NCBI GenBank assembly: GCA_903834145.1
Contig: CAILHY010000008.1
Location: 1-64,000 of the forward strand
Reading direction: 5' to 3'
Source of the DNA: an uncultured Actinomycetes bacterium
GTDB lineage: Bacteria > Actinomycetota > Actinomycetes > Nanopelagicales > Nanopelagicaceae
Length of the DNA stretch: 64,000 nucleotides
Position 1 is the stretch's first letter. Every line of letters starts with the position of its first letter. This document shows, in pieces, positions 1 to 64,000 of the stretch. Position numbers and translations under genes: made by a program. The notes under the pieces are model-generated. The model made no database searches, was not told the DNA's origin, and saw nothing but the letters and a program-made list of their open reading frames with translations.

Positions 1-29
1 AACTGATCGGGCAGATCGGATAAACCGAT

Positions 30-103
30 TGGAGCGGGTGACCGGGATCGAACCGGCATGGCCAGCTTGGAAGGCTGGGGCTCTACCATTGAGCTACACC
101 CGC
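30..103 (-). tRNA. tRNA-Gly (anticodon TCC)
   Basis: On the minus strand a full cloverleaf can be read. The 7-bp acceptor stem is GCGGGTG/CACCCGC, the D-arm contains AGCTCAATGGTAGAGC, and the anticodon loop is CTTCCAA with anticodon TCC. The T-arm contains GGTTCGATCC. The terminal CCA is encoded (positions 32-30). TCC reads GGA/GGG glycine codons. It faces away from the tRNA-Pro and tig on the other strand. Confidence 0.95.
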
Positions 104-205
104 GAGGGCTGTTATCGGGACCCCCTGTGGGCACCGTAACAAGGTGAAGGATAGGGCTTCGGTAAGAAGAAGGGAATTTCTGCCCTAGACTTCCAACTTA
201 CGCCG

Positions 206-281
206 CGGGGCGTAGCGTAGTGGCTAGCGCGCCTGCTTTGGGAGCAGGAGACCGGAGGTTCGAATCCTCTCGCCCCGACCA
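206..281 (+). tRNA. tRNA-Pro (anticodon TGG)
   Basis: A 76-nt cloverleaf with acceptor stem CGGGGCG/CGCCCCG, anticodon stem CCTGC/GCAGG around loop TTTGGGA (anticodon TGG), T-arm GGAGGTTCGAATCCTC, and an encoded CCA end. It lies 46 nt upstream of tig. A tRNA-Pro/tRNA-Gly pair next to tig is common in actinobacteria. Confidence 0.95.
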
Positions 282-327
282 GCATTTCGATCATTAATTC
301 ATCGCAATCCACAGCAAGGAGCTTCTC

Positions 328-1611
328 GTGAAAAGCACGGTCGAATCTTTATCCCCCACCCGTGTACGTCTCACAATTGACGTCACTTTTGACGAACTCT
401 CTGGGCACATCAGTGATGCGTATAAGAAGATCGCAACGCAGGTAAACATTCCAGGATTTCGTAAAGGAAAAGTTCCTGCATCAATGATCGATCAACGTGT
501 TGGTCGTGCGTCTGTTCTCGATGAGGCAATCAATACTGCGCTTCCAGATTTCTATGGGCAAGCTGCACGCGAACATGATGTGTTAGTTCTTGGGCGCCCA
601 GAAGTTGATATCAAAGAGTTGGTTGATAAAGAGAAGTTGTCCTTTACTGTCGAAGTAAATGTTCGTCCAGAAGTTGTGTTGCCAGATTTTTCTAAGATAA
701 CAATTTCTGTTGATGATGTAGCAGTAACCGAAGAAGATATTGCAGAGCAAGTTGATGCATTGCGCGCTCGCTTTGGAACGCTGCTTACTGTCGAGCGTCC
801 AATTGCTAATGGCGACTTTGCAACAATTGATCTGATCGCGCGCATTGACGGAGAAGAAGTTGATGGCGGAACAGCGTCTGATATTTCTTACGAAGTTGGT
901 TCAAACCGCATGATTGACGGCCTCGATGCAGCACTTGTTGGATTGAGCGCGGGAGATGTCAAAGAATTTGATACGCAACTTGTTGGAATGGAAGATGGCA
1001 AGACTGGCGCCGTGCAGGTAACTGTTCAGGTTGTTAAAGAACGCGAACTTCCGCCACTTGATGATGCATTCGCCAAGTTGGCTTCAGAGTTTGATACGTT
1101 GGAAGAACTCCGTGCGGATTTCACAGAACGTTTAACTCGAGTGAAGTCAATGGAACAAGGAGCACAAGCACGTGATCTTCTTGTTGAGAAATTACTCGCA
1201 GAGAATGAGATTCCAGTTCCAGAAGAGTTCATTCTTGCCGAAGTGAATGATCACTTGGGTGGCGAAGGCCGCATGGAAGATGCCGAGCATCGCGCTGAAG
1301 TTGATGGCCAAGTTCGATCATCCTTGAAATCAGATTTCTTACTTGATGCTGTTGTAAAAGCAGAATCGGTTGAAGTGACGGAGATCGAACTCACCGAGTA
1401 TTTGATTCGTACATCATCACGCTACGGAATGGCGCCGGAGCAATTCGCTCAGGAACTTTCCAAGGCTGGGCAGATCAGCCAACTCGTAGCCGAAGTTGCT
1501 CGCGCCAAGGGATTGGCAAGCGTCTTGAACCGCGTCACCGTGAAAGATGCGTCAGGAAATATCGTCGATCTTGAGGCACTTCGTCCAGCAGCCGAGGCTT
1601 CTGCCGAATAA
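328..1611 (+). CDS. tig: Trigger factor (ribosome-bound chaperone, peptidyl-prolyl isomerase)
   Basis: Trigger factor binds ribosomal protein L23 at the tunnel exit and shields nascent chains. It has three parts: the N-terminal ribosome-binding domain with the signature GFRKGKVP at residues 43-50, an FKBP-like PPIase domain at about 155-240, and a helical C-terminal domain. At 427 aa it is slightly short of the usual 430-470. The GTG start has an AAGGAG ribosome site (316-321) six bases upstream. It is followed after 123 bases by the clpP pair, linking folding of new chains with proteolysis as in other actinobacteria. A Glu/Ala-rich tail ends the protein. Confidence 0.97.
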   Translation: MKSTVESLSPTRVRLTIDVTFDELSGHISDAYKKIATQVNIPGFRKGKVPASMIDQRVGRASVLDEAINTALPDFYGQAAREHDVLVLGRPEVDIKELVDKEKLSFTVEVNVRPEVVLPDFSKITISVDDVAVTEEDIAEQVDALRARFGTLLTVERPIANGDFATIDLIARIDGEEVDGGTASDISYEVGSNRMIDGLDAALVGLSAGDVKEFDTQLVGMEDGKTGAVQVTVQVVKERELPPLDDAFAKLASEFDTLEELRADFTERLTRVKSMEQGAQARDLLVEKLLAENEIPVPEEFILAEVNDHLGGEGRMEDAEHRAEVDGQVRSSLKSDFLLDAVVKAESVEVTEIELTEYLIRTSSRYGMAPEQFAQELSKAGQISQLVAEVARAKGLASVLNRVTVKDASGNIVDLEALRPAAEASAE

Positions 1612-1734
1612 CCTCTGCGCTCAGAGCGAACACGGGCCCTTTTTGGCCAGTTTGAGCGCGTAGTCGCAACATTGCAACCAATTGCGGGAAGCATTTGGCG
1701 CGCCAGGTTGTTAGGGTCAATACAGGAAGTTTCA

Positions 1735-2376
1735 ATGAGGAGGATGTCAGTGGATTCAATTAGCCCTCAGGTAGCAGAAATTGTTGCCCGTGCCCAGCAA
1801 TCTGGTGGATTAGATGACCAGGTTTATAACCGCCTACTCAAGGAGCGCATCATCTTCCTCGGTTCGGTTGTAGAAGACTCCATGGCTAATGCCATCTGCG
1901 CGCAGATTCTTCTGCTCGCTGCAGAGGATCCAGAGAAAGATATTTATCTGTACATCAACTCACCCGGTGGATCAGTCACCGCCGGTATGGCCATCTACGA
2001 CACGATGCAATACGTCAACAATGATGTCGCAACAGTTGGAATGGGTCTTGCTGCATCAATGGGTCAGTTCCTTCTTTGCGCAGGCGCCGCTGGAAAACGT
2101 TATGCAACACCGCATGCTCGCATCATGATGCACCAACCTTCTGGCGGAATCGGTGGCACCGTGACCGATATTAAAATTCAAGCCGAGCAAATCGGATTTA
2201 CAAAGCGCAAGATGGCCGAGCTCATTGCATTCCACACTGGCCAAACCGTTGAGCAGATCACAACGGATTCTGATCGCGATCGTTGGTTTAACGCAGAAGA
2301 TGCTAAAGAGTACGGATTTGTCGATCATGTTGTTCGTTCAGCAGTTCAGGTATCAGGTCGCGGAGGCACAGCATGA
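1735..2376 (+). CDS. clpP1: ATP-dependent Clp protease proteolytic subunit 1
   Basis: Catalytic subunit of the cytoplasmic Clp protease; the barrel degrades substrates fed by ClpX or ClpC. The triad is readable as Ser108 (in GLAASMG), His133 (in RIMMHQP) and Asp182, with the 25- and 49-residue spacings of E. coli ClpP. The start was moved from an upstream in-frame ATG at 1672 to ATG 1735, because AGGAA (1724-1728) sits six bases before it and the upstream residues are unlike ClpP. This gives 213 aa. The stop overlaps clpP2 by 4 bases (ATGA). In actinobacteria such as Mycobacterium, ClpP1 and ClpP2 form a mixed two-ring tetradecamer. Confidence 0.95.
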
Positions 2377-3011
2377 GCATGGAATTAAATCGCGTCAACG
2401 AAATTACAAGTCGTTATGTGCTTCCAACCATTGAAGAGCGCACGAGCTATGGCTACAAGCGCCTTGATCCGTACACAAAACTTTTCGAAGAGCGCATCAT
2501 TTTCTTGGGTCAAGCAATTGATGACACCGTAGCAAATGACGTTATGGCTCAACTTTTGACGCTTGAATCCATGGATTCTGATCGCGACATCATGATCTAC
2601 ATCAACTCACCAGGAGGTTCATTCACGGCCCTCACTGCGATTTATGACACGATGCAATTCGTGCGTCCTGATGTCATGACCATTTGCCTCGGACAAGCTG
2701 CCTCAGCTGCAGCGGTACTTCTTGCCGGTGGCGCAAAAGGAAAACGCTACGCACTTGAGCATTCGCGTATTTTGATTCACCAACCTTCAAGCGAAGGTGG
2801 TGGACAGGCATCAGATATTGAAATCCAGGCACGTGAAGTTATGCGCATGCGCACACTTTTGGAAGAACTTATTGCTCGCCATTCCACTCGTGCACCTGAT
2901 CAAATTGCGCAAGATATCGAGCGCGACAAGATTCTTACATCCGCTGAAGCAGTGGAGTACGGCTTGATTGATCAGGTTCTAGCAAGCCGTAAGGCAAAGC
3001 CCACTCACTAA
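2373..3011 (+). CDS. clpP2: ATP-dependent Clp protease proteolytic subunit 2
   Basis: Second ClpP paralogue, 212 aa, translationally coupled to clpP1. The triad is Ser111 (in GQAASAA), His136 (in RILIHQP) and Asp185. It has a longer N-terminal segment than ClpP1 (about 40 residues before the first core strand), as expected of the ring partner that docks the unfoldase in Mycobacterium. In most actinobacteria clpX follows directly; here an MFS transporter gene separates them. An imperfect hairpin follows the stop. Confidence 0.95.
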
Positions 3012-3022
3012 CGTTTGCCAAC

Positions 3023-3055
3023 CGGGATGTCTCACGAATGACGTGGGCCATCCCG
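3023..3055 (+). terminator. Imperfect hairpin between clpP2 and the MFS gene
   Basis: CGGGATG (3023-3029) pairs with CATCCCG (3049-3055). After a 1x1 mismatch, CTCAC pairs with GTGGG, leaving the 7-nt loop GAATGAC. There is no T-tract, so it may be a processing or stability hairpin rather than an intrinsic terminator. Confidence 0.35.
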
Positions 3056-3071
3056 TAAGGTTGGAACAATC

Positions 3072-4325
3072 ATGAAAAAGTTGATCGCTCCTGGAAGCCT
3101 GCTTTCGTACAAAGGCTTTCGCCAACTCTGGTTTTCAGGACTTCTTGTCACGTTGGGTGGATCCGCTTTCCCGATTGCACTTGCCGTTACCGTCCTTGAT
3201 GCGGGAGGTACTGCAACAACTCTTGGTTTGATTCTTGGCGCACGCATTTTGTCTTCGGTATTGCTCGGACTTGTCGGGGGAGTCTGGGCAGATCGACTTC
3301 CACGTAAATATGTAATGCTCGGCGCCGATATTTATCGGGCGCTCTTGATGTTGGGTTTGGTCTTTGTTGCTACGCCAACTGTGCCACCGTGGGTTCTGGC
3401 ACTGATTGTTTTTTTGATGGGGGCTGGCGAAGCTTTTGGTTATCCAGCTTCGGGCGCAATTTTGCCAAGCTTGTTGCCAAAGGAGTTATTACCGGCTGGA
3501 AATGTGATGCGAGGTATCGCTGCGAGAATTTCATCGATTGTGGGTCCTGGCCTTGGTGGATTCTCTGTTGCAGTCATTGGCGGACGCTACACATTTGCGG
3601 TAACGGCCGCGCTTTTTTTCGCAGGCACTGCGCTGCTTATTACGATTCATGAGAAACCGCGAGAAGTGATTGATGTCCAGCCCTCGTTTATTTCTGAAAT
3701 CCGCGAAGGTCTTGTTGCTGTATGGAAGTTGCCGTGGGTTGCAGCCCTTATCGCTATGTCCTCATTGCAGTTGATGGTTGTCCTTGCCAGTACTTCTGTC
3801 TTGCTTCCCGTGGTTACTCGCCGAGAATTTCATACCAACTCAGTGTTCGCGCTTTCTGAAGTTGGGTTTAGCGTGGGTGCGACTATTTCTGCGCTTATTG
3901 CCATCAAATTGAAATCGAAACATCCGGGCCGAATGGTTGTTTTATTATGGGGTTTGTTTGCCGTTGTTCCCCTTGTCTTGGCATTTCCTTCATCGCGAGT
4001 ATTGATCATCGGTGGATATCTGTTGGCTGGTATTTCCATCGGCCCGTGGGAGGCGTATTGGAGCGCTGCCCTTCAACGGGAAATTCCTCAGGAATTGCAA
4101 GGACGCGTATTTAGCGTCGACTACATGGGCTCTATTGCACTCATGCCCTTAGGTATGGCACTGGTGGGTCCCGTGACGGATGCGCTGGGAGTGAAACCAT
4201 TTCTGATTGGTGCGGCAATTTTTCACGTGATTTTGTGCCTAGCAGTTTTGTTCGTTCCTGGAGTGAAGGATTTACGTGCACCAAAACCCATTGATTATTC
4301 TCAGGGCGAACAGTCCGAGGCGTAA
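3072..4325 (+). CDS. MFS transporter, 12-TM (EntS/MFS_3-like exporter)
   Basis: A 417-aa membrane protein with about twelve hydrophobic segments and a short basic N-terminus. The major-facilitator motif A between TM2 and TM3 is clear: GGVWADRLPRK at residues 69-79. The overall pattern resembles the MFS_3 group (enterobactin exporter EntS, macrolide-efflux-like proteins), so drug or small-molecule export is likely, but the substrate cannot be read from sequence. It interrupts the usual clpP2-clpX pair on the same strand, suggesting a lineage-specific insertion. The ATG follows a weak AAGG site. The downstream 88 bases carry the probable clpX promoter. Confidence 0.85.
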   Translation: MKKLIAPGSLLSYKGFRQLWFSGLLVTLGGSAFPIALAVTVLDAGGTATTLGLILGARILSSVLLGLVGGVWADRLPRKYVMLGADIYRALLMLGLVFVATPTVPPWVLALIVFLMGAGEAFGYPASGAILPSLLPKELLPAGNVMRGIAARISSIVGPGLGGFSVAVIGGRYTFAVTAALFFAGTALLITIHEKPREVIDVQPSFISEIREGLVAVWKLPWVAALIAMSSLQLMVVLASTSVLLPVVTRREFHTNSVFALSEVGFSVGATISALIAIKLKSKHPGRMVVLLWGLFAVVPLVLAFPSSRVLIIGGYLLAGISIGPWEAYWSAALQREIPQELQGRVFSVDYMGSIALMPLGMALVGPVTDALGVKPFLIGAAIFHVILCLAVLFVPGVKDLRAPKPIDYSQGEQSEA

Positions 4326-4354
4326 TTAACCACCCACAAAAGAGCCCGTGAATC

Positions 4355-4360
4355 TAGGCT
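4355..4360 (+). promoter_or_regulatory. Possible clpX -10 element (TAGGCT)
   Basis: TAGGCT lies 53 bases before the clpX start and matches the TAnnnT form seen before other genes here. The 5' leader would hold a GCCTC/GAGGC stem (4369-4401) just before the AAGGAG ribosome site. No convincing -35 was found. Confidence 0.3.
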
Positions 4361-4413
4361 TAGGTGTTGCCTCGAAGTGAATAGTTCCCCGTCCTGAGGC
4401 CTGAAGGAGCGTC

Positions 4414-5712
4414 ATGACCCGCATCGGCGAGACAAGTGATCTACTGAAGTGTTCCTTCTGCGGAAAGACACAGAAGCAGGTCAAGAAACTTATTGCCGGC
4501 CCTGGCGTGTACATCTGTGACGAGTGCATCGATCTATGTAATGAAATCATCGTTGAAGAACTTTCAGAAAATAATTCTTTAGGTCTTCAAGATCTACCAA
4601 AGCCGCAAGAAATATTTGAATTCCTTGATCAATATGTCATTGGTCAAGATCGCGCGAAGAAATCCCTTTCTGTTGCTGTCTATAACCACTACAAGCGCGT
4701 CCAAAGTGGTGACACCGTCAAACGCGACGATGCCGTTGAACTGGCTAAGAGCAATATTTTGCTTCTGGGGCCAACCGGTTGTGGCAAGACTCTTCTGGCA
4801 CAAACGTTGGCCAGAATGTTGAATGTGCCATTCGCTATTGCCGATGCGACAGCGCTCACAGAAGCTGGATACGTTGGCGAAGACGTCGAAAACATTTTGC
4901 TCAAACTAATTCAGGCCGCAGATTTTGATGTCAAAAAAGCGGAAACCGGAATTATCTATATCGATGAAATTGATAAAGTCGCACGCAAATCGGAAAATCC
5001 TTCCATCACCCGAGATGTATCTGGTGAAGGCGTGCAGCAAGCGCTGCTGAAGATTCTGGAAGGCACTGTTGCTTCAGTGCCACCTCAAGGTGGACGAAAG
5101 CATCCGCACCAAGAATTTATTCAAATCGATACAACGAATGTCCTCTTTATCGTCGGTGGCGCTTTTGCTGGCCTAGAAAAGATCATTGAAAGCCGAAGTG
5201 GCTCTGCGGGGGTTGGTTTTAATGCAACACTGAAATCCACCGATGCTGCTGCGAAGATGGATATTTTTGCCGATGTCATGCCCGAGGACTTATTGAAGTT
5301 CGGAATGATTCCCGAATTCATCGGTCGACTTCCGATTGTCACAAGCGTTGAGAAACTTGATAAGCCTGCACTCATGCAGATTCTCACTGAGCCAAAGAAC
5401 GCACTGGTGAAACAATACGAACGCCTCTTTGATCTGGATGATGTGGAATTGGAATTTAATCAGGAAGCCTTGGACGCCATCGCAGAATTAGCGCTCAAGC
5501 GCGGTACCGGCGCCCGTGGGCTTCGGGCCATCCTGGAAAGCGTTCTCTTGGGAGTCATGTACGACGTGCCAAGTCGCACGGATGTCGCCAAAGTGATCAT
5601 TACCAAGGAATGCATTCAAGACGGAGCAACCCCTACCTTCGTAAAACGTACGGGAGATATTCCAAAGCGGGTTGCCAACGCCCTAAAGCGTTCGGAAGAG
5701 AAGAGCGCATAA
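4414..5712 (+). CDS. clpX: ATP-dependent Clp protease ATP-binding subunit ClpX
   Basis: AAA+ unfoldase that feeds tagged substrates into ClpP. The N-terminal zinc-binding domain has Cys13, Cys16, Cys35 and Cys38. Walker A is GPTGCGKT (residues 119-126) and Walker B is IIYIDEIDK. The sensor and ClpP-docking regions follow in order. The length of 432 aa is normal. The ATG has AAGGAG at about six bases. Fourteen bases separate it from valS, whose own leaderless-type promoter overlaps the clpX end. Confidence 0.97.
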
Positions 5713-5714
5713 TC

Positions 5715-5720
5715 TAGACT
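5715..5720 (+). promoter_or_regulatory. Leaderless-type -10 of valS (TAGACT)
   Basis: TAGACT is followed by exactly six bases (CCCTCC) and then the valS ATG at 5727, so transcription would begin at or near the A of ATG. There is no Shine-Dalgarno sequence. The same TAnnnT plus 6-7 base pattern recurs at several genes in this window. Confidence 0.5.
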
Positions 5721-5726
5721 CCCTCC

Positions 5727-8306
5727 ATGAGGGAATTGCCACCGGTTTTCACGCCTGCAGAGATTGAATCTCCACTGTATGAAAAGTGGGTTGCTGCTGG
5801 CTATTTCACGGCGGATGCCACTTCAGACAAACCTCCTTTCACCATCGTGATTCCGCCTCCCAATGTGACGGGAAGCTTGCACATTGGCCACGCACTCGAT
5901 CACACGTTGCAAGATGCACTGACACGAATGAAACGAATGAAAGGTTTTGAAGCGCTCTGGTTACCGGGAATGGACCATGCGGGAATTGCCACTCAAAACG
6001 TCGTCGAAAAACAATTGGCTGCCCAAGGCTTATCTCGACACGATATTGGACGCGAAGAATTCGTTAAGAAAGTTTGGCAGTGGAAAGCCGAATCAGGTGG
6101 AGCAATTCTGGGACAAATGCGGCGCCTTGGTGATGGCGTGGATTGGTCACGCGAAGCTTTCACTATGGATGAAAATCTTTCGCAAGCAGTGCTTACGATT
6201 TTTAAGAAACTTTTTGATGCAGGACTCATCTATCGCGCCGAACGCATCATCAATTGGTGTCCTCGATGTTTGACAGCGCTGTCGGATATTGAAGTAGAGC
6301 ACAGCGATGACAATGGCGAACTCGTTTCTATTCGATATGGTGAGGGTGCGGACTCCATAGTTGTTGCAACCACGCGTGCAGAAACGATGTTAGGTGACAC
6401 TGCAGTTGCTGTTCATCCCGAGGATGAAAGATATGCGCACTTGATTGGTAAGAGCGTGAAGGTGCCACTCGTAAACCGTGTAATTCCTATCGTCGCCGAT
6501 GCCCACGTAGATCCAGCATTTGGGACCGGTGCAGTAAAAGTTACGCCTGCGCACGACACTAACGACTTTGATATTGGTCAAAGGCATAACCTTCAAAACC
6601 TTTCGATACTTGATATCGAAGGCAAGGTTATTAATACCGGTACACAATTTGATGGGATGGATCGCTTCGAAGCTCGCAAGGCTGTTGTTGATGCGTTGCG
6701 GAGCGAGGGACGAATCGTTGCAGAGAAACGTCCTTATGTTCACGCCGTCGGCCACTGTCAACGTTGCGAGACGACGGTAGAGCCACGACTTTCCAAGCAG
6801 TGGTTTGTAAAGGTGGAAACTCTTGCCAAGGCAGCGGGAGATGCCGTAAGAGATGGTCGCGTCAAGATAGAGCCTGCCGAATTAGCGCCACGATATTTTG
6901 ATTGGGTCGACAACATGCATGACTGGTGCATTTCGCGTCAGTTATGGTGGGGTCATCGCATTCCCGTTTGGTATGGACCCGATAATGAAGTCATTGTTGT
7001 AGGCCCTGGTGAAGTTGCACCTGATGGATACACCCAGGATCCCGATGTATTAGATACCTGGTTCTCATCAGCTTTGTGGCCATTCTCTACTCTGGGGTGG
7101 CCAGAACAGAGCGCTGATCTGAAGAAGTTCTACCCAACGAGCGTTCTTATTACCGGGTATGACATTCTCTTTTTCTGGGTAGCTCGCATGATGATCTTTG
7201 GTCTCTTTGCCATGGATGGCGAAATTCCATTCGACACCATCGTGTTGCATGGTTTAGTGCGCGATAAGTTTGGCAAGAAGATGAGCAAGAGTCGTGGAAA
7301 CACCATCGACCCAATTGAATTCATGGATAAATATGGCGCTGATGCTTTGCGCTTCACTCTTGCACGAGGCGCTAACCCGGGTAGTGATCAAGCACTTGCC
7401 GAAGAATGGGTTGCAGGTTCTCGGAACTTCGCGACAAAACTATGGAACGCAATGCGATTTGCCATGATGAACGGTGCAACAGTAGAAGGTGATCTTCCTG
7501 CATTTACTTCACTCAATGCGATCGACCGTTGGATTCTGAGTCGACTCAATGAAACCGTTGTTGAGGTGGACTCACTCCTTGAGCGGTATGAATTTGCTCG
7601 CGCATGCGAAACTATTTATCACTTCGCATGGGATGATTTATGTGATTGGTACCTAGAACTTTCCAAAGAGGCATTCGCATCCGGAGATGCGGCATCATCC
7701 AAGCGTGTACTTGGATTTGTGTTGGATCAACTTTTACGTCTCATGCATCCTGTTATGCCCTTCATTACAGAAGAGTTATGGACTGCATTCACCGGGGGAG
7801 AGTCACTAGTTATTTCAGAATGGCCAAAGAATTACCACGACCATGTAGATGCCAACGGCGCGAAATTAGTTGGTCAAGTCCAAGAGATTATTACCGAGGT
7901 TCGCAGATTCAGAAGCGACCAAGGGATTAAGACCAGCCTAAAAATTCCTGGTCGTTTCATTGCTCCTGAAGCCCTTGCGCCTTATGAAAGCGCCATGGCG
8001 TTTGTACTTCGGATTGATTCTGCGGGTGAAGGTTTTGTTTCTAGCGCCAACGTAGAAATTGGTTCGATTAAAGTTGAACTCGATCTGACCGGAAGCGTAG
8101 ATGTTGTCGCCGAGCGCGCTCGATTAACAAAAGATTTAGCAACAGCCACAAAAGATCGTGAAACCGCTTACGTTAAATTAAATAACGAAAACTTCATGGC
8201 TAAAGCACCCGAAAACGTTGTAGTCGAAATCAGAGAGCGCCTCGTGAAGACGGATGCCGATATCGAACGCATAACTTCACAACTTTCGGCGCTACCTACC
8301 GCATGA
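5727..8306 (+). CDS. valS: Valyl-tRNA synthetase
   Basis: Class I synthetase charging tRNA-Val. The HIGH motif is at residues 52-55, the editing CP1 domain runs at about 190-340, and KMSKS is at 518-522, followed by the anticodon-binding helical domain. The last ~65 residues form the charged C-terminal coiled-coil arm. Its 859 aa is normal for a bacterial ValRS. It appears leaderless: no ribosome site, but a TAGACT -10 six bases before ATG. The stop overlaps folC by 4 bases. Confidence 0.97.
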
Positions 8307-9658
8307 CTTCGGCACAAGATCAAGCGCGGTTAGAGGCGATTGAAAAAGCACTTGCTGCTCGTTGGCCCGAGTCGGATATCGAGCCATCACTCGAACGAAT
8401 AGCGGTTTTAGTGGACATGCTCGGCTCGCCGCAATTGGCCTACCCGACTATCCATATAGCTGGAACTAATGGGAAAACAACGACTTCGCGCATGATTGAC
8501 TCACTTTTATCAGCCATGGGATTGCGTACTGGTCGATTCACAAGTCCCCACTTAGAGAGCGTTCTCGAACGCATCGCCATTAATGGCGAGCAAATCCTTG
8601 CCGCCGATTTTATTTACACCTACAACGACATAGCGGCTTACCTGGATCTCATGGATGAGAAATTCGAAACGCCTCTGTCATTCTTCGAAGTCATCACCGC
8701 TCTGGCGTTTGTGGCCTTCTCCGAATTTCCCGTAGACATCGGAATCATCGAATGCGGGCTAGGTGGAGAATGGGATGCTTCGAATGTAGTGGAGGCAGAT
8801 GTATCGGTAATCACGCCGATCGGGTTTGATCATATGAATTATCTTGGATCTACATTGACTGAGATCGCTCGCACAAAGGCTGGAATCATTAAGGAAGGTT
8901 CCTCTGTCGTTCTATCTAGGCAAGAACCAGAAGCGGCAGTAGAACTTCTCAAGCGAGCCCAAGCAGTTGGTGCAACTGTTGCTCGAGAAGGTATTGAATT
9001 CTCGTTGTCATCACGCGCCTTAGCGATCGGTGGTCAACTTCTTGCGATCACTATTGGCGAGATTACCTACGACGAAATCTTCCTACCTCTACATGGAAAG
9101 CATCAGGCAGCAAATGCTGCAACGGCACTCGCGGCGGTGAGCGCATTCTTTGGCGGACAAGAGTTAGACCTAGAAGCGGTCCGAATCGGTTTTGCGGCAG
9201 TTACCTCACCCGGGCGATGTGAAATTGTTCATCGTGAACCAACCATTATTCTTGATGCCGCGCACAATCCTCACGGCGCAAAGGCTTTGGCTCAAACGCT
9301 CGAAAACGAATTTACTTTTGATGAGATTGTCGGCATCTTTGCCGCATTTGCCGACAAGGATGTCGAAGGAATTTTGCGCGAACTCGAACCCATCATTAAC
9401 ACCTTGATCCTCACACAAAGTACCTCGCCTCGAGCAATGGCGGTCCCTGAACTCTTGCTCCTTGCTGAATCCATTTTTGGTGCAGACCGAGTGCAATCTG
9501 CTGAGAATATTTCAGATGCCATCGCCGTCGCGATTGCCGATGCGCGCAGACCCTCCCATGAAGAATCCATTGGGATTGTAATTACTGGATCCGTTGTCAC
9601 GGTGGGTGAAGCGCGAACAATTCTCAAGCGACTCTCATCTCCAGGAGATGGCGAGTGA
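8303..9658 (+). CDS. folC: Folylpolyglutamate synthase / dihydrofolate synthase
   Basis: Mur-ligase family enzyme that adds glutamate to dihydropteroate and to reduced folates, retaining folates in the cell. The P-loop GTNGKTT is at residues 54-60, and the Mur-ligase central and C-terminal domains follow ([14 protein letters not shown] is a typical C-domain segment). It has 451 aa. The valS-folC overlap (ATGA) implies coupled translation, and this gene pair is conserved in actinobacteria. Polyglutamylated folates would also serve the one-carbon module at the right end of the window. Confidence 0.95.
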
Positions 9659-9987
9659 GAGTTTTAGGCGCGGCAGTATTAATTATGGAATCGATGATCA
9701 TGGGTTTTGCGCTTTTGCTTGCCGGTAAAGGCCAATCTTCATTAGTCATAGCTTTCGGTGCGGTGATCGCAGTACTTTTTATTGTTGCTGGGGGAATGCT
9801 GAAGAGTCGAATCGGCTGGATTCTAGGATCCTTGCTTCAGATTGCGGCGATCGGATTCGGGGCCTTTGTCACCCCTATGTATTTCCTGGGAGTCTTATTT
9901 GGCGGGCTCTGGATTTGTGCGATTGTCGTGGGGCGCAAGGGCGAGGCCGCCCGAGCAGCCCTCCTTGCGGGCGAGGGGAGCCAGTAG
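9655..9987 (+). CDS. DUF4233 small membrane protein
   Basis: A 110-aa integral membrane protein with about four hydrophobic helices and a short charged C-terminal tail (GRKGEAARAALLAGE). Its position, overlapping the folC stop by 4 bases (GTGA) and preceding ndk, is the standard place of the actinobacterial DUF4233 family. No function is established for the family. The GTG start is chosen from the overlap. Confidence 0.8.
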   Translation: MRVLGAAVLIMESMIMGFALLLAGKGQSSLVIAFGAVIAVLFIVAGGMLKSRIGWILGSLLQIAAIGFGAFVTPMYFLGVLFGGLWICAIVVGRKGEAARAALLAGEGSQ

Positions 9988-10000
9988 GCGCTTCACCTAT

Positions 10001-10006
10001 TAGACT
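10001..10006 (+). promoter_or_regulatory. Leaderless-type -10 of ndk (TAGACT)
   Basis: TAGACT, then CTGGGG (six bases), then the GTG of ndk at 10013. The hexamer and spacing are identical to those of valS. The G-run could pass for a ribosome site, but it abuts the start codon too closely. Confidence 0.5.
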
Positions 10007-10012
10007 CTGGGG

Positions 10013-10450
10013 GTGAACTCCGAGAGAACCCTTGTATTAGTTAAGCCTGATGGCGTACGTCGCGGCCTGGTTGGCGAAGTAATTTCCCGAATCGAAACCA
10101 AAGGTTACGCAGTAGTAGCACTTCGCCTGTTGAAGGCAGATCGCGTCTTGCTGGAACGTCACTATGCCGAGCATCTCGGGAAACCTTTTTTTGAACCGCT
10201 TGTTGAATTCATGATGTCGGGTCCGATTGTTGCCTTAGTCGCCGAAGGAAATCGAGTAATCGAAGGTTTCAGATCCTTAGCCGGTGTAACCGACCCAACA
10301 GTTGCTGCTCCCGGAACAATACGCGGAGACCTTGCCCGCGATCAAGGCACCAAAGTTTTGCAAAATCTCGTGCATGGTTCAGATTCAGTTGAATCGGCGC
10401 AACGTGAAATCGAAATCTTTTTTTCAGGCCAATTAATCGGGGAGAAATAA
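10013..10450 (+). CDS. ndk: Nucleoside diphosphate kinase
   Basis: Transfers the gamma phosphate of ATP to NDPs through a phospho-histidine. The active-site His121 lies in the NLVHGSDS signature. The 145 aa include a slightly longer C-terminus than the typical 135-140. The start is GTG with a leaderless-type promoter. mreB begins at the next base after the stop, so ndk may lead the transcript for the cell-shape genes. Confidence 0.96.
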   Translation: MNSERTLVLVKPDGVRRGLVGEVISRIETKGYAVVALRLLKADRVLLERHYAEHLGKPFFEPLVEFMMSGPIVALVAEGNRVIEGFRSLAGVTDPTVAAPGTIRGDLARDQGTKVLQNLVHGSDSVESAQREIEIFFSGQLIGEK

Positions 10451-11482
10451 ATGAGTAGCAAGATGTCCTTTATTGGTCGAGATATGGCCGTTGATTTAGG
10501 TACTGCAAATACTTTGGTTTATGTTCGGGGTCGCGGCATTGTCCTCAACGAACCAAGTGTGGTTGCTATTAATCAAGATACCGGTGCAATTTTGGCAGTG
10601 GGCCTTGAAGCAAAACGGATGATTGGCAGTACGCCAGGAAACATCGTTGCGATCCGACCTTTGAAGGATGGCGTGATCGCCGACTTCGAAACTACTGAAC
10701 GCATGTTGCGTTACTTCATTCAAAAAGTTCATCGTCGTCGCTACCTTGCAAAGCCTCGCATTGTTGTATGTGTTCCATCAGGAATCACCGGTGTAGAACA
10801 GCGCGCCGTTAAGGATGCCGGATATGCAGCAGGGGCGCGCAAGGTGTACATCATCGAAGAACCAATGGCTGCTGCAATTGGCGCCGGACTTCCCATTCAC
10901 GAACCAATGGGAAACATGGTTGTTGATATCGGAGGCGGAACTACTGAAGTCGCTGTTATTTCTTTAGGTGGCATTGTCACTGCATTATCGATTCGCGTTG
11001 GCGGAGACGCTTTGGATCAGGCGATTATTCATTGGGTAAAACGTGAATATTCACTTCTCCTTGGAGAGCGCACCGCGGAAGAAATTAAAATGGCAATTGG
11101 TTCTGCCTGTGCTTTGCCAGATGAACCAGATGCTGAAATTCGCGGGCGCGATTTGGCAACAGGGCTTCCAAAGCGGATCGTTGTTTCTGCTGCTGAAATT
11201 CGCAAAGCGATCGAAGAGCCAGTGAATGCAATTATCAACGCAGTGAAAAGCACCTTGGATAAGACTCCACCAGAGCTCGCCAGCGATCTCATCGACCGTG
11301 GCGTTGTTCTTACTGGTGGAGGAGCGCTATTGCGGGGCCTTGATGAGCGCCTTCGTCGCGAAACAGGCATGCCGATCCACGTTGCCGAGCGCCCATTGGA
11401 CGCAGTTGTTGAAGGTTCAGGCAAATGTATTGAGGAGTTTGAGGCTTTAGAGAAGGTCTTAATCTCCGAACCTCACCGATAG
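10451..11482 (+). CDS. mreB: Rod shape-determining protein MreB
   Basis: Bacterial actin that guides lateral wall synthesis at the membrane. The phosphate-1 motif [11 protein letters not shown] is near residues 16-26, the phosphate-2 motif [14 protein letters not shown] near 157-170, and the adenosine motif [15 protein letters not shown] near the C-terminus. Its 343 aa is standard. It heads the mreBCD-mrdA-rodA elongasome cluster. Retention of the full set suggests rod-shaped or elongated cells. Confidence 0.97.
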
Positions 11483-11492
11483 GCGCTTCCTA

Positions 11493-12422
11493 ATGCGACG
11501 TAGCGGCGGCAATCGGAGTCGTCTCTTGCTCGTCACGCTTATTGTGACTTCGCTCTTCTTTATCACCCTCGATCTTCGGGGCGTCCAAGTCATGAGCGGT
11601 TTACGAAGCGGCGCACAAAGCGCCCTTGCGCCTTTTCAAAGAGTGGCAAGTTCTGCATTTTCCCCTGTAGGCAATTTCTTCTCTGACGTTGCCCATCTTG
11701 GGCGCACGAGGGCGAAACTCAAGAAACTTGAAGATCAAAATGCTCAGCTTCGTACAACTCTCATCGCGCACAAAGGTCTAGATGCACAAGTAGCCGCGCT
11801 AAAGTCAGTTCTCGATCTGGCCGGAACTGCGGGATATAAAGTTGTTAATGCAAAAGTGATTTCGCAAGGATCTGCTTCTTCCTTTTCTCAGACAATAACG
11901 ATCGATGCAGGCGCGAATATGCACTTGACCCGAGATATGACGGTGATTTGCGGAGACGGGCTTGTAGGAGTTGTAAAAGCAGTTTTCCCCAATACATCTC
12001 TTGTCATGCTGGCATCGGATCCTTCATTTCACATTGGCGTGCGCATTGCAGGTACTCAACAGATTGCGATTCTTTCTGGGCAAGGTACCGATCACGCAGT
12101 GCTGCAACTTCTGGATAGCCAAAGTTCTGTAAAAATTGGGGATGCTCTGGTAGCCAGAGGAAGTGAAGCGAATAAACCTTTTGTACCGGGTGTGCCTGTC
12201 GGGACTGTCACTTCCGTTTCCAACGCAGCGGGCGCCGTTTCTCAGATGGCAGATGTGAAATATTACGCACATTTGAATTCGCTTGGTCTTGTTGCCGTAG
12301 TCATTCAAGCCCCTGCAACAGATCCTCGCGATGCCCTGGTACCAAAAGCACCTGCTCCCGCCCCGACTGTCACGATTTTTGTAACACCGACGCCTTCACC
12401 TAGCCCAACCACTACGAAGTAG
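11493..12422 (+). CDS. mreC: Rod shape-determining protein MreC
   Basis: Bitopic protein linking MreB to the periplasmic wall synthases. A single TM helix lies near residues 11-28, a coiled coil (LKKLEDQNAQLRTTL region) near 65-100, and the two beta-barrel MreC domains follow. The protein ends in a Pro/Thr-rich tail (PTPSPSPTT). It has 309 aa and sits 10 bases after mreB. The ribosome site is weak. Confidence 0.93.
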   Translation: MRRSGGNRSRLLLVTLIVTSLFFITLDLRGVQVMSGLRSGAQSALAPFQRVASSAFSPVGNFFSDVAHLGRTRAKLKKLEDQNAQLRTTLIAHKGLDAQVAALKSVLDLAGTAGYKVVNAKVISQGSASSFSQTITIDAGANMHLTRDMTVICGDGLVGVVKAVFPNTSLVMLASDPSFHIGVRIAGTQQIAILSGQGTDHAVLQLLDSQSSVKIGDALVARGSEANKPFVPGVPVGTVTSVSNAAGAVSQMADVKYYAHLNSLGLVAVVIQAPATDPRDALVPKAPAPAPTVTIFVTPTPSPSPTTTK

Positions 12423-12427
12423 TTTCG

Positions 12428-12949
12428 TTGAATACACGTAAGAATCTCCTAAGTGCACCGATCTTCCTGGTGATATTTCTTTTTCAAGAAACGCTCATGA
12501 ATCAATTGCATCTTCCCTTTGGAGGATTTTCTGTCTTTCTAATTTTTACATTGAGTTGGTGTGCCCTGAGTACCCCAGAGACCGGAGCGCTAGCCGGATT
12601 TGCAGCAGGTTTTCTCCTTGACATCGCACCGCATTCGCAAGGGCCAGTTGGCCAGTGGACCCTTGTACTCATCATTGTTGGTTATGCGATCGCTTATCTT
12701 CGATATGGCGACGACAGTCTTCGCGGGAATCCGTTGAGTCTTGTGGTCATGGTTGCTATCGGAGTAATTGCAACGCTGCTTTTTTATGTGGCGCTAGGTG
12801 CGTTGCTTGGGATGGATCTTGGAAGTGGTTTTCAATTAATGAAAACAATCATCGGCAATGGAGTTTGGTCGTTGGCGGTCACGCCGTTCCTGCTTCCAAT
12901 TGTTTCGCGATTGCATGCCAACATATTTGAGACACGTGAGTTCAAATGA
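12428..12949 (+). CDS. mreD: Rod shape-determining protein MreD
   Basis: A small (173 aa) polytopic membrane protein with about five TM helices, between mreC and the PBP2 gene, as MreD always is. Sequence identity to the family is low, as is typical, so the call rests on topology and position. The start is uncertain: TTG at 12428 keeps the first TM helix whole, while an ATG at 12497 would truncate it. The end overlaps mrdA by 4 bases. Confidence 0.85.
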   Translation: MNTRKNLLSAPIFLVIFLFQETLMNQLHLPFGGFSVFLIFTLSWCALSTPETGALAGFAAGFLLDIAPHSQGPVGQWTLVLIIVGYAIAYLRYGDDSLRGNPLSLVVMVAIGVIATLLFYVALGALLGMDLGSGFQLMKTIIGNGVWSLAVTPFLLPIVSRLHANIFETREFK

Positions 12950-15030
12950 ACCAGAGAACTCGGTTAAGCCTTCTCGTAACACAAACACTCATCGTCTCTT
13001 TAATGTTGGCCCTCTTTGGTCGGCTGTTCTATCTACAAATTGGCGCAGGTGCGAAATATCGCGATGCTGCTCTGAGTATTCAAAGTCGCGACATAGTGAC
13101 CCCTGCTACCCGAGGATTGATCGTTGATTCTTCAGGCGTACCGCTTGCGCTCAACCGCGTGGGATTAGCGGTAACCGTAGATAGAAGCGTCGTTGATAAG
13201 CAGAGCGATAAAGGCGTTGCAGTTCTGACTCGGACATCGACGCTTCTTGGGCTCAAATACGCCGATGTTTTTCGACGGACTCGACTTTGCGGCGAGTTAC
13301 CGAAAGCCGATCAAACGGGATGCTGGACAGGAACTCGCTACCAGCCTATTCCGATTACAAAAGATGCAGACCCAACAAAGGCGTTGCAAATTGTTGAACG
13401 CGCAGATCTTTTTCCTGGGATTGATGCGATGCCAGTGGCGGTTCGAAACTATCCAGGTCTTGCCGGTGTGAATGCAGCGCACGAACTTGGTTATGTTGGA
13501 CCTTTGACAGAGGGGGATTTAGCCGGACTCAACGGAAATACCTATTACCGAAGTGAATCGATCGGAAAAGCGGGATTAGAACTTCAATACGATAAATATT
13601 TGCGAGGCAAACCGGGGATCAAGACTGTGATCGTAGATCGCAAAGAAGCGGTGACTCGTGAATCACGAAATACTCTTCCCGTTCCAGGTGATCACTTAGT
13701 AACAAGTTTGGATGTACGGCTTCAAGCCTCAACGGAGAGTGCTTTAGCCGATGCAGTTGCTCGTGCCCGCGCAAGCGGTTACAAGGCAGATTCTGGCGCG
13801 GCTGTTGTTATGGATGTAAAGACAGGACGCATTCTCTCTATCGCTTCATACCCAACGTATGATCCAAATATTTGGGAAAAGGGATTGACTGTTCAACAAG
13901 CCAAGGATCTCTTTAGTGATGCGAAAGGCGTCCCTGCACTCTCACGTGCATTACAAGGTCAATACGCTCCGGCATCTACTTTTAAAGTTGTTTCTGTTGT
14001 TGCTGCTGCAGCTGCTGGCTATAACTTGAACGCGACCTACACATGTCCCGCAAGTGTGAAAGTCGGAAATCGCGACTTTCAAAACTTTGAAAGCAAACCT
14101 CAAGGAACAATAACCATGAAACAAGCAATCGCAGTTTCATGTGACACAATTTGGTATCAAATTGCATTTGATCAGTGGCTTAAAGACGGCGGGCTTTCAC
14201 CAAAATCGAATGCCAAAGATTATTTCTTTACTGCCGCTAGAAGTTTTCAGATGGCTCAAAAGACGGGTATCGATTTACCATCTGAATCCGTCGGACGCGT
14301 CCCTGATCGCCAGTGGCGCCTTGATTGGTACAAGCAGAATAAGAATTTCTATTGCAATTATCAGACTCGCGCCGCAAAGAGCCAACTCACTCCCTTCTTG
14401 ATTGCTCTGGCTCACGAAAACTGCCTTGATGGGTACATGATTCGTGGCGGTGACGCCGTGAACTTCTCGATTGGCCAGGGCGACACCGTCATCACTCCTT
14501 TGAAGTTGACTCAGATGTATGCCGCAATTGCCAATGGCGGAACCATCTGGCAACCAACTGTTGGACGTGCGATCGTGGGTACAAATGGCGCCGTGATTAA
14601 GCAAATTACTCCAGTGATTCTGGGCAAAATCGGCGCTAGCGCATCAACCATCGCTTTTCTCCATGATGCGTTGCACCAAGTGGTCGTTAGCGGAACTGCT
14701 GCCGGTTCATTTATTGGGTTCCCCGTTCCGGTAAGCGGAAAGACTGGTACTGCAGAAGTATTTGGACTTAATCCGAATGGGACCAAGAAAGACAATACGT
14801 CGTGGTTTGCATCATTTGCACCCAGTGATAAACCGCGCTACGCGGTAGTCATGATGGTGAGCCAAGGAGGATTTGGTGCATCGACAAGCGCCGTCGGAGT
14901 GCGCAAAATTTACGAAACACTTTTTGGTGTTTCAGGGTCGACTGCTAATCCAACAAAGGCAATATTTCCTTCTGGCCCTCCTAGCGCACTACCTGTTATC
15001 TCACCGACGACTAAGGTGAAGACCAAATGA
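12946..15030 (+). CDS. mrdA: Penicillin-binding protein 2 (peptidoglycan transpeptidase)
   Basis: Class B PBP cross-linking peptidoglycan during elongation. It has one N-terminal TM anchor (about 10-28), a dimerisation/pedestal domain, and a transpeptidase domain with Ser344-Thr-Phe-Lys347 (SxxK), SCD as the second motif, and Lys599-Thr-Gly601. It has 694 aa with a Pro/Thr-rich C-terminal tail. It overlaps mreD by 4 bases and rodA by 4, and works as the pair of the RodA glycosyltransferase. Confidence 0.95.
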   Translation: MNQRTRLSLLVTQTLIVSLMLALFGRLFYLQIGAGAKYRDAALSIQSRDIVTPATRGLIVDSSGVPLALNRVGLAVTVDRSVVDKQSDKGVAVLTRTSTLLGLKYADVFRRTRLCGELPKADQTGCWTGTRYQPIPITKDADPTKALQIVERADLFPGIDAMPVAVRNYPGLAGVNAAHELGYVGPLTEGDLAGLNGNTYYRSESIGKAGLELQYDKYLRGKPGIKTVIVDRKEAVTRESRNTLPVPGDHLVTSLDVRLQASTESALADAVARARASGYKADSGAAVVMDVKTGRILSIASYPTYDPNIWEKGLTVQQAKDLFSDAKGVPALSRALQGQYAPASTFKVVSVVAAAAAGYNLNATYTCPASVKVGNRDFQNFESKPQGTITMKQAIAVSCDTIWYQIAFDQWLKDGGLSPKSNAKDYFFTAARSFQMAQKTGIDLPSESVGRVPDRQWRLDWYKQNKNFYCNYQTRAAKSQLTPFLIALAHENCLDGYMIRGGDAVNFSIGQGDTVITPLKLTQMYAAIANGGTIWQPTVGRAIVGTNGAVIKQITPVILGKIGASASTIAFLHDALHQVVVSGTAAGSFIGFPVPVSGKTGTAEVFGLNPNGTKKDNTSWFASFAPSDKPRYAVVMMVSQGGFGASTSAVGVRKIYETLFGVSGSTANPTKAIFPSGPPSALPVISPTTKVKTK

Positions 15031-16184
15031 GTTCATCACTTTTCACAAATCGCCGCCGAAATTCGCGGATGTCATGGATGCGAGGTTTCGATCCATTCCT
15101 AAACTTCGCAGTGGGCGGTTTGCTCATTATCGGAACACTTCTTGTTTATGCCGCGACAAAATCCTGGTACGCCTCAGCAGGGCTTGATCCGCAGTACTAC
15201 ATGAAACGACACATCATCAACATTGTTATCGGAATATTGCTGGCACTTGGCACAACGGTGATCGACTACCGACTTCTTCGCGCCTACACCCCTATCGTGT
15301 GGGGACTTGCAGTACTTGGGCTCATTGTTGTGCTCGTTCCTGGAGTTGGAAGTACTGTCAATGGCGCGCGAGCGTGGATTTCTCTTCCTGGCGGATTTCA
15401 GATTCAACCTGCAGAACTTGCCAAAATCGCAATCATTATTGGCTTGTCGATGATTTTGTCGGAGCGCGGACACGGGAAAGATGAACCCACTCATAAAGAT
15501 GTGATGAGGGCTCTGGGAATTTCTGCTATTCCCATTGGACTCATCTTGTTGCAACCAGACATGGGCACGGTATTTATTATTAGCGCTTCAGTTGTGGCGA
15601 TGATTGCGGTTTCAGGAGCACCTTCACGTTGGGTTGCAGGTTTGTTGATTGTTGCTTTGCTCGGTGGCTTTGTTGCTGTGAAGGTGGGCGTACTAAGTCA
15701 ATATCAAGTAAAGCGTTTGCAATCTTTTGTTGATCCAACTGCAGATCCTCAGAGCAGTGGCTATCAACTTCGCCAATCACGAATCACTGTTGGTTCTGGT
15801 GGCCTGGTGGGTAAAGGACTATTTAATGGCCCACAAACAAATGGCCGTTTTGTGCCAGAGCAGCAGACGGACTTTATTTTTACCGTGGCAGGAGAGGAGC
15901 TAGGTTTTCTTGGAAGTGGATTTATTTTGCTTCTTTTTTTGATTATTTTGATTCGTGCATTTGGGATTGCTCGCAAAACCCAAGATCCCTTTGGAAGGAT
16001 GGTTTGCGTGGGCGTGATTGCCTGGTTTGCTTTCCAGGTATTTGAAAATATTGGAATGACTATGGGGCTGATGCCCATGACGGGCGTTCCGTTGCCATTT
16101 ATGTCCTATGGGGGATCGAGCATGTTCGCAAATATGATCGGGGTGGGCCTTTTGCAGAATATCCACGCTCGCCAGAGAGGTTAA
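15027..16184 (+). CDS. rodA: RodA, SEDS-family peptidoglycan glycosyltransferase
   Basis: Polymerises lipid II in the elongasome together with PBP2. The 385-aa protein has about ten TM helices. The large loop contains SGYQLRQSRITVGSGG, and the C-terminal MTGVPLPFMSYGGSSM block is diagnostic of the SEDS (FtsW/RodA/SpoVE) family. Position directly after PBP2 and the mre genes favours RodA over FtsW. The stop is followed by a weak inverted repeat (AACC-CTCG / CGAG-GGTT, 16183-16202) without a T-tract. Confidence 0.95.
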   Translation: MSSSLFTNRRRNSRMSWMRGFDPFLNFAVGGLLIIGTLLVYAATKSWYASAGLDPQYYMKRHIINIVIGILLALGTTVIDYRLLRAYTPIVWGLAVLGLIVVLVPGVGSTVNGARAWISLPGGFQIQPAELAKIAIIIGLSMILSERGHGKDEPTHKDVMRALGISAIPIGLILLQPDMGTVFIISASVVAMIAVSGAPSRWVAGLLIVALLGGFVAVKVGVLSQYQVKRLQSFVDPTADPQSSGYQLRQSRITVGSGGLVGKGLFNGPQTNGRFVPEQQTDFIFTVAGEELGFLGSGFILLLFLIILIRAFGIARKTQDPFGRMVCVGVIAWFAFQVFENIGMTMGLMPMTGVPLPFMSYGGSSMFANMIGVGLLQNIHARQRG

Positions 16185-16324
16185 CCCGCTCGAACGAGGG
16201 TTCATATTGGGATTTACCCTGCCTATCTGCCATACTTGGTTCAAACATCCAGCGCGGCTCGCGATTACATCGCGGTAAACGCCTAGCGCGGATGAACAAG
16301 ATTTGCTCGTTTTCGAGCCAGAGC

Positions 16325-16340
16325 GCGTTTATATAAACGC
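16325..16340 (+). promoter_or_regulatory. 16-bp perfect palindrome in the rne leader
   Basis: GCGTTTATATAAACGC is a perfect inverted repeat 17 bases before the rne start. It contains a TATAAA that could be a -10, and a second small hairpin (GCTCG-TTTT-CGAGC, 16305-16318) lies just upstream. It could be an operator or, as RNA, a self-processing site for RNase E. Nothing else recognisable lies in the 173-base rodA-rne gap. Confidence 0.45.
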
Positions 16341-16357
16341 ATAGAGGATTTGGTGCC

Positions 16358-18511
16358 ATGGCTATAGAGCCAAAGTCGCCGCGCAAGCGTGCGGTCAAGA
16401 AAGTTGCAAGTGCCCCTTCATCAACCATTGATTCAAGCGCGGAACCGGTTCTCAAAAAAGCTCCCGCTAAGAAGAAGGTTGCTGCCCCGGCCATCCCTGT
16501 ACCGATATTTCAAGCTGCCCCTGTCGAAGCTAAGCCTGCCAAGGCGGTTCGAACCAAGGCTGCGGTCACTGAAGTTATCCCTTCCGAGAAGAAGGCCCCA
16601 GTTCGAAAGAAAGTGACTGAGGTTGCTCCGCCCGAGAGCGAATCCAGCGATGAGACCTCCAGTGATAGCGCAAGTCGCGGTCGCCGTCGTCGTAGGGGAG
16701 GTCGCGGTCGCCGTCGTCCTGGAAGTAGTGAAGAAGTAGAGACAAGTAGTGATTCGCAGGAGAGTTCAGAAGGGGACACTGAGGAAGGTAAATCTGCCAC
16801 ACACCGCCGTCGCCGTCGCAGGTCTAGCGCTGATGGAGCAGTCCCAGGGGAGACCATTGAAGAAGATGGTGTCATTACCGTCGTTAAGGTTCGCGAAACT
16901 CGCGAGAAACAAGATCGTCCACGTAGTGAGGCGCGTCGGCCAGTACGCAAGGGCCGCGAGCCACGAAGTGAGTATCGCGAGCCATATCGCAAACGCGGAA
17001 CCATCATTACTGAGGGTGAATTCTTAGCACGTCGCGAGAATGTAGATCGCGAAATGTTGGTTCGCCAAATTGGTGATCGCACGCAGATTGCTGTTATCGA
17101 AGACAAGGTAATGGTTGAGCATTACGTCAATCGCCACAGCAATATTTCCTATGTTGGAAACGTCTATTTGGGTCGTGTGCAGAATGTCCTTCCCAGTATG
17201 GAAGCCGCTTTCGTCGACATTGGAAAAGGACGTAACGCTGTTCTTTATGCTGCCGAGGTAAATTGGGATGCGGCAGGGATTTCTGATTCGCAACCTCGCA
17301 AAATCGAAATGGTTCTAAAAACTGGACAACCAGTATTAGTACAAGTAACCAAAGATCCGATTGGTCAAAAAGGTGCTCGCCTCACGAGCCAAATTAGCTT
17401 GCCAGGGCGCTATTTAGTTTACGTACCAGGTGGCGGAATGAGCGGTATCAGCCGCAGACTTCCCGAGCCAGAGCGCGCGCGATTGAAAGCTGTTTTGAAG
17501 AATGTAGTTCCCGAAGAGGCAGGCGTGATTGTTCGCACTGCAGCAGAAGGAGCAAGCGACATTGAAATTGAAGGCGATGTAAATCGTCTCAAGGCACAAT
17601 GGGATGACATCGTTCAAAAATCTGAAAACCCAAATTTTCATGCGCCAACTTTGTTGTACGCAGAACCTGATCTTGCCGTGCGCGTTATTCGTGACATATT
17701 CAATGAGGATTTCCGAAAACTCACGATTCAAGGCAGCGATGCATGGGAAGAAATCAACGGCTATCTCAGTTTCATAGCACCGGAGCTCACTTCTAAGATT
17801 GAGAAATGGACCGGGCTCGGCGATCTCTTTGCTGACTATCGAGTTGACGAGCAACTCTCTAAAGCATTTGATCGCAAGGTCTATCTACCCTCTGGCGGTT
17901 CTCTTGTTATTGATCGCACTGAAGCGATGGTTGTTATTGACGTCAACACCGGGAAATTCATCGGCAAAGGTGGAAATCTTGAAGAGACCGTAACTAAAAA
18001 CAACCTGGAAGCGGCGGAGGAAATTGCACGTCAACTTCGTTTACGCGACCTAGGTGGCATCATTGTTGTTGACTTCATCGACATGATTCTTGAATCCAAT
18101 CGTGAACTCGTATTGCGTCGCTTAGTGGAATGTCTGGGTCGCGATCGCACGAAGCATCAAGTAGCTGAAGTGACCTCCCTTGGACTTGTTCAGATGACGC
18201 GAAAGCGTATTGGTCAGGGACTTATCGAGGCATTTTCAACCACCTGCGAAAGTTGCGCCGGGCGTGGAATCCATATCCACACCGATCCTGTGAAATCTCG
18301 AGCATCCATGCCTTTCGATGATCTCAATGCCGATCACGAGTCAGATAATCCACTGGCGAAAAGCCCAGAGAGCGCCCCCGAACTCGTTGAAGAGGCCCTT
18401 GTGGCTCCGGGGGAAGTTGCGTCGGTCTCAGATTTCGCACCCGAACCCAAGGGCCGGCGTCGTCGTAGAGCGGCAAGTTCTGGAGTAATCACCCCAGGAT
18501 CTGCCTCCTAG
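16358..18511 (+). CDS. rne: Ribonuclease E/G family endoribonuclease
   Basis: Endonuclease for mRNA turnover and rRNA processing. The N-terminal ~240 residues are low complexity: a Lys/Ala/Pro-rich part, then Arg-rich blocks (RGRRRRRGGRGRRRP) likely to bind RNA. The catalytic core follows, with an S1 domain near 265-340, catalytic Asp528 (VIDVNTG) and Asp572 (VVDFID), and the zinc-link Cys630 and Cys633 (CESCAGRG). A second basic patch (GRRRRR) ends the protein. It has 717 aa. This N-terminal extension with a short C-terminus is the actinobacterial RNase E/G layout. The start is ATG 16358 with AGAGGA nine bases upstream. Confidence 0.95.
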   Translation: MAIEPKSPRKRAVKKVASAPSSTIDSSAEPVLKKAPAKKKVAAPAIPVPIFQAAPVEAKPAKAVRTKAAVTEVIPSEKKAPVRKKVTEVAPPESESSDETSSDSASRGRRRRRGGRGRRRPGSSEEVETSSDSQESSEGDTEEGKSATHRRRRRRSSADGAVPGETIEEDGVITVVKVRETREKQDRPRSEARRPVRKGREPRSEYREPYRKRGTIITEGEFLARRENVDREMLVRQIGDRTQIAVIEDKVMVEHYVNRHSNISYVGNVYLGRVQNVLPSMEAAFVDIGKGRNAVLYAAEVNWDAAGISDSQPRKIEMVLKTGQPVLVQVTKDPIGQKGARLTSQISLPGRYLVYVPGGGMSGISRRLPEPERARLKAVLKNVVPEEAGVIVRTAAEGASDIEIEGDVNRLKAQWDDIVQKSENPNFHAPTLLYAEPDLAVRVIRDIFNEDFRKLTIQGSDAWEEINGYLSFIAPELTSKIEKWTGLGDLFADYRVDEQLSKAFDRKVYLPSGGSLVIDRTEAMVVIDVNTGKFIGKGGNLEETVTKNNLEAAEEIARQLRLRDLGGIIVVDFIDMILESNRELVLRRLVECLGRDRTKHQVAEVTSLGLVQMTRKRIGQGLIEAFSTTCESCAGRGIHIHTDPVKSRASMPFDDLNADHESDNPLAKSPESAPELVEEALVAPGEVASVSDFAPEPKGRRRRRAASSGVITPGSAS

Positions 18512-18546
18512 CACCGAGCAATGGGTAGGCCTGAATCCGACTCAGT

Positions 18547-18576
18547 TTGACCCGGGGCCTCCATACTCCGTACCCT
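18547..18576 (+). promoter_or_regulatory. rplU-rpmA promoter
   Basis: TTGACC (18547-18552), an 18-base spacer, then TACCCT (18571-18576). This is the best matched -35/-10 pair in the window, with a start expected near 18583 and a leader of about 60 bases before rplU. Confidence 0.6.
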
Positions 18577-18641
18577 TAGCCCCTGCTTAGCGGTCGTTTT
18601 TACCGCGCAAGCTTTGATCCATTAAAGAACTGGAGCGTTAC

Positions 18642-18956
18642 GTGTACGCAATCGTTAAGGCTGGCGGGCGCCAAGAGAAAGTCGCCGTCGGAGACACTGT
18701 CACTGTGGACCGCCTCAATAGCGCGCCTGGTTCGACCGTAACTTTCCCTGCAATCTTGCTGGTGGATGGCGCAACTGTCACCACTGACGCCAAGGTCCTT
18801 TCAGGCGTAAAGGTCACCGCTGAAGTATTGGATGAGACAAAGGGCAAGAAGATTCACATCTTGCGCTACAAGAACAAGACTGGCTATCGCCGTCGTCAAG
18901 GTTTCCGTTCACAGAACACCCGTGTTCTTATCACCGCCATCAGCGGCGCTAACTAG
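18642..18956 (+). CDS. rplU: 50S ribosomal protein L21
   Basis: Large-subunit protein contacting 23S rRNA. The 104 aa begin [14 protein letters not shown], the family N-terminus, and end with the conserved YRRRQGFRS...TRVLI segment. The GTG start has GGAG eight bases upstream. It forms a bicistron with rpmA (12-base gap), driven by the TTGACC/TACCCT promoter. Confidence 0.98.
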
Positions 18957-18968
18957 AGGAGTTGAGAT

Positions 18969-19223
18969 ATGGCAAGTAAAAAAGGTGTCTCATCGACACG
19001 AAACGGTCGCGACTCTAATGCTCAGTACCTTGGTATTAAGCGCTTTGGTGGTCAAGTTGTTAACAGTGGCGAAATCCTAGTTCGCCAACGCGGAACTCAC
19101 TTTCACCCAGGCGCCAATGTCGGTCGCGGTAAAGATGACACTCTCTTCGCACTTGCTGCAGGAGCTGTTGAATTCGGTCGCGCTCGCGGACGTCGTGTAG
19201 TGAACGTAGTTCCCGTCGCCTAG
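18969..19223 (+). CDS. rpmA: 50S ribosomal protein L27
   Basis: L27 reaches the peptidyl-transferase centre with its N-terminal tail. The 84 aa begin [16 protein letters not shown], without the cleavable N-terminal extension seen in Firmicutes, and carry the GGQ-like block RFGGQVV and the GTHFHPG signature. An AGAGGAG ribosome site precedes the ATG. A strong intrinsic terminator follows directly. Confidence 0.98.
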
Positions 19224-19235
19224 TTTTCTGTTCTG

Positions 19236-19274
19236 AAAAAGGAGCGGGCCGTGAATTCGGACCCGCTCTTTTTA
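19236..19274 (+). terminator. Intrinsic terminator after rpmA
   Basis: GAGCGGG (19242-19248) pairs with CCCGCTC (19262-19268). The inner CCG/CGG continues past a one-base bulge, and flanking A and T runs extend the stem into TTTTT (19269-19273). It ends the ribosomal bicistron before obg. Confidence 0.88.
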
Positions 19275-19306
19275 TTTCCACATCTTTCCCGGAAGGAGAG
19301 TCGCTC

Positions 19307-20800
19307 GTGGCAACATTCATAGATCAAGTAACTCTCTTTGCCTCTGCAGGAAAAGGTGGAGATGGATGCGTCTCCGTAAAGCGCGAAAAATTTAAACCAC
19401 TTGGTGGACCTGACGGAGGTAACGGCGGCCGCGGTGGGGACATCACGCTAGTTGTAGATCCCAACGTCACAACTCTTTTAGATTTTCACCATTCACCACA
19501 TCGCAAGGCAACTTCGGGGCGTGCCGGTTATGGCGATCGCAAAGATGGGCCATCTGGCGAGGACATGATTCTCTCGGTTCCAAACGGGACCGTTGTTCTT
19601 GATGCAGATGGAAATCAACTTGCTGACCTCGTTGGTAACGGAACAATCTTTATCGCAGCGCAAGGTGGTCGAGGTGGTTTAGGAAACTTAGCTCTCTCTT
19701 CCTCCAAACGCCGTGCACCTGGTTTTGCGCTTCTCGGTGAACCTGGCGAGGACCGCACACTCATTCTTGAACTTAAGAGTGTCGCCGATATTGCACTTGT
19801 GGGTTTTCCCAGTGCAGGAAAATCTTCATTGATTGCAGCGATTTCTGCAGCTCGTCCTAAGATTGCCGACTACCCATTTACCACGTTGATTCCAAATTTA
19901 GGTGTCGTTCAAGCGGGTGGGGCACGCTTCACTGTTGCCGATGTGCCAGGTCTTATCCCAGGTGCAAGTCAAGGTAAAGGTTTGGGTCTTGAATTCCTTC
20001 GCCATGTAGAGCGATGCGTTGCCCTGGTACATGTATTGGATTGCGGAACGTTAGAAACCGATCGCAATCCGATCTCTGACCTTGAAGCAATTGAATCTGA
20101 ATTGGCGCAATACGGGGGACTAGAGGACCGTCCTCGAATGATCGCTCTCAATAAGATCGACCTTCCTGATGGTTCGGCAATGGCCGAAATGGTTGCTGAA
20201 ACATTGCGAGAGCGCGGATACGAGGTTTATCCAGTCTCTGCCGCATCGCGTGAAGGTTTGACTGAACTTACTTATGCGATGTCACGGTTGATTCAAAAAT
20301 CACGTGCAGAAGCAGCAGTCCAAGAGCGCACAAGAATTGTTTTGCGGCCAGTTGCTGTTGATGATTCGGGTTTTACAGTGAAAGCAAATGCCGATGAATC
20401 ATTTACAGTTGCGGGCGCAAAGATTGAGAGATGGGTTCGACAAACTGATTTCCGCAATGCTGAAGCCATCGGATATCTCGCAGATCGCATGGCCCAACTT
20501 GGTGTTGAGCGCGAACTTTTCAAGAAGGGCGCGATCGCAGGAAGTGAAGTGCGTGTTGGCGTCGGAGAAGCAGCGGTTGTATTTGATTGGGAGCCAACCA
20601 TTGAAGCGGGCGCAGAACTACTTGGTTCTGCACGCGGAGAAGATGCGCGTTTTGATGCACCCTGGCGAGGCTATGAGAAAAAGCATGACCAACTCAACGA
20701 TGATGAAATTGCCGATCAGTGGGAGTACAAGGTTGCCGATCCACATACGCCTGAGCTAGTTATTGAAGATCCCGCGGAGGAAGAAGAAGGCGTTCAATGA
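19307..20800 (+). CDS. obg: GTPase Obg/CgtA
   Basis: Essential GTPase in 50S assembly and stress signalling. The glycine-rich Obg fold occupies about residues 1-158 ([13 protein letters not shown]). The G domain has G1 GFPSAGKSS at 166-174, G3 [10 protein letters not shown] and G4 NKID. The C-terminal OCT domain lies at about 340-430, with a further acidic tail ending EEEEG. It has 497 aa. The GTG start is preceded by GGAGAG. proB overlaps the stop by 4 bases. Confidence 0.97.
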
Positions 20801-21912
20801 ATCGCGCCGGAATTTCTACTGCTAAAAGAATCGTTATCAAGATTGGCTCCTCCTCGTTAACAGGTTCTGCCGGATCGCAGCTAGATCCAAGCGCTGTGGA
20901 TTCGCTGGCTGATCTTGTTGCAAATGCTCGCCAGCGCGGTGCGGAAGTATGTGTTGTTTCTTCAGGCGCGATTGCTGCCGGTTTAGCTCCACTTGGATTA
21001 AAGGTGAGGCCAAAAGATTTAGCAACGCAACAAGCGGCGGCCTCTGTGGGGCAAGGTCTTTTGATGCATCGCTATACAGAATCTTTTGCTACACATGGAA
21101 TCACGGCCTCTCAAATTCTCTTAACGACACAAGATGTGGTGCGCCGCTCTCACTACCAAAATGCACAACGAACCTTAGATCGTTTATTGGCCCTCGACGT
21201 TGTTCCGGTGATCAATGAGAATGACACCGTCGGTACTCAAGAAATCCGATTCGGTGATAACGATCGCCTTGCAGCACTTGTCGCACTTCTCATTGGCGCG
21301 GATTTGTTGATTTTGATTTCGGATATTGATGGACTGTATGACGCTCCACCGAAACAAACTGGGGCAAAGAGAATTTCCGATGTGGCATCTGTTGCCGATA
21401 TCGATGAGTCCATTCTCGGAGGCGCAGGAAGTGCCGGCGTGGGTAGCGGGGGGATGATTACCAAAATTGAGGCGGCTCGGATAGTGACCGGCGCCGGAAT
21501 TCCGATGCTGTTGACTTCGCTTTCTCAAGCCCAAGATGCGATTGCAGGGGCTGATTGCGGCACTTTTTTTGATGGACATGCATCGCGTAATAATTCGCGG
21601 ATGTTGTGGTTGGCCCATGCTTCCACTCCACATGGCCGTCTCGTTGTCGATGATGGAGCAGTAACTGCCTTACTTGAACGCGGGGTTTCTCTTTTGCCTG
21701 CGGGTGTCACATCAGTGGAGGGCGAATTCAGCGCAGGAGATGCTGTAGAGATTGCCAGCCAGGCCGGAAAAGTAATTGCACGTGGCCTCGTTGCCTTTGA
21801 TTCAGAAGAAATCCCGGTAATGATGGGGCGCTCCACTAAAGACTTAGCTAAGGAACTCGGCGCCGAGTATGAGCGCGAGTTAGTTCATCGGGATGATTTA
21901 GTTCTTGTTTAA
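20797..21912 (+). CDS. proB: Glutamate 5-kinase
   Basis: First step of proline synthesis: ATP-dependent phosphorylation of glutamate. It has an amino-acid kinase domain (KIGSSSLTG start; later [20 protein letters not shown]) and a C-terminal PUA domain at about 275-365. Its 371 aa is standard. It overlaps obg by 4 bases, as usual in actinobacteria. Its partner proA lies only after a minus-strand hydrolase gene, whose 3' end overlaps the proB end by 15 bases. Confidence 0.96.
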
Positions 21913-23067
21913 AGCAATCTGGTGCATGACTGCAGCTGTCAAAACTTCAAAATTTCCACTGTCAGTGGGCTCATCACTTAGTTTCACCATCACTGTGTGA
22001 GTGCTTGGTTGAATGAGTATGTATTGCCCGTGTAGCCCCAACATCATCATGGTCCCCGCAAATGGATGCCATAACTGTGCTCCGTAGCCCCAACCATGAT
22101 CCAGCGTTGTTACAGGATTTGTCAGGCGTGCCATCCAATTTGCATCGATAAGATTTTTATTAGCGACTTTGCTGGCTCCGTCATTGAGAATGAGTGCTCC
22201 AACACGAGCGTAATCACGAGCGGTGGCATTAAAGCAGCAGAAAGTTTTTTCGAGTCCACCAATATGGTCAACGTTCCAGAACGCACTATCTTGCGCGCCA
22301 ATGGGTTGCCAAATGTTTTGACTGAAATAATCAGCAACTTTCATGCCTGTTACCTTTTGAATGATGAAACCGAGCATTTGGGTGTCTACGCTTCGATATT
22401 CTGATTGCGTTCCTGGTGCCCAACTCATCTTTCGATTGTGTTGCATGAAGAATTTAAGATCGGTCGTTGCATACATCTGGGCAATTCCAACGCCCCAACC
22501 AGATGGGCCAGTGGGATAATTGTCGGATACGCCCACACCTGCCTGCATATCTAAAAGCGATTTGATTGTTACGTCATCAAAGGTGGTGCCAGTTCTATAT
22601 TCTGGAAAGTACTTTATAAATGTATCGCTTTCCTTGATTTTACCTTGCGAAATCAATTGACCGATCATCAAGGAAGTCATTGTTTTGGCAACAGAGTATG
22701 AAGGCAGTTGCGTATCGGCGGTGATTCCAGATTTGTACCATTCATAGGTAATCACGCCGTCCCTAATTACCAAGAATGCATTGGAATTAGTTTTGGTAAG
22801 GAATTCGTTAAAAGGAATGCTTTTGCCATCCCAGTTCACTTGCGCAGGCATGGACTCTTTTCCTGTGGTCCAAGGGAACGGATTCGATGCAGGGGCAATG
22901 GTGTGGAAGGGCATCATCATGGGAGTTTTCGAAGCGGGAGCAAGACCAAGTTTGATTGCTGCGATGGGTTCTGGGTAATGAATGACCCGTGTTATTCCAA
23001 ATAGGAGGATATATAAACCAACGAGTCCGATGGCAATGTTGCGAATAACTTTCAATAATGTGCGCAC
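21898..23067 (-). CDS. Serine hydrolase of the beta-lactamase / 6-aminohexanoate-dimer hydrolase type
   Basis: A 389-aa protein with an N-terminal TM anchor (about 9-25) and an extracytoplasmic catalytic domain. The SxxK motif is Ser125-Val-Ala-Lys128, and the tyrosine motif is in GTQSEYRSVDT, as in class C beta-lactamase folds and NylB-like esterases/amidases. The substrate cannot be predicted. It splits the proB-proA pair and reads the other way, so it is a lineage-specific insertion. The start is GTG at 23067, six bases after a TAGGCT -10 on the minus strand. It is divergent from proA and shares a palindromic promoter region with it. Confidence 0.85.
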   Translation of the reverse strand: MRTLLKVIRNIAIGLVGLYILLFGITRVIHYPEPIAAIKLGLAPASKTPMMMPFHTIAPASNPFPWTTGKESMPAQVNWDGKSIPFNEFLTKTNSNAFLVIRDGVITYEWYKSGITADTQLPSYSVAKTMTSLMIGQLISQGKIKESDTFIKYFPEYRTGTTFDDVTIKSLLDMQAGVGVSDNYPTGPSGWGVGIAQMYATTDLKFFMQHNRKMSWAPGTQSEYRSVDTQMLGFIIQKVTGMKVADYFSQNIWQPIGAQDSAFWNVDHIGGLEKTFCCFNATARDYARVGALILNDGASKVANKNLIDANWMARLTNPVTTLDHGWGYGAQLWHPFAGTMMMLGLHGQYILIQPSTHTVMVKLSDEPTDSGNFEVLTAAVMHQIALNKN

Positions 23068-23071
23068 GCGC

Positions 23072-23095
23072 CAAGCCTAACCCCCGATAGGCTTG
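23072..23095. promoter_or_regulatory. Palindromic divergent promoter (serine hydrolase / proA)
   Basis: CAAGCCTA (23072-23079) and TAGGCTTG (23088-23095) form an 8-bp inverted repeat with an 8-base spacer. Each arm carries a TAGGCT -10 facing outward. The minus one lies six bases before the hydrolase GTG, and the plus one seven bases before the proA ATG. Both genes look leaderless. Confidence 0.55.
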
Positions 23096-23100
23096 AGATC

Positions 23101-24369
23101 ATGGATGCCAGCGCTCTTATTGCTACCCTCGCAGATACGGCGCGAGTTGCCGCACGGACGTTAACAACGGCTTCAGCAGAAGAGCGTAAGTTTGCGGTGT
23201 TAGCAATTGCCGATGAGATTGAAAAAAGTTCTGCCCGGATCATCGCCGCCAATGAAGAAGATTTAAACCGTGGCCGCGCAGAAGGCATGCATCCGCAGTT
23301 ATTGGATCGACTTCTGTTAAATCCTGCGCGCGTAGAAGGCATCGCAAATGGTGCACGACAAGTCGCCCAATTGCCATCACCATTAGGAATCACCCTGCGC
23401 GAATCCACGATGGCCAACGGTCTGCACTTGCAACAGGTGAGCGTTCCCTTTGGAGTGGTAGGAATGGTCTACGAGGCGCGTCCAAACGTGACAGTCGATG
23501 CGGCTGTCATTTTGTTGATGTCAGGAAATGCGGCGTTACTTCGTGGATCTTCAAGCGCTGCCTCGAGTAATTCCGCTTTGGTTGCCATCATGAGAGATGC
23601 ACTTGCCAGAACTTCAATTTCTCCCGGGGTCATTGAGTTGATTCCGTCCGAGGATCGCGAAAGTGTTCGCGCGCTTTTGCACGCCCGAGGCAAGGTTGAT
23701 CTTGTTATTCCACGTGGGAGCGCGTCGCTGATTCGAATGGTCGTGGATGAATCCACTGTTCCCACTATCGAAACGGGGGCTGGGGTTTGCCATGTTTATG
23801 TCGATGAATTCGCCGATTTTGCAAAGGCGATCCCGATTGTTATGAATTCAAAAACTCATCGCCCCAGTGTGTGTAATGCTGCAGAGACCTTGCTTGTCCA
23901 TGAATCGATAGCCAAGACCTTCCTACCCTTGGCCCTGAAAGAATTGACCAACGCGGGCGTCATCATGCATTGCGACGAGCGCTCTCTCGCAATTGCCGCA
24001 TCTTTAGGAATTTCGGCAACTCTTGCGACGCAGGAAAATTGGCAGACCGAATACGGTGTACTCGAAATGAATGTGGGCGTGGTTGCCTCGGTAGATGAGG
24101 CCGCAGACCATATTGCCAAATTTGGAACCAATCACACCGAAGCGATCGTCACGGAGTCCAAGGAAGTAGCAGATAGGTTCATTGCCCTTGCCGATTGCGC
24201 TGCAGTGATGGTCAATGCTTCAACACGTTTTACTGACGGCGAGCAAATGGGATTTGGAGCCGAAATAGGAATTTCAAATCAGAAGTTGCATGCCAGAGGG
24301 CCGATGGGGCTTGAAGCTATGACCACAACCACCTGGATTGTCACCGGAACTGGTCAAATTCGCAGTTAA
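23101..24369 (+). CDS. proA: Gamma-glutamyl phosphate reductase
   Basis: Second proline step: NADPH-dependent reduction of glutamyl-5-phosphate, the product of ProB. It has an aldehyde-dehydrogenase-like fold with catalytic Cys230 in ETGAGVCHVYVD. Its 422 aa is standard. There is no ribosome site; a TAGGCT -10 lies seven bases upstream. Having its own promoter compensates for separation from proB. Confidence 0.96.
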   Translation: MDASALIATLADTARVAARTLTTASAEERKFAVLAIADEIEKSSARIIAANEEDLNRGRAEGMHPQLLDRLLLNPARVEGIANGARQVAQLPSPLGITLRESTMANGLHLQQVSVPFGVVGMVYEARPNVTVDAAVILLMSGNAALLRGSSSAASSNSALVAIMRDALARTSISPGVIELIPSEDRESVRALLHARGKVDLVIPRGSASLIRMVVDESTVPTIETGAGVCHVYVDEFADFAKAIPIVMNSKTHRPSVCNAAETLLVHESIAKTFLPLALKELTNAGVIMHCDERSLAIAASLGISATLATQENWQTEYGVLEMNVGVVASVDEAADHIAKFGTNHTEAIVTESKEVADRFIALADCAAVMVNASTRFTDGEQMGFGAEIGISNQKLHARGPMGLEAMTTTTWIVTGTGQIRS

Positions 24370-24382
24370 CCCCGCGAATAAA

Positions 24383-24388
24383 TAGAAT
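24383..24388 (+). promoter_or_regulatory. Leaderless-type -10 of gatC (TAGAAT)
   Basis: TAGAAT lies seven bases before the gatC ATG (24396), within the 26-base gap after proA, and no ribosome site is present. It would drive gatCAB. Confidence 0.5.
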
Positions 24389-24395
24389 ACGTGCC

Positions 24396-24695
24396 ATGAG
24401 CACCTTGTCACGCAGTGATGTCGCACATCTTGCCCGCCTTGCGCGAATAGATATGACCGACCCAGAACTCGATTCGCTAGCCTCTGAACTCGATGTAATT
24501 CTTGAGGCGGTCGCTCGCGTCCAAGAAGTTGCCACCGATGACATCCTTCCAACATCCCACCCACTGCCACTTCGCAATGTGGCAAGGCCGGATGTCGTTA
24601 CCCCAAGTCTTTCTCCCAAGGATGCCCTATCTGGCGCACCTGCTAGCGAAGATCAACGTTTTCGCGTTCCTCAAATTTTGGGGGAGGAAGCATGA
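24396..24695 (+). CDS. gatC: Aspartyl/glutamyl-tRNA amidotransferase subunit C
   Basis: Small clamp subunit (99 aa) of GatCAB, which converts Glu-tRNA-Gln and Asp-tRNA-Asn to Gln- and Asn-tRNA. The N-terminal [16 protein letters not shown] and the C-terminal [11 protein letters not shown] stretch are typical. It overlaps gatA by 4 bases and appears leaderless. Confidence 0.95.
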
Positions 24696-26188
24696 TCACT
24701 CGCCCCGCACATGAGATGGCCGCTGCGATGGACTCAGGTGAAATAACCTCCGTTGAATTAACGCAAGCACACTTGGATCGAATTTCAGAAGTGGATGCAC
24801 AAGTTCATGCTTTTCTTCACGTGGATACTGAAGGCGCATTGACTCAAGCAAAGGCCGTAGACGATGCGCGTGCACGTGGTGAAAAAGTTGGGCCGCTTGC
24901 CGGAGTTCCGTTAGCTCTCAAAGATGTCATCGTTCAGAATGGGATTCCTACAACTGCCGGATCTAAAATCCTGGAAGGTTGGCGTCCACCATATGACGCG
25001 ACCGTTGTGACGAAAATGAAAAACGCTGGAATTGTAATTTTGGGTAAAACAAATATGGATGAATTCGCCATGGGTTCGTCTACGGAAAACTCTGCATACG
25101 GTCCAACCCATAACCCGTGGGACCTCACGCGCATTCCAGGTGGTTCTGGCGGTGGATCATCTGCTTCCCTCGCAGCATTTCAAGCTCCACTCGCGATTGG
25201 TACCGATACAGGTGGTTCCATTCGTCAACCTGCCGCGGTTACAGGCACTGTTGGCGTTAAGCCTACTTATGGCGGAGTTTCTCGCTACGGTCTCATTGCG
25301 TTTTCATCCAGCCTTGATCAAGCCGGACCTTGTGCGAGAACAGTTCTCGACGCTGCCCTCTTGCATGAAGTGATCGCTGGACACGATGTTCACGATGCAA
25401 CAAGTATTGATGCACCAGTGCCACAAGTAGTTCATGCCGCGCGTAATGGAGATGTTAAAGGCATGAAGATCGGCGTTGTCAAGGAACTTAATGGTGATGG
25501 CTACCAGGCAGGAGTCCGGTCACGTTTTGAGGAATCCCTCGAGCTTCTTGCCAAGGCTGGAGCAGAAATTGTTGAAGTTTCGTGTCCTAACTTTGAGTAC
25601 GCCCTCGCGGCCTATTACTTAATCGCCCCGAGTGAATGCTCATCAAACTTGGCTCGTTTTGATGCAATGCGTTATGGAATTCGCATAGGAGACGCGGACG
25701 GCGCTTCGGCTGAGTCCGTCATGAACTTAACTCGCGAAGTTGGATTCGGGCGAGAAGTAAAACGTCGCATCATTTTGGGAACGTATGCACTTTCATCTGG
25801 TTATTTTGATGCCTATTACGGAAGTGCTCAGAAAGTTCGCACACTGATCATGCAGGATTTCAATAACGCTTTTACTCACGCTGATGTGCTGGTATCACCG
25901 ACTTGTCCAACAACTGCATTTAAAATTGGTGAAAAGGCGAACGATCCACTTGCGATGTACCTCAATGACATTGCAACGATTCCAGTGAATATGGCTGGAA
26001 TCGGGGGAATGAGCCTTCCTTGCGGATTGGCACCGGAGGATGGATTGCCCGTTGGCTTCCAGGTGATGGCCCCAGCAATGCAAGATCAGCGAATGTACTC
26101 AGTCGGGGCGGCCCTTGAAGCATCATTGCTTACTCAATGGGGCGCACCTCTGCTTTCACAGATTCCAGCATTGGCGGTGGCAAAGTGA
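24692..26188 (+). CDS. gatA: Aspartyl/glutamyl-tRNA amidotransferase subunit A
   Basis: Amidase that releases ammonia from glutamine for transamidation. The amidase-signature triad is visible as Lys77, Ser152 and nucleophile Ser176 ([10 protein letters not shown]), with the same spacing as characterised GatA proteins. Its 498 aa is standard. Its stop is overlapped by the gatB GTG (GTGA). Confidence 0.97.
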
Positions 26189-27693
26189 GCCTTACCTATG
26201 AAGATGTAATCGCAAAGTACGAACCCGTATTAGGTCTTGAAGTACACGTTGAACTCAATACACATTCGAAGATGTTTTGTGGTTGCAGCACGATTTTCGG
26301 AGGCGAACCAAATACACAGACATGCCCCGTCTGTCTGGGGATGCCAGGTGCGCTTCCGGTCGTGAATGAGAAGGCGATTGAGTCATCCATTTTGATCGGT
26401 TTAGCGCTTAATTGCTCGATTGCGCCGTTTAGTCGTTTCTCACGCAAGAACTATTTCTATCCTGATATGCCTAAAAACTTTCAGATTTCCCAGTACGACG
26501 AACCCATCTGTGTTAATGGTTACCTTGATGTAGAAATTGATACAGATGAAGGCGTTAAGAAATTCCGCGTGGAAATTGAACGCGTACATATGGAAGAGGA
26601 CACCGGTAAGTCTTTACACGTAGGTGGGGCTACCGGTCGTATTCATGGCGCTGATTACTCGCTTCTTGATTACAACCGCGCTGGCATTCCGCTCGTTGAA
26701 ATTGTTACCAAGATAGTTCCGGGAACTGGCAAATATGCGCCAGAAGTTGCTAAAGCCTACGTTGCAGAATTACGCGATATTTTGCGCTCCCTTGGCGTTA
26801 GCGATGTCCGGATGGAACAGGGCTCGTTACGTTGTGATGCCAATGTCTCCTTACGCCTCATTGGTGCGCAGACTCTTGGCACTCGAAGTGAAACCAAGAA
26901 CGTCAACTCACTTCGATCAGTCGAACGTGCAGTGCGCGGAGAAATGATTCGCCATGCAGAATTGCTTAACAGGGGCGAACGAGTTGTTCAAGAGACTCGT
27001 CACTTCCAAGAAGAGAGTGGCCTGACACGCTCTGGTCGCTCCAAAGAGCAGGCTGAGGATTATCGTTATTTCCCAGAGCCAGATTTAGTTCCCGTAGCAC
27101 CTGATGCGGCATGGATTGAAACTTTGCGTGCAACTTTGCCAGAGCAACCAACACTCCGGCGCAAGCGTTTGCAAGCGGAATGGTCAGTGCCAGATAAAGA
27201 GATGGCTGCAATGATTAATGCAGATGCACTCGATATTGTGGAATCAACGGTGAAGTTGGGCGCCGATCCAACTCGCGCCCGCGGATGGTGGCTTGGCGAA
27301 ATTTCGCGTATTGCTAACGAACAAAATGTGACGATTGCCGATCTCAAGATCACTCCAACCGATGTAGCGGAAATTGTTGCGTTGGTTTTGCAGGGCGATC
27401 TCACCGACAAGTTGGCGCGCCAAGTAGTTGAAGGCGTCATTGCAGGCGAAGGCACACCAGCATCAGTCATTGAATCTCGTGGTTTGAAAGTAGTGTCCGA
27501 TGAGTCGGCTCTCATGGCGGCAATTGAGCGCGCTATCGCTGCTCAACCAGAGACTGCAGAGAAGATCCGCAACGGTCATATACCTGCTGCGGGGGCGCTG
27601 ATCGGCGCAGTCATGAAAGAGACCAAAGGCCAAGCAGATGCTGCTCGAGTTCGAGAGCTCCTACTTGGCCACTTGGGACAATCAGTAGATTAG
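26185..27693 (+). CDS. gatB: Aspartyl/glutamyl-tRNA amidotransferase subunit B
   Basis: Binds the misacylated tRNA and activates it for amidation. The N-terminal GatB cradle domain ([21 protein letters not shown]; the Cys pairs CGC and CPVC form the zinc site) is followed by the C-terminal tail domain with YqeY homology. The start is set at GTG 26185, overlapping gatA by 4 bases, giving 502 aa. An in-frame ATG at 26137 lies inside gatA and its extra residues do not resemble the family. The 3' end overlaps the convergent MFS gene by 4 bases. Confidence 0.95.
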
Positions 27694-29153
27694 TGAACGA
27701 CAACGCCCTCTGTTTCAACCACGGCTTCTTTGCCGATATTGATAAAGAGTGCAAGCACAATTGCACCGACGAATAAGAGTCCTGCGCTCACCGTGAAGGC
27801 TGTAGTGAAACCATGTGTCATCGCAAATGGCTGCAATGACTTACCCATAGTTTTATGAGTTGCGATGTAGGTTGTAGTTGCTGTTGCAGCCACGGTATTG
27901 AGAAGCGCCGTTCCCAGTGAACCTCCAATTTGCTGACTCGTGTTAATCATTGCGCTAGCTACCCCGGTGTCGTGATTGCTCACGGCGTGAAGCGATGTTG
28001 TCGTTAATGGAATAAAGACAAGCGCCATCCCACTAGACATGATGAACAGTGCTGGGAGCACATGAGTTGTGTAGGAAGTTAGCGGAGTGATTCGGGTGAG
28101 GAGCAAAAGACCGATACCTGCAGCAATTAACCCAGGGACCATGAGGGGCTTCGGTCCAACTTTTGGAAGCAGCGCAGATGCGATTCCCGCAAAGACAATA
28201 ATTCCTGCGGTAAATGGCAAGAAAGCAAATCCAGATTTCAAAGGCGAATATCCTAAAATCATTTGGAGGTAGAGGCCAAGGAATAAGAACATGGAAAATA
28301 GTCCGGCTCCCACAATGAGCGATCCAAGGTATGAACCACCGCGATTGCGCTCTGTAACAACACGAAGTGGCATCAAAGGATTTGCAACCCGTTTTTCAAT
28401 TGCAACAAAACTCATAAGCAAGACCACTGCTGCAACAAGGAATCCGACGGTATGTCCATCGCCCCAGCCGTGCGTTGCCGCTTGATTGAATCCGTAAGTG
28501 AGTGAAAAGAGACCAGCGGTTGCAGTGAGAACACCTGGGATGTCGTAGGTGTTGTTGCCTGTTGCTTTTGATTCATGAACAAATTTAATAGCCAAGATGG
28601 CTGCCACGATTGCAATGGGAACGTTGACTCCAAGGCACCAACGCCAAGAGAAATATTCTGTGAGTGTTCCTCCGAGAATTAGACCAATTGCGGCGCCTCC
28701 ACCAGAGATTGCACCAATTACGCCGAATGCCTTAGCGCGCTCCTTGGGAATAGTGAATGTCACGCTGATGATGGCAAGAGCTGCGGGTGCCAGCAAGGCG
28801 CCGAAAACACCTTGAAGTGCACGAGCGGCAAAGAGCAGGTGTTGAGTGGATGCAATTCCACCAAGGGCTGAAGCAGTTGCAAATCCAATGAGCCCGACAA
28901 GGAAGATTTTTTTACGGCCCATGTAGTCACCGATACGTCCACCCAAAAGCAGGAGTGATCCAAATGCCAAGGTATAGGCAGTGATGATCCATTGGCGGTT
29001 GGCAACGCTGATTCCTAGATCTTTAGTGGCGCTAGGAATTGCGATGTTTACGATCGATGAATCAAGGACGACCATAAGCTGGGCGATGGCCACCACGAAC
29101 AATGTGCGCCAACGGTTTGGATCTAGACCATCTTTATAGGCATTTTCGAACAC
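27690..29153 (-). CDS. MFS drug:H+ antiporter, 14-TM DHA2 family (EmrB/QacA-like)
   Basis: A 487-aa polytopic protein with about fourteen TM helices. DHA2 motifs are present: [11 protein letters not shown] at residues 30-40 (motif D1, with the membrane Asp) and [12 protein letters not shown] at 71-82 (motif A). Multidrug or small-molecule efflux is likely, but the substrate is unknown. The start is GTG 29153 with AAAGAGG upstream. It is divergent from ilvD, and the gap between them carries four 12-bp tandem repeats that may be an operator. Convergent with gatB. Confidence 0.9.
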
Positions 29154-29165
29154 GCGAGAAACCTC

Positions 29166-29213
29166 TTTCTGTGAATATTTCTGTGAATATTTCTGTGAAT
29201 ATTTCCGTGAATG
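29166..29213. repeat. Four 12-bp tandem repeats upstream of the MFS pump
   Basis: Unit TTTCTGTGAATA occurs three times perfectly (29166-29177, 29178-29189, 29190-29201) and once with two changes (29202-29213, TTTCCGTGAATG). Each unit carries the near-palindrome GAATATTTC, and the 12-bp period is close to one helical turn. The array ends 13 bases from the MFS start and 88 from ilvD. No regulator gene is adjacent. Confidence 0.85.
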
Positions 29214-29288
29214 TTAAGGATTGTGCTAGCGGGAATCTTGAATGGTGGAAGTTTACCGTGAAATGCGACAAGTGCTCGCCGAAGCCTT

Positions 29289-29294
29289 TACGAT
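29289..29294 (+). promoter_or_regulatory. Leaderless-type -10 of ilvD (TACGAT)
   Basis: TACGAT, then TGCCGC (six bases), then the ilvD ATG at 29301, without a ribosome site. A weak -35 candidate (GCGACA, 29265-29270) lies 18 bases upstream. Confidence 0.45.
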
Positions 29295-29300
29295 TGCCGC

Positions 29301-30974
29301 ATGAGCACAATGAAGCCACGGTCGGGTCTTGTCACAGATGGTATGGAACGCGCTCCAGCTCGCGGGATGTTGAGAGCAGTAGGTATGGGAGATGAAGATT
29401 GGGTGAAGCCTCAGATTGGCATCGTCTCTTCTTGGAATGAAATCACACCGTGCAATTTATCTTTGGACCGTCTTGCAAAGGCTTCGCGACAAGGAGTCAT
29501 TGATGCAGGGGGTTTTCCTATGCAATTTGGCACCATATCCGTCTCCGATGGAATTTCTATGGGCCACGAAGGCATGCACTTTTCCTTAGTCTCGCGTGAA
29601 GTAATTGCCGACTCTGTAGAAACCGTCATGCAAGCAGAGCGCCTTGATGGAATGGTGACATTTGCCGGTTGCGATAAATCACTTCCCGGCATGATGATGG
29701 CCGCGGCGCGTATTGATGTTGCAAGCGTTTTTGTTTACGCAGGATCAACGTTGCCTGGCCAGGTGGATGGCAAAGATGTAACGATCATTGATGCGTTCGA
29801 AGCAGTCGGAGCTTGCGCGCGTGGATTAATTTCACAAGAGCAGGTGGATAAAATTGAACGCGCCATTTGTCCCGGCGAAGGCGCATGTGGCGGTATGTAC
29901 ACAGCGAACACCATGGCCACCGTAGGTGAGGCAATCGGTTTATCTCTTCCTGGATCTGCGGCGCCTCCTGCAGTGGATCGCCGACGAGATGCATATTCGG
30001 TCAAAGCTGGAGCTGCCGTTGTTGAACTCATCCGTCAAGGAATTACGACGCGAGATATTTTGACGAAGCCCGCATTTGAAAATGCAATTACCGCGGTTAT
30101 GGCACTGGGCGGTTCAACGAATGCCGTTTTGCATCTGCTTGCAATTGCACACGAAGCCGATGTTGATTTAGATCTTGAGGATTTTCACCGCATTGGTTCG
30201 AAGGTTCCTTTACTGGGCGACCTCAAACCCTTTGGCCGCTTTGTCATGAGCGATATGGATAAAGTCGGAGGAGTACCAGTTGTTTTGAAAGCACTCCTTG
30301 ATGTGGGTCTCTTGCATGGAGATGTTCTTACCGTTACGGGCAAAACAATGGCGGAAAACTTGGCAGAAGTTGCACCGCCAGATCCTGATGGGGAAATTCT
30401 TCGTGCGACCAGCAAGCCACTTTCACTCGGTGGTGGAATTACTATTCTTAAAGGTTCGCTCTCGCCCGACGGTGCGGTGACAAAAACTGCAGGAGTCGGC
30501 GTTGAACATTTTGAAGGTCCAGCTCGCGTCTTTGAACGTGAACAACATGCAATGGATGCGCTAGAAAATGGCACGATCCAAGCAGGAGATGTTGTCGTGA
30601 TCCGCTACGAAGGGCCTAAAGGCGGTCCGGGAATGCGCGAAATGTTGATGATTACGGGAGCAATAAAAGGTGCAGGGCTTGGTAAGTCCGTGCTCTTGCT
30701 CACAGATGGACGTTTCTCTGGTGGTACCACTGGACTGTGTGTTGGCCATGTTGCACCTGAGGCATCGGAAGGTGGGCCGATCGCCTTTGTAAAAGATGGG
30801 GATCGAATCCGCATTAATACCGTGGATCGCACGCTGGATTTATTGGTATCAGAGGAGGAATTGGCTACCAGACGCATCGGATTTACTCCCATCCCTCATA
30901 AATACACCCGTGGCGTTCTTGCTAAATATGCAAAATTGGTGGGCTCTGCCAGCAAAGGTGCTGTCTGCGATTAG
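29301..30974 (+). CDS. ilvD: Dihydroxy-acid dehydratase
   Basis: Third common step of Ile/Val synthesis, dehydrating the dihydroxy acids to 2-keto acids. Fe-S cluster cysteines are seen in [12 protein letters not shown] and [16 protein letters not shown], and the C-terminal IlvD/Edd lid contains [15 protein letters not shown]. Its 557 aa is standard. It appears leaderless. It lies on the same strand as and just before the ilvBNC leader, but the gap holds a 10-bp repeat array and the attenuator. Confidence 0.96.
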
Positions 30975-30984
30975 GCCATCGTTG

Positions 30985-31024
30985 TCGGACCTCATCGGAC
31001 CTCATCGGACTTCATGGGACCTTC
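30985..31024. repeat. 10-bp tandem repeats after ilvD
   Basis: Unit TCGGACCTCA occurs at 30985-30994 and 30995-31004, then degenerates (TCGGACTTCA, 31005-31014; TGGGACCTTC, 31015-31024). It lies 10 bases after the ilvD stop, ahead of the ilvB leader region. Function unknown. Confidence 0.8.
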
Positions 31025-31075
31025 TAGCAGCGTGTTGGAGTTGAAGTCCAGAGTGTGAGATCACAATCTCAGGGG

Positions 31076-31105
31076 TTGACGGTTTTGCGCCTGTAGTTGG
31101 AGAAT
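31076..31105 (+). promoter_or_regulatory. Candidate promoter of the ilvBNC leader
   Basis: TTGACG (31076-31081), an 18-base spacer, then GAGAAT (31100-31105), followed by six bases to the leader-peptide ATG. This is the same -10-to-ATG spacing as the leaderless genes. An alternative is that GGAG in this stretch serves as a ribosome site and transcription starts further upstream, near a TGAGAT/ATCTCA stem at 31056-31071. Confidence 0.4.
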
Positions 31106-31111
31106 AAGCCC

Positions 31112-31150
31112 ATGATTTCAGTAGTAGTGATTGAAAAGCGCGCGATCTAG
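31112..31150 (+). CDS. ilvB leader peptide (attenuation)
   Basis: A 12-codon reading frame, MISVVVIEKRAI, ends in TAG. Six of twelve codons are Ile or Val, including a GTA-GTA-GTG-ATT run, which is what a ribosome-sensing attenuator of the ilv operon needs. Its last codons form the 5' arm of a 10-bp hairpin, and a terminator follows. A Val-rich leader peptide with terminator is established upstream of ilvBNC in Corynebacterium. Too short for ordinary gene finders; inferred from position and composition. Confidence 0.8.
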   Translation: MISVVVIEKRAI

Positions 31151-31168
31151 CACCATTTGATCGCGCGC
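31138..31168 (+). promoter_or_regulatory. ilv leader hairpin overlapping the leader-peptide stop
   Basis: GCGCGCGATC (31138-31147) pairs perfectly with GATCGCGCGC (31159-31168) around an 11-nt loop that holds the TAG stop. A ribosome stalled at the Val run would sit immediately before or within the 5' arm, so this stem can sense translation. Confidence 0.75.
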
Positions 31169-31170
31169 TA

Positions 31171-31196
31171 CCCTCAGTTATTCACTGAGGGTTTTT
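31171..31196 (+). terminator. Attenuator terminator before ilvB
   Basis: CCCTCAGT (31171-31178) and ACTGAGGG (31184-31191) form an 8-bp stem with loop TATTC, followed by TTTTT (31192-31196). It ends 52 bases before the ilvB start and is the expected regulated stop of transcription. Confidence 0.88.
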
Positions 31197-31248
31197 GCAT
31201 TACTAGGGCAAATTTGTTTTTTCGACGAGAGCGAAAGGAGTTGAAAAT

Positions 31249-32987
31249 ATGGGAACAGAGATGACTGGGGCGAGCAGCCTTGTGAAGTCCTTAGAAGCCG
31301 CTGGCGTAGATGTCATGTTTGGAATTCCTGGTGGCGCCGTCTTGCCTGTCTATGATCCACTTTTTGATTCCAAAATTCGCCATATCTTGGTTCGACATGA
31401 ACAAGGCGCCGGACATGCGGCAACAGGTTACGCCCAAGTCACGGGTCGCGTTGGTGTGTGCATGGCTACCTCTGGTCCGGGCGCCACAAACCTTGTAACT
31501 CCATTAGCTGATGCTCAAATGGATTCCGTTCCTCTGGTTGCCATCACGGGACAAGTTCCATCGGCAGCGATTGGAACTGATGCCTTTCAAGAGGCAGATA
31601 TTCGTGGCATCACTATGCCGATCACCAAACATAATTATTTAGTCACCAATCCTGACGATATCCCACGCGCAATTGCTGAGGCATTCCATATTGCAAGCAC
31701 GGGGCGTCCAGGACCTGTACTTGTTGATATTGCAAAAGATGCCCTGCAGAAAATGACGAATTTTTCATATCCAACCAGCATCCAATTTGCCGGATACAAA
31801 CCACAAGTGGAACCAGATGCTCAGGCAATTCGTGATGCAGTTGCATTGATTGCTCAAGCGAAGAAACCTGTTTTCTATGTTGGTGGTGGAATCATCAAGG
31901 CAAATGCATCACGTCAATTGATGCAGATCGCCGAACTTTTGGGCGCACCGGTTGTCACAACTCTCATGGCACGGGGTGCATTCCCCGATAGTCACAATTT
32001 GCATTTAGGAATGCCAGGAATGCACGGAACTGTTGCAGCTGTTACTGCATTGCAAAAGAGCGATCTTCTTATCACGCTAGGCGCTCGCTTTGATGATCGA
32101 GTTACTGGAAAACTTTCATCCTTTGCTGTAAATGCCAAAGTTATTCATGCCGATATTGATCCTGCTGAAATTGGTAAGAATCGATTTGCTGATGTTCCAA
32201 TCATCGGGGACCTCGCTCACACATTGAACGTACTTATTCCTGCTCTACAGGCGGAATTTAAAAAGAATAAACCAGATCTCACAGTGTGGTGGCGCCAAAT
32301 GTCATCACTTCGTGCAACGTATCCATTGGGCTATGACAAACCGGCCGATGGATCGGTTTCTCCGCAATATGTTATTGAAAGATTGGGCGCCATCTCTGGG
32401 CCTGATTCCATTTATGTGGCCGGCGTTGGCCAACATCAAATGTGGGCCTCGCAATTTGTGAAATATGAAAAGCCACGCACGTGGTTGAACTCCGGTGGTC
32501 TTGGAACTATGGGATATGCGGTTCCTGCTGCGATGGGCGCCAAAGTTGGAATGCCCGATACAACAGTCTGGGCAATTGATGGAGACGGTTGTTTCCAAAT
32601 GACCAACCAAGAATTAGTCACTTGCGCGCTCAATAACATCCCCATCAAGGTTGCAATTATTAATAACGAAAGCCTGGGCATGGTTCGTCAATGGCAAACC
32701 ATGTTCTATGAAGGTCGCTATTCCAATACCTCCTTGCACTCAAAACGCATTCCAGATTTTGTGAAACTTGCAGATGCGATGGGGTGTGCTGGACTTCGAT
32801 GTGAGCGCCCTGAAGACGTAGATGCTGTTATCAAGGAAGCGATGTCTATCAACGATCAACCTGTTGTCGTAGATTTCAGAGTTTTCCGTGATGCGATGGT
32901 CTGGCCAATGGTTGCGGCGGGAACATCTAATGATGAAATCATGATTGCTCGGGGGATTGCTCCCGACTGGGATTCACAGGAGTTGTG

Positions 32988-32988
<1 letters not shown>
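31249..32988 (+). CDS. ilvB: Acetolactate synthase, large (catalytic) subunit
   Basis: TPP enzyme condensing pyruvate with pyruvate or 2-oxobutyrate. The N-terminal domain carries the catalytic Glu in [15 protein letters not shown]. The TPP-binding motif runs from GDG at 445-447 to NN at 472-473. Its 579 aa is standard. The ATG has AAAGGAG upstream. Expression is under the leader-peptide attenuator. The stop overlaps ilvN by one base (TGATG). Confidence 0.97.
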
Positions 32989-36193
<3,205 letters not shown>

Positions 36194-36196
36194 ACA

Positions 36197-37243
36197 ATGG
36201 CTAAAACAACTTTTAATCTTGCAGTAATTGCTGGAGATGGGATTGGACCTGAAGTTGTAGGTGAAGGTTTGAAAGTTCTTGATGCTGTGGCCGTGAAGTA
36301 CGGGCTCACCTTTGTCAAGACGCACTTTGACCTGGGTGCAGGTTATTACCATCGCACAGGTGAAGCGCTTCCTGATTCCGTAATGCATGAGATAGCTCAA
36401 AGTGATGTCATTCTTCTCGGCGCAGTGGGGGACCCATCCGTACCGAGTGGCGTTCTCGAACGTGGTCTCTTGCTCAAGATTCGTTTTGCATTTGATCATT
36501 ACGTGAATTTGCGTCCTACCCGTTTGTTTAAAGGAGTCACTTCGCCACTTGCAGGTGTCGACAATATTGATTTTGTCGTTGTGCGCGAAGGCACTGAGGG
36601 CCCATATGTCGGAGCCGGCGGAGTATTGGGGCTGGGCACTGATGCGGAAATCGCTACCGAAGAAAGTTTGAACACTCGACGTGGGGCAGAACGAGTGATT
36701 CGTGATGCTTTTGCACGTGCCATGGCTCGTCCACGTAAGAAGTTAACTCTTGTTCACAAGAACAATGTACTTACACGCGCTGGAAGTTTATGGACTCGAA
36801 CATTCAATGAAGTAGCAAAAGAGTTCCCAGAGATTGCCACAGATTATTTGCATGTGGATGCTGCGGCCATGTTCTTTATTACAAATCCTGGTCGCTTCGA
36901 TGTAGTTGTGACTGACAATTTATTCGGGGATATCTTGACTGATATTGCGGCGGCCATATCCGGGGGAATTGGGTTGGCTGCTTCTGGAAATATCAACCCC
37001 ACCGGGAAATATCCATCGATGTTTGAACCTATTCACGGTTCAGCCCCCGATATTGCTGGCAAGAATATTGCTGATCCTACAGCCACAATTTTGTCTGTCT
37101 CCATGTTGTTTGATCACTTAGGTTTTTCAGATGCTGCAAGAAATATCGAGACAGTCGTTGAAGCGGATTTGCTTGCTAGGGGCGATTCCAAACGAAGTAC
37201 TACTGAAATTGGCGACGCTATCGTTCGTGCGCTGAAGGGATAA
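36197..37243 (+). CDS. leuB: 3-isopropylmalate dehydrogenase
   Basis: Oxidative decarboxylation of 3-isopropylmalate in leucine synthesis; the same enzyme type also acts on 3-methylmalate in the citramalate route to isoleucine. It has the isocitrate/isopropylmalate dehydrogenase fold, with substrate and metal residues in [18 protein letters not shown] and cofactor region [16 protein letters not shown]. It has 348 aa and sits three bases after serA. Confidence 0.95.
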
Positions 37244-37249
37244 CGCATA

Positions 37250-38335
37250 ATGTCCATCACCATCACTCCTTCCACGCATGCTATTGCTGATAAAGAGCGT
37301 GCCGAGAAAGTTTCAGCACCAGGATTCGGGAAGTACTACACCGACCATATGGTCGTCTGCGAATGGACCGAAGCGGAAGGATGGGCAACACCAGAACTCA
37401 AGGCGTATGCACCAATTTCTTTAGACCCAGCTGCAATGGTTTTTCATTACGGGCAAGAAATTTTTGAAGGCATGAAGGCTTATCGCCAACCAGATGGAAC
37501 CATTGCACTCTTTCGCCCCGAGGCTAATGCGAGTCGATTTAGGAGAAGCGCTGCTCGTATCGCACTTCCTGAAATGCCTGAGGAACTCTTTCTTGAGACT
37601 GTACATGCACTCGTAAAACAAGATGCTGGCTGGGTACCTGAGAAAATAGGCGAATCTCTTTATATTCGTCCATTTATGTTTGCTACCGAAGTTGGTTTGG
37701 GAGTTCGTCCCTCTAACCGAGCTTTGTATATGTTGATTGCCACTCCAGCTGGTGCATATTTCAATCCGGCTAATGCGGTTACCGTCTGGATCTCTACTGA
37801 ATACGTTCGTGCCGCTTTGGGTGGGACGGGCGAAGCAAAATGTGGCGGAAATTATGCGGCCTCACTTGTTGCCCAACGTGCCGCAGCCAAAGAAGGTTGC
37901 GATCAAGTTGTTTGGATTGACGCCGTTGAGCGAAAATGGATTGAAGAAATGGGCGGGATGAATTTGTATTTCGTCAAGGGATCCGGCGCAGATGCAACCA
38001 TTTTCACACCAAAATTAACGGGAACCTTGTTACCCGGAATAACGCGTGATTCTATTTTGAGCGTTGCTGCTGACCTTGGATACAAAGTGGAAGAAGGAAT
38101 GATCAGTGTCGAGGATTGGCGCGATGGCGTTGCCAGTGGCGAGATTACTGAGATATTCGCATGTGGCACCGCTGCAGTTGTATCTCCAGTGGGATGTGCT
38201 AAAAGTGCGATGGGCACATGGGTAACCGGTGATGGAAAGCCTGGAGTTATTACCATGCAAATTCGCAACACCCTTCTTGCTATTCAACATGGCACTGCTG
38301 CTGATACTCACAATTGGATGAAGAAAGTTCTCTAA
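37250..38335 (+). CDS. ilvE: Branched-chain amino acid aminotransferase
   Basis: PLP-dependent fold IV aminotransferase making the final step to Ile, Val and Leu. The Schiff-base lysine is Lys197 in GEAKCGGNYAAS, and the conserved EEMGGMNLYFV stretch follows. It has 361 aa with an N-terminus typical of the class II-like BCAT (FGKYYTDHMVVCEW). The stop overlaps cimA by one base. Confidence 0.96.
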   Translation: MSITITPSTHAIADKERAEKVSAPGFGKYYTDHMVVCEWTEAEGWATPELKAYAPISLDPAAMVFHYGQEIFEGMKAYRQPDGTIALFRPEANASRFRRSAARIALPEMPEELFLETVHALVKQDAGWVPEKIGESLYIRPFMFATEVGLGVRPSNRALYMLIATPAGAYFNPANAVTVWISTEYVRAALGGTGEAKCGGNYAASLVAQRAAAKEGCDQVVWIDAVERKWIEEMGGMNLYFVKGSGADATIFTPKLTGTLLPGITRDSILSVAADLGYKVEEGMISVEDWRDGVASGEITEIFACGTAAVVSPVGCAKSAMGTWVTGDGKPGVITMQIRNTLLAIQHGTAADTHNWMKKVL

Positions 38336-39924
38336 TGACAATCTCGGATGCCTTTCATATATATGACACCACCTTGCGAGATGGTGCTCAACAAGAAGGC
38401 TTAAATCTTTCCGTTCATGACAAATTGGCAATTGCCCGTCATTTAGATGATTTGGGCGTTGGTTTCATTGAAGGGGGCTGGCCAGGCGCCAACCCCAAAG
38501 ACACGGAATTTTTCGCGCGTGCAAAAAAGGAACTCGTTCTCAAAAATGCCACCTTCGTTGCGTTCGGGGCTACACGTCGCCCGAATGTAAAACCTGAAGA
38601 TGATGCTCTGTTAGTCGCACTTCGCGATTCTGGAGCGCCGGCCGTAACGTTGGTAGCAAAGGCCTATGACCGTCACGTGGATTTAGCTCTTCGCACAACG
38701 TTGGATGAAAATTTGTCCATGATTACTGATTCCATTAAGCACCTTCGTGAAAATGGACAACGAGTTTTTCTTGACGCTGAGCATTTCTTTGACGGTTATC
38801 GCTCTAACCGCGCTTATGCCTTAGAGGTAGTTCGCGTAGCCGCGCAGGCTGGTGCCGATGTCATTGCGCTATGTGACACCAATGGCGGAATGTTGCCTGA
38901 CGAGCTTTCTGAAATCGTCCATGATGTTCTAGGGGCAAGTTCGGCACGACTTGGAATACATTGCCATAACGACACGGGATGCGCAGTTGCTAACTCCATG
39001 GCAGCGGTCGAAGCTGGTGCGACACATGTGCAAGGAACACTCAACGGCTATGGCGAGCGCACGGGAAATGCCGACCTTGTGACGATCATTGCGAATTTGC
39101 AATTAAAGAAGGGCAAGCAAGTTCTTCCGGCGGGGCATCTTCCTGAAGCATTTCGAATTGCACATGCAGTTGCAGAGGTGACGAATGTTTCACCTAGTGC
39201 TCGCCAACCTTATGTCGGCGTTTCTGCTTTCGCCCATAAAGCTGGCCTTCACGCCAGCGCAATCAAAGTGGATCCCTCCCTGTATCAGCATGAGGATCCA
39301 TCCTCTGTTGGAAATGACATGCGTATGTTGGTTTCAGATATGGCGGGTCGAGCCTCAATTGAATTGAAATCCCAAGAGCTCGGTGTCGATCTCCATGGGG
39401 ATCGCGAACTCATTGGCCGGGTCGTTGATCGTGTGAAAGAAATGGAATCCCGAGGATTTACCTTTGAAGCAGCCGATGCCTCTTTTGAGTTACTCCTTCG
39501 AGAGGAGGCAACGGGAGTTCGTCCTCGATTTTTTAGCATCGATCATTGGATCACGACGGTAGAGAAATCTGCTGACCGCACGATTACAACTACGGCAGAG
39601 GTCACAATCACCGCACAAGGCAAGAAGATTTCCTGTAACGGCCAAGGAAACGGCCCTGTGAATGCCTTCGATAATGCATTGCGTTCTGGACTCTTGCAGT
39701 TCTATCCAGAACTTGCTGCTTTAGAGCTTACGGATTACAAGGTTCGTATTCTCGAAGGACGTTTAGGTACGGGCGCGGTCACACGTGTACTTGTTGAAAC
39801 CAGCGATAGCAAAGGCGAATGGAATACCGTGGGAGTTCACGAAAATGTCATTGCCGCCTCGGCTATGGCCCTTGAGGATGCTGTTACGTATGGCTTACTT
39901 CGACAAGGTAGGTTGCCCGAGTAA
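38335..39924 (+). CDS. cimA: (R)-citramalate synthase
   Basis: Condenses pyruvate and acetyl-CoA to citramalate, a route to 2-oxobutyrate (and so isoleucine) that bypasses threonine. The HMGL/DRE-TIM barrel starts IYDTTLRDGAQQEGL, the metal and acid-base part contains HCHNDTGCAVANS, and the C-terminal LeuA allosteric domain lies at about 400-529. ATG 38335 overlaps the ilvE stop (TAATG); upstream in-frame residues to 38314 lie in ilvE. Distinguishing citramalate synthase from isopropylmalate synthase rests on this long 529-aa CimA subtype and on position after ilvE. Confidence 0.88.
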   Translation: MTISDAFHIYDTTLRDGAQQEGLNLSVHDKLAIARHLDDLGVGFIEGGWPGANPKDTEFFARAKKELVLKNATFVAFGATRRPNVKPEDDALLVALRDSGAPAVTLVAKAYDRHVDLALRTTLDENLSMITDSIKHLRENGQRVFLDAEHFFDGYRSNRAYALEVVRVAAQAGADVIALCDTNGGMLPDELSEIVHDVLGASSARLGIHCHNDTGCAVANSMAAVEAGATHVQGTLNGYGERTGNADLVTIIANLQLKKGKQVLPAGHLPEAFRIAHAVAEVTNVSPSARQPYVGVSAFAHKAGLHASAIKVDPSLYQHEDPSSVGNDMRMLVSDMAGRASIELKSQELGVDLHGDRELIGRVVDRVKEMESRGFTFEAADASFELLLREEATGVRPRFFSIDHWITTVEKSADRTITTTAEVTITAQGKKISCNGQGNGPVNAFDNALRSGLLQFYPELAALELTDYKVRILEGRLGTGAVTRVLVETSDSKGEWNTVGVHENVIAASAMALEDAVTYGLLRQGRLPE

Positions 39925-39927
39925 CCT
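39922..39927 (+). promoter_or_regulatory. Leaderless-type -10 of the recombinase gene (TAACCT)
   Basis: TAACCT overlaps the cimA stop and lies six bases before the ATG at 39934, which has no ribosome site. It gives the recombinase an independent start signal. Confidence 0.4.
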
Positions 39928-39933
39928 AAGTCC

Positions 39934-40851
39934 ATGTCTTCTGAAGGTTTCGCTAGCGTGGTTGCCACGTTTGAGCAACACCTTCGTTCAGAGAGAAATT
40001 TAGCCGCACATAGCGTTCGGGCATATTTGGGCGATCTTGAATCTCTCACCGCGCATTTAGATCTCCTGGGCATTCAAGATATTTCCGATCTAGAACTTTC
40101 GCACTTGCGTTCATGGCTTGCAAATATGCAAGTCAAAGGGGGAGCACGGACCTCGTTGTCTCGTCGTGCAGTATCGATCCGCCTTTTCACAAAATGGGCG
40201 CATAAGAAAGGTTTTATTGCTAGCGATGTTGGTGCTTCACTAGCCACTCCTAAAGCACATCGCACTTTGCCGGAGGTTCTCGATGTTGCAAGTGCAACTC
40301 TTGCAATGGACGCACTTGCCACACGTGTGGGTGAGGAAGAAACACCGATTGCCTTGAGGGATTGCGCAATGGTCGAGATTCTTTACGCCTCAGGTGCACG
40401 GGTGGCTGAATTATGTGGACTGGATTTATCTGATATTGATTACGCGCGCCAAACGATTCGAGTTCTGGGAAAGGGAAATAAGGAACGCACAATCCCCATT
40501 GGTAATCCTGCGATGAGAGCGCTTAAAGAATGGCTCAAAGATGCTCGTGAGTCTTTGGTGGCGAAGGACTCAGGAAACGCACTTTTTCTTGGGGCTCGCG
40601 GAAGACGTATAGATCAACGTACCGTTCGAACTGTTGTCTACAACGCACTCTCGGCTCTGGAAGGTTTTGAACGAATGGGCCCCCATGCACTTCGCCATTC
40701 GGCGGCGACTCACCTTCTCGAGGGAGGGGCTGACCTGCGAACTGTTCAGGAAATTTTGGGCCATGCCTCCCTTGCCACGACCCAGATTTACACTCATGTT
40801 TCAACGGCCCGCCTTCAATCGGCCTTCAACCAGGCCCATCCTCGAGCCTAA
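39934..40851 (+). CDS. xerC: Tyrosine recombinase XerC/XerD
   Basis: Chromosome-dimer-resolving recombinase acting at dif with FtsK. It has an N-terminal SAM-like core-binding domain (about 1-90) and a catalytic domain with Arg156 (SGARVAEL), His251-x-x-Arg254 (HALRHSAATHL), His277 (LGHAS) and nucleophile Tyr286 (TTQIYTH). Its 305 aa, lack of a nearby att site and position before rpsB mark it as the housekeeping enzyme, not a phage integrase. The XerC versus XerD assignment is uncertain. Confidence 0.9.
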   Translation: MSSEGFASVVATFEQHLRSERNLAAHSVRAYLGDLESLTAHLDLLGIQDISDLELSHLRSWLANMQVKGGARTSLSRRAVSIRLFTKWAHKKGFIASDVGASLATPKAHRTLPEVLDVASATLAMDALATRVGEEETPIALRDCAMVEILYASGARVAELCGLDLSDIDYARQTIRVLGKGNKERTIPIGNPAMRALKEWLKDARESLVAKDSGNALFLGARGRRIDQRTVRTVVYNALSALEGFERMGPHALRHSAATHLLEGGADLRTVQEILGHASLATTQIYTHVSTARLQSAFNQAHPRA

Positions 40852-40891
40852 TTGAGCCTGAACTGTGGATTTCTTACGCTCAAACCTCAGG

Positions 40892-40924
40892 TAAGATTTG
40901 CCCCGCACAGGTCTTGGATCTGTG
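40892..40924 (+). promoter_or_regulatory. rpsB leader: -10 candidate and first hairpin
   Basis: TAAGAT (40892-40897) is a good -10. Just after the expected start, CACAGGTC (40906-40913) pairs with GATCTGTG (40917-40924, one G-U) around TTG. The transcript would have a leader of about 185 bases before rpsB. The 238-base gap holds no reading frame that can be supported. Confidence 0.4.
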
Positions 40925-41049
40925 ACATCTCAGCACTCGCGGTTCTTGCTAGCAGGCGCCGTTAAACCACCTCGGTCCAGAAGGTAAAACTTTAGGTCGG
41001 TGTCTATGAGTGCGACGGGCACAACAAAGAGTTGAGCCATTAACCGAGA

Positions 41050-41071
41050 GCGAACTTGTAGAAAAGTTCGC
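41050..41071 (+). promoter_or_regulatory. Hairpin before the rpsB ribosome site
   Basis: GCGAACTT (41050-41057) pairs perfectly with AAGTTCGC (41064-41071) around a 6-nt loop, ending four bases before AAGGAG (41075-41080). Position suggests translational control of rpsB-tsf, perhaps by S2. Confidence 0.45.
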
Positions 41072-41089
41072 AAGAAGGAGTGTGCCGCC

Positions 41090-41941
41090 ATGGCGGTTGT
41101 AACAATGCGAGAACTTCTCGACAGCGGAGTCCATTTCGGACACCAGACTCGTCGATGGAATCCAAAGATGAAGCGCTTTATTTTCGCCGAGCGCAACGGT
41201 ATCTACATCATCGACATCCAACAGTCATTGGGCTTGATTGATAGCGCCTATGAATTCGTTAAAGATGTTGTGGCTAAAGGCGGACATGTTCTTTATGTAG
41301 GAACAAAGAAGCAGGCTCAAGAGCCAATCATTCAACAGTCTGCACGCGTTGGCATGCCCTATGTCACCGAGCGCTGGTTGGGCGGAATGCTGACCAACTT
41401 CCCAACTGTCTACAAGCGTATTCAGCGCCTCAAAGAACTCGAAGCACTTGAGACCGCAAATGATCAGCTGCTCACCAAGAAGGAATTACTTGTACTTCGT
41501 CGCGAGCGCGAGAAACTCAACAAGAACCTCAACGGAATTCGTAATATGACCAAGTTGCCTAGTGCAATCTGGGTAGTAGATACCAAGAAAGAGCACCTCG
41601 CAGTTGCCGAAGCTAAGAAGCTTGGCATTCCTGTTATCGCAATCTTGGATACAAACTGCGATCCAGATGAAGTTGATTTCAAGATTCCCGGCAATGACGA
41701 CGCTATTCGCTCAATTGGGCTCCTTACTCGCGTCATCACTGATGCAATTGCTGCCGGATTACAAGCACGTGCTGCCAATGCAGTAAAAGAAGAAGTGAAG
41801 CCAGATGCAGTTGCCGCAGTTGCCGCAGGGGAGCCATTGGCTGACTGGGAGAAAGAAATCCTAGACGGTGGCGCTGCTCCAGTAGTAGAAGCAGTTGTTG
41901 AGACACCAGCAGCACTCCCAACCGAATCAGTGGAGGGTTAA
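41090..41941 (+). CDS. rpsB: 30S ribosomal protein S2
   Basis: Small-subunit protein. The 283 aa begin [24 protein letters not shown] and contain the RWLGGMLTN motif. The C-terminus is extended by an Ala/Glu/Val-rich tail of about 50 residues beyond the core. The ATG has AAGGAG nine bases upstream and sits at the centre of a 12-bp palindrome (CCGCCATGGCGG, 41085-41096). It heads rpsB-tsf. Confidence 0.98.
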
Positions 41942-41942
41942 G

Positions 41943-42770
41943 TTGAAATACTCTGCAGAGGATGTAAAAAAACTTCGTGAAGCAACCGCAGCAGGAATGC
42001 TCGATTGCAAGAAAGCACTTGATGAGGCAGAAGGTGATTTCGACAAGGCTGTCGACATTATTCGCGTTAAAGGTTTGAAAGGCGTCACCAAGCGTGAAGG
42101 CCGTACAACTTCTAACGGTCTTGTCATTGCAAAGGTTCAAGATGACCTAGGTGTCATGCTTGAACTCAATTGCGAGACAGACTTCGTAGCCAAGGGCGAT
42201 CGTTTCCAGGCCCTTGCTGATGAGTTGCTTACTCAACTTGAAGCAGTGAAGACTTCTGATCTCGATGCCTTCTTGGCGTCCGAGATTAAGCCAGGTCGCA
42301 AGGTTCAAGATGCAGTGGATGAAGGAAATGCAACGTTGGGCGAAAAGATTGAAGTTCGTCGCGTTGCAGTTCTCGATGGTTCACCCGTCGGCATCTATAT
42401 GCACCGCACGAGTCCAGATCTTCCACCGCAGGTGGGCGTTCTTGTTCAGTTGACGAAGGACGCATTGGGCGTGGGCAAAGATATTGCACAACACATCGCT
42501 GCTTTTGGTCCAACCTACGTCAACCGCGAAGATGTTCCCGCTGAACTCATTGAAAACGAGCGCCGCGTTGCAGAAGCGACCGCTCGTGAAGAGGGCAAGC
42601 CTGAGGCCTCCCTATCCAAGATCGTTGAAGGCCGTGTTACTGGATTCGTGAAGGAAGTCAGCCTCATTGAGCAGGCTTTCGCCAAGGATGCCAAGAAGAC
42701 GGTGAAGCAGATTCTCGATGAAGCCGGAACCGTCGTAAAGGCGTTCCATCGCTTCCGCGTGGGTCAATAA
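41943..42770 (+). CDS. tsf: Elongation factor Ts
   Basis: Nucleotide exchange factor for EF-Tu. It starts with a UBA-like domain (DVKKLREATAAGMLDCKKAL), has the signature ELNCETDFVAKGD, and two dimerisation subdomains. The only sensible start is TTG 41943, with GGAGGG five bases upstream; the in-frame ATG 41895 lies inside rpsB. It has 275 aa. A TTG start on such an abundant protein is unusual but fits a strong ribosome site and coupling to rpsB. Confidence 0.95.
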   Translation: MKYSAEDVKKLREATAAGMLDCKKALDEAEGDFDKAVDIIRVKGLKGVTKREGRTTSNGLVIAKVQDDLGVMLELNCETDFVAKGDRFQALADELLTQLEAVKTSDLDAFLASEIKPGRKVQDAVDEGNATLGEKIEVRRVAVLDGSPVGIYMHRTSPDLPPQVGVLVQLTKDALGVGKDIAQHIAAFGPTYVNREDVPAELIENERRVAEATAREEGKPEASLSKIVEGRVTGFVKEVSLIEQAFAKDAKKTVKQILDEAGTVVKAFHRFRVGQ

Positions 42771-42789
42771 CCTTCTAAGACGAGACAAT

Positions 42790-42795
42790 TAGACT
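42790..42795 (+). promoter_or_regulatory. Possible pyrH -10 (TAGACT)
   Basis: TAGACT lies 26 bases before the pyrH ATG, the same hexamer as upstream of valS and ndk. Here a true ribosome site (GAGGAG) follows, so the transcript would carry a short leader. Confidence 0.35.
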
Positions 42796-42821
42796 CTAGA
42801 TAAATAGTGAGAGGAGCACTT

Positions 42822-43544
42822 ATGCCCGGCAGTAGAGGTAAATACGGGCGAGTGCTCCTTAAGCTTTCTGGAGAAGTTTTTGGAGGCGCAAAGGGCATTG
42901 GAGTTGATCCTGATGTCGTGCAAGATGTAGCAAAACAAATCGCAGAAGTAGTGCGCTCTGGCGTTCAAGTTGCCATCGTTGTTGGTGGAGGAAACTATTT
43001 CCGTGGTGCTGAACTTCAACAATTAGGAATGGATCGCGCGCGCGCTGACTACATGGGCATGCTCGGTACCGTAATGAATTGTCTGGCTTTGCAAGATTTC
43101 CTAGAAAAATTAGGCGTAGATACTCGCGTTCAAACAGCCATCACCATGGGCCAGGTTGCTGAGCCCTACGTCCCACGTCGGGCAATTCGCCACCTGGAAA
43201 AGGGGCGAGTCGTGATATTTGGAGCAGGTGCAGGGATGCCATTTTTCACTACCGACACTGTTGCCGCCCAGCGCGCACTGGAGATTGGTTCTGAAGCGCT
43301 TCTTCTGGCCAAGAGCGGAGTAGATGGAGTTTATTCAGCAGATCCCAAGAAGGACCCAAGCGCTATTAAGTTCGACACGATTTCTTATGATGAAGTTATT
43401 ACCAAGTCGCTAGCAGTCGCCGATGCCGCAGCCTTTAGTTTATGCCGTGAAAATAAATTGCCGATTGTGGTTTTTGATTTGATGACGAACGGAAATATTG
43501 GCCGTGCAGTTCGCGGTGAAGTTATCGGAACTCTTGTCGCGTAA
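42822..43544 (+). CDS. pyrH: Uridylate kinase
   Basis: Phosphorylates UMP to UDP; hexameric amino-acid-kinase-fold enzyme. [14 protein letters not shown] starts the fold, and [13 protein letters not shown] and [13 protein letters not shown] are family segments. ATG 42822 has GAGGAG five bases upstream, giving 240 aa. Gene order tsf-pyrH-frr is conserved in most bacteria. Confidence 0.97.
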
Positions 43545-43582
43545 TTATTAGCCATAGATATCAACGGAAATAGGGAGCACGA

Positions 43583-44146
43583 ATGAGCGATGTAGCAGGC
43601 ACTCTTGCAGATGCTGATACAAAGATGAAGAAGGCGCTAGAAGTGGCCAAGGAAGATTTCGCCACCATTCGAACAGGTCGCGCTCACCCATCGCTCTTTA
43701 ATAAGATCATGGTGGATTACTACGGTTCCTACACTCCGCTTTCGCAGTTGGCATCATTTCAAGTACCCGAAGCTCGCATGGCGATCATCTCTCCCTTCGA
43801 TAAAGGCGCGATGGCATCCATTGAGAAGGCGATAAGAGAGTCAGACCTTGGTGTAAACCCCGGCAACGATGGCGTCGTTATCCGAGTAAATTTTCCGCAA
43901 CTAACGGAGGAGCGCCGCAAGGAATACATCAAAGTGGTGCGCACCAAAGCTGAGGAGGCAAAAGTCTCCCTCCGTAATATTCGTCGCCATGCCAAGGAAA
44001 CTATTGAAAAGCTAGAAAAAGATGGAGATATCGGCAAGGACGATCTCACGCGCGGTGAAAAGGATTTGGAAAAACTAACTTCCGATCATGTTTCTAAAGT
44101 TGATGACTTGCTCAAACATAAGGAGATCGAACTTCTCGAGGTCTGA
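43583..44146 (+). CDS. frr: Ribosome recycling factor
   Basis: Splits post-termination ribosomes with EF-G. It is a 187-aa L-shaped protein. The family pattern is seen in ATIRTGRAHPSLF, VRVNFPQLTEERRKEYIKVV and the C-terminal helix ending in DDLLKHKEIELLEV. The ATG follows AGGGAG. Confidence 0.97.
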   Translation: MSDVAGTLADADTKMKKALEVAKEDFATIRTGRAHPSLFNKIMVDYYGSYTPLSQLASFQVPEARMAIISPFDKGAMASIEKAIRESDLGVNPGNDGVVIRVNFPQLTEERRKEYIKVVRTKAEEAKVSLRNIRRHAKETIEKLEKDGDIGKDDLTRGEKDLEKLTSDHVSKVDDLLKHKEIELLEV

Positions 44147-44161
44147 GAATTCACTGCTGCC

Positions 44162-45007
44162 ATGGATGACCTTCACGCAATAAATGAGGCACTCAATCGA
44201 AAGGCTGGGCGAAAGCTCATCCCTTCTATTGGCGTGAGCCTTTCCCTCGTCACGATCGTGTGGGCGACGCTGGCCTACCATCGAGCGTTTTTTGCATTTC
44301 TCGTGGGTCTTGCTGTCATTCTTGGTATCCGAGAAATTGTTCGTGCATTCGCTTTAGCTAAAACTTTTGTTTCAGAGGTCGCGCTAATAGTTGCCACGTT
44401 GGCCCTGGTGATTGCGACATGGCGTGGGGGAGCAGCCGGACTTGCAGTTGCTACCGCCATGTCTCTTCCCATCTTGCTCGTTGATTTGTTACGCCGCGGT
44501 CCAGATGGATTCGTCAAGAGCGCAACTGCGACGTCACTTGTGCTTATCTATTTGCCATTTCTAGCGGGTTTTCTGATTTTGCTGGCACGTCCCAGTGATG
44601 GATTAAGTCGAGTAATGACCTTTGTAATTTTGGTCAGTTGCAACGACACATTCGGATATCTGGTGGGCGTTCTCTTTGGCAGACACCCTTTGGCTCCGAC
44701 GATCAGTCCCAAAAAATCCTGGGAAGGATTCGCCGGTTCCATCGTCTTCACATTTCTCGGCGGAGCGTTAAGTTTTCACTACCTACTTCATCTGCACTGG
44801 TGGATCGGCGCAGTTATCGGTTTGATGGTCGTGATCACCGCAACTAGTGGCGATCTCATTGAAAGTGCTATGAAACGCGATCTTTCCCTTAAAGATATGG
44901 GCTCGATACTGCCCGGCCATGGAGGAATTTTGGACCGCTTGGATTCAGTTCTCTACACAGCTCCCGCGCTGTGGCTAGCCCTTGAACTTATTAGGCGCTA
45001 CCTATGA
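44162..45007 (+). CDS. cdsA: Phosphatidate cytidylyltransferase
   Basis: Makes CDP-diacylglycerol from phosphatidate and CTP in the membrane, feeding all phospholipid head-group routes. About seven or eight TM helices. The CdsA signature lies at about 235-262: [13 protein letters not shown] followed by [13 protein letters not shown]. It has 281 aa. There is no clear ribosome site; a GAGAAT sits 11 bases before the ATG. It overlaps rlmN by 4 bases. Confidence 0.95.
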
Positions 45008-46134
45008 GCCGCCCCGAGCAGCCCGCTGAACTCAAGCTGGTATTCGATGAACCTGTTCAACGAAAGAAAGTGCCTCAACATTTGGCAGATTTTTCTCCCG
45101 CTGAGCGCAAAGATTTTGCTAAAGAGTTAGGGCTACCTGGCTTTCGTTCAACACAAGTGAGCGCGCACTATTTCGGACATCTTGATACGAATCCAGATAG
45201 CTGGAGTGATATTCCCGCCGACATGCGATCTACTTTCGCTGAAATGTTTACTCCAAAATTGATTGAGCTTGTTCGCTCAATTACATGCGATAACGGGATG
45301 ACGCGAAAAGATTTGTGGCGTTTGCATGATGGTGTTCTCGTTGAGAGCGTTCTCATGCGTTACACCGATCGCACCACTGTCTGCGTTTCCTCCCAAGCGG
45401 GATGTGGAATGAATTGTCCATTCTGCGCGACAGGTCAAGCCGGTCTTACTCGGAATCTTTCTGCTGGAGAAATCACCGAACAAATCGTTGCCTCTGCACG
45501 CGCTTGCGCATCGGGGGAGTTACCGGGTGGTCCAACTCGTTTATCCAATGTAGTTTTCATGGGCATGGGCGAACCGATGGCCAATTACAAAGCGGTGATG
45601 CGGAGCATCCGAAACATCACTGATCCTCATCCTGATGGGTTAGGTATTAGCGCACGTTCGGTTACGCTTTCAACGGTGGGTCTCGTGAACGGTATCGAAA
45701 AACTCACCGAAGAAGGAATTCCGCTCACACTGGCAGTTTCCTTGCATACCCCGGATGACGAACTTCGCGATTCACTCGTGCCTATTAACTCGCGTTGGAA
45801 AGTGAAGGAAGTTTTAGCGGCAGCAGATGCCTATGCAGAAAAGACGGGACGTCGCTACTCCATCGAGTACGCACTTATCCGCGATATCAATGATCACACG
45901 TGGCGTGCTGATCTTCTTGGGCGATTGCTGAAAAATCGCAATGCTCATGTAAATCTGATTCCACTGAATCCAACACCTGGATCGAAATGGACCGCTTCCC
46001 GTAAGGAAGATGAAGCAGAATTCGTTCGCATTCTCGAAAGTTATGGTGTCGCGACTACGGTGCGCGATACACGAGGACGCGAAATTGATGGAGCGTGTGG
46101 CCAATTGGCTGCCGCTGAGATCGCAAACTCATAG
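45004..46134 (+). CDS. rlmN: 23S rRNA (adenine2503-C2) / tRNA methyltransferase RlmN
   Basis: Radical-SAM enzyme methylating A2503 of 23S rRNA and A37 of some tRNAs. The cluster-binding CxxxCxxC is Cys134, Cys138, Cys141. The mechanistic cysteines are Cys127 and Cys365, at the expected spacing from E. coli Cys118 and Cys355. Its 376 aa is normal. In actinobacteria the next genes are often of the isoprenoid block; here a small ABM protein and then the one-carbon module follow, so this is the edge of the conserved block. Confidence 0.96.
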
Positions 46135-46147
46135 GAAGGCACAAGCC

Positions 46148-46453
46148 ATGATTCTAGAAATCGCATCGATCGAGATTCTTGCTCATAAGCATGATGAATT
46201 TGAGGGAGCCATTAAGTTTGCGGTCGAAACCGTGCTCTCAACGGCTAAGGGGTTCAACAGCTTCCAGCTCCAGCACGGGATTGAGAACCCCAATATGTAC
46301 ACGCTGCTCATCCACTGGGAGACGCTCGAGGATCACACAGTCGGGTTCCGCGAGGGTCCTCTTTACCCGCTCTGGCGTAGCCATATTGAGGCATTTTTCG
46401 CTGGCAAACCTGAGGTCTTCCATTGGAGTCAAGTATTTGCCATTAAGGCCTAA
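46148..46453 (+). CDS. Small ABM-domain (antibiotic biosynthesis monooxygenase-like) protein
   Basis: A 101-aa single-domain protein resembling the dimeric alpha/beta-barrel ABM fold: a first beta strand (ILEIASIEI), a helix (EFEGAIKFAVETVLS), then GFNSFQLQHG and YTLLIHWETLEDH. Such proteins act as small oxidases, haem-binding proteins or quality-control enzymes; no specific role can be assigned. ATG 46148 has GGAAGG eight bases upstream. It lies 13 bases after rlmN, probably co-transcribed. Confidence 0.75.
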   Translation: MILEIASIEILAHKHDEFEGAIKFAVETVLSTAKGFNSFQLQHGIENPNMYTLLIHWETLEDHTVGFREGPLYPLWRSHIEAFFAGKPEVFHWSQVFAIKA

Positions 46454-46477
46454 CTTCGCGCCTTTTCTCTCAACTTA

Positions 46478-46508
46478 TGTATCAATCTGACACGGACTGA
46501 TATACCAT
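46478..46508 (+). promoter_or_regulatory. gntR promoter and candidate operator
   Basis: TACCAT (46503-46508) lies six bases before the gntR GTG, a leaderless-type -10. GTATCA (46479-46484) and TGATATAC (46498-46505) form an imperfect inverted repeat around it. This would suit autoregulation by the GntR protein and control of the downstream operon. Confidence 0.4.
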
Positions 46509-46514
46509 CAAGCC

Positions 46515-47183
46515 GTGAGTGTGATCGATTTTGCCGCCCCGGATAGCCAGGCAAATCCTTCCTTTTCCCAAGAGGCCTATAACCAGATTCGCTCAATGAT
46601 CGTTTCGTTAGAACTCAAACCGGGGTCGCTGATCAATGAAGCGGACCTGATGAATAAGTTAGGGCTGGGACGTACACCGATTCGGGAAGCGCTTCGATCA
46701 TTGGCCAGCGAAAAACTTGTGGATGTATATCCCCGCAGAGGCATGTTTGTTACCAGTGTGGATGTGCATAATCTTTCAGCCATCTCAGAGGTTCGTGCCG
46801 TTTTGGAAATTCAGGCTGCGGGGCTCGCTGCGCAGAGATCCAATACGGCTGATCAGATTATTACCAAGGCACTGATTGCAGAAATTGATGCGATCGAAGG
46901 CGAACCGAACATGACCAAGTTGATTGGTTTAGATCAGCGAATTCATCGTCACATATATAAGGCCACACATAATCATTTCCTGGAAACTTCGCTGGAACAG
47001 TATTACGGTCATGCCCTTCGAATCTGGTTCATGGCCTTAGATCGAGTAGAAGACCTTTCAGAAGCGGTGATCGAGCATCGCGCTCTCTTAATCGCGATAC
47101 GTGATAACAAAGTAAATGAAGCAGAGCAAGCCATGAAAGAACATGTTGAAGGTTTTGAAGCGAGCATTAGAAAAAGTTTCTAA
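46515..47183 (+). CDS. GntR-family transcriptional regulator (FadR/FCD type)
   Basis: 222 aa. The winged-helix domain has its HTH around residues 42-80 (EADLMNKLGLGRTPIREALRSL, then a wing with PRRGMFV). The C-terminal FCD domain has spaced Asp/His residues likely to bind a metal and a small carboxylate effector. It is the first gene of the plus arm of the one-carbon module, 36 bases before the FAD/GcvT dehydrogenase gene, so it likely senses the substrate or a product. The start is GTG without a ribosome site. Confidence 0.85.
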   Translation: MSVIDFAAPDSQANPSFSQEAYNQIRSMIVSLELKPGSLINEADLMNKLGLGRTPIREALRSLASEKLVDVYPRRGMFVTSVDVHNLSAISEVRAVLEIQAAGLAAQRSNTADQIITKALIAEIDAIEGEPNMTKLIGLDQRIHRHIYKATHNHFLETSLEQYYGHALRIWFMALDRVEDLSEAVIEHRALLIAIRDNKVNEAEQAMKEHVEGFEASIRKSF

Positions 47184-47219
47184 GGCTTTTAATAAAGCGA
47201 TCGGGAAATGGAACAGATC

Positions 47220-49739
47220 ATGAGTGCACTACCAAGTAAGGCGAAAGCCGTAATCATTGGTGCAGGTATCGTTGGAAACAGCGTGGCGTATCACCTTGCT
47301 CGACTTGGATGGCGCGATCTCGTACAGATTGATAAAGGGCCGCTTCCAAATCCAGGTGGGTCCACAGGTCATGCGTCAAACTTCATTTTTCCTGTCGATC
47401 ACTCCAAAGAGATGACGGCAATCACCGCCGAAAGTATGCGTCAATACAAAGCGCGCAACACTTTCACCGAATGCGGTGGAATTGAAGTGGCGCGTACACC
47501 AGAACGTATGCAAGAACTTCAACGCCGAATCTCTTCAGGAAAGTCATGGGGCATTGAAGGCGGGCGGATTGTTACTCCAGCCGAGATTAAAGAGTTAGTT
47601 CCTTATATTGATGAGAGTGTTATTCTGGGTGGATTTTATTCGCCAACCGTTGGGGTTGTAGATTCCTTACGTGCTGGGACGCTCATGCGCGAGGAAGCCA
47701 TTGAAATGGGAGCGCTCCAAAGTTTTGCAAATATTGAAGTCCTTGGCATGGATGTTGAAAACGGTCGTATTAAACGGGTTCGCACCGATAACGGCGACAT
47801 CGAAGCTGATTATGTTGTAATTGCAACGGGTTGCTGGAGCCCACGCCTTGCAGCGATGGCCGGTGCATTTATTCCGCTGACACCAGCGGTGCACCAAATG
47901 AAAGATATTGGACCAGTTCCATTTTTTGCTGGTGCCAAGGGAGATATTGAATGGCCAATTATTCGTGACATGGATACCAATATGTACGAGCGCCAACATG
48001 GAACTGGGCTTGAGGTTGGATCCTATGCGCACCGTCCGATTCTTTACGCTCCAGAGGATATTCCATCTAATGCAGTGGCTGCTCTTTCGCCAACAGAATT
48101 CCCATTTACTCAAGTTGATTTCGATCTTCAAGATGAGCATTCCCTTGAACTCATGCCATCGATTATTGGCGACGAGAATGTGCGAGAAAAATACGCCATC
48201 AATGGAATTCTCTCACTGACCCCAGATGGAATGCCGATCCTTGGTGAAACTCCAGAAGTTAAAGGTTTGTGGTCTGTCGCTGCCGTCTGGATTAAAGAAG
48301 GTCCAGGTACGGGTAAGAGCGTCGCTGAATGGATGGTGCTTGGCGAATCTGAGATCGATCTTCACTCCTCCGATATTGCACGTTTCCACGAGCACCAAAA
48401 AGCTACGTTTCACGTTAAAGCTCGCACGCACGAAGGATTCAATAAGACCTACGGAATTGTTCATCCAAATGAACAGTGGTCGAGCAATCGCAATGTACGC
48501 CTTTCGCCATTTTATGATCGCGAGAAGGCGCTCGGTGCAGAATTCTATGAAACTGCTGGTTGGGAGCGACCATTCTGGTATTCATGCAACGAGCATTTAG
48601 TTGCAAAGTTCGGTGACAAGGTGATGCCACGTACCTCCGAATGGGAAGCGCGTTGGTGGTCACCGATTATTAATGCCGAACATCTCCAAATGCGAGAGAG
48701 CGCGGCGATCGTGGACCTGAGCGCTTTTGCAATCTTTGATGTCACAGGGCCATCGGCCCTGGCGGTTGTTCAGAAGATGGCCGTTCGGCAGATGGATGTT
48801 GCGATTGGTCGCGTTGTGTACACACCAATACTTGGAGTAAACGGAGGTTTCAAATCCGACCTTACGATCATGCGACTTGCTGCAAACCACTTCCGCGTTG
48901 TCACTGGTGGCGCGCATGGTATGGCAGACAAGAAGTGGTTCTCTGATCAACTGCCCATTGATGGATCTGCACAAATTGTCGATCTGACTTCCGCCTACAC
49001 AACCATCGGCGTGTGGGGACCACGAGCACGCGACATTCTCGCCTCCATCACTAAAGATGATTTATCAGCCGATAGTTTTAAATTTAGTACCTGCAAGATG
49101 GTGGAGTTTGGTCCACTTCGAGTTCTGGCATCGCGTATTTCTTACGTGGGCGAACTTGGTTGGGAGCTCTACATTCCGATCGAACAAGGTGCAAAACTGT
49201 GGGATCTTATTTGGGATGCTGGCAAAAAACACGAAATGATCCCAGTTGGAATTGGCGTCTATGGCACAACCGGGCGTTTGGAAAAGTCCTATCGCGCCTA
49301 TGGCAACGAACTAGAAACTGAGTACAACGTTGTTGAAGCAGGAATGCACACAGCCAAGATTAAAGAGCAGGACTTTATTGGAAAAGAAGCGCACCTTCGC
49401 CACCGTGCGCAAACTCCTGTGACAACGTTATGTTCGCTCACAGTGGATGATCACATTTCATCGACAGGGGAGAAGCGTTACATGTTAGGCAAGGAGCCCA
49501 TCTTGACTTTGGAAGGTGGACCAATTGTTGATTCTCATGGCCGTCGCTCTTATGTAACCAGTGCCGGATCTGCTCCATCTATAGGCAAACATGTGCTGAT
49601 GACGTATTTACCAACAGACCTTGCAGTGATGGGTGCGAAATTCCAAGTTGAATACTTGGGGGAGAAATATCCTGTCACCGTTGCTGGCGTTGGATCGGCG
49701 CCGCTATTTGACCCAACCAACGAACGGATCCTTTCGTAA
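47220..49739 (+). CDS. FAD-dependent oxidoreductase fused to GcvT (dimethylglycine/sarcosine dehydrogenase-like)
   Basis: 839 aa. An N-terminal DAO-type FAD domain (GAGIVGNSVAYHLARLG, residues 14-30) is followed by an FAO-M linker, then GcvT and GcvT-C folate domains from about residue 430 (contains YVGELGWELYIP). The family oxidises an N-methyl group and passes the carbon to THF as methylene-THF. The motif holding the covalent-FAD His in DMGDH (STWHAAG) here reads STGHASN, with His51. ATG 47220 (MSALPSKAKAVIIG) fits the family start and has TGGAA upstream; ATG 47208 is possible. The substrate is inferred as dimethylglycine, sarcosine or a related N-methyl compound. The stop overlaps etfB (TAATG). 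Confidence 0.85.
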   Translation: MSALPSKAKAVIIGAGIVGNSVAYHLARLGWRDLVQIDKGPLPNPGGSTGHASNFIFPVDHSKEMTAITAESMRQYKARNTFTECGGIEVARTPERMQELQRRISSGKSWGIEGGRIVTPAEIKELVPYIDESVILGGFYSPTVGVVDSLRAGTLMREEAIEMGALQSFANIEVLGMDVENGRIKRVRTDNGDIEADYVVIATGCWSPRLAAMAGAFIPLTPAVHQMKDIGPVPFFAGAKGDIEWPIIRDMDTNMYERQHGTGLEVGSYAHRPILYAPEDIPSNAVAALSPTEFPFTQVDFDLQDEHSLELMPSIIGDENVREKYAINGILSLTPDGMPILGETPEVKGLWSVAAVWIKEGPGTGKSVAEWMVLGESEIDLHSSDIARFHEHQKATFHVKARTHEGFNKTYGIVHPNEQWSSNRNVRLSPFYDREKALGAEFYETAGWERPFWYSCNEHLVAKFGDKVMPRTSEWEARWWSPIINAEHLQMRESAAIVDLSAFAIFDVTGPSALAVVQKMAVRQMDVAIGRVVYTPILGVNGGFKSDLTIMRLAANHFRVVTGGAHGMADKKWFSDQLPIDGSAQIVDLTSAYTTIGVWGPRARDILASITKDDLSADSFKFSTCKMVEFGPLRVLASRISYVGELGWELYIPIEQGAKLWDLIWDAGKKHEMIPVGIGVYGTTGRLEKSYRAYGNELETEYNVVEAGMHTAKIKEQDFIGKEAHLRHRAQTPVTTLCSLTVDDHISSTGEKRYMLGKEPILTLEGGPIVDSHGRRSYVTSAGSAPSIGKHVLMTYLPTDLAVMGAKFQVEYLGEKYPVTVAGVGSAPLFDPTNERILS

Positions 49740-50497
49740 TGGATGTACTTGTCTGTCTCAAAAGAGTTCCTTTAGCGGGAAGCACGTTCTTGCTAACGCC
49801 TGATTCACGCGATATCAATACTGAGTTCTTGGGTTTTGGAATCAGTCCTCACGAGGAGAACGCAGTAGAGGCCGGAGTCCAACTTGTAGAACAAATGGGT
49901 GGCACTTTGACGCTTCTCACTCTTGGACCGACCGAGGCCGAAGAGCAATTGCGTTCGCAATTAGCTATCGGTGCTACGCGAGGCATATTGCTAGAAACCG
50001 ATGGCGAAGATTGGGATCCGCAAGCAACAGCAGCGGCTCTTGTCGATGCAATTAACGCTGAGGAAACTAAGTTTGATCTCATTCTCTTTGGCGCAGAATC
50101 TGCCGATAGCGCGGGATACCAGATTCATATTCGGGTAGCTCATGCGTTATCTCGTCCCATTGTGACCAATGTAAAAACTATGAAGATTGAAAACGGAATC
50201 GCTCAATGCGAACGCGCCGTTGGAAGTGTTCGCGAACTCTATGAAACAACACTTCCTGCCGTGATCACCGTCCGAGATGGTTTAAATATTCCACGTTATC
50301 CATCAGTTCCAGGGCGCATTCAAGCGCGAAAAAAGCCGATTGATCATAAAAAGCCTGAGTCTCACGTGCCCAAATTAGAGAAAGTTTCTCTCAGCGTTGC
50401 ACCTTCTAATTCAACGGGTGCTCAAATATTGGGCAATGGAGTAGATGCGGTACCAGCCTTAGTAGATGTGCTTCGAACGATTGGAGTACTTGCATGA
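49739..50497 (+). CDS. etfB: Electron transfer flavoprotein, beta subunit
   Basis: 252-aa AMP-binding subunit of ETF (MDVLVCLKRVPLAGS start; later GAESADSAGYQIHIRVAHAL). ETF takes electrons from flavin dehydrogenases of the DMGDH/acyl-CoA type and passes them to the quinone pool through ETF:quinone oxidoreductase. Translational coupling to the FAD/GcvT gene upstream (1-base overlap) and etfA downstream (4-base overlap) argues for a dedicated acceptor of that dehydrogenase. Confidence 0.92.
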   Translation: MDVLVCLKRVPLAGSTFLLTPDSRDINTEFLGFGISPHEENAVEAGVQLVEQMGGTLTLLTLGPTEAEEQLRSQLAIGATRGILLETDGEDWDPQATAAALVDAINAEETKFDLILFGAESADSAGYQIHIRVAHALSRPIVTNVKTMKIENGIAQCERAVGSVRELYETTLPAVITVRDGLNIPRYPSVPGRIQARKKPIDHKKPESHVPKLEKVSLSVAPSNSTGAQILGNGVDAVPALVDVLRTIGVLA

Positions 50498-51450
50498 TTT
50501 TGGTGCTCATAGATCACGATCGCGGGGAACTCGATGCGCTTTCGCTACGGGCGCTCACTGCCGCCCGCAAATTATCCGATGAAGTTCACGCAGTTGTCAT
50601 TGGCAGCGCGGGCGCGGGACTGTCCACGATCGTGGGCGAGTACGGAGCCTCGGTTCTACATGTGGCCCATCATGATGGGCTCACCGATTACACACCAGCT
50701 GCAAGTGGGCGCGCATTAGTTCAACTCGTTTCCACCCTCAAGCCAGAGGCCGTGTTAGCGGCAGGTACTCCGCGGGGGAATGAACAACTTGCTCACCTGG
50801 CAACAATCTTGGATCTTCCAATGGCTGCTGAATGTAGCGAAATTACTTTGGGGAACCCTCATACTGTTGTTCGGGCTCGTTGGGCTGCGAACTTGATGGA
50901 GCAGGCGCTTGTTCACTCGGAACTACTTATAGCCACCGTTCTTGCATTTGCTGTTGAAGCAGAGCCATCACCCGTTTCTTCAGTTGTTCAAGATTTCGAT
51001 GCAGTTTTGGAACCGATTGACCTTCTCGTTCGAATCCTCGGAAGAGGAGGAGAGGCGGCCAAGTCAGGTGCATCTCTGGCCGACGCAAAGGTAATCGTCT
51101 CTGGCGGCCGCGGAGTTGGCGGACCTGAAGCGTTCTCACTGCTTGAAGAATTAGCGTCTCTTCTCGATGGTGCTGTCGGATGTTCTCGCGTTGTTACAAG
51201 TTCTGGTTGGAGACCGCATGCAGAACAGGTGGGTCAGACTGGTACGAAAGTAGCTCCTGATCTCTATATCGCTGCTGGGATCAGCGGAGCAATGCAACAT
51301 ATTGCAGGGTGCAAGAATTCCAAGACGATAGTTGTTATCAATACAGATCCAGAAGCACCAATTCTTGCGTATGCAGATTACGCAATCATTGGCGACCTTC
51401 ACAAGGTACTACCAGCACTTACGGAAGCCATCAAAGCAACGAAGGGTTAG
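50494..51450 (+). CDS. etfA: Electron transfer flavoprotein, alpha subunit
   Basis: 318 aa. The C-terminal FAD-binding domain is clear: [13 protein letters not shown], then [20 protein letters not shown], then [15 protein letters not shown]. The N-terminal domain is ETF-like. It pairs with EtfB to hold FAD. It ends four bases before fhs, whose ribosome site lies in its last codons. Confidence 0.93.
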
Positions 51451-51454
51451 AAAA

Positions 51455-53119
51455 GTGTCCGATATAGAAATTGCTCAAGCCACAACGATGAAACCCATTG
51501 GCGAAATAAGCGCCATGCTTGGAATTGATTCAGAAAATCTTGAGCCGTATGGTCACTACAAAGCAAAAGTTTCACTCAAGTATTTAGATTCCCTTCCAAA
51601 GCGAGCCAATAGCAAGCTCATTCTCGTTACTGCAATCAGCCCCACTCCCGCAGGAGAAGGAAAGACAACAACAACAGTTGGACTAGGCGATGCACTTCGT
51701 CATATTGGCAAGAACGCAATGATCTGTCTTCGTGAACCATCGCTGGGGCCGGTCTTTGGAATGAAGGGCGGAGCCGCAGGTGGTGGATATGCCCAGGTGG
51801 TGCCTATGGAGGATATAAATCTTCACTTCACCGGTGACTTCGGTGCTATCGCATTGGCAAATAATCTTCTTGCCGCTGTGTTGGACAACCATATTCACCA
51901 TGGAAACACACTCAATATCGATGTACGACGAATCGCGTGGAAGCGCGTAGTGGATATGAATGATCGCGCACTTCGCGACATTGTTGTCTCACTCGGCGGA
52001 CCTGGAAATGGTTTTCCGCGTCAAGATGGTTTTGACATCGTGGTTGCGTCAGAAATTATGGCGATTTTTTGCTTGGCTACTTCAATTGAAGATCTCAAAG
52101 CACGTATTGGAAAAATTGTTGTTGCATACGATCGCGACAAGAAGCCAATCCTGGCAAGTGACCTCAATGCACAAGGTGCAATGACGGTAATTCTTAAGGA
52201 TGCATTCCAACCAAACTTGGTGCAGACCCTTGAACATACTCCAGCATTTATCCACGGTGGACCATTCGCAAATATCGCTCATGGCTGTAACTCGGTTGTG
52301 GCTACAACTTCGGCCATGAAACTTGCTGATTACGTAGTAACGGAAGCAGGTTTTGGTGCCGACCTAGGCGCTGAAAAATTCATCGATATTAAATGCAGAA
52401 AATCGGGACTGCGTCCTTCTGCATGTGTTTTGGTCGCAACCATTCGCGCCTTGAAATTTCATGGTGGCGCGGATTTGAAAACGATCACCGAAGAGAACCT
52501 CGGCGCTCTTGAAGCAGGCATGGCCAACCTTGAGAAGCACCTTTCCAATATTCGCGACGTGTATGGCATCCCTGTCGTTGTATCTATTAACCACTTCACC
52601 AGTGATACTGATGCTGAAGTTGCCCTCCTTCGCAAAAAAGTGGAAGCGGTCGGCGGCCGCGTAGTTTTGGCGACACACTGGGCAGATGGTGGAGCAGGTG
52701 CGGCTGATCTTGCGCGCGCCGTTGTCGAGCTTTGCGAAGAGCCAAGTGAAGTTACTTTCGTTTATCCAGATGAAGCACCATTGTGGGAGAAAGTTGAAAT
52801 CCTTGCCTCAAAGGTTTACGGAGCTAGCGAAGTCACTGCTGATGCCAAGGTACGTGGGCGCATCAAGGAACTTCAAGATGCTGGGTATGGACATTTTCCA
52901 ATCTGCGTAGCTAAAACTCAATATTCCTTCTCTACGGATCCATCGCTCAAGGGTGCTCCAACGGGACACTCGCTCAATATCCGTGAAGTTCGACTCTCGG
53001 CAGGGGCAGAATTTATTGTCCTTGTTTGTGGTGAAATCATGACTATGCCGGGGCTACCTCGCGTACCCTCCAGTGAACGCATTGATTACATAGATGGGAA
53101 AGTGGTGGGATTGTTCTGA
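51455..53119 (+). CDS. fhs: Formate-tetrahydrofolate ligase
   Basis: Interconverts formate + THF + ATP with 10-formyl-THF + ADP + Pi. The P-loop [11 protein letters not shown] spans residues 63-73, and the conserved [22 protein letters not shown]-type block follows. GTG 51455 is chosen: AAGGG lies eight bases upstream and the residues after it match the family, giving 554 aa (normal 550-560). Upstream in-frame residues overlap etfA. In this operon, next to a dehydrogenase and a formate dehydrogenase, the reverse reaction (formyl-THF to formate with ATP gain) is the likely direction. Overlaps the next gene by one base. Confidence 0.95.
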
Positions 53120-53562
53120 TGCAATTTCCTGCATGGTCGCAAGAGAGAGCGCTAGAAGTCATAGCGCGCACTAGTGGTGAACCAGGTCCAGTGCTTGTGA
53201 CCTTGCAGGGGATTCAAGAATATTTTGGTTACGTACCTGATGGAGCAGTTGCCCTCATCGCGAGTGCTTGCAACGTTTCGCGGGCAGATGTTCATGGAGT
53301 CCTTACTTTTTATCACGATCTTCGTACTGAATTGCCACGTAAAGTGCAGATCAAAATCTGCGTTGCAGAGGCGTGTCAGTCCATGGGTGCCCGAGATGTT
53401 GCCGAGAGCGCGCGAAAGAGCGTCATTGATAACCTCGATGTGGAAATCTCCAATGCATATTGTTTAGGCAATTGTGCATTGGCCCCTGCAGCCAGTGTCG
53501 ATGGGAAACTTCGTGGAAGAGTTAGCGTGAAGTCGTTAGTCAAGGAAATTAGTCAGCTATGA
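53119..53562 (+). CDS. NAD-dependent formate dehydrogenase gamma subunit (NuoE/FdsG-like)
   Basis: 147-aa thioredoxin-like [2Fe-2S] protein. Cluster ligands are Cys81-x4-Cys86 and Cys115-x3-Cys119, the NuoE pattern (CVAEACQSMG and CLGNCALAP). With the next two genes it forms a soluble FdsGBA-type complex rather than respiratory complex I, since no other nuo genes are present. It transfers electrons toward the FMN subunit. Confidence 0.9.
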   Translation: MQFPAWSQERALEVIARTSGEPGPVLVTLQGIQEYFGYVPDGAVALIASACNVSRADVHGVLTFYHDLRTELPRKVQIKICVAEACQSMGARDVAESARKSVIDNLDVEISNAYCLGNCALAPAASVDGKLRGRVSVKSLVKEISQL

Positions 53563-55106
53563 CGATTGTTTATGTTCCGGGAGATTCCGCAGCCCGTTCA
53601 GTGGGCGCTGATCAAGTAGCAATCGAGATAGCTTCTCAGGCTAATGCTCGAGGGTTAGATGTGCAGATTGTTCGCAATGGTTCCCGAGGAGCTCTTTTTC
53701 TCGAACCTCTTGTTGAAGTTCTCACTTCATCAGGGCGTATTGCATTCGGTCCTGTAAGCGCAGATGAGATCAATTCACTTTTCGAGGCTGATTTTCTCAA
53801 TGGTGGAGATCATGTACTTGCCCTCGGAAAGAGCGATGAGATTGCCTGGCTCGCAAAGCAAGATCGTGTCACGTTCGCGCGTGTAGGAATCATTGATCCG
53901 CTCTCCATTTCTGATTACGAAAGTCACGGCGGACTGACTGGTTTACGTAAAGCACTAGACATGAAATCCGAAGATATTGTTGAGCAAGTGACTGCCTCTG
54001 GTCTTCGTGGTCGTGGCGGTGCAGGATTTCCAGCAGGGGTCAAATGGCGCACTGTTTTAAATACAGTAGGCGAGAAGAAATATATTTGCTGTAATGCTGA
54101 TGAAGGAGATAGTGGAACCTTCGCAGATCGAATGGTGATGGAGGGCGATCCCTTCATGTTGTTGGAAGGAATGACGATCGCTGGTATTGCCGTCGGAGCC
54201 ACCGAAGGCGTTATTTACATTCGTTCCGAATACCCAGATGCGATTGAAATGATGAAGAAAGCAATTGTTCTAGCAAACGAATTTGGATCTCTGGGCGAAA
54301 ACATTCTGGGAACAGAACGCTCTTTCCATGTTCGCATTCGAGTAGGGGGCGGGTCCTACGTTTGTGGTGAAGAGACCGCGATGCTTGAGAGCATCGAAGG
54401 CAAACGAGGGGTTGTTCGCTCTAAACCACCATTACCTGCCATTGAAGGACTCTTTGGTAAACCAACGGTGATCAACAACGTTCTCACTCTGGCAACGGTT
54501 CCAGCGGTGATGTCGGGCGGAGCCGATGCATATAAGGCACGAGGTGTTGGTCGTTCCGTGGGTACCCAGGTATTTCAACTCGGTGGCAACATCGCACGGG
54601 GTGGAATTGTGGAACTTGCCTTTGGAACAACGTTGGGTTCTTTGATCAATGATTATGGCAGTGGAACATTTTCTGGGAAATCTATTCGTGCCGTGCAAAT
54701 TGGTGGACCACTCGGCGCCTATCTGCCTGCGTCATCATTTGATGTATCGATGGATTATGAGTCATTACTGGCAGCCGGCGGGATGCTGGGGCATGGGGGC
54801 CTCGTACTCTTTGATGAGAGCGTGGATATGGCAATTCAAGCGAAATTTGCGATGGAATTTTGCGCCCTAGAATCGTGTGGAAAGTGCACGCCTTGTCGAA
54901 TTGGATCTACCCGTGGCGCCGAGACGATCACCAAGATTATTGATGGCCAAGATATAGATGGAAATAAGAGATTGCTTTTGGATTTGTGCGAAGTAATGAC
55001 GGATGGTTCCCTCTGTGCAATGGGGGGACTTACTCCATTACCGGTGCGCAGTGCACTGTTACATTTTCCCGAAGATTTCGATTCCAGAATTGGGGCCACA
55101 AAATGA
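53559..55106 (+). CDS. NAD-dependent formate dehydrogenase beta subunit (NuoF/FdsB-like)
   Basis: 515 aa. An N-terminal thioredoxin-like extension (~120 residues) as in FdsB, then the FMN/NADH-binding domain (GRGGAGFPAGVKW near 150-162), the SLBB region, and a [4Fe-4S] site Cys440-x2-Cys443-x2-Cys446 with Cys486. It reduces NAD+ with electrons from formate. Overlaps both neighbours by 4 bases. Confidence 0.92.
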   Translation: MTIVYVPGDSAARSVGADQVAIEIASQANARGLDVQIVRNGSRGALFLEPLVEVLTSSGRIAFGPVSADEINSLFEADFLNGGDHVLALGKSDEIAWLAKQDRVTFARVGIIDPLSISDYESHGGLTGLRKALDMKSEDIVEQVTASGLRGRGGAGFPAGVKWRTVLNTVGEKKYICCNADEGDSGTFADRMVMEGDPFMLLEGMTIAGIAVGATEGVIYIRSEYPDAIEMMKKAIVLANEFGSLGENILGTERSFHVRIRVGGGSYVCGEETAMLESIEGKRGVVRSKPPLPAIEGLFGKPTVINNVLTLATVPAVMSGGADAYKARGVGRSVGTQVFQLGGNIARGGIVELAFGTTLGSLINDYGSGTFSGKSIRAVQIGGPLGAYLPASSFDVSMDYESLLAAGGMLGHGGLVLFDESVDMAIQAKFAMEFCALESCGKCTPCRIGSTRGAETITKIIDGQDIDGNKRLLLDLCEVMTDGSLCAMGGLTPLPVRSALLHFPEDFDSRIGATK

Positions 55107-58099
55107 CTCTGTTGATCGAACCAGATTATGGAACTCCTTCAAGTGTTCGCACTGAAATGGTCAACGTAGAAATAGACGGGCACGCAGTAACCGTTCCCGC
55201 AGACACCTCCATCATGCGTGCCTCCCTAGAGGCTGGCATTGATATTCCAAAACTTTGCGCCACGGATCGCTTGAAAGCTTTTGGCTCTTGCCGTCTGTGT
55301 GTAGTTGAGATTGATGGAAGAAATGGCACTCCCTCCTCATGCACCACACCGGTTACCGATGGTATGAAAGTTTCCACCACAAGCGATCGGATTGATCGCC
55401 TACGCCAAGGCGTCATGGAGCTGTACATGTCGGATCATCCGGCTACTTGCGCTGCTGGAGATGAATGCGAAATGCATGCAATGGCAGAACGTGTCGGACT
55501 CAAAGCGATTCGCTACTCAGGCCGGACTCACCTGGATGTGCCAAAGGATGAGTCCAATCCTTATTTCACCTTTGATTCCACCGAATGCATCGTATGTAAT
55601 CGATGCGTGCGTGCTTGCGATGAAGTACAGGGAACTTTCGCACTCACCATCGAAAATCGAGGGTTCGAGGCTCGTGTTTCATCATCAGGAACTTCCTTTA
55701 TTGAGAGTGAATGTGTTTCTTGCGGTGCCTGTGTCCAGGCCTGCCCAACTGGTGCCTTAACGGAGAAAACTCTCTACACAATTGGTACGCCAACCAGAAC
55801 AGTCATTACAACGTGCGCATATTGCGGTGTTGGTTGCTCTTTCAAAGCAGAGATGAAGGGTGATGAATTAGTTCGCATGGTGCCGTTTAAGGATGGCGGC
55901 GCAAATGAAGGCCACTCCTGCGTGAAAGGACGCTTTGCTTGGGGATATGCAACGCATACCGATCGAGTTACCACTCCGCTCATTCGAGAATCGATTACTG
56001 ATCCTTGGCGTGAAGCGTCATGGGAGGAGGCAATTGGTTTTGCCTCCAGTAGATTGAAATCGATTCAAGCAAAATACGGCACAGATAGCATTGGAGGAAT
56101 TACCTCTTCACGTTGCACCAATGAAGAGGTATATGCCGTTCAGAAAATGATTCGAGCGGCATTTGGAAATAACAATGTTGATACCTGCGCCCGTGTCTGT
56201 CATTCGCCAACGGGGTATGGCCTCAGCCAAACTTTCGGTACTTCGGCCGGAACGCAAGATTTTGAATCTGTCGCGCATGCGGATGTTATTTTGCTCATCG
56301 GAGCCAATCCAACAGCGGCGCACCCAGTATTCGCCTCACGGATGAAGCAGGCGCTACGTAAAGGTGCCCAACTCATTGTGGTGGATCCGAGAAGAATTGA
56401 ATTGGTACGTACGCCACATATTGAGGCAGCCCATCATCTTGGTCTCATGCCCGGTACAAATGTTGCCATCATTAACGCTCTCGCACATGTTATTGCCGAG
56501 GAAGGTCTCATCGATCGAGATTTTGTGAACGCGCGTTGTAATCTCGAATCCTTCGCTGCTTGGGAAGCATTTATTCGCTTGCCAGAGAATTCACCGGAGT
56601 CCCTTGAAGGAGCCACGCGCGTACCAGCTTCGCAAGTCCGCGCGGCTGCTCGACTCTACGCATCTGCCCCTAACGCGGCCATCTATTACGGATTAGGCGT
56701 AACAGAACATAGTCAAGGTTCGACGATGGTTATGGGTATCGCAAATCTTGCAATGGCAACGGGCAATATCGGTCGACTTGGAGTGGGTGTAAATCCATTG
56801 CGTGGCCAGAACAATGTTCAAGGTTCTTGCGATATGGGTTCATTCCCTCACGAGCTTCCTGGCTACCGCCATATTTCCAACCCTAAAACTCGCGAAATTT
56901 TTGAAAAGATTTGGGGCCGCACTATTAAGGCCGAACCAGGTATGCGAATTCCCAATATGTTCGATGCTGCTTTAGCAGGAAAATTTATGGGAATGTATAT
57001 CCAGGGTGAAGATATTGCTCAATCGGACCCAAATATTTCTCATGTACATGCGGCATTACGGTCCATGGAAATGATTATTGTTCAGGATCTTTTCCTCAAT
57101 GAAACTTCTAAATTTGCTCATGTATTCCTTCCAGGCACTTCCTTCTTGGAAAAGGATGGAACTTTCACAAACGCGGAACGTCGCATCAATCGCGTTCGCC
57201 CCGTGATGCCATCCAAAACGGGCAAAACCGAATGGGAAGCGACATGCGATCTTGCTGCCGCGATGGGCTATGAGATGCACTATGAGAACGCAGCTGCAAT
57301 CATGGATGAGATTGCTGCCACGACTCCAACCTTTGCCGGTGTTTCCTTTAAGAAGCTCGATGAGATGGGTAGCCTTCAATGGCCATGTAATGATAAAACT
57401 CCTCTGGGCACACCCGTGATGCATGTGGATCAATTTGTCCGCGGTGAAGGTCGATTTATGCAGACTCCATTTGTACCGACCGATGAAAAGGCATCCAGGA
57501 AATTTCCGTTGCTTCTGACAACAGGGCGGATCCTAAGTCAGTACAACGTAGGTGCTCAAACTCGACGCACCGCCAATGTCGTGTGGCATTCGGAAGACAT
57601 TTTGGATATTCACGAATCAGATGCGCAACTTCGCGGGGTTACCGATGGATCTTGGGTCAAACTTTCAAGTCGTGTGGGAGAAACAATTTTGAAGGCGCGC
57701 ATCACCTCTGAAGTACCCGCCGGCGTTGTTTATACAACTTTCCATTTCCCTGAAAGCGGCGCGAACGTGATCACTACTGACTATTCAGATTGGGCCACAA
57801 ATTGCCCCGAATATAAAGTGACTGCCGTTGAAATCACCCCAAGCCTTCGCGGACCTGGCGAAATTCATGAACATGAGATGAGTGCGGACGTTCAGTTAGA
57901 ATCTATTGTCCGTATGGCAAATCAGATTGCAGCAAATGTCCCTCAAGGAGCTGCTCCGGAGCATGCAGTTGCTCATCACATCGTTCAGTTCTGGACGCCA
58001 GCCATGCGTCAGAGATTGCACTCAGATGTAGATCGCTCACAACTTTCACCAATCGTGATTGCTGCAATGAAACTTGAACTCAGCGGTTCAACAAGTTAA
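55103..58099 (+). CDS. NAD-dependent molybdenum formate dehydrogenase alpha subunit (FdsA-like)
   Basis: 998 aa. An N-terminal [2Fe-2S] domain (Cys52, Cys63, Cys66, Cys80), a NuoG-like His/Cys region, two [4Fe-4S] ferredoxin sites (CIVCNRCVRAC; CVSCGACVQAC), the proximal cluster (CAYCGVGC), and the bis-MGD catalytic domain with Cys366 in RVCHSPTGYGL as the Mo ligand (TGT codon, so not selenocysteine). It oxidises formate to CO2. ATG 55103 overlaps the beta gene; upstream frame rejected. Oddity: the His112-x3-Cys116 cluster motif lacks three residues, including one Cys, relative to the usual H-x3-C-x2-C-x5-C. No fdhD/fdsC lies next to it. The 3' end overlaps the convergent DUF1638 gene by 20 bases. 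Confidence 0.93.
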   Translation: MTLLIEPDYGTPSSVRTEMVNVEIDGHAVTVPADTSIMRASLEAGIDIPKLCATDRLKAFGSCRLCVVEIDGRNGTPSSCTTPVTDGMKVSTTSDRIDRLRQGVMELYMSDHPATCAAGDECEMHAMAERVGLKAIRYSGRTHLDVPKDESNPYFTFDSTECIVCNRCVRACDEVQGTFALTIENRGFEARVSSSGTSFIESECVSCGACVQACPTGALTEKTLYTIGTPTRTVITTCAYCGVGCSFKAEMKGDELVRMVPFKDGGANEGHSCVKGRFAWGYATHTDRVTTPLIRESITDPWREASWEEAIGFASSRLKSIQAKYGTDSIGGITSSRCTNEEVYAVQKMIRAAFGNNNVDTCARVCHSPTGYGLSQTFGTSAGTQDFESVAHADVILLIGANPTAAHPVFASRMKQALRKGAQLIVVDPRRIELVRTPHIEAAHHLGLMPGTNVAIINALAHVIAEEGLIDRDFVNARCNLESFAAWEAFIRLPENSPESLEGATRVPASQVRAAARLYASAPNAAIYYGLGVTEHSQGSTMVMGIANLAMATGNIGRLGVGVNPLRGQNNVQGSCDMGSFPHELPGYRHISNPKTREIFEKIWGRTIKAEPGMRIPNMFDAALAGKFMGMYIQGEDIAQSDPNISHVHAALRSMEMIIVQDLFLNETSKFAHVFLPGTSFLEKDGTFTNAERRINRVRPVMPSKTGKTEWEATCDLAAAMGYEMHYENAAAIMDEIAATTPTFAGVSFKKLDEMGSLQWPCNDKTPLGTPVMHVDQFVRGEGRFMQTPFVPTDEKASRKFPLLLTTGRILSQYNVGAQTRRTANVVWHSEDILDIHESDAQLRGVTDGSWVKLSSRVGETILKARITSEVPAGVVYTTFHFPESGANVITTDYSDWATNCPEYKVTAVEITPSLRGPGEIHEHEMSADVQLESIVRMANQIAANVPQGAAPEHAVAHHIVQFWTPAMRQRLHSDVDRSQLSPIVIAAMKLELSGSTS

Positions 58100-58664
58100 G
58101 CAATTCCCGCTCTAAACCTTCTTCACCAACATTGCGCACTTCTAACTCGAGCCCAATGCTTTTGGCAGCATCGCGTGCAAGTTGAAGTAATTCTTCCGTC
58201 GGGTTTTGCGCTAGCCAGACCAGGTTTGAGTAGTTTTTAAAATAATCGTCACGAAGTTCTGGGCGAATATCTAGGCCCAATTCTACGATGACACTTCGAT
58301 GAAATGATTTAACGAGAAAATCGGTTAAGAAATAGGTCCCCGGATTGGCGCTCATGATTTGGTCGATCTGTGCCTTCCCGGCAAAGATGTCATAGCAATG
58401 ATCTCCGCCGAGGCGCTTCACTTCATGGCGAAGAAGGACTGCATCGAGGGCTCCATAAGTTCCACAGTCTGCATAGGCAACCAAAATTCTTTCATGGCGA
58501 GGTGTTACTCCCTTCAAAGTCTCTTCCACTTCATGCGCAATCAATTTTGGGGAATTGTGCAACAGCGGTGGCAGCGGGTAGATAGTCACATCGAGTGCAT
58601 GTTTTTGGGCAATGGAGGAGACATGTGTTGCTATCGCGCCACATGCAACGATGCCGATGCTCAT
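58080..58664 (-). CDS. DUF1638 family protein
   Basis: 194 aa, soluble, unknown function. It begins with a Rossmann-like IGIVACGAI strand-turn. Possible ligand residues are Cys8, His35, Cys67 (YADCGTYG) and His89/Cys90 (GDHCYDIF). From family knowledge, DUF1638 genes accompany corrinoid methyltransferase systems; here it is the last gene of the minus arm, starting 4 bases inside the corrinoid-reactivation gene. A role in corrinoid handling, cofactor or metal supply, or reactivation is inferred only from context. Its 3' end overlaps fdhA by 20 bases. Confidence 0.85.
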   Translation of the reverse strand: MSIGIVACGAIATHVSSIAQKHALDVTIYPLPPLLHNSPKLIAHEVEETLKGVTPRHERILVAYADCGTYGALDAVLLRHEVKRLGGDHCYDIFAGKAQIDQIMSANPGTYFLTDFLVKSFHRSVIVELGLDIRPELRDDYFKNYSNLVWLAQNPTEELLQLARDAAKSIGLELEVRNVGEEGLERELLNLLNR

Positions 58665-60541
58665 GATGGGAAGGAGAGCCTCGTGACGAACTTGTCATTG
58701 AAATCAGCGCGATCAGAAAGTTCCACGTAATCAATCTCATCCAAAAGCGCGGTCGCACCGTGACGTTCTTGCGCAGAAAGCAGAACCATTTTGGCGCCTT
58801 CTCCGGCTACATTGCCCGCAGAGACAATGCGCAAGACTGAAAGTTTAGGTACGAGACCTATTTTGATTGCAGATGCAGGGGAGAGGTAGGAGCCAAAAGA
58901 GCCTGCAAGCAGTACCTGCTGGATATCTCGCTCTTCTACATCAAATTCTTCAAGAAGCAGCGCCCACCCTGTTGCGATTGCAGCTTTAGCAAATTGGAGT
59001 TCCCGAACATCTCGTTGCGTGAGAAAAACAGCGTCGCTGGCATCACCAATCGTTGCGCCCCATGTCAAAACGAAGACGCGTTCGCCTTCGCGATCCATGA
59101 GACGAGGAGCAAGCAAGGGCGAGATTTCTGCAGCGCGCTCATCGGTGACAAATCTTCCGGAATGATCAAGTAACCCCAATTGCACCAATACAGCGCAAGC
59201 ATCGACCAACCCTGATCCGCATATCCCAATCGCAGGTGCATCTTCGATGGTTCCTATGACGATATCCCCATCGGCTATCTTCACAGTTTCAATCGCACCT
59301 GATGCCGCGCGCACACCGCACTTAATAGAAGCGGCCTCAAATGCTGGACCAGCTGGAGCGGCAGTAGCAAGAATCTTTTCGCCGTTACCGAGAATAATTT
59401 CACAGTTTGTACCTACGTCGATGAAGAGGCGAAGTCGTTTGTCGCGATCCATTCCCGAGGCAAGTGCTCCAGCGATAATATCTCCACCCACATATGCGCC
59501 AAGGGAGGGAAGTACGACCGCTTTAGCGCGAGGGTGAATGGTAATGCCTAGTTCGCGGGCTTCAACGTCAGGATAATCTGCACTTGCCATAATAAATGGG
59601 GCAACCCCCAATGGTTCGGGATCGATTCCCAGCACTAATTGCGTCATCGTGGCATTTCCAGCGAGAGCAACTTCATAAACATGGAGTGGATTAATTCCCG
59701 CCTCTTCGCACACTTCTGCGGTGAGTTCAGAGAGAGTTGATTGGGCAAGTGAGCGCAATCGATCCAGCGCAGTCGGATCCATCATCGTTGCGCTAATACG
59801 TGTGATTACGTCAGCACCAAAAGGTTGCTGCTTGTTCAGCATTGATTTCACTGCAAGAGGGACGCCAGTATTGAGATCCAATAGAGTCGCGACGACCGTT
59901 GTGGTTCCTAAATCATAAGCAACGCCATATCGTGTTGCGGTTGTGTCTCCAGGTTCGACATCAATGAGGGCTTGGTCGATAAAGACTGCAGTAACTTTAA
60001 AATCTGAAGCACGTAACACTCGTGGGAGGTTACGAATTGAATCAAGAGAGACTGTGGCTTCAATGTCATCGATCGCATCGAGCAAGCGAACAATGTCCGT
60101 TCGTTGATCATGCAACGTCGGTTCGATAAGTTCGACATAACGTTTTTGAACTGCAGGGCGAAGTATCACTTGCCGTCCCACACCAACAGTGGCCGCTTTT
60201 GGCCGCGTGGTTAATGGAGGAACATCTATGGATACGTCAGTAACTGTGCGAACCAGGCAAGCAAGACGCCACCCGTTAGAGATTTCCTCTTGGGTAAAGG
60301 CGCGACTATCTAACTTGGATGGCGGAACATCTCCGGAAGTGACCTGAATCTTGCATTTTTTGCATGTGCCGTAGCCACCGCATGTTGAGTCGATCGCGAT
60401 GCCATTCCACGAGGCAGCATCGAAAGCGCTGACGCCTGTGGGTACGGTAATCGTGCGCTCGTTAGAGACGGTGCCATCTTTTTCAAGGGAGCGAAAGGCA
60501 AGTTTGACTCGCCCCGTGCCATCGTGTTCTTGCAATGTCAA
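58661..60541 (-). CDS. Reductive activator of corrinoid proteins (ferredoxin-ASKHA, RACE/RamA-like)
   Basis: 626 aa. The N-terminal [2Fe-2S] ferredoxin domain has Cys54, Cys60, Cys63 and Cys95. The middle and C-terminal ASKHA ATPase domain has phosphate motifs YDLGTTTVVATLLDL and FIDVGTNCEIILG and the later GICGSGLVDAC and LLAGSFGSYL. Such proteins use ATP to return inactive cob(II)alamin on corrinoid proteins to cob(I)alamin. In an oxygen-exposed cell this repair would be constantly needed. The partner corrinoid protein is encoded four genes upstream on the same strand. Overlaps the methyltransferase gene by 4 bases and DUF1638 by 4. Confidence 0.9.
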   Translation of the reverse strand: MTLQEHDGTGRVKLAFRSLEKDGTVSNERTITVPTGVSAFDAASWNGIAIDSTCGGYGTCKKCKIQVTSGDVPPSKLDSRAFTQEEISNGWRLACLVRTVTDVSIDVPPLTTRPKAATVGVGRQVILRPAVQKRYVELIEPTLHDQRTDIVRLLDAIDDIEATVSLDSIRNLPRVLRASDFKVTAVFIDQALIDVEPGDTTATRYGVAYDLGTTTVVATLLDLNTGVPLAVKSMLNKQQPFGADVITRISATMMDPTALDRLRSLAQSTLSELTAEVCEEAGINPLHVYEVALAGNATMTQLVLGIDPEPLGVAPFIMASADYPDVEARELGITIHPRAKAVVLPSLGAYVGGDIIAGALASGMDRDKRLRLFIDVGTNCEIILGNGEKILATAAPAGPAFEAASIKCGVRAASGAIETVKIADGDIVIGTIEDAPAIGICGSGLVDACAVLVQLGLLDHSGRFVTDERAAEISPLLAPRLMDREGERVFVLTWGATIGDASDAVFLTQRDVRELQFAKAAIATGWALLLEEFDVEERDIQQVLLAGSFGSYLSPASAIKIGLVPKLSVLRIVSAGNVAGEGAKMVLLSAQERHGATALLDEIDYVELSDRADFNDKFVTRLSFPS

Positions 60542-61413
60542 CCTTCCGTGTTCGCTGCAGCTTTTGCTGCTTCAAGTTTGCGAAAACGAGTGATCCAGTT
60601 TCCGCCCCATGGGTCCAGACCAAGGAGAAGGTCTGCAGCACGTGCCGCTTCGACGATCATAGGTGTACGTGCATCCATCACAGCACTCGTTAATCCGTGA
60701 GACATGGCGGCAGGTAGGAATGCAGCATTAACTGCATGGCGATAAGGGAGCCCGAATGAAACGTTGGAGGCGCCCAACGTCATATTTAGTCCCCATTTTT
60801 CGCGAATAAGATAAATGGTTTCTAAGGTGATCTTCACTGCTTCTGGGTCAGCTCCGACTGTCATCGCAAGTGGATCAATAACTAAATCCTCAAGTGGAAT
60901 TCCATACTTTTCTACAGTGCGAACGATCTTCTCCGTGATAACCATACGTTCAGCTGCTGTCGCTGGAATTCCTGTCTCATCATTAGGCAATGCAATGATT
61001 GCTGCCCCATGGCGTTTAATAAGTGGGAGTACAAGGTCCATACGATCATCTTCGCCGGTGACGCTATTAACGAGAGCTTTGCCTTGATAAGCCTCAAGTC
61101 CAGCCTGTAGCGCTTCAATAATGGAGGAGTCGATGCAAATTGGAAGGTCGGTCATGGATTGAATCATCGTGATGGCACTTGCCAACAGCGCTGGTTCATC
61201 CGTTAGCGGGACACCCATGTTGACATCGAGTACATCGGCGCCACCGAGAACTTGAGCCTCAACATCCACCGCGATTTGAGAGAGATCGCCCGCTCTAAGT
61301 TGCTCCTGGAATTTCTTGCGCCCTGTTGGATTAATGCGTTCACCAATTATGCAAAATGGTTGATCGTGACCCATTGTGATGGTCTTCGTCGCCGAACTTA
61401 ATATGGTGTGCAT
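60538..61413 (-). CDS. Methyltetrahydrofolate:corrinoid methyltransferase (DHPS-like; MtgA/MtvA/AcsE type)
   Basis: 291-aa TIM barrel of the pterin-binding family. The start IIGERINPTGRKKFQEQL and ADVLDVNMGVP are typical of methyl-THF:corrinoid methyltransferases and of the MetH folate domain. It is distinguished from FolP by this signature and the corrinoid neighbours. It moves a methyl group between the corrinoid protein and THF; the direction corrinoid-to-THF is expected in a demethylation pathway. It starts 15 bases after metF. Confidence 0.9.
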   Translation of the reverse strand: MHTILSSATKTITMGHDQPFCIIGERINPTGRKKFQEQLRAGDLSQIAVDVEAQVLGGADVLDVNMGVPLTDEPALLASAITMIQSMTDLPICIDSSIIEALQAGLEAYQGKALVNSVTGEDDRMDLVLPLIKRHGAAIIALPNDETGIPATAAERMVITEKIVRTVEKYGIPLEDLVIDPLAMTVGADPEAVKITLETIYLIREKWGLNMTLGASNVSFGLPYRHAVNAAFLPAAMSHGLTSAVMDARTPMIVEAARAADLLLGLDPWGGNWITRFRKLEAAKAAANTEG

Positions 61414-61428
61414 GGTGCTCCTGTTTAT

Positions 61429-62322
61429 CTAGTGAGGGGTTCTGCCGAGGTCGGACATTAGCCGTGCAAGGGTGTCATCGTGTCGAAAATCTGCAATATG
61501 CAAGCCCCGCACCGCAGGTTGCGTGAGAGCGTGCTGGGCTTGTGCGAGAGTGAGTTGATACGCTGCCTCGCTCTGGTCACTGCTTTCTTCTACCTCATGA
61601 ATGATAGAAAGAGGAATATCGATTCCTGGAACTTTGTCGTTCATGAAATGAAGTTGTTTGGCGCCTTTAACAAGAACGATCGTAGGTAAGAGATGCATAT
61701 CAGGCACGCTCTCTTTAACTCCGGCACAAAACTTTTCCAAACGATCAGAGTGGAAGCAAATCTGCAACTGAAGATAGCGGGCTCCTGCGCGCGATTTCTT
61801 GAGCGCACGTTGAACTCGATAATCAAGTGGGGGAGCGGCAGCATTTTCTACGGCTCCGATATAGAAATTCGTGTGAGGTTCAATCTTTCGTCCGGAAAGA
61901 TATTTTCCATGATTGAGGGCACTGGCAACGTGTATTGCCTGAGCTGAATCCAGATCAAAAACGCGTTTCGATTCTGGTTCATCTCCTGCCGTCACGTCAT
62001 CACCCGTGAGCAAAGAAATGTTATCAATTCCGTGAAGGGCAGCACCGACCATATCTGCTTGAATAGCGAGGCGGTTCTTATCGCGACACACAATTTGCAT
62101 AATAGGTTCGATACCATGCATGGCCATCGCGATCGCAATTGAAGTGTTTGAAGCGTGAGCGTGGGCAGCCGGGTTGTCTGTGGCATTTACAGCGTCGAAC
62201 CACGGCGCCAGGCGTTCAACATTCTTCACCAACGTAGCCATGCCACCACCATCGACATTGGGCATTTCAGCAGTGAATACCGTTTGCGAGGTTTCCTCTA
62301 GCAGCGTACGTAATTTAGACAT
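61429..62322 (-). CDS. Methylenetetrahydrofolate reductase, MetF-like
   Basis: 297 aa, flavin TIM barrel. VFTAEMPNVDGGG near the N-terminus holds the acidic catalytic residue (Glu28 in E. coli MetF), and VNATDNPAAHAHASN is the typical strand 2 region. ATG 62322 overlaps the metV stop by 8 bases and gives MSKLRTLLEE; a longer frame to 62436 lies within metV and is rejected. In this cluster it would run oxidatively, turning methyl-THF into methylene-THF. The electron acceptor is unknown. Confidence 0.87.
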   Translation of the reverse strand: MSKLRTLLEETSQTVFTAEMPNVDGGGMATLVKNVERLAPWFDAVNATDNPAAHAHASNTSIAIAMAMHGIEPIMQIVCRDKNRLAIQADMVGAALHGIDNISLLTGDDVTAGDEPESKRVFDLDSAQAIHVASALNHGKYLSGRKIEPHTNFYIGAVENAAAPPLDYRVQRALKKSRAGARYLQLQICFHSDRLEKFCAGVKESVPDMHLLPTIVLVKGAKQLHFMNDKVPGIDIPLSIIHEVEESSDQSEAAYQLTLAQAQHALTQPAVRGLHIADFRHDDTLARLMSDLGRTPH

Positions 62323-62683
62323 CTCGTTCCCAGCCCGCGGGAACTTGTTGATCACGTTTGGTAAGCAAATTAATCCACGACGAAGTACCTGCAAGGCGGG
62401 TGTCAACGGGAGGTCGCAAATCGTTGTAGTGATCACGCCAACTTTGAGGCAATGGAAGTGATTCTTTGCGTTCGTAGGCTTTGACCCAGATACATTGCAT
62501 TTCAGGTTTTACTTCACAGTGGCCATCTTCCCTAACGCCTCCGCATGGGCCATTGCGTAGGGTTTTTGGGCACGTCATCGGACATGTCATTCCCGTTGAA
62601 TGCAAGACACATTGGCCACACATCCGACAGTCCCACACGGGGGATTTGATCGCATGCTCGATCAAGGGAAGTAGTTTTGGCAT
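62315..62683 (-). CDS. MetV-like methylenetetrahydrofolate reductase C-terminal-domain protein
   Basis: 122 aa with eight cysteines: Cys19, 22, 25, 34, 38, 47, 56, 64 (CRMCGQC, TCPMTCPK, GPCGGV). This is the zinc/Fe-S-type MTHFR_C domain. In acetogens MetV is an obligate partner of MetF. It overlaps the corrinoid gene by one base (TAATG) and metF by 8, so MetV and MetF are likely made as a complex. Confidence 0.87.
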   Translation of the reverse strand: MPKLLPLIEHAIKSPVWDCRMCGQCVLHSTGMTCPMTCPKTLRNGPCGGVREDGHCEVKPEMQCIWVKAYERKESLPLPQSWRDHYNDLRPPVDTRLAGTSSWINLLTKRDQQVPAGWERDV

Positions 62684-63348
62684 TATGCGTTCGTGAGTGC
62701 TCGGCGTTTCTTAATGAGGTCTTTCGCAACGCGCACGGCAGTTGATGCATCGGATGCGAATCCATCGGCCCCGACAGCGTCGGCATATTCTTGGGTTACT
62801 GGAGCGCCACCGACCATGATGATCACTTCATCACGAAGTCCTGCTTTCGTGATTTCATGAATATTTACTTTGAACATCGGCATAGTTGTTGTTAAGAAAG
62901 CTGACATGCCAACAATGTCGGGCTTATGTTCCTTGATTGCCGCAATGAATTTTTCGGGAGCAACTTGCACTCCGATGTCGATGACATTGAAGCCGGCTCC
63001 CTCCAACATGATGTTGACTAAGTTCTTACCGATGTCATGGACATCGCCTTTGACGGTTCCCATTAAAAATGTTCCTACGGATTCAGCGCCGGTTTCTGCC
63101 AGTAATGGGCGAAGCAAATTGAGAGCTCCTGACATTGCTTTTCCAGCGATGAGCATTTCAGGTACAAAGAAATCTCCACGTTCAAATCGTGCGCCAACTT
63201 CTTCTAGAGAGGGAATCAAGGCATCAAATAAAATGGTGTCTGGCCCCATACCATCGGCTAGTCCAGCAATGGTGAGCTCAAGCACTGCTGGCGCATTACC
63301 GACGAGGGTCTCGTCGTAAAGCGCTTTGATGATCTCGTCATGGGTCAT
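62683..63348 (-). CDS. Corrinoid (methyltransferase-associated) protein, MtgC/MttC/MtbC type
   Basis: 221 aa. An N-terminal helical cap of the B12-binding type (about 1-88) is followed by the Rossmann B12 domain with Asp102-x-His104-x-x-Gly107 (KGDVHDIGKNLV), which supplies the lower axial His ligand to cobalt. It shuttles the methyl group between a substrate-specific methyltransferase (not in the window) and the methyl-THF enzyme. The ATG overlaps the iclR stop by 4 bases. Confidence 0.93.
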   Translation of the reverse strand: MTHDEIIKALYDETLVGNAPAVLELTIAGLADGMGPDTILFDALIPSLEEVGARFERGDFFVPEMLIAGKAMSGALNLLRPLLAETGAESVGTFLMGTVKGDVHDIGKNLVNIMLEGAGFNVIDIGVQVAPEKFIAAIKEHKPDIVGMSAFLTTTMPMFKVNIHEITKAGLRDEVIIMVGGAPVTQEYADAVGADGFASDASTAVRVAKDLIKKRRALTNA

Positions 63349-64000
63349 GCTGCTCCTGCTTTCTGTTGTGAGAGGGCAATTTCTGAAATTATTAGCGCAC
63401 CAAGCGTGGCGATCTGGTTGTCGGGAATGCGGGGGGTGGGGCCAGAGATCGATATTGCACCGATAACACTTCCATCGATTTCTCGTATAGGTGCGGCAAC
63501 GGCCACAAGGCCCTCTTCTAATTCATTTTTGATAACAGCAAATCCGTTGCGACGCACAGTTTCCAACTCTGCTAATAATTTGGTACGTGAGGTGATACTG
63601 GACTTGGTTCGCCGGACCAAGCGGCCAGATGGAATCTTCACGGCTCCGTAAGCCAGTAAAACTTTTCCGAGCGATGAGCAGTGATAAGGAACGTTGGCGC
63701 CGATCCAGTTCGTTGCACCAAGTAGGTATCTGCCATCAACTTGATCAATCATTTCAACGTGTCCATTGCCGGGCACCGCTAAGTTGGTTGTTTCACCGGT
63801 CTTTTTTGCCAATGTTTCAAGCACTTCGCGCATCCGCTTTGTGAGTTCAACTTCGCGATTGCTCTGTCGGGCAAAGCGCGTGATGACGTTGCCTGGCAAA
63901 TATGCTCCGGCACGATCGCGCGTTACTAGGCCCGCTCGCTCCAGAGATCCAAGTAAACGCGACGTTGTACTTTTGGGAAGGTCATGTGCTCGTGCCAAGT
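63345..64000 (-). CDS. IclR-family transcriptional regulator (partial, cut by window end)
   Basis: At least 217 residues remain. The recognition part of the winged helix (LPKSTTSRLLGSLERAGLVTRD) begins at the window edge, followed by the IclR effector domain (NWIGANVPYHCSSLGKVLLAYG). The first in-frame codon that could start, a TTG at 63998, falls inside the HTH, so the true N-terminus lies beyond 64000. It heads the minus arm and is translationally coupled to the corrinoid gene, so it probably controls the demethylation operon. Confidence 0.88.
   Translation of the reverse strand, partial: LARAHDLPKSTTSRLLGSLERAGLVTRDRAGAYLPGNVITRFARQSNREVELTKRMREVLETLAKKTGETTNLAVPGNGHVEMIDQVDGRYLLGATNWIGANVPYHCSSLGKVLLAYGAVKIPSGRLVRRTKSSITSRTKLLAELETVRRNGFAVIKNELEEGLVAVAAPIREIDGSVIGAISISGPTPRIPDNQIATLGALIISEIALSQQKAGAA

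Follow-up and report, generated by a model that had tools for sequence, protein, structure and literature searches.

Results

Organization of the ilvB leader region

The window (the whole stretch of 64,000 nt analysed here, from a genome of 1.75 Mb) carries a leader region with ilvD upstream and ilvB, ilvN, ilvC, serA and leuB downstream. By gene assignment, ilvB (acetolactate synthase large subunit; 31249–32988), ilvN (acetolactate synthase small subunit; 32985–33545) and ilvC (ketol-acid reductoisomerase; 33442–34608) lie on the forward strand, as do all stranded features described below; the ilvC frame is drawn from its first start codon and the true start is probably downstream. A preliminary description of this DNA had proposed a complete ilvBNC attenuator in front of ilvB. 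All of its elements were found in place, with ilvB, ilvN and ilvC as the next genes, and experiments in relatives have demonstrated elements of this kind (PMC11857589, PMC13236596, PMC10272879).

The candidate promoter, as described earlier, consists of TTGACG (−35; 31076–31081), of which TTGAC is kept in family leaders, and GAGAAT (−10; 31100–31105), separated by an 18-nt spacer; the +1 is predicted to fall on the A of the leader ATG. This pair was the sole promoter-like site between 29000 and 32000, a count that by itself is not above chance. The leader ATG (31112) starts 6 nt past the −10 hexamer and opens a reading frame, leaderless by its sequence, for the 12-residue peptide MISVVVIEKRAI (31112–31150, with the TAG stop at 31148–31150). 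Codons 4–7 are GTA GTA GTG ATT (Val4, Val5, Val6, Ile7; 31121–31132), the four consecutive Val/Ile codons already reported. A Shine-Dalgarno-like AAAGGAG was recognized by eye ahead of ilvB (31234–31240). There is also a GGAG at 31099–31102, in the −10 region and 9 nt before the leader ATG, which could act as a Shine-Dalgarno sequence on ilvD read-through transcripts. Between the ilvD stop and the ilvB promoter (about 30986–31020) lies a short tandem repeat of three to four CGGACCTCAT-like copies, absent from the nearest relative (L003).

Two hairpins follow the regulatory codons. Stem 1, identified by folding and covariation, pairs 31137–31147 with 31159–31169; its 5′ arm comprises the last nucleotide of the Lys codon and the Arg-Ala-Ile codons, and its 3′ arm is non-coding. 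The stem had been correctly derived from the 3′ codons of the peptide, but it has 11 bp rather than 10 owing to an additional A31137-U31169 pair. The intrinsic terminator hairpin, ACCCTCAGT-TATTC-ACTGAGGGT (31170–31192), begins directly after stem 1, so that the spacing is 0 nt and the helices touch; it has a 5-nt loop, a stem of 9 bp (31170–31178 with 31184–31192) where 8 had been counted, and a run of five T residues at 31192–31196. The leader RNA (31112–31199) folds at −38.6 kcal/mol as compared with −19.1 ± 2.7 for dinucleotide shuffles (z −7.2; 0 of 200). Past the terminator, TTTGC...GCAAA (31193–31216) could form a further small hairpin, and a similar sequence is found in the relatives L003 and L004. 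The leader sequence TCAGT (31118–31122) was considered as a mimic of a terminator arm and rejected, as it is not conserved.

A perfect palindrome, TGAGAT-N4-ATCTCA (31056–31071, no strand assigned), lies 4 nt upstream of the −35 hexamer and is a candidate operator. Exactly one copy is present in 18 of the 21 genus genomes, always at ilvB, and a reversed control pattern gave none. At least 11 of its 12 positions were matched in 54 of 64 family leaders, and the gap to the −35 was 4–5 nt in 63 of 64. NdgR/LtbR was considered as the regulator of the palindrome and rejected because the published motif, which is GTCCACCCACCGGAC-like (PMC4340878; PMC8222616), does not resemble TGAGATN4ATCTCA.

Recurrence and conservation in the family

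Genome-wide scans were made by pattern and covariance-model searches; the searched set contained 21 genomes of the genus and 296 of the family (probably Nanopelagicaceae), many of them MAGs. The attenuator arrangement recurs in 19 genus members and in 64 distinct parsed family leaders, which are related by descent, so that these and the following counts are not independent. Subsets of 61, 62 and 63 family leaders were used for spacing geometry, terminator capture and unconstrained folding, respectively, and 110 leaders from the family and other actinobacterial orders were folded in total.

The suggestion that even the leader peptide may be leaderless agrees with the spacing of the predicted signals, as every family leader with a parsed promoter has 6 nt between the −10 and the start codon (7 in one genus). 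Family leader peptides vary from 8 to 30 residues, and nearly all carry V-V-(V)-I a few nucleotides before stem 1. Control by Val/Ile had been expected, and no other part of the peptide is as constant as this run; the accompanying observation of no Leu codon holds for the window leader but not for the family, as Leu is present in 25 of 61 leaders. The distance from the end of V..I to stem 1 is 2–7 nt (61 leaders). Standard deviations were 1.2 nt for the spacing of the last BCAA codon to stem 1 and 1.35 nt for that of stem 1 to the terminator, whereas those of leader length and of the place of the stop codon were 14.6 and 6.2 nt. Because the family parser restricted the position of stem 1, spacing was rechecked with unconstrained folding, which placed the terminator 0 or 1 nt from stem 1 in 63/63 leaders. 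As parsed, the stems share no nucleotide (spacing 0 or +1) in 38/61 leaders and share 1–5 nt in the remaining 23/61.

Relative to the start of stem 1, the leader stop codon ranges from 4 nt upstream to 13 nt downstream. Several relatives have the stop ahead of the stem (e.g. MFSTAIVVVI*) yet retain the sequence of the 5′ arm, which indicates that conservation acts on this arm as RNA rather than as peptide. Covariation, named in the preliminary description as a check on both stems, was detected for one of them. Stem 1 positions were paired in 92.5% of cases against 76.2% in shuffled controls, with 73 double-change cells against 15 (0 of 2000); in a narrower set of 34 sequences, the covariation score was 0 of 500 and the count of pairs with a change on both sides, a weak measure there, was 91 of 500. 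No covariation was found for the terminator in the family, where it is kept by near-invariance: the arms CCCTCAG/CTGAGGG are almost constant, and CCCTC is frequent in the class, though stem 1 varies. A search for a third pairing partner of these near-invariant arms found none. One relative (L177 of genome G058; see also L072) lacks the promoter, the leader and the 5′ arm of stem 1, and its ilvD continues into the terminator and ends within the 3′ arm; sister genomes are intact, and this locus may have escaped attenuation naturally or may reflect faulty assembly of a MAG.

Occurrence in other actinobacterial orders

A covariance model, R1, was built from 34 sequences of the window's family only and scores the window at 91 bits. 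R1 matched 47 of 58 loci from other actinobacterial orders at full length, on the right strand and upstream of ilvB, with E-values from 6.5e-7 to 0.36, the weakest being significant only in combination with position; since the sample was drawn by a family-built model it favours family-like elements, and 11/58 loci gave no match. The R1 search revealed no second copy in the window's genome, where a minus-strand match is the same stem read backwards, and no Rfam 15 covariance model matched the region or any of 15 loci searched.

Unconstrained folds of the other-order leaders placed the terminator 0–2 nt from stem 1 in 47/47, with stem 1 spanning 26–68 nt. The last BCAA doublet mostly ends 3–5 nt before stem 1 (36/47). 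A −10-like hexamer lies 6–8 nt before the start in all 47, a count that favours the leaderless claim as the parser preferred leaderless starts. Gene context, a short ORF with a BCAA run over a stem, a U-tract terminator, leaderless spacing of the start codon and homology of the structured region are the sequence-based grounds on which the element is classed as an actinobacterial leaderless BCAA leader-peptide attenuator.

Search for an antiterminator

The preliminary description had seen no obvious antiterminator and had doubted a classical alternating structure. Equilibrium folding with the 5′ end masked in alternative ribosome states, as had been proposed, gave a terminator probability of about 1 in nearly every state and leader and yielded no antiterminator. 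Equilibrium folding could miss a kinetic competitor, and capture of the terminator 5′ arm was therefore measured in truncated transcripts, before the 3′ arm exists. The E. coli controls trpL, thrL and leuL showed capture of 0.67–1.0 with the ribosome on the regulatory codons and about 0.01–0.03 with the ribosome at the stop. Across 62 family leaders, capture in the stall states was low (medians 0.05–0.25), and free native leaders captured less than their shuffled counterparts (0.369 vs 0.441; 40/40 shuffles higher). None of the 47 other-order leaders had a terminator capture above 0.5. The doubt about alternating folds is thus supported for family and class, and an antiterminator of the usual kind is unlikely for most class members. 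Local extensions of stem 1, GGG-CCC in L063 and L064 and UUGAG-CUCAG in L066, L068 and L108, may be local antiterminators in these groups. MFE spacings between stem and terminator in E. coli (trpL 2 nt, leuL 4 nt, thrL 15 nt) offer no clean contrast and are hence no evidence.

Discussion

Proposed mechanism

The element in front of ilvB is very probably an attenuator. As a whole explanation, we favour, with some reservation, a leaderless-peptide attenuator that senses charging of Val and Ile tRNAs and controls ilvBNC through a stem 1 that abuts the terminator. The transcript would start at or beside the A of the leader ATG, and the ribosome would initiate without a Shine-Dalgarno sequence. When Val and Ile are plentiful, a ribosome at the stop codon would cover the 5′ arm of stem 1 and open at least the base of the stem, whereupon the 9-bp terminator would fold and transcription would end near 31196. 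When either is scarce, the ribosome would stall within the V-V-V-I codons, its front edge reaching the foot of stem 1, and stem 1 would remain folded directly against the terminator with no second fold capturing the terminator strands. That starvation leads to read-through is presumed from relatives (PMC13236596, PMC11857589).

The spacing geometry is consistent with this scheme. With ribosome edges at +12 to +15 (E. coli values), a ribosome having the first terminal Val in its A site would end 2–13 nt before stem 1 in 61/61 family leaders, and one at the stop codon would open 5–22 nt of the stem, again in 61/61. The state with stem 1 intact should therefore be the starved state, because the Val stall leaves stem 1 free and the stop-codon ribosome opens its base. 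A ribosome stalled on Ile7 would already open 2–5 nt of stem 1, which speaks against the scheme. Stem 1 is no pairing competitor of the terminator, which leaves contact as its only way of acting, if it acts at all; and as both hairpins fold together in naked RNA wherever stem 1 is uncovered, antitermination by abutment would rest on sterics. We regard this mode, whose physical form we infer, as plausible but somewhat short of probable.

Contact could operate in two ways. The linkerless 11-bp duplex might block closing of the terminator base at the RNA exit channel, which does not need a ribosome. Alternatively, stem 1 might loop out about 33 nt and so bring the stalled ribosome to within 8–22 nt of the terminator, too close for folding. 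With stem 1 folded, the A site lies 11–22 nt from the terminator at the first Val, 8–13 nt at the last Val and 21–35 nt at the stop. Terminator folding has been reported to require 10–15 nt or more, with termination below 10% at 5 nt and about 90% at 28 nt (Li et al. PMC4824070), and our distances are compatible with ribosome-proximity control of the pyrBI type. Looping out is slightly favoured over blocking, as it fits the two-sided constraint on BCAA codons and the low expression of a C. glutamicum start-codon mutant. Expression in that mutant was lowered by 80% (PMC11857589), a drop in keeping with ribosome proximity and not with the stem alone, unless the mutation also hurts the promoter. 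In the same species, changes of Val to Ala codons abolish the response (PMC11857589), and in M. tuberculosis a change of LVVI to AAAA abolishes induction and a terminated transcript of roughly 120 nt is seen (PMC13236596). Counting against the mechanism, codon substitutions in the S. coelicolor ilvB leader were reportedly without effect, as cited in PMC1262725.

Extended to the class, the proposal would be that ilvB attenuators of actinobacteria switch with two hairpins and no antiterminator, an abutting (0–2 nt), ribosome-sensitive stem disabling the terminator sterically; we offer this tentatively.

Alternative explanations

A classical alternating attenuator would, on stalling, pair AGUGAUUGA (31126–31134) with UCAGUUAUU (31174–31182), joining the Val-Ile-Glu codons to the upper terminator 5′ arm and loop; these 9 bp, three of them G-U, would extend stem 1 on its outer side. 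The free window leader adopts this pairing in folds that lack the terminator 3′ arm, and a weak form (0.44 sequestered) shows up if Val4 occupies the A site and the ribosome edge is set to +12. Setting the edge to +15, or placing Val5 in the A site, removes it, and it does not occur when the ribosome is stalled on the leaders of the His-Glu and two-Val genus members. The stalled ribosome also covers the 5′ partner, and the low sequestration of the terminator arm in family stall states, below shuffles in free RNA, differs from the high values of the E. coli controls. Such alternation is very unlikely here. The trpL leader of E. coli has a 1:2 pause hairpin, and stem 1 is placed like it and is a strong GC-rich stem encoded by the last peptide codons. 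It might then do no more than synchronise ribosome and RNAP, with read-through arising otherwise, for example from RNAP pausing, NusG/NusA or polarity; a pause hairpin, however, has no need to abut the terminator at 0–2 nt class-wide while its own loop varies widely, and we consider this quite unlikely.

Another proposal is the base-overlap or 'fast' attenuator of C. glutamicum, in which stem 1 antiterminates through last pairs that share nucleotides with the terminator foot. In C. glutamicum a GCC trinucleotide belongs to both stems and the mutants agree with the model (PMC11857589), and the 23/61 family leaders with 1–5 shared nucleotides include the GGG/CCC extension of L063 and L064. The window element and 38/61 family leaders share none, the terminator probability is about 1 with stem 1 folded, and it is abutment rather than overlap that is conserved, all of which makes this explanation unlikely for the present element. 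The leader might, finally, be a terminator with a BCAA-rich ORF lacking codon-specific control, itself constitutive, with control exerted by a regulator that binds the palindrome. The conserved single copy of the palindrome at the promoter and the negative S. coelicolor report, as cited in PMC1262725, are in keeping with this, but V-V-I holds a fixed place before stem 1 across the family, BCAA codons recur across the class, and regulation is lost on codon mutation in both C. glutamicum and M. tuberculosis (PMC11857589, PMC13236596). We judge a constitutive leader to be highly improbable.

Comparison with known systems

Actinobacterial attenuators of this ilvB kind have been known since 2005 (PMC1262725), and experiments on them have been carried out in C. 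glutamicum and M. tuberculosis; our analysis extends the kind to a further lineage and contributes a covariance model, a class-wide spacing rule and a negative result for the antiterminator. The early comparative study of Seliverstov et al. 2005 (PMC1262725) described leader peptides ahead of ilvB, together with terminators, for Streptomyces, Mycobacterium and Corynebacterium, named no antiterminator and called the mode unclear, but did not cover the lineage of the window, the leaderless spacing or the abutment rule. The C. glutamicum ilvBNC attenuator, or ilvB-II motif (PMC11857589, PMC10272879), which we compared directly through the published C. ulcerans construct only, has the same gene, a Val-run peptide and a last-codon stem directly before the terminator, and its +1 is one nucleotide from the leader ATG, as is likewise predicted for the window. 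Its stems share 3 nt and a third hairpin, H1, has been proposed as an anti-antiterminator, whereas the window stems share none and no competitor of stem 1 was seen in the window. M. tuberculosis ilvB1NC (PMC13236596), compared by its published description, likewise has BCAA codons (LVVI), a leader ORF, a terminated short RNA and a stop-codon ribosome that masks an antiterminating stem, but the mutually exclusive antiterminator proposed there was not found here. The trp, thr and leu attenuators of E. coli resemble the window element in their leader peptide with regulatory codons, pause-like stem and terminator, and differ in having a 2:3 antiterminator, which was detected by the same test that finds none here.

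In E. coli pyrBI, the signal is UTP and RNAP pausing. There, a nearby ribosome prevents terminator folding with no antiterminator needed (PMC4824070), as would be the case here; in the window the signal would instead be codon stalling together with a distance-shortening stem, and the two would at most work alike, pyrBI being no homologue.

Valine-producing strains make use of the actinobacterial ilvB attenuator, and a link has been drawn between it and the drug vulnerability of M. tuberculosis resistant to rifampicin. The mode of the switch was already called unclear in 2005, and our comparison narrows the question to the spacer between stem 1 and the terminator. The covariance model fills a gap in Rfam, and freshwater actinobacteria with small genomes are seen to retain such a switch. 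If true, a two-hairpin switch in which an upstream stall acts as if it were closer would add a third mode to the two of alternating folds and simple ribosome proximity.
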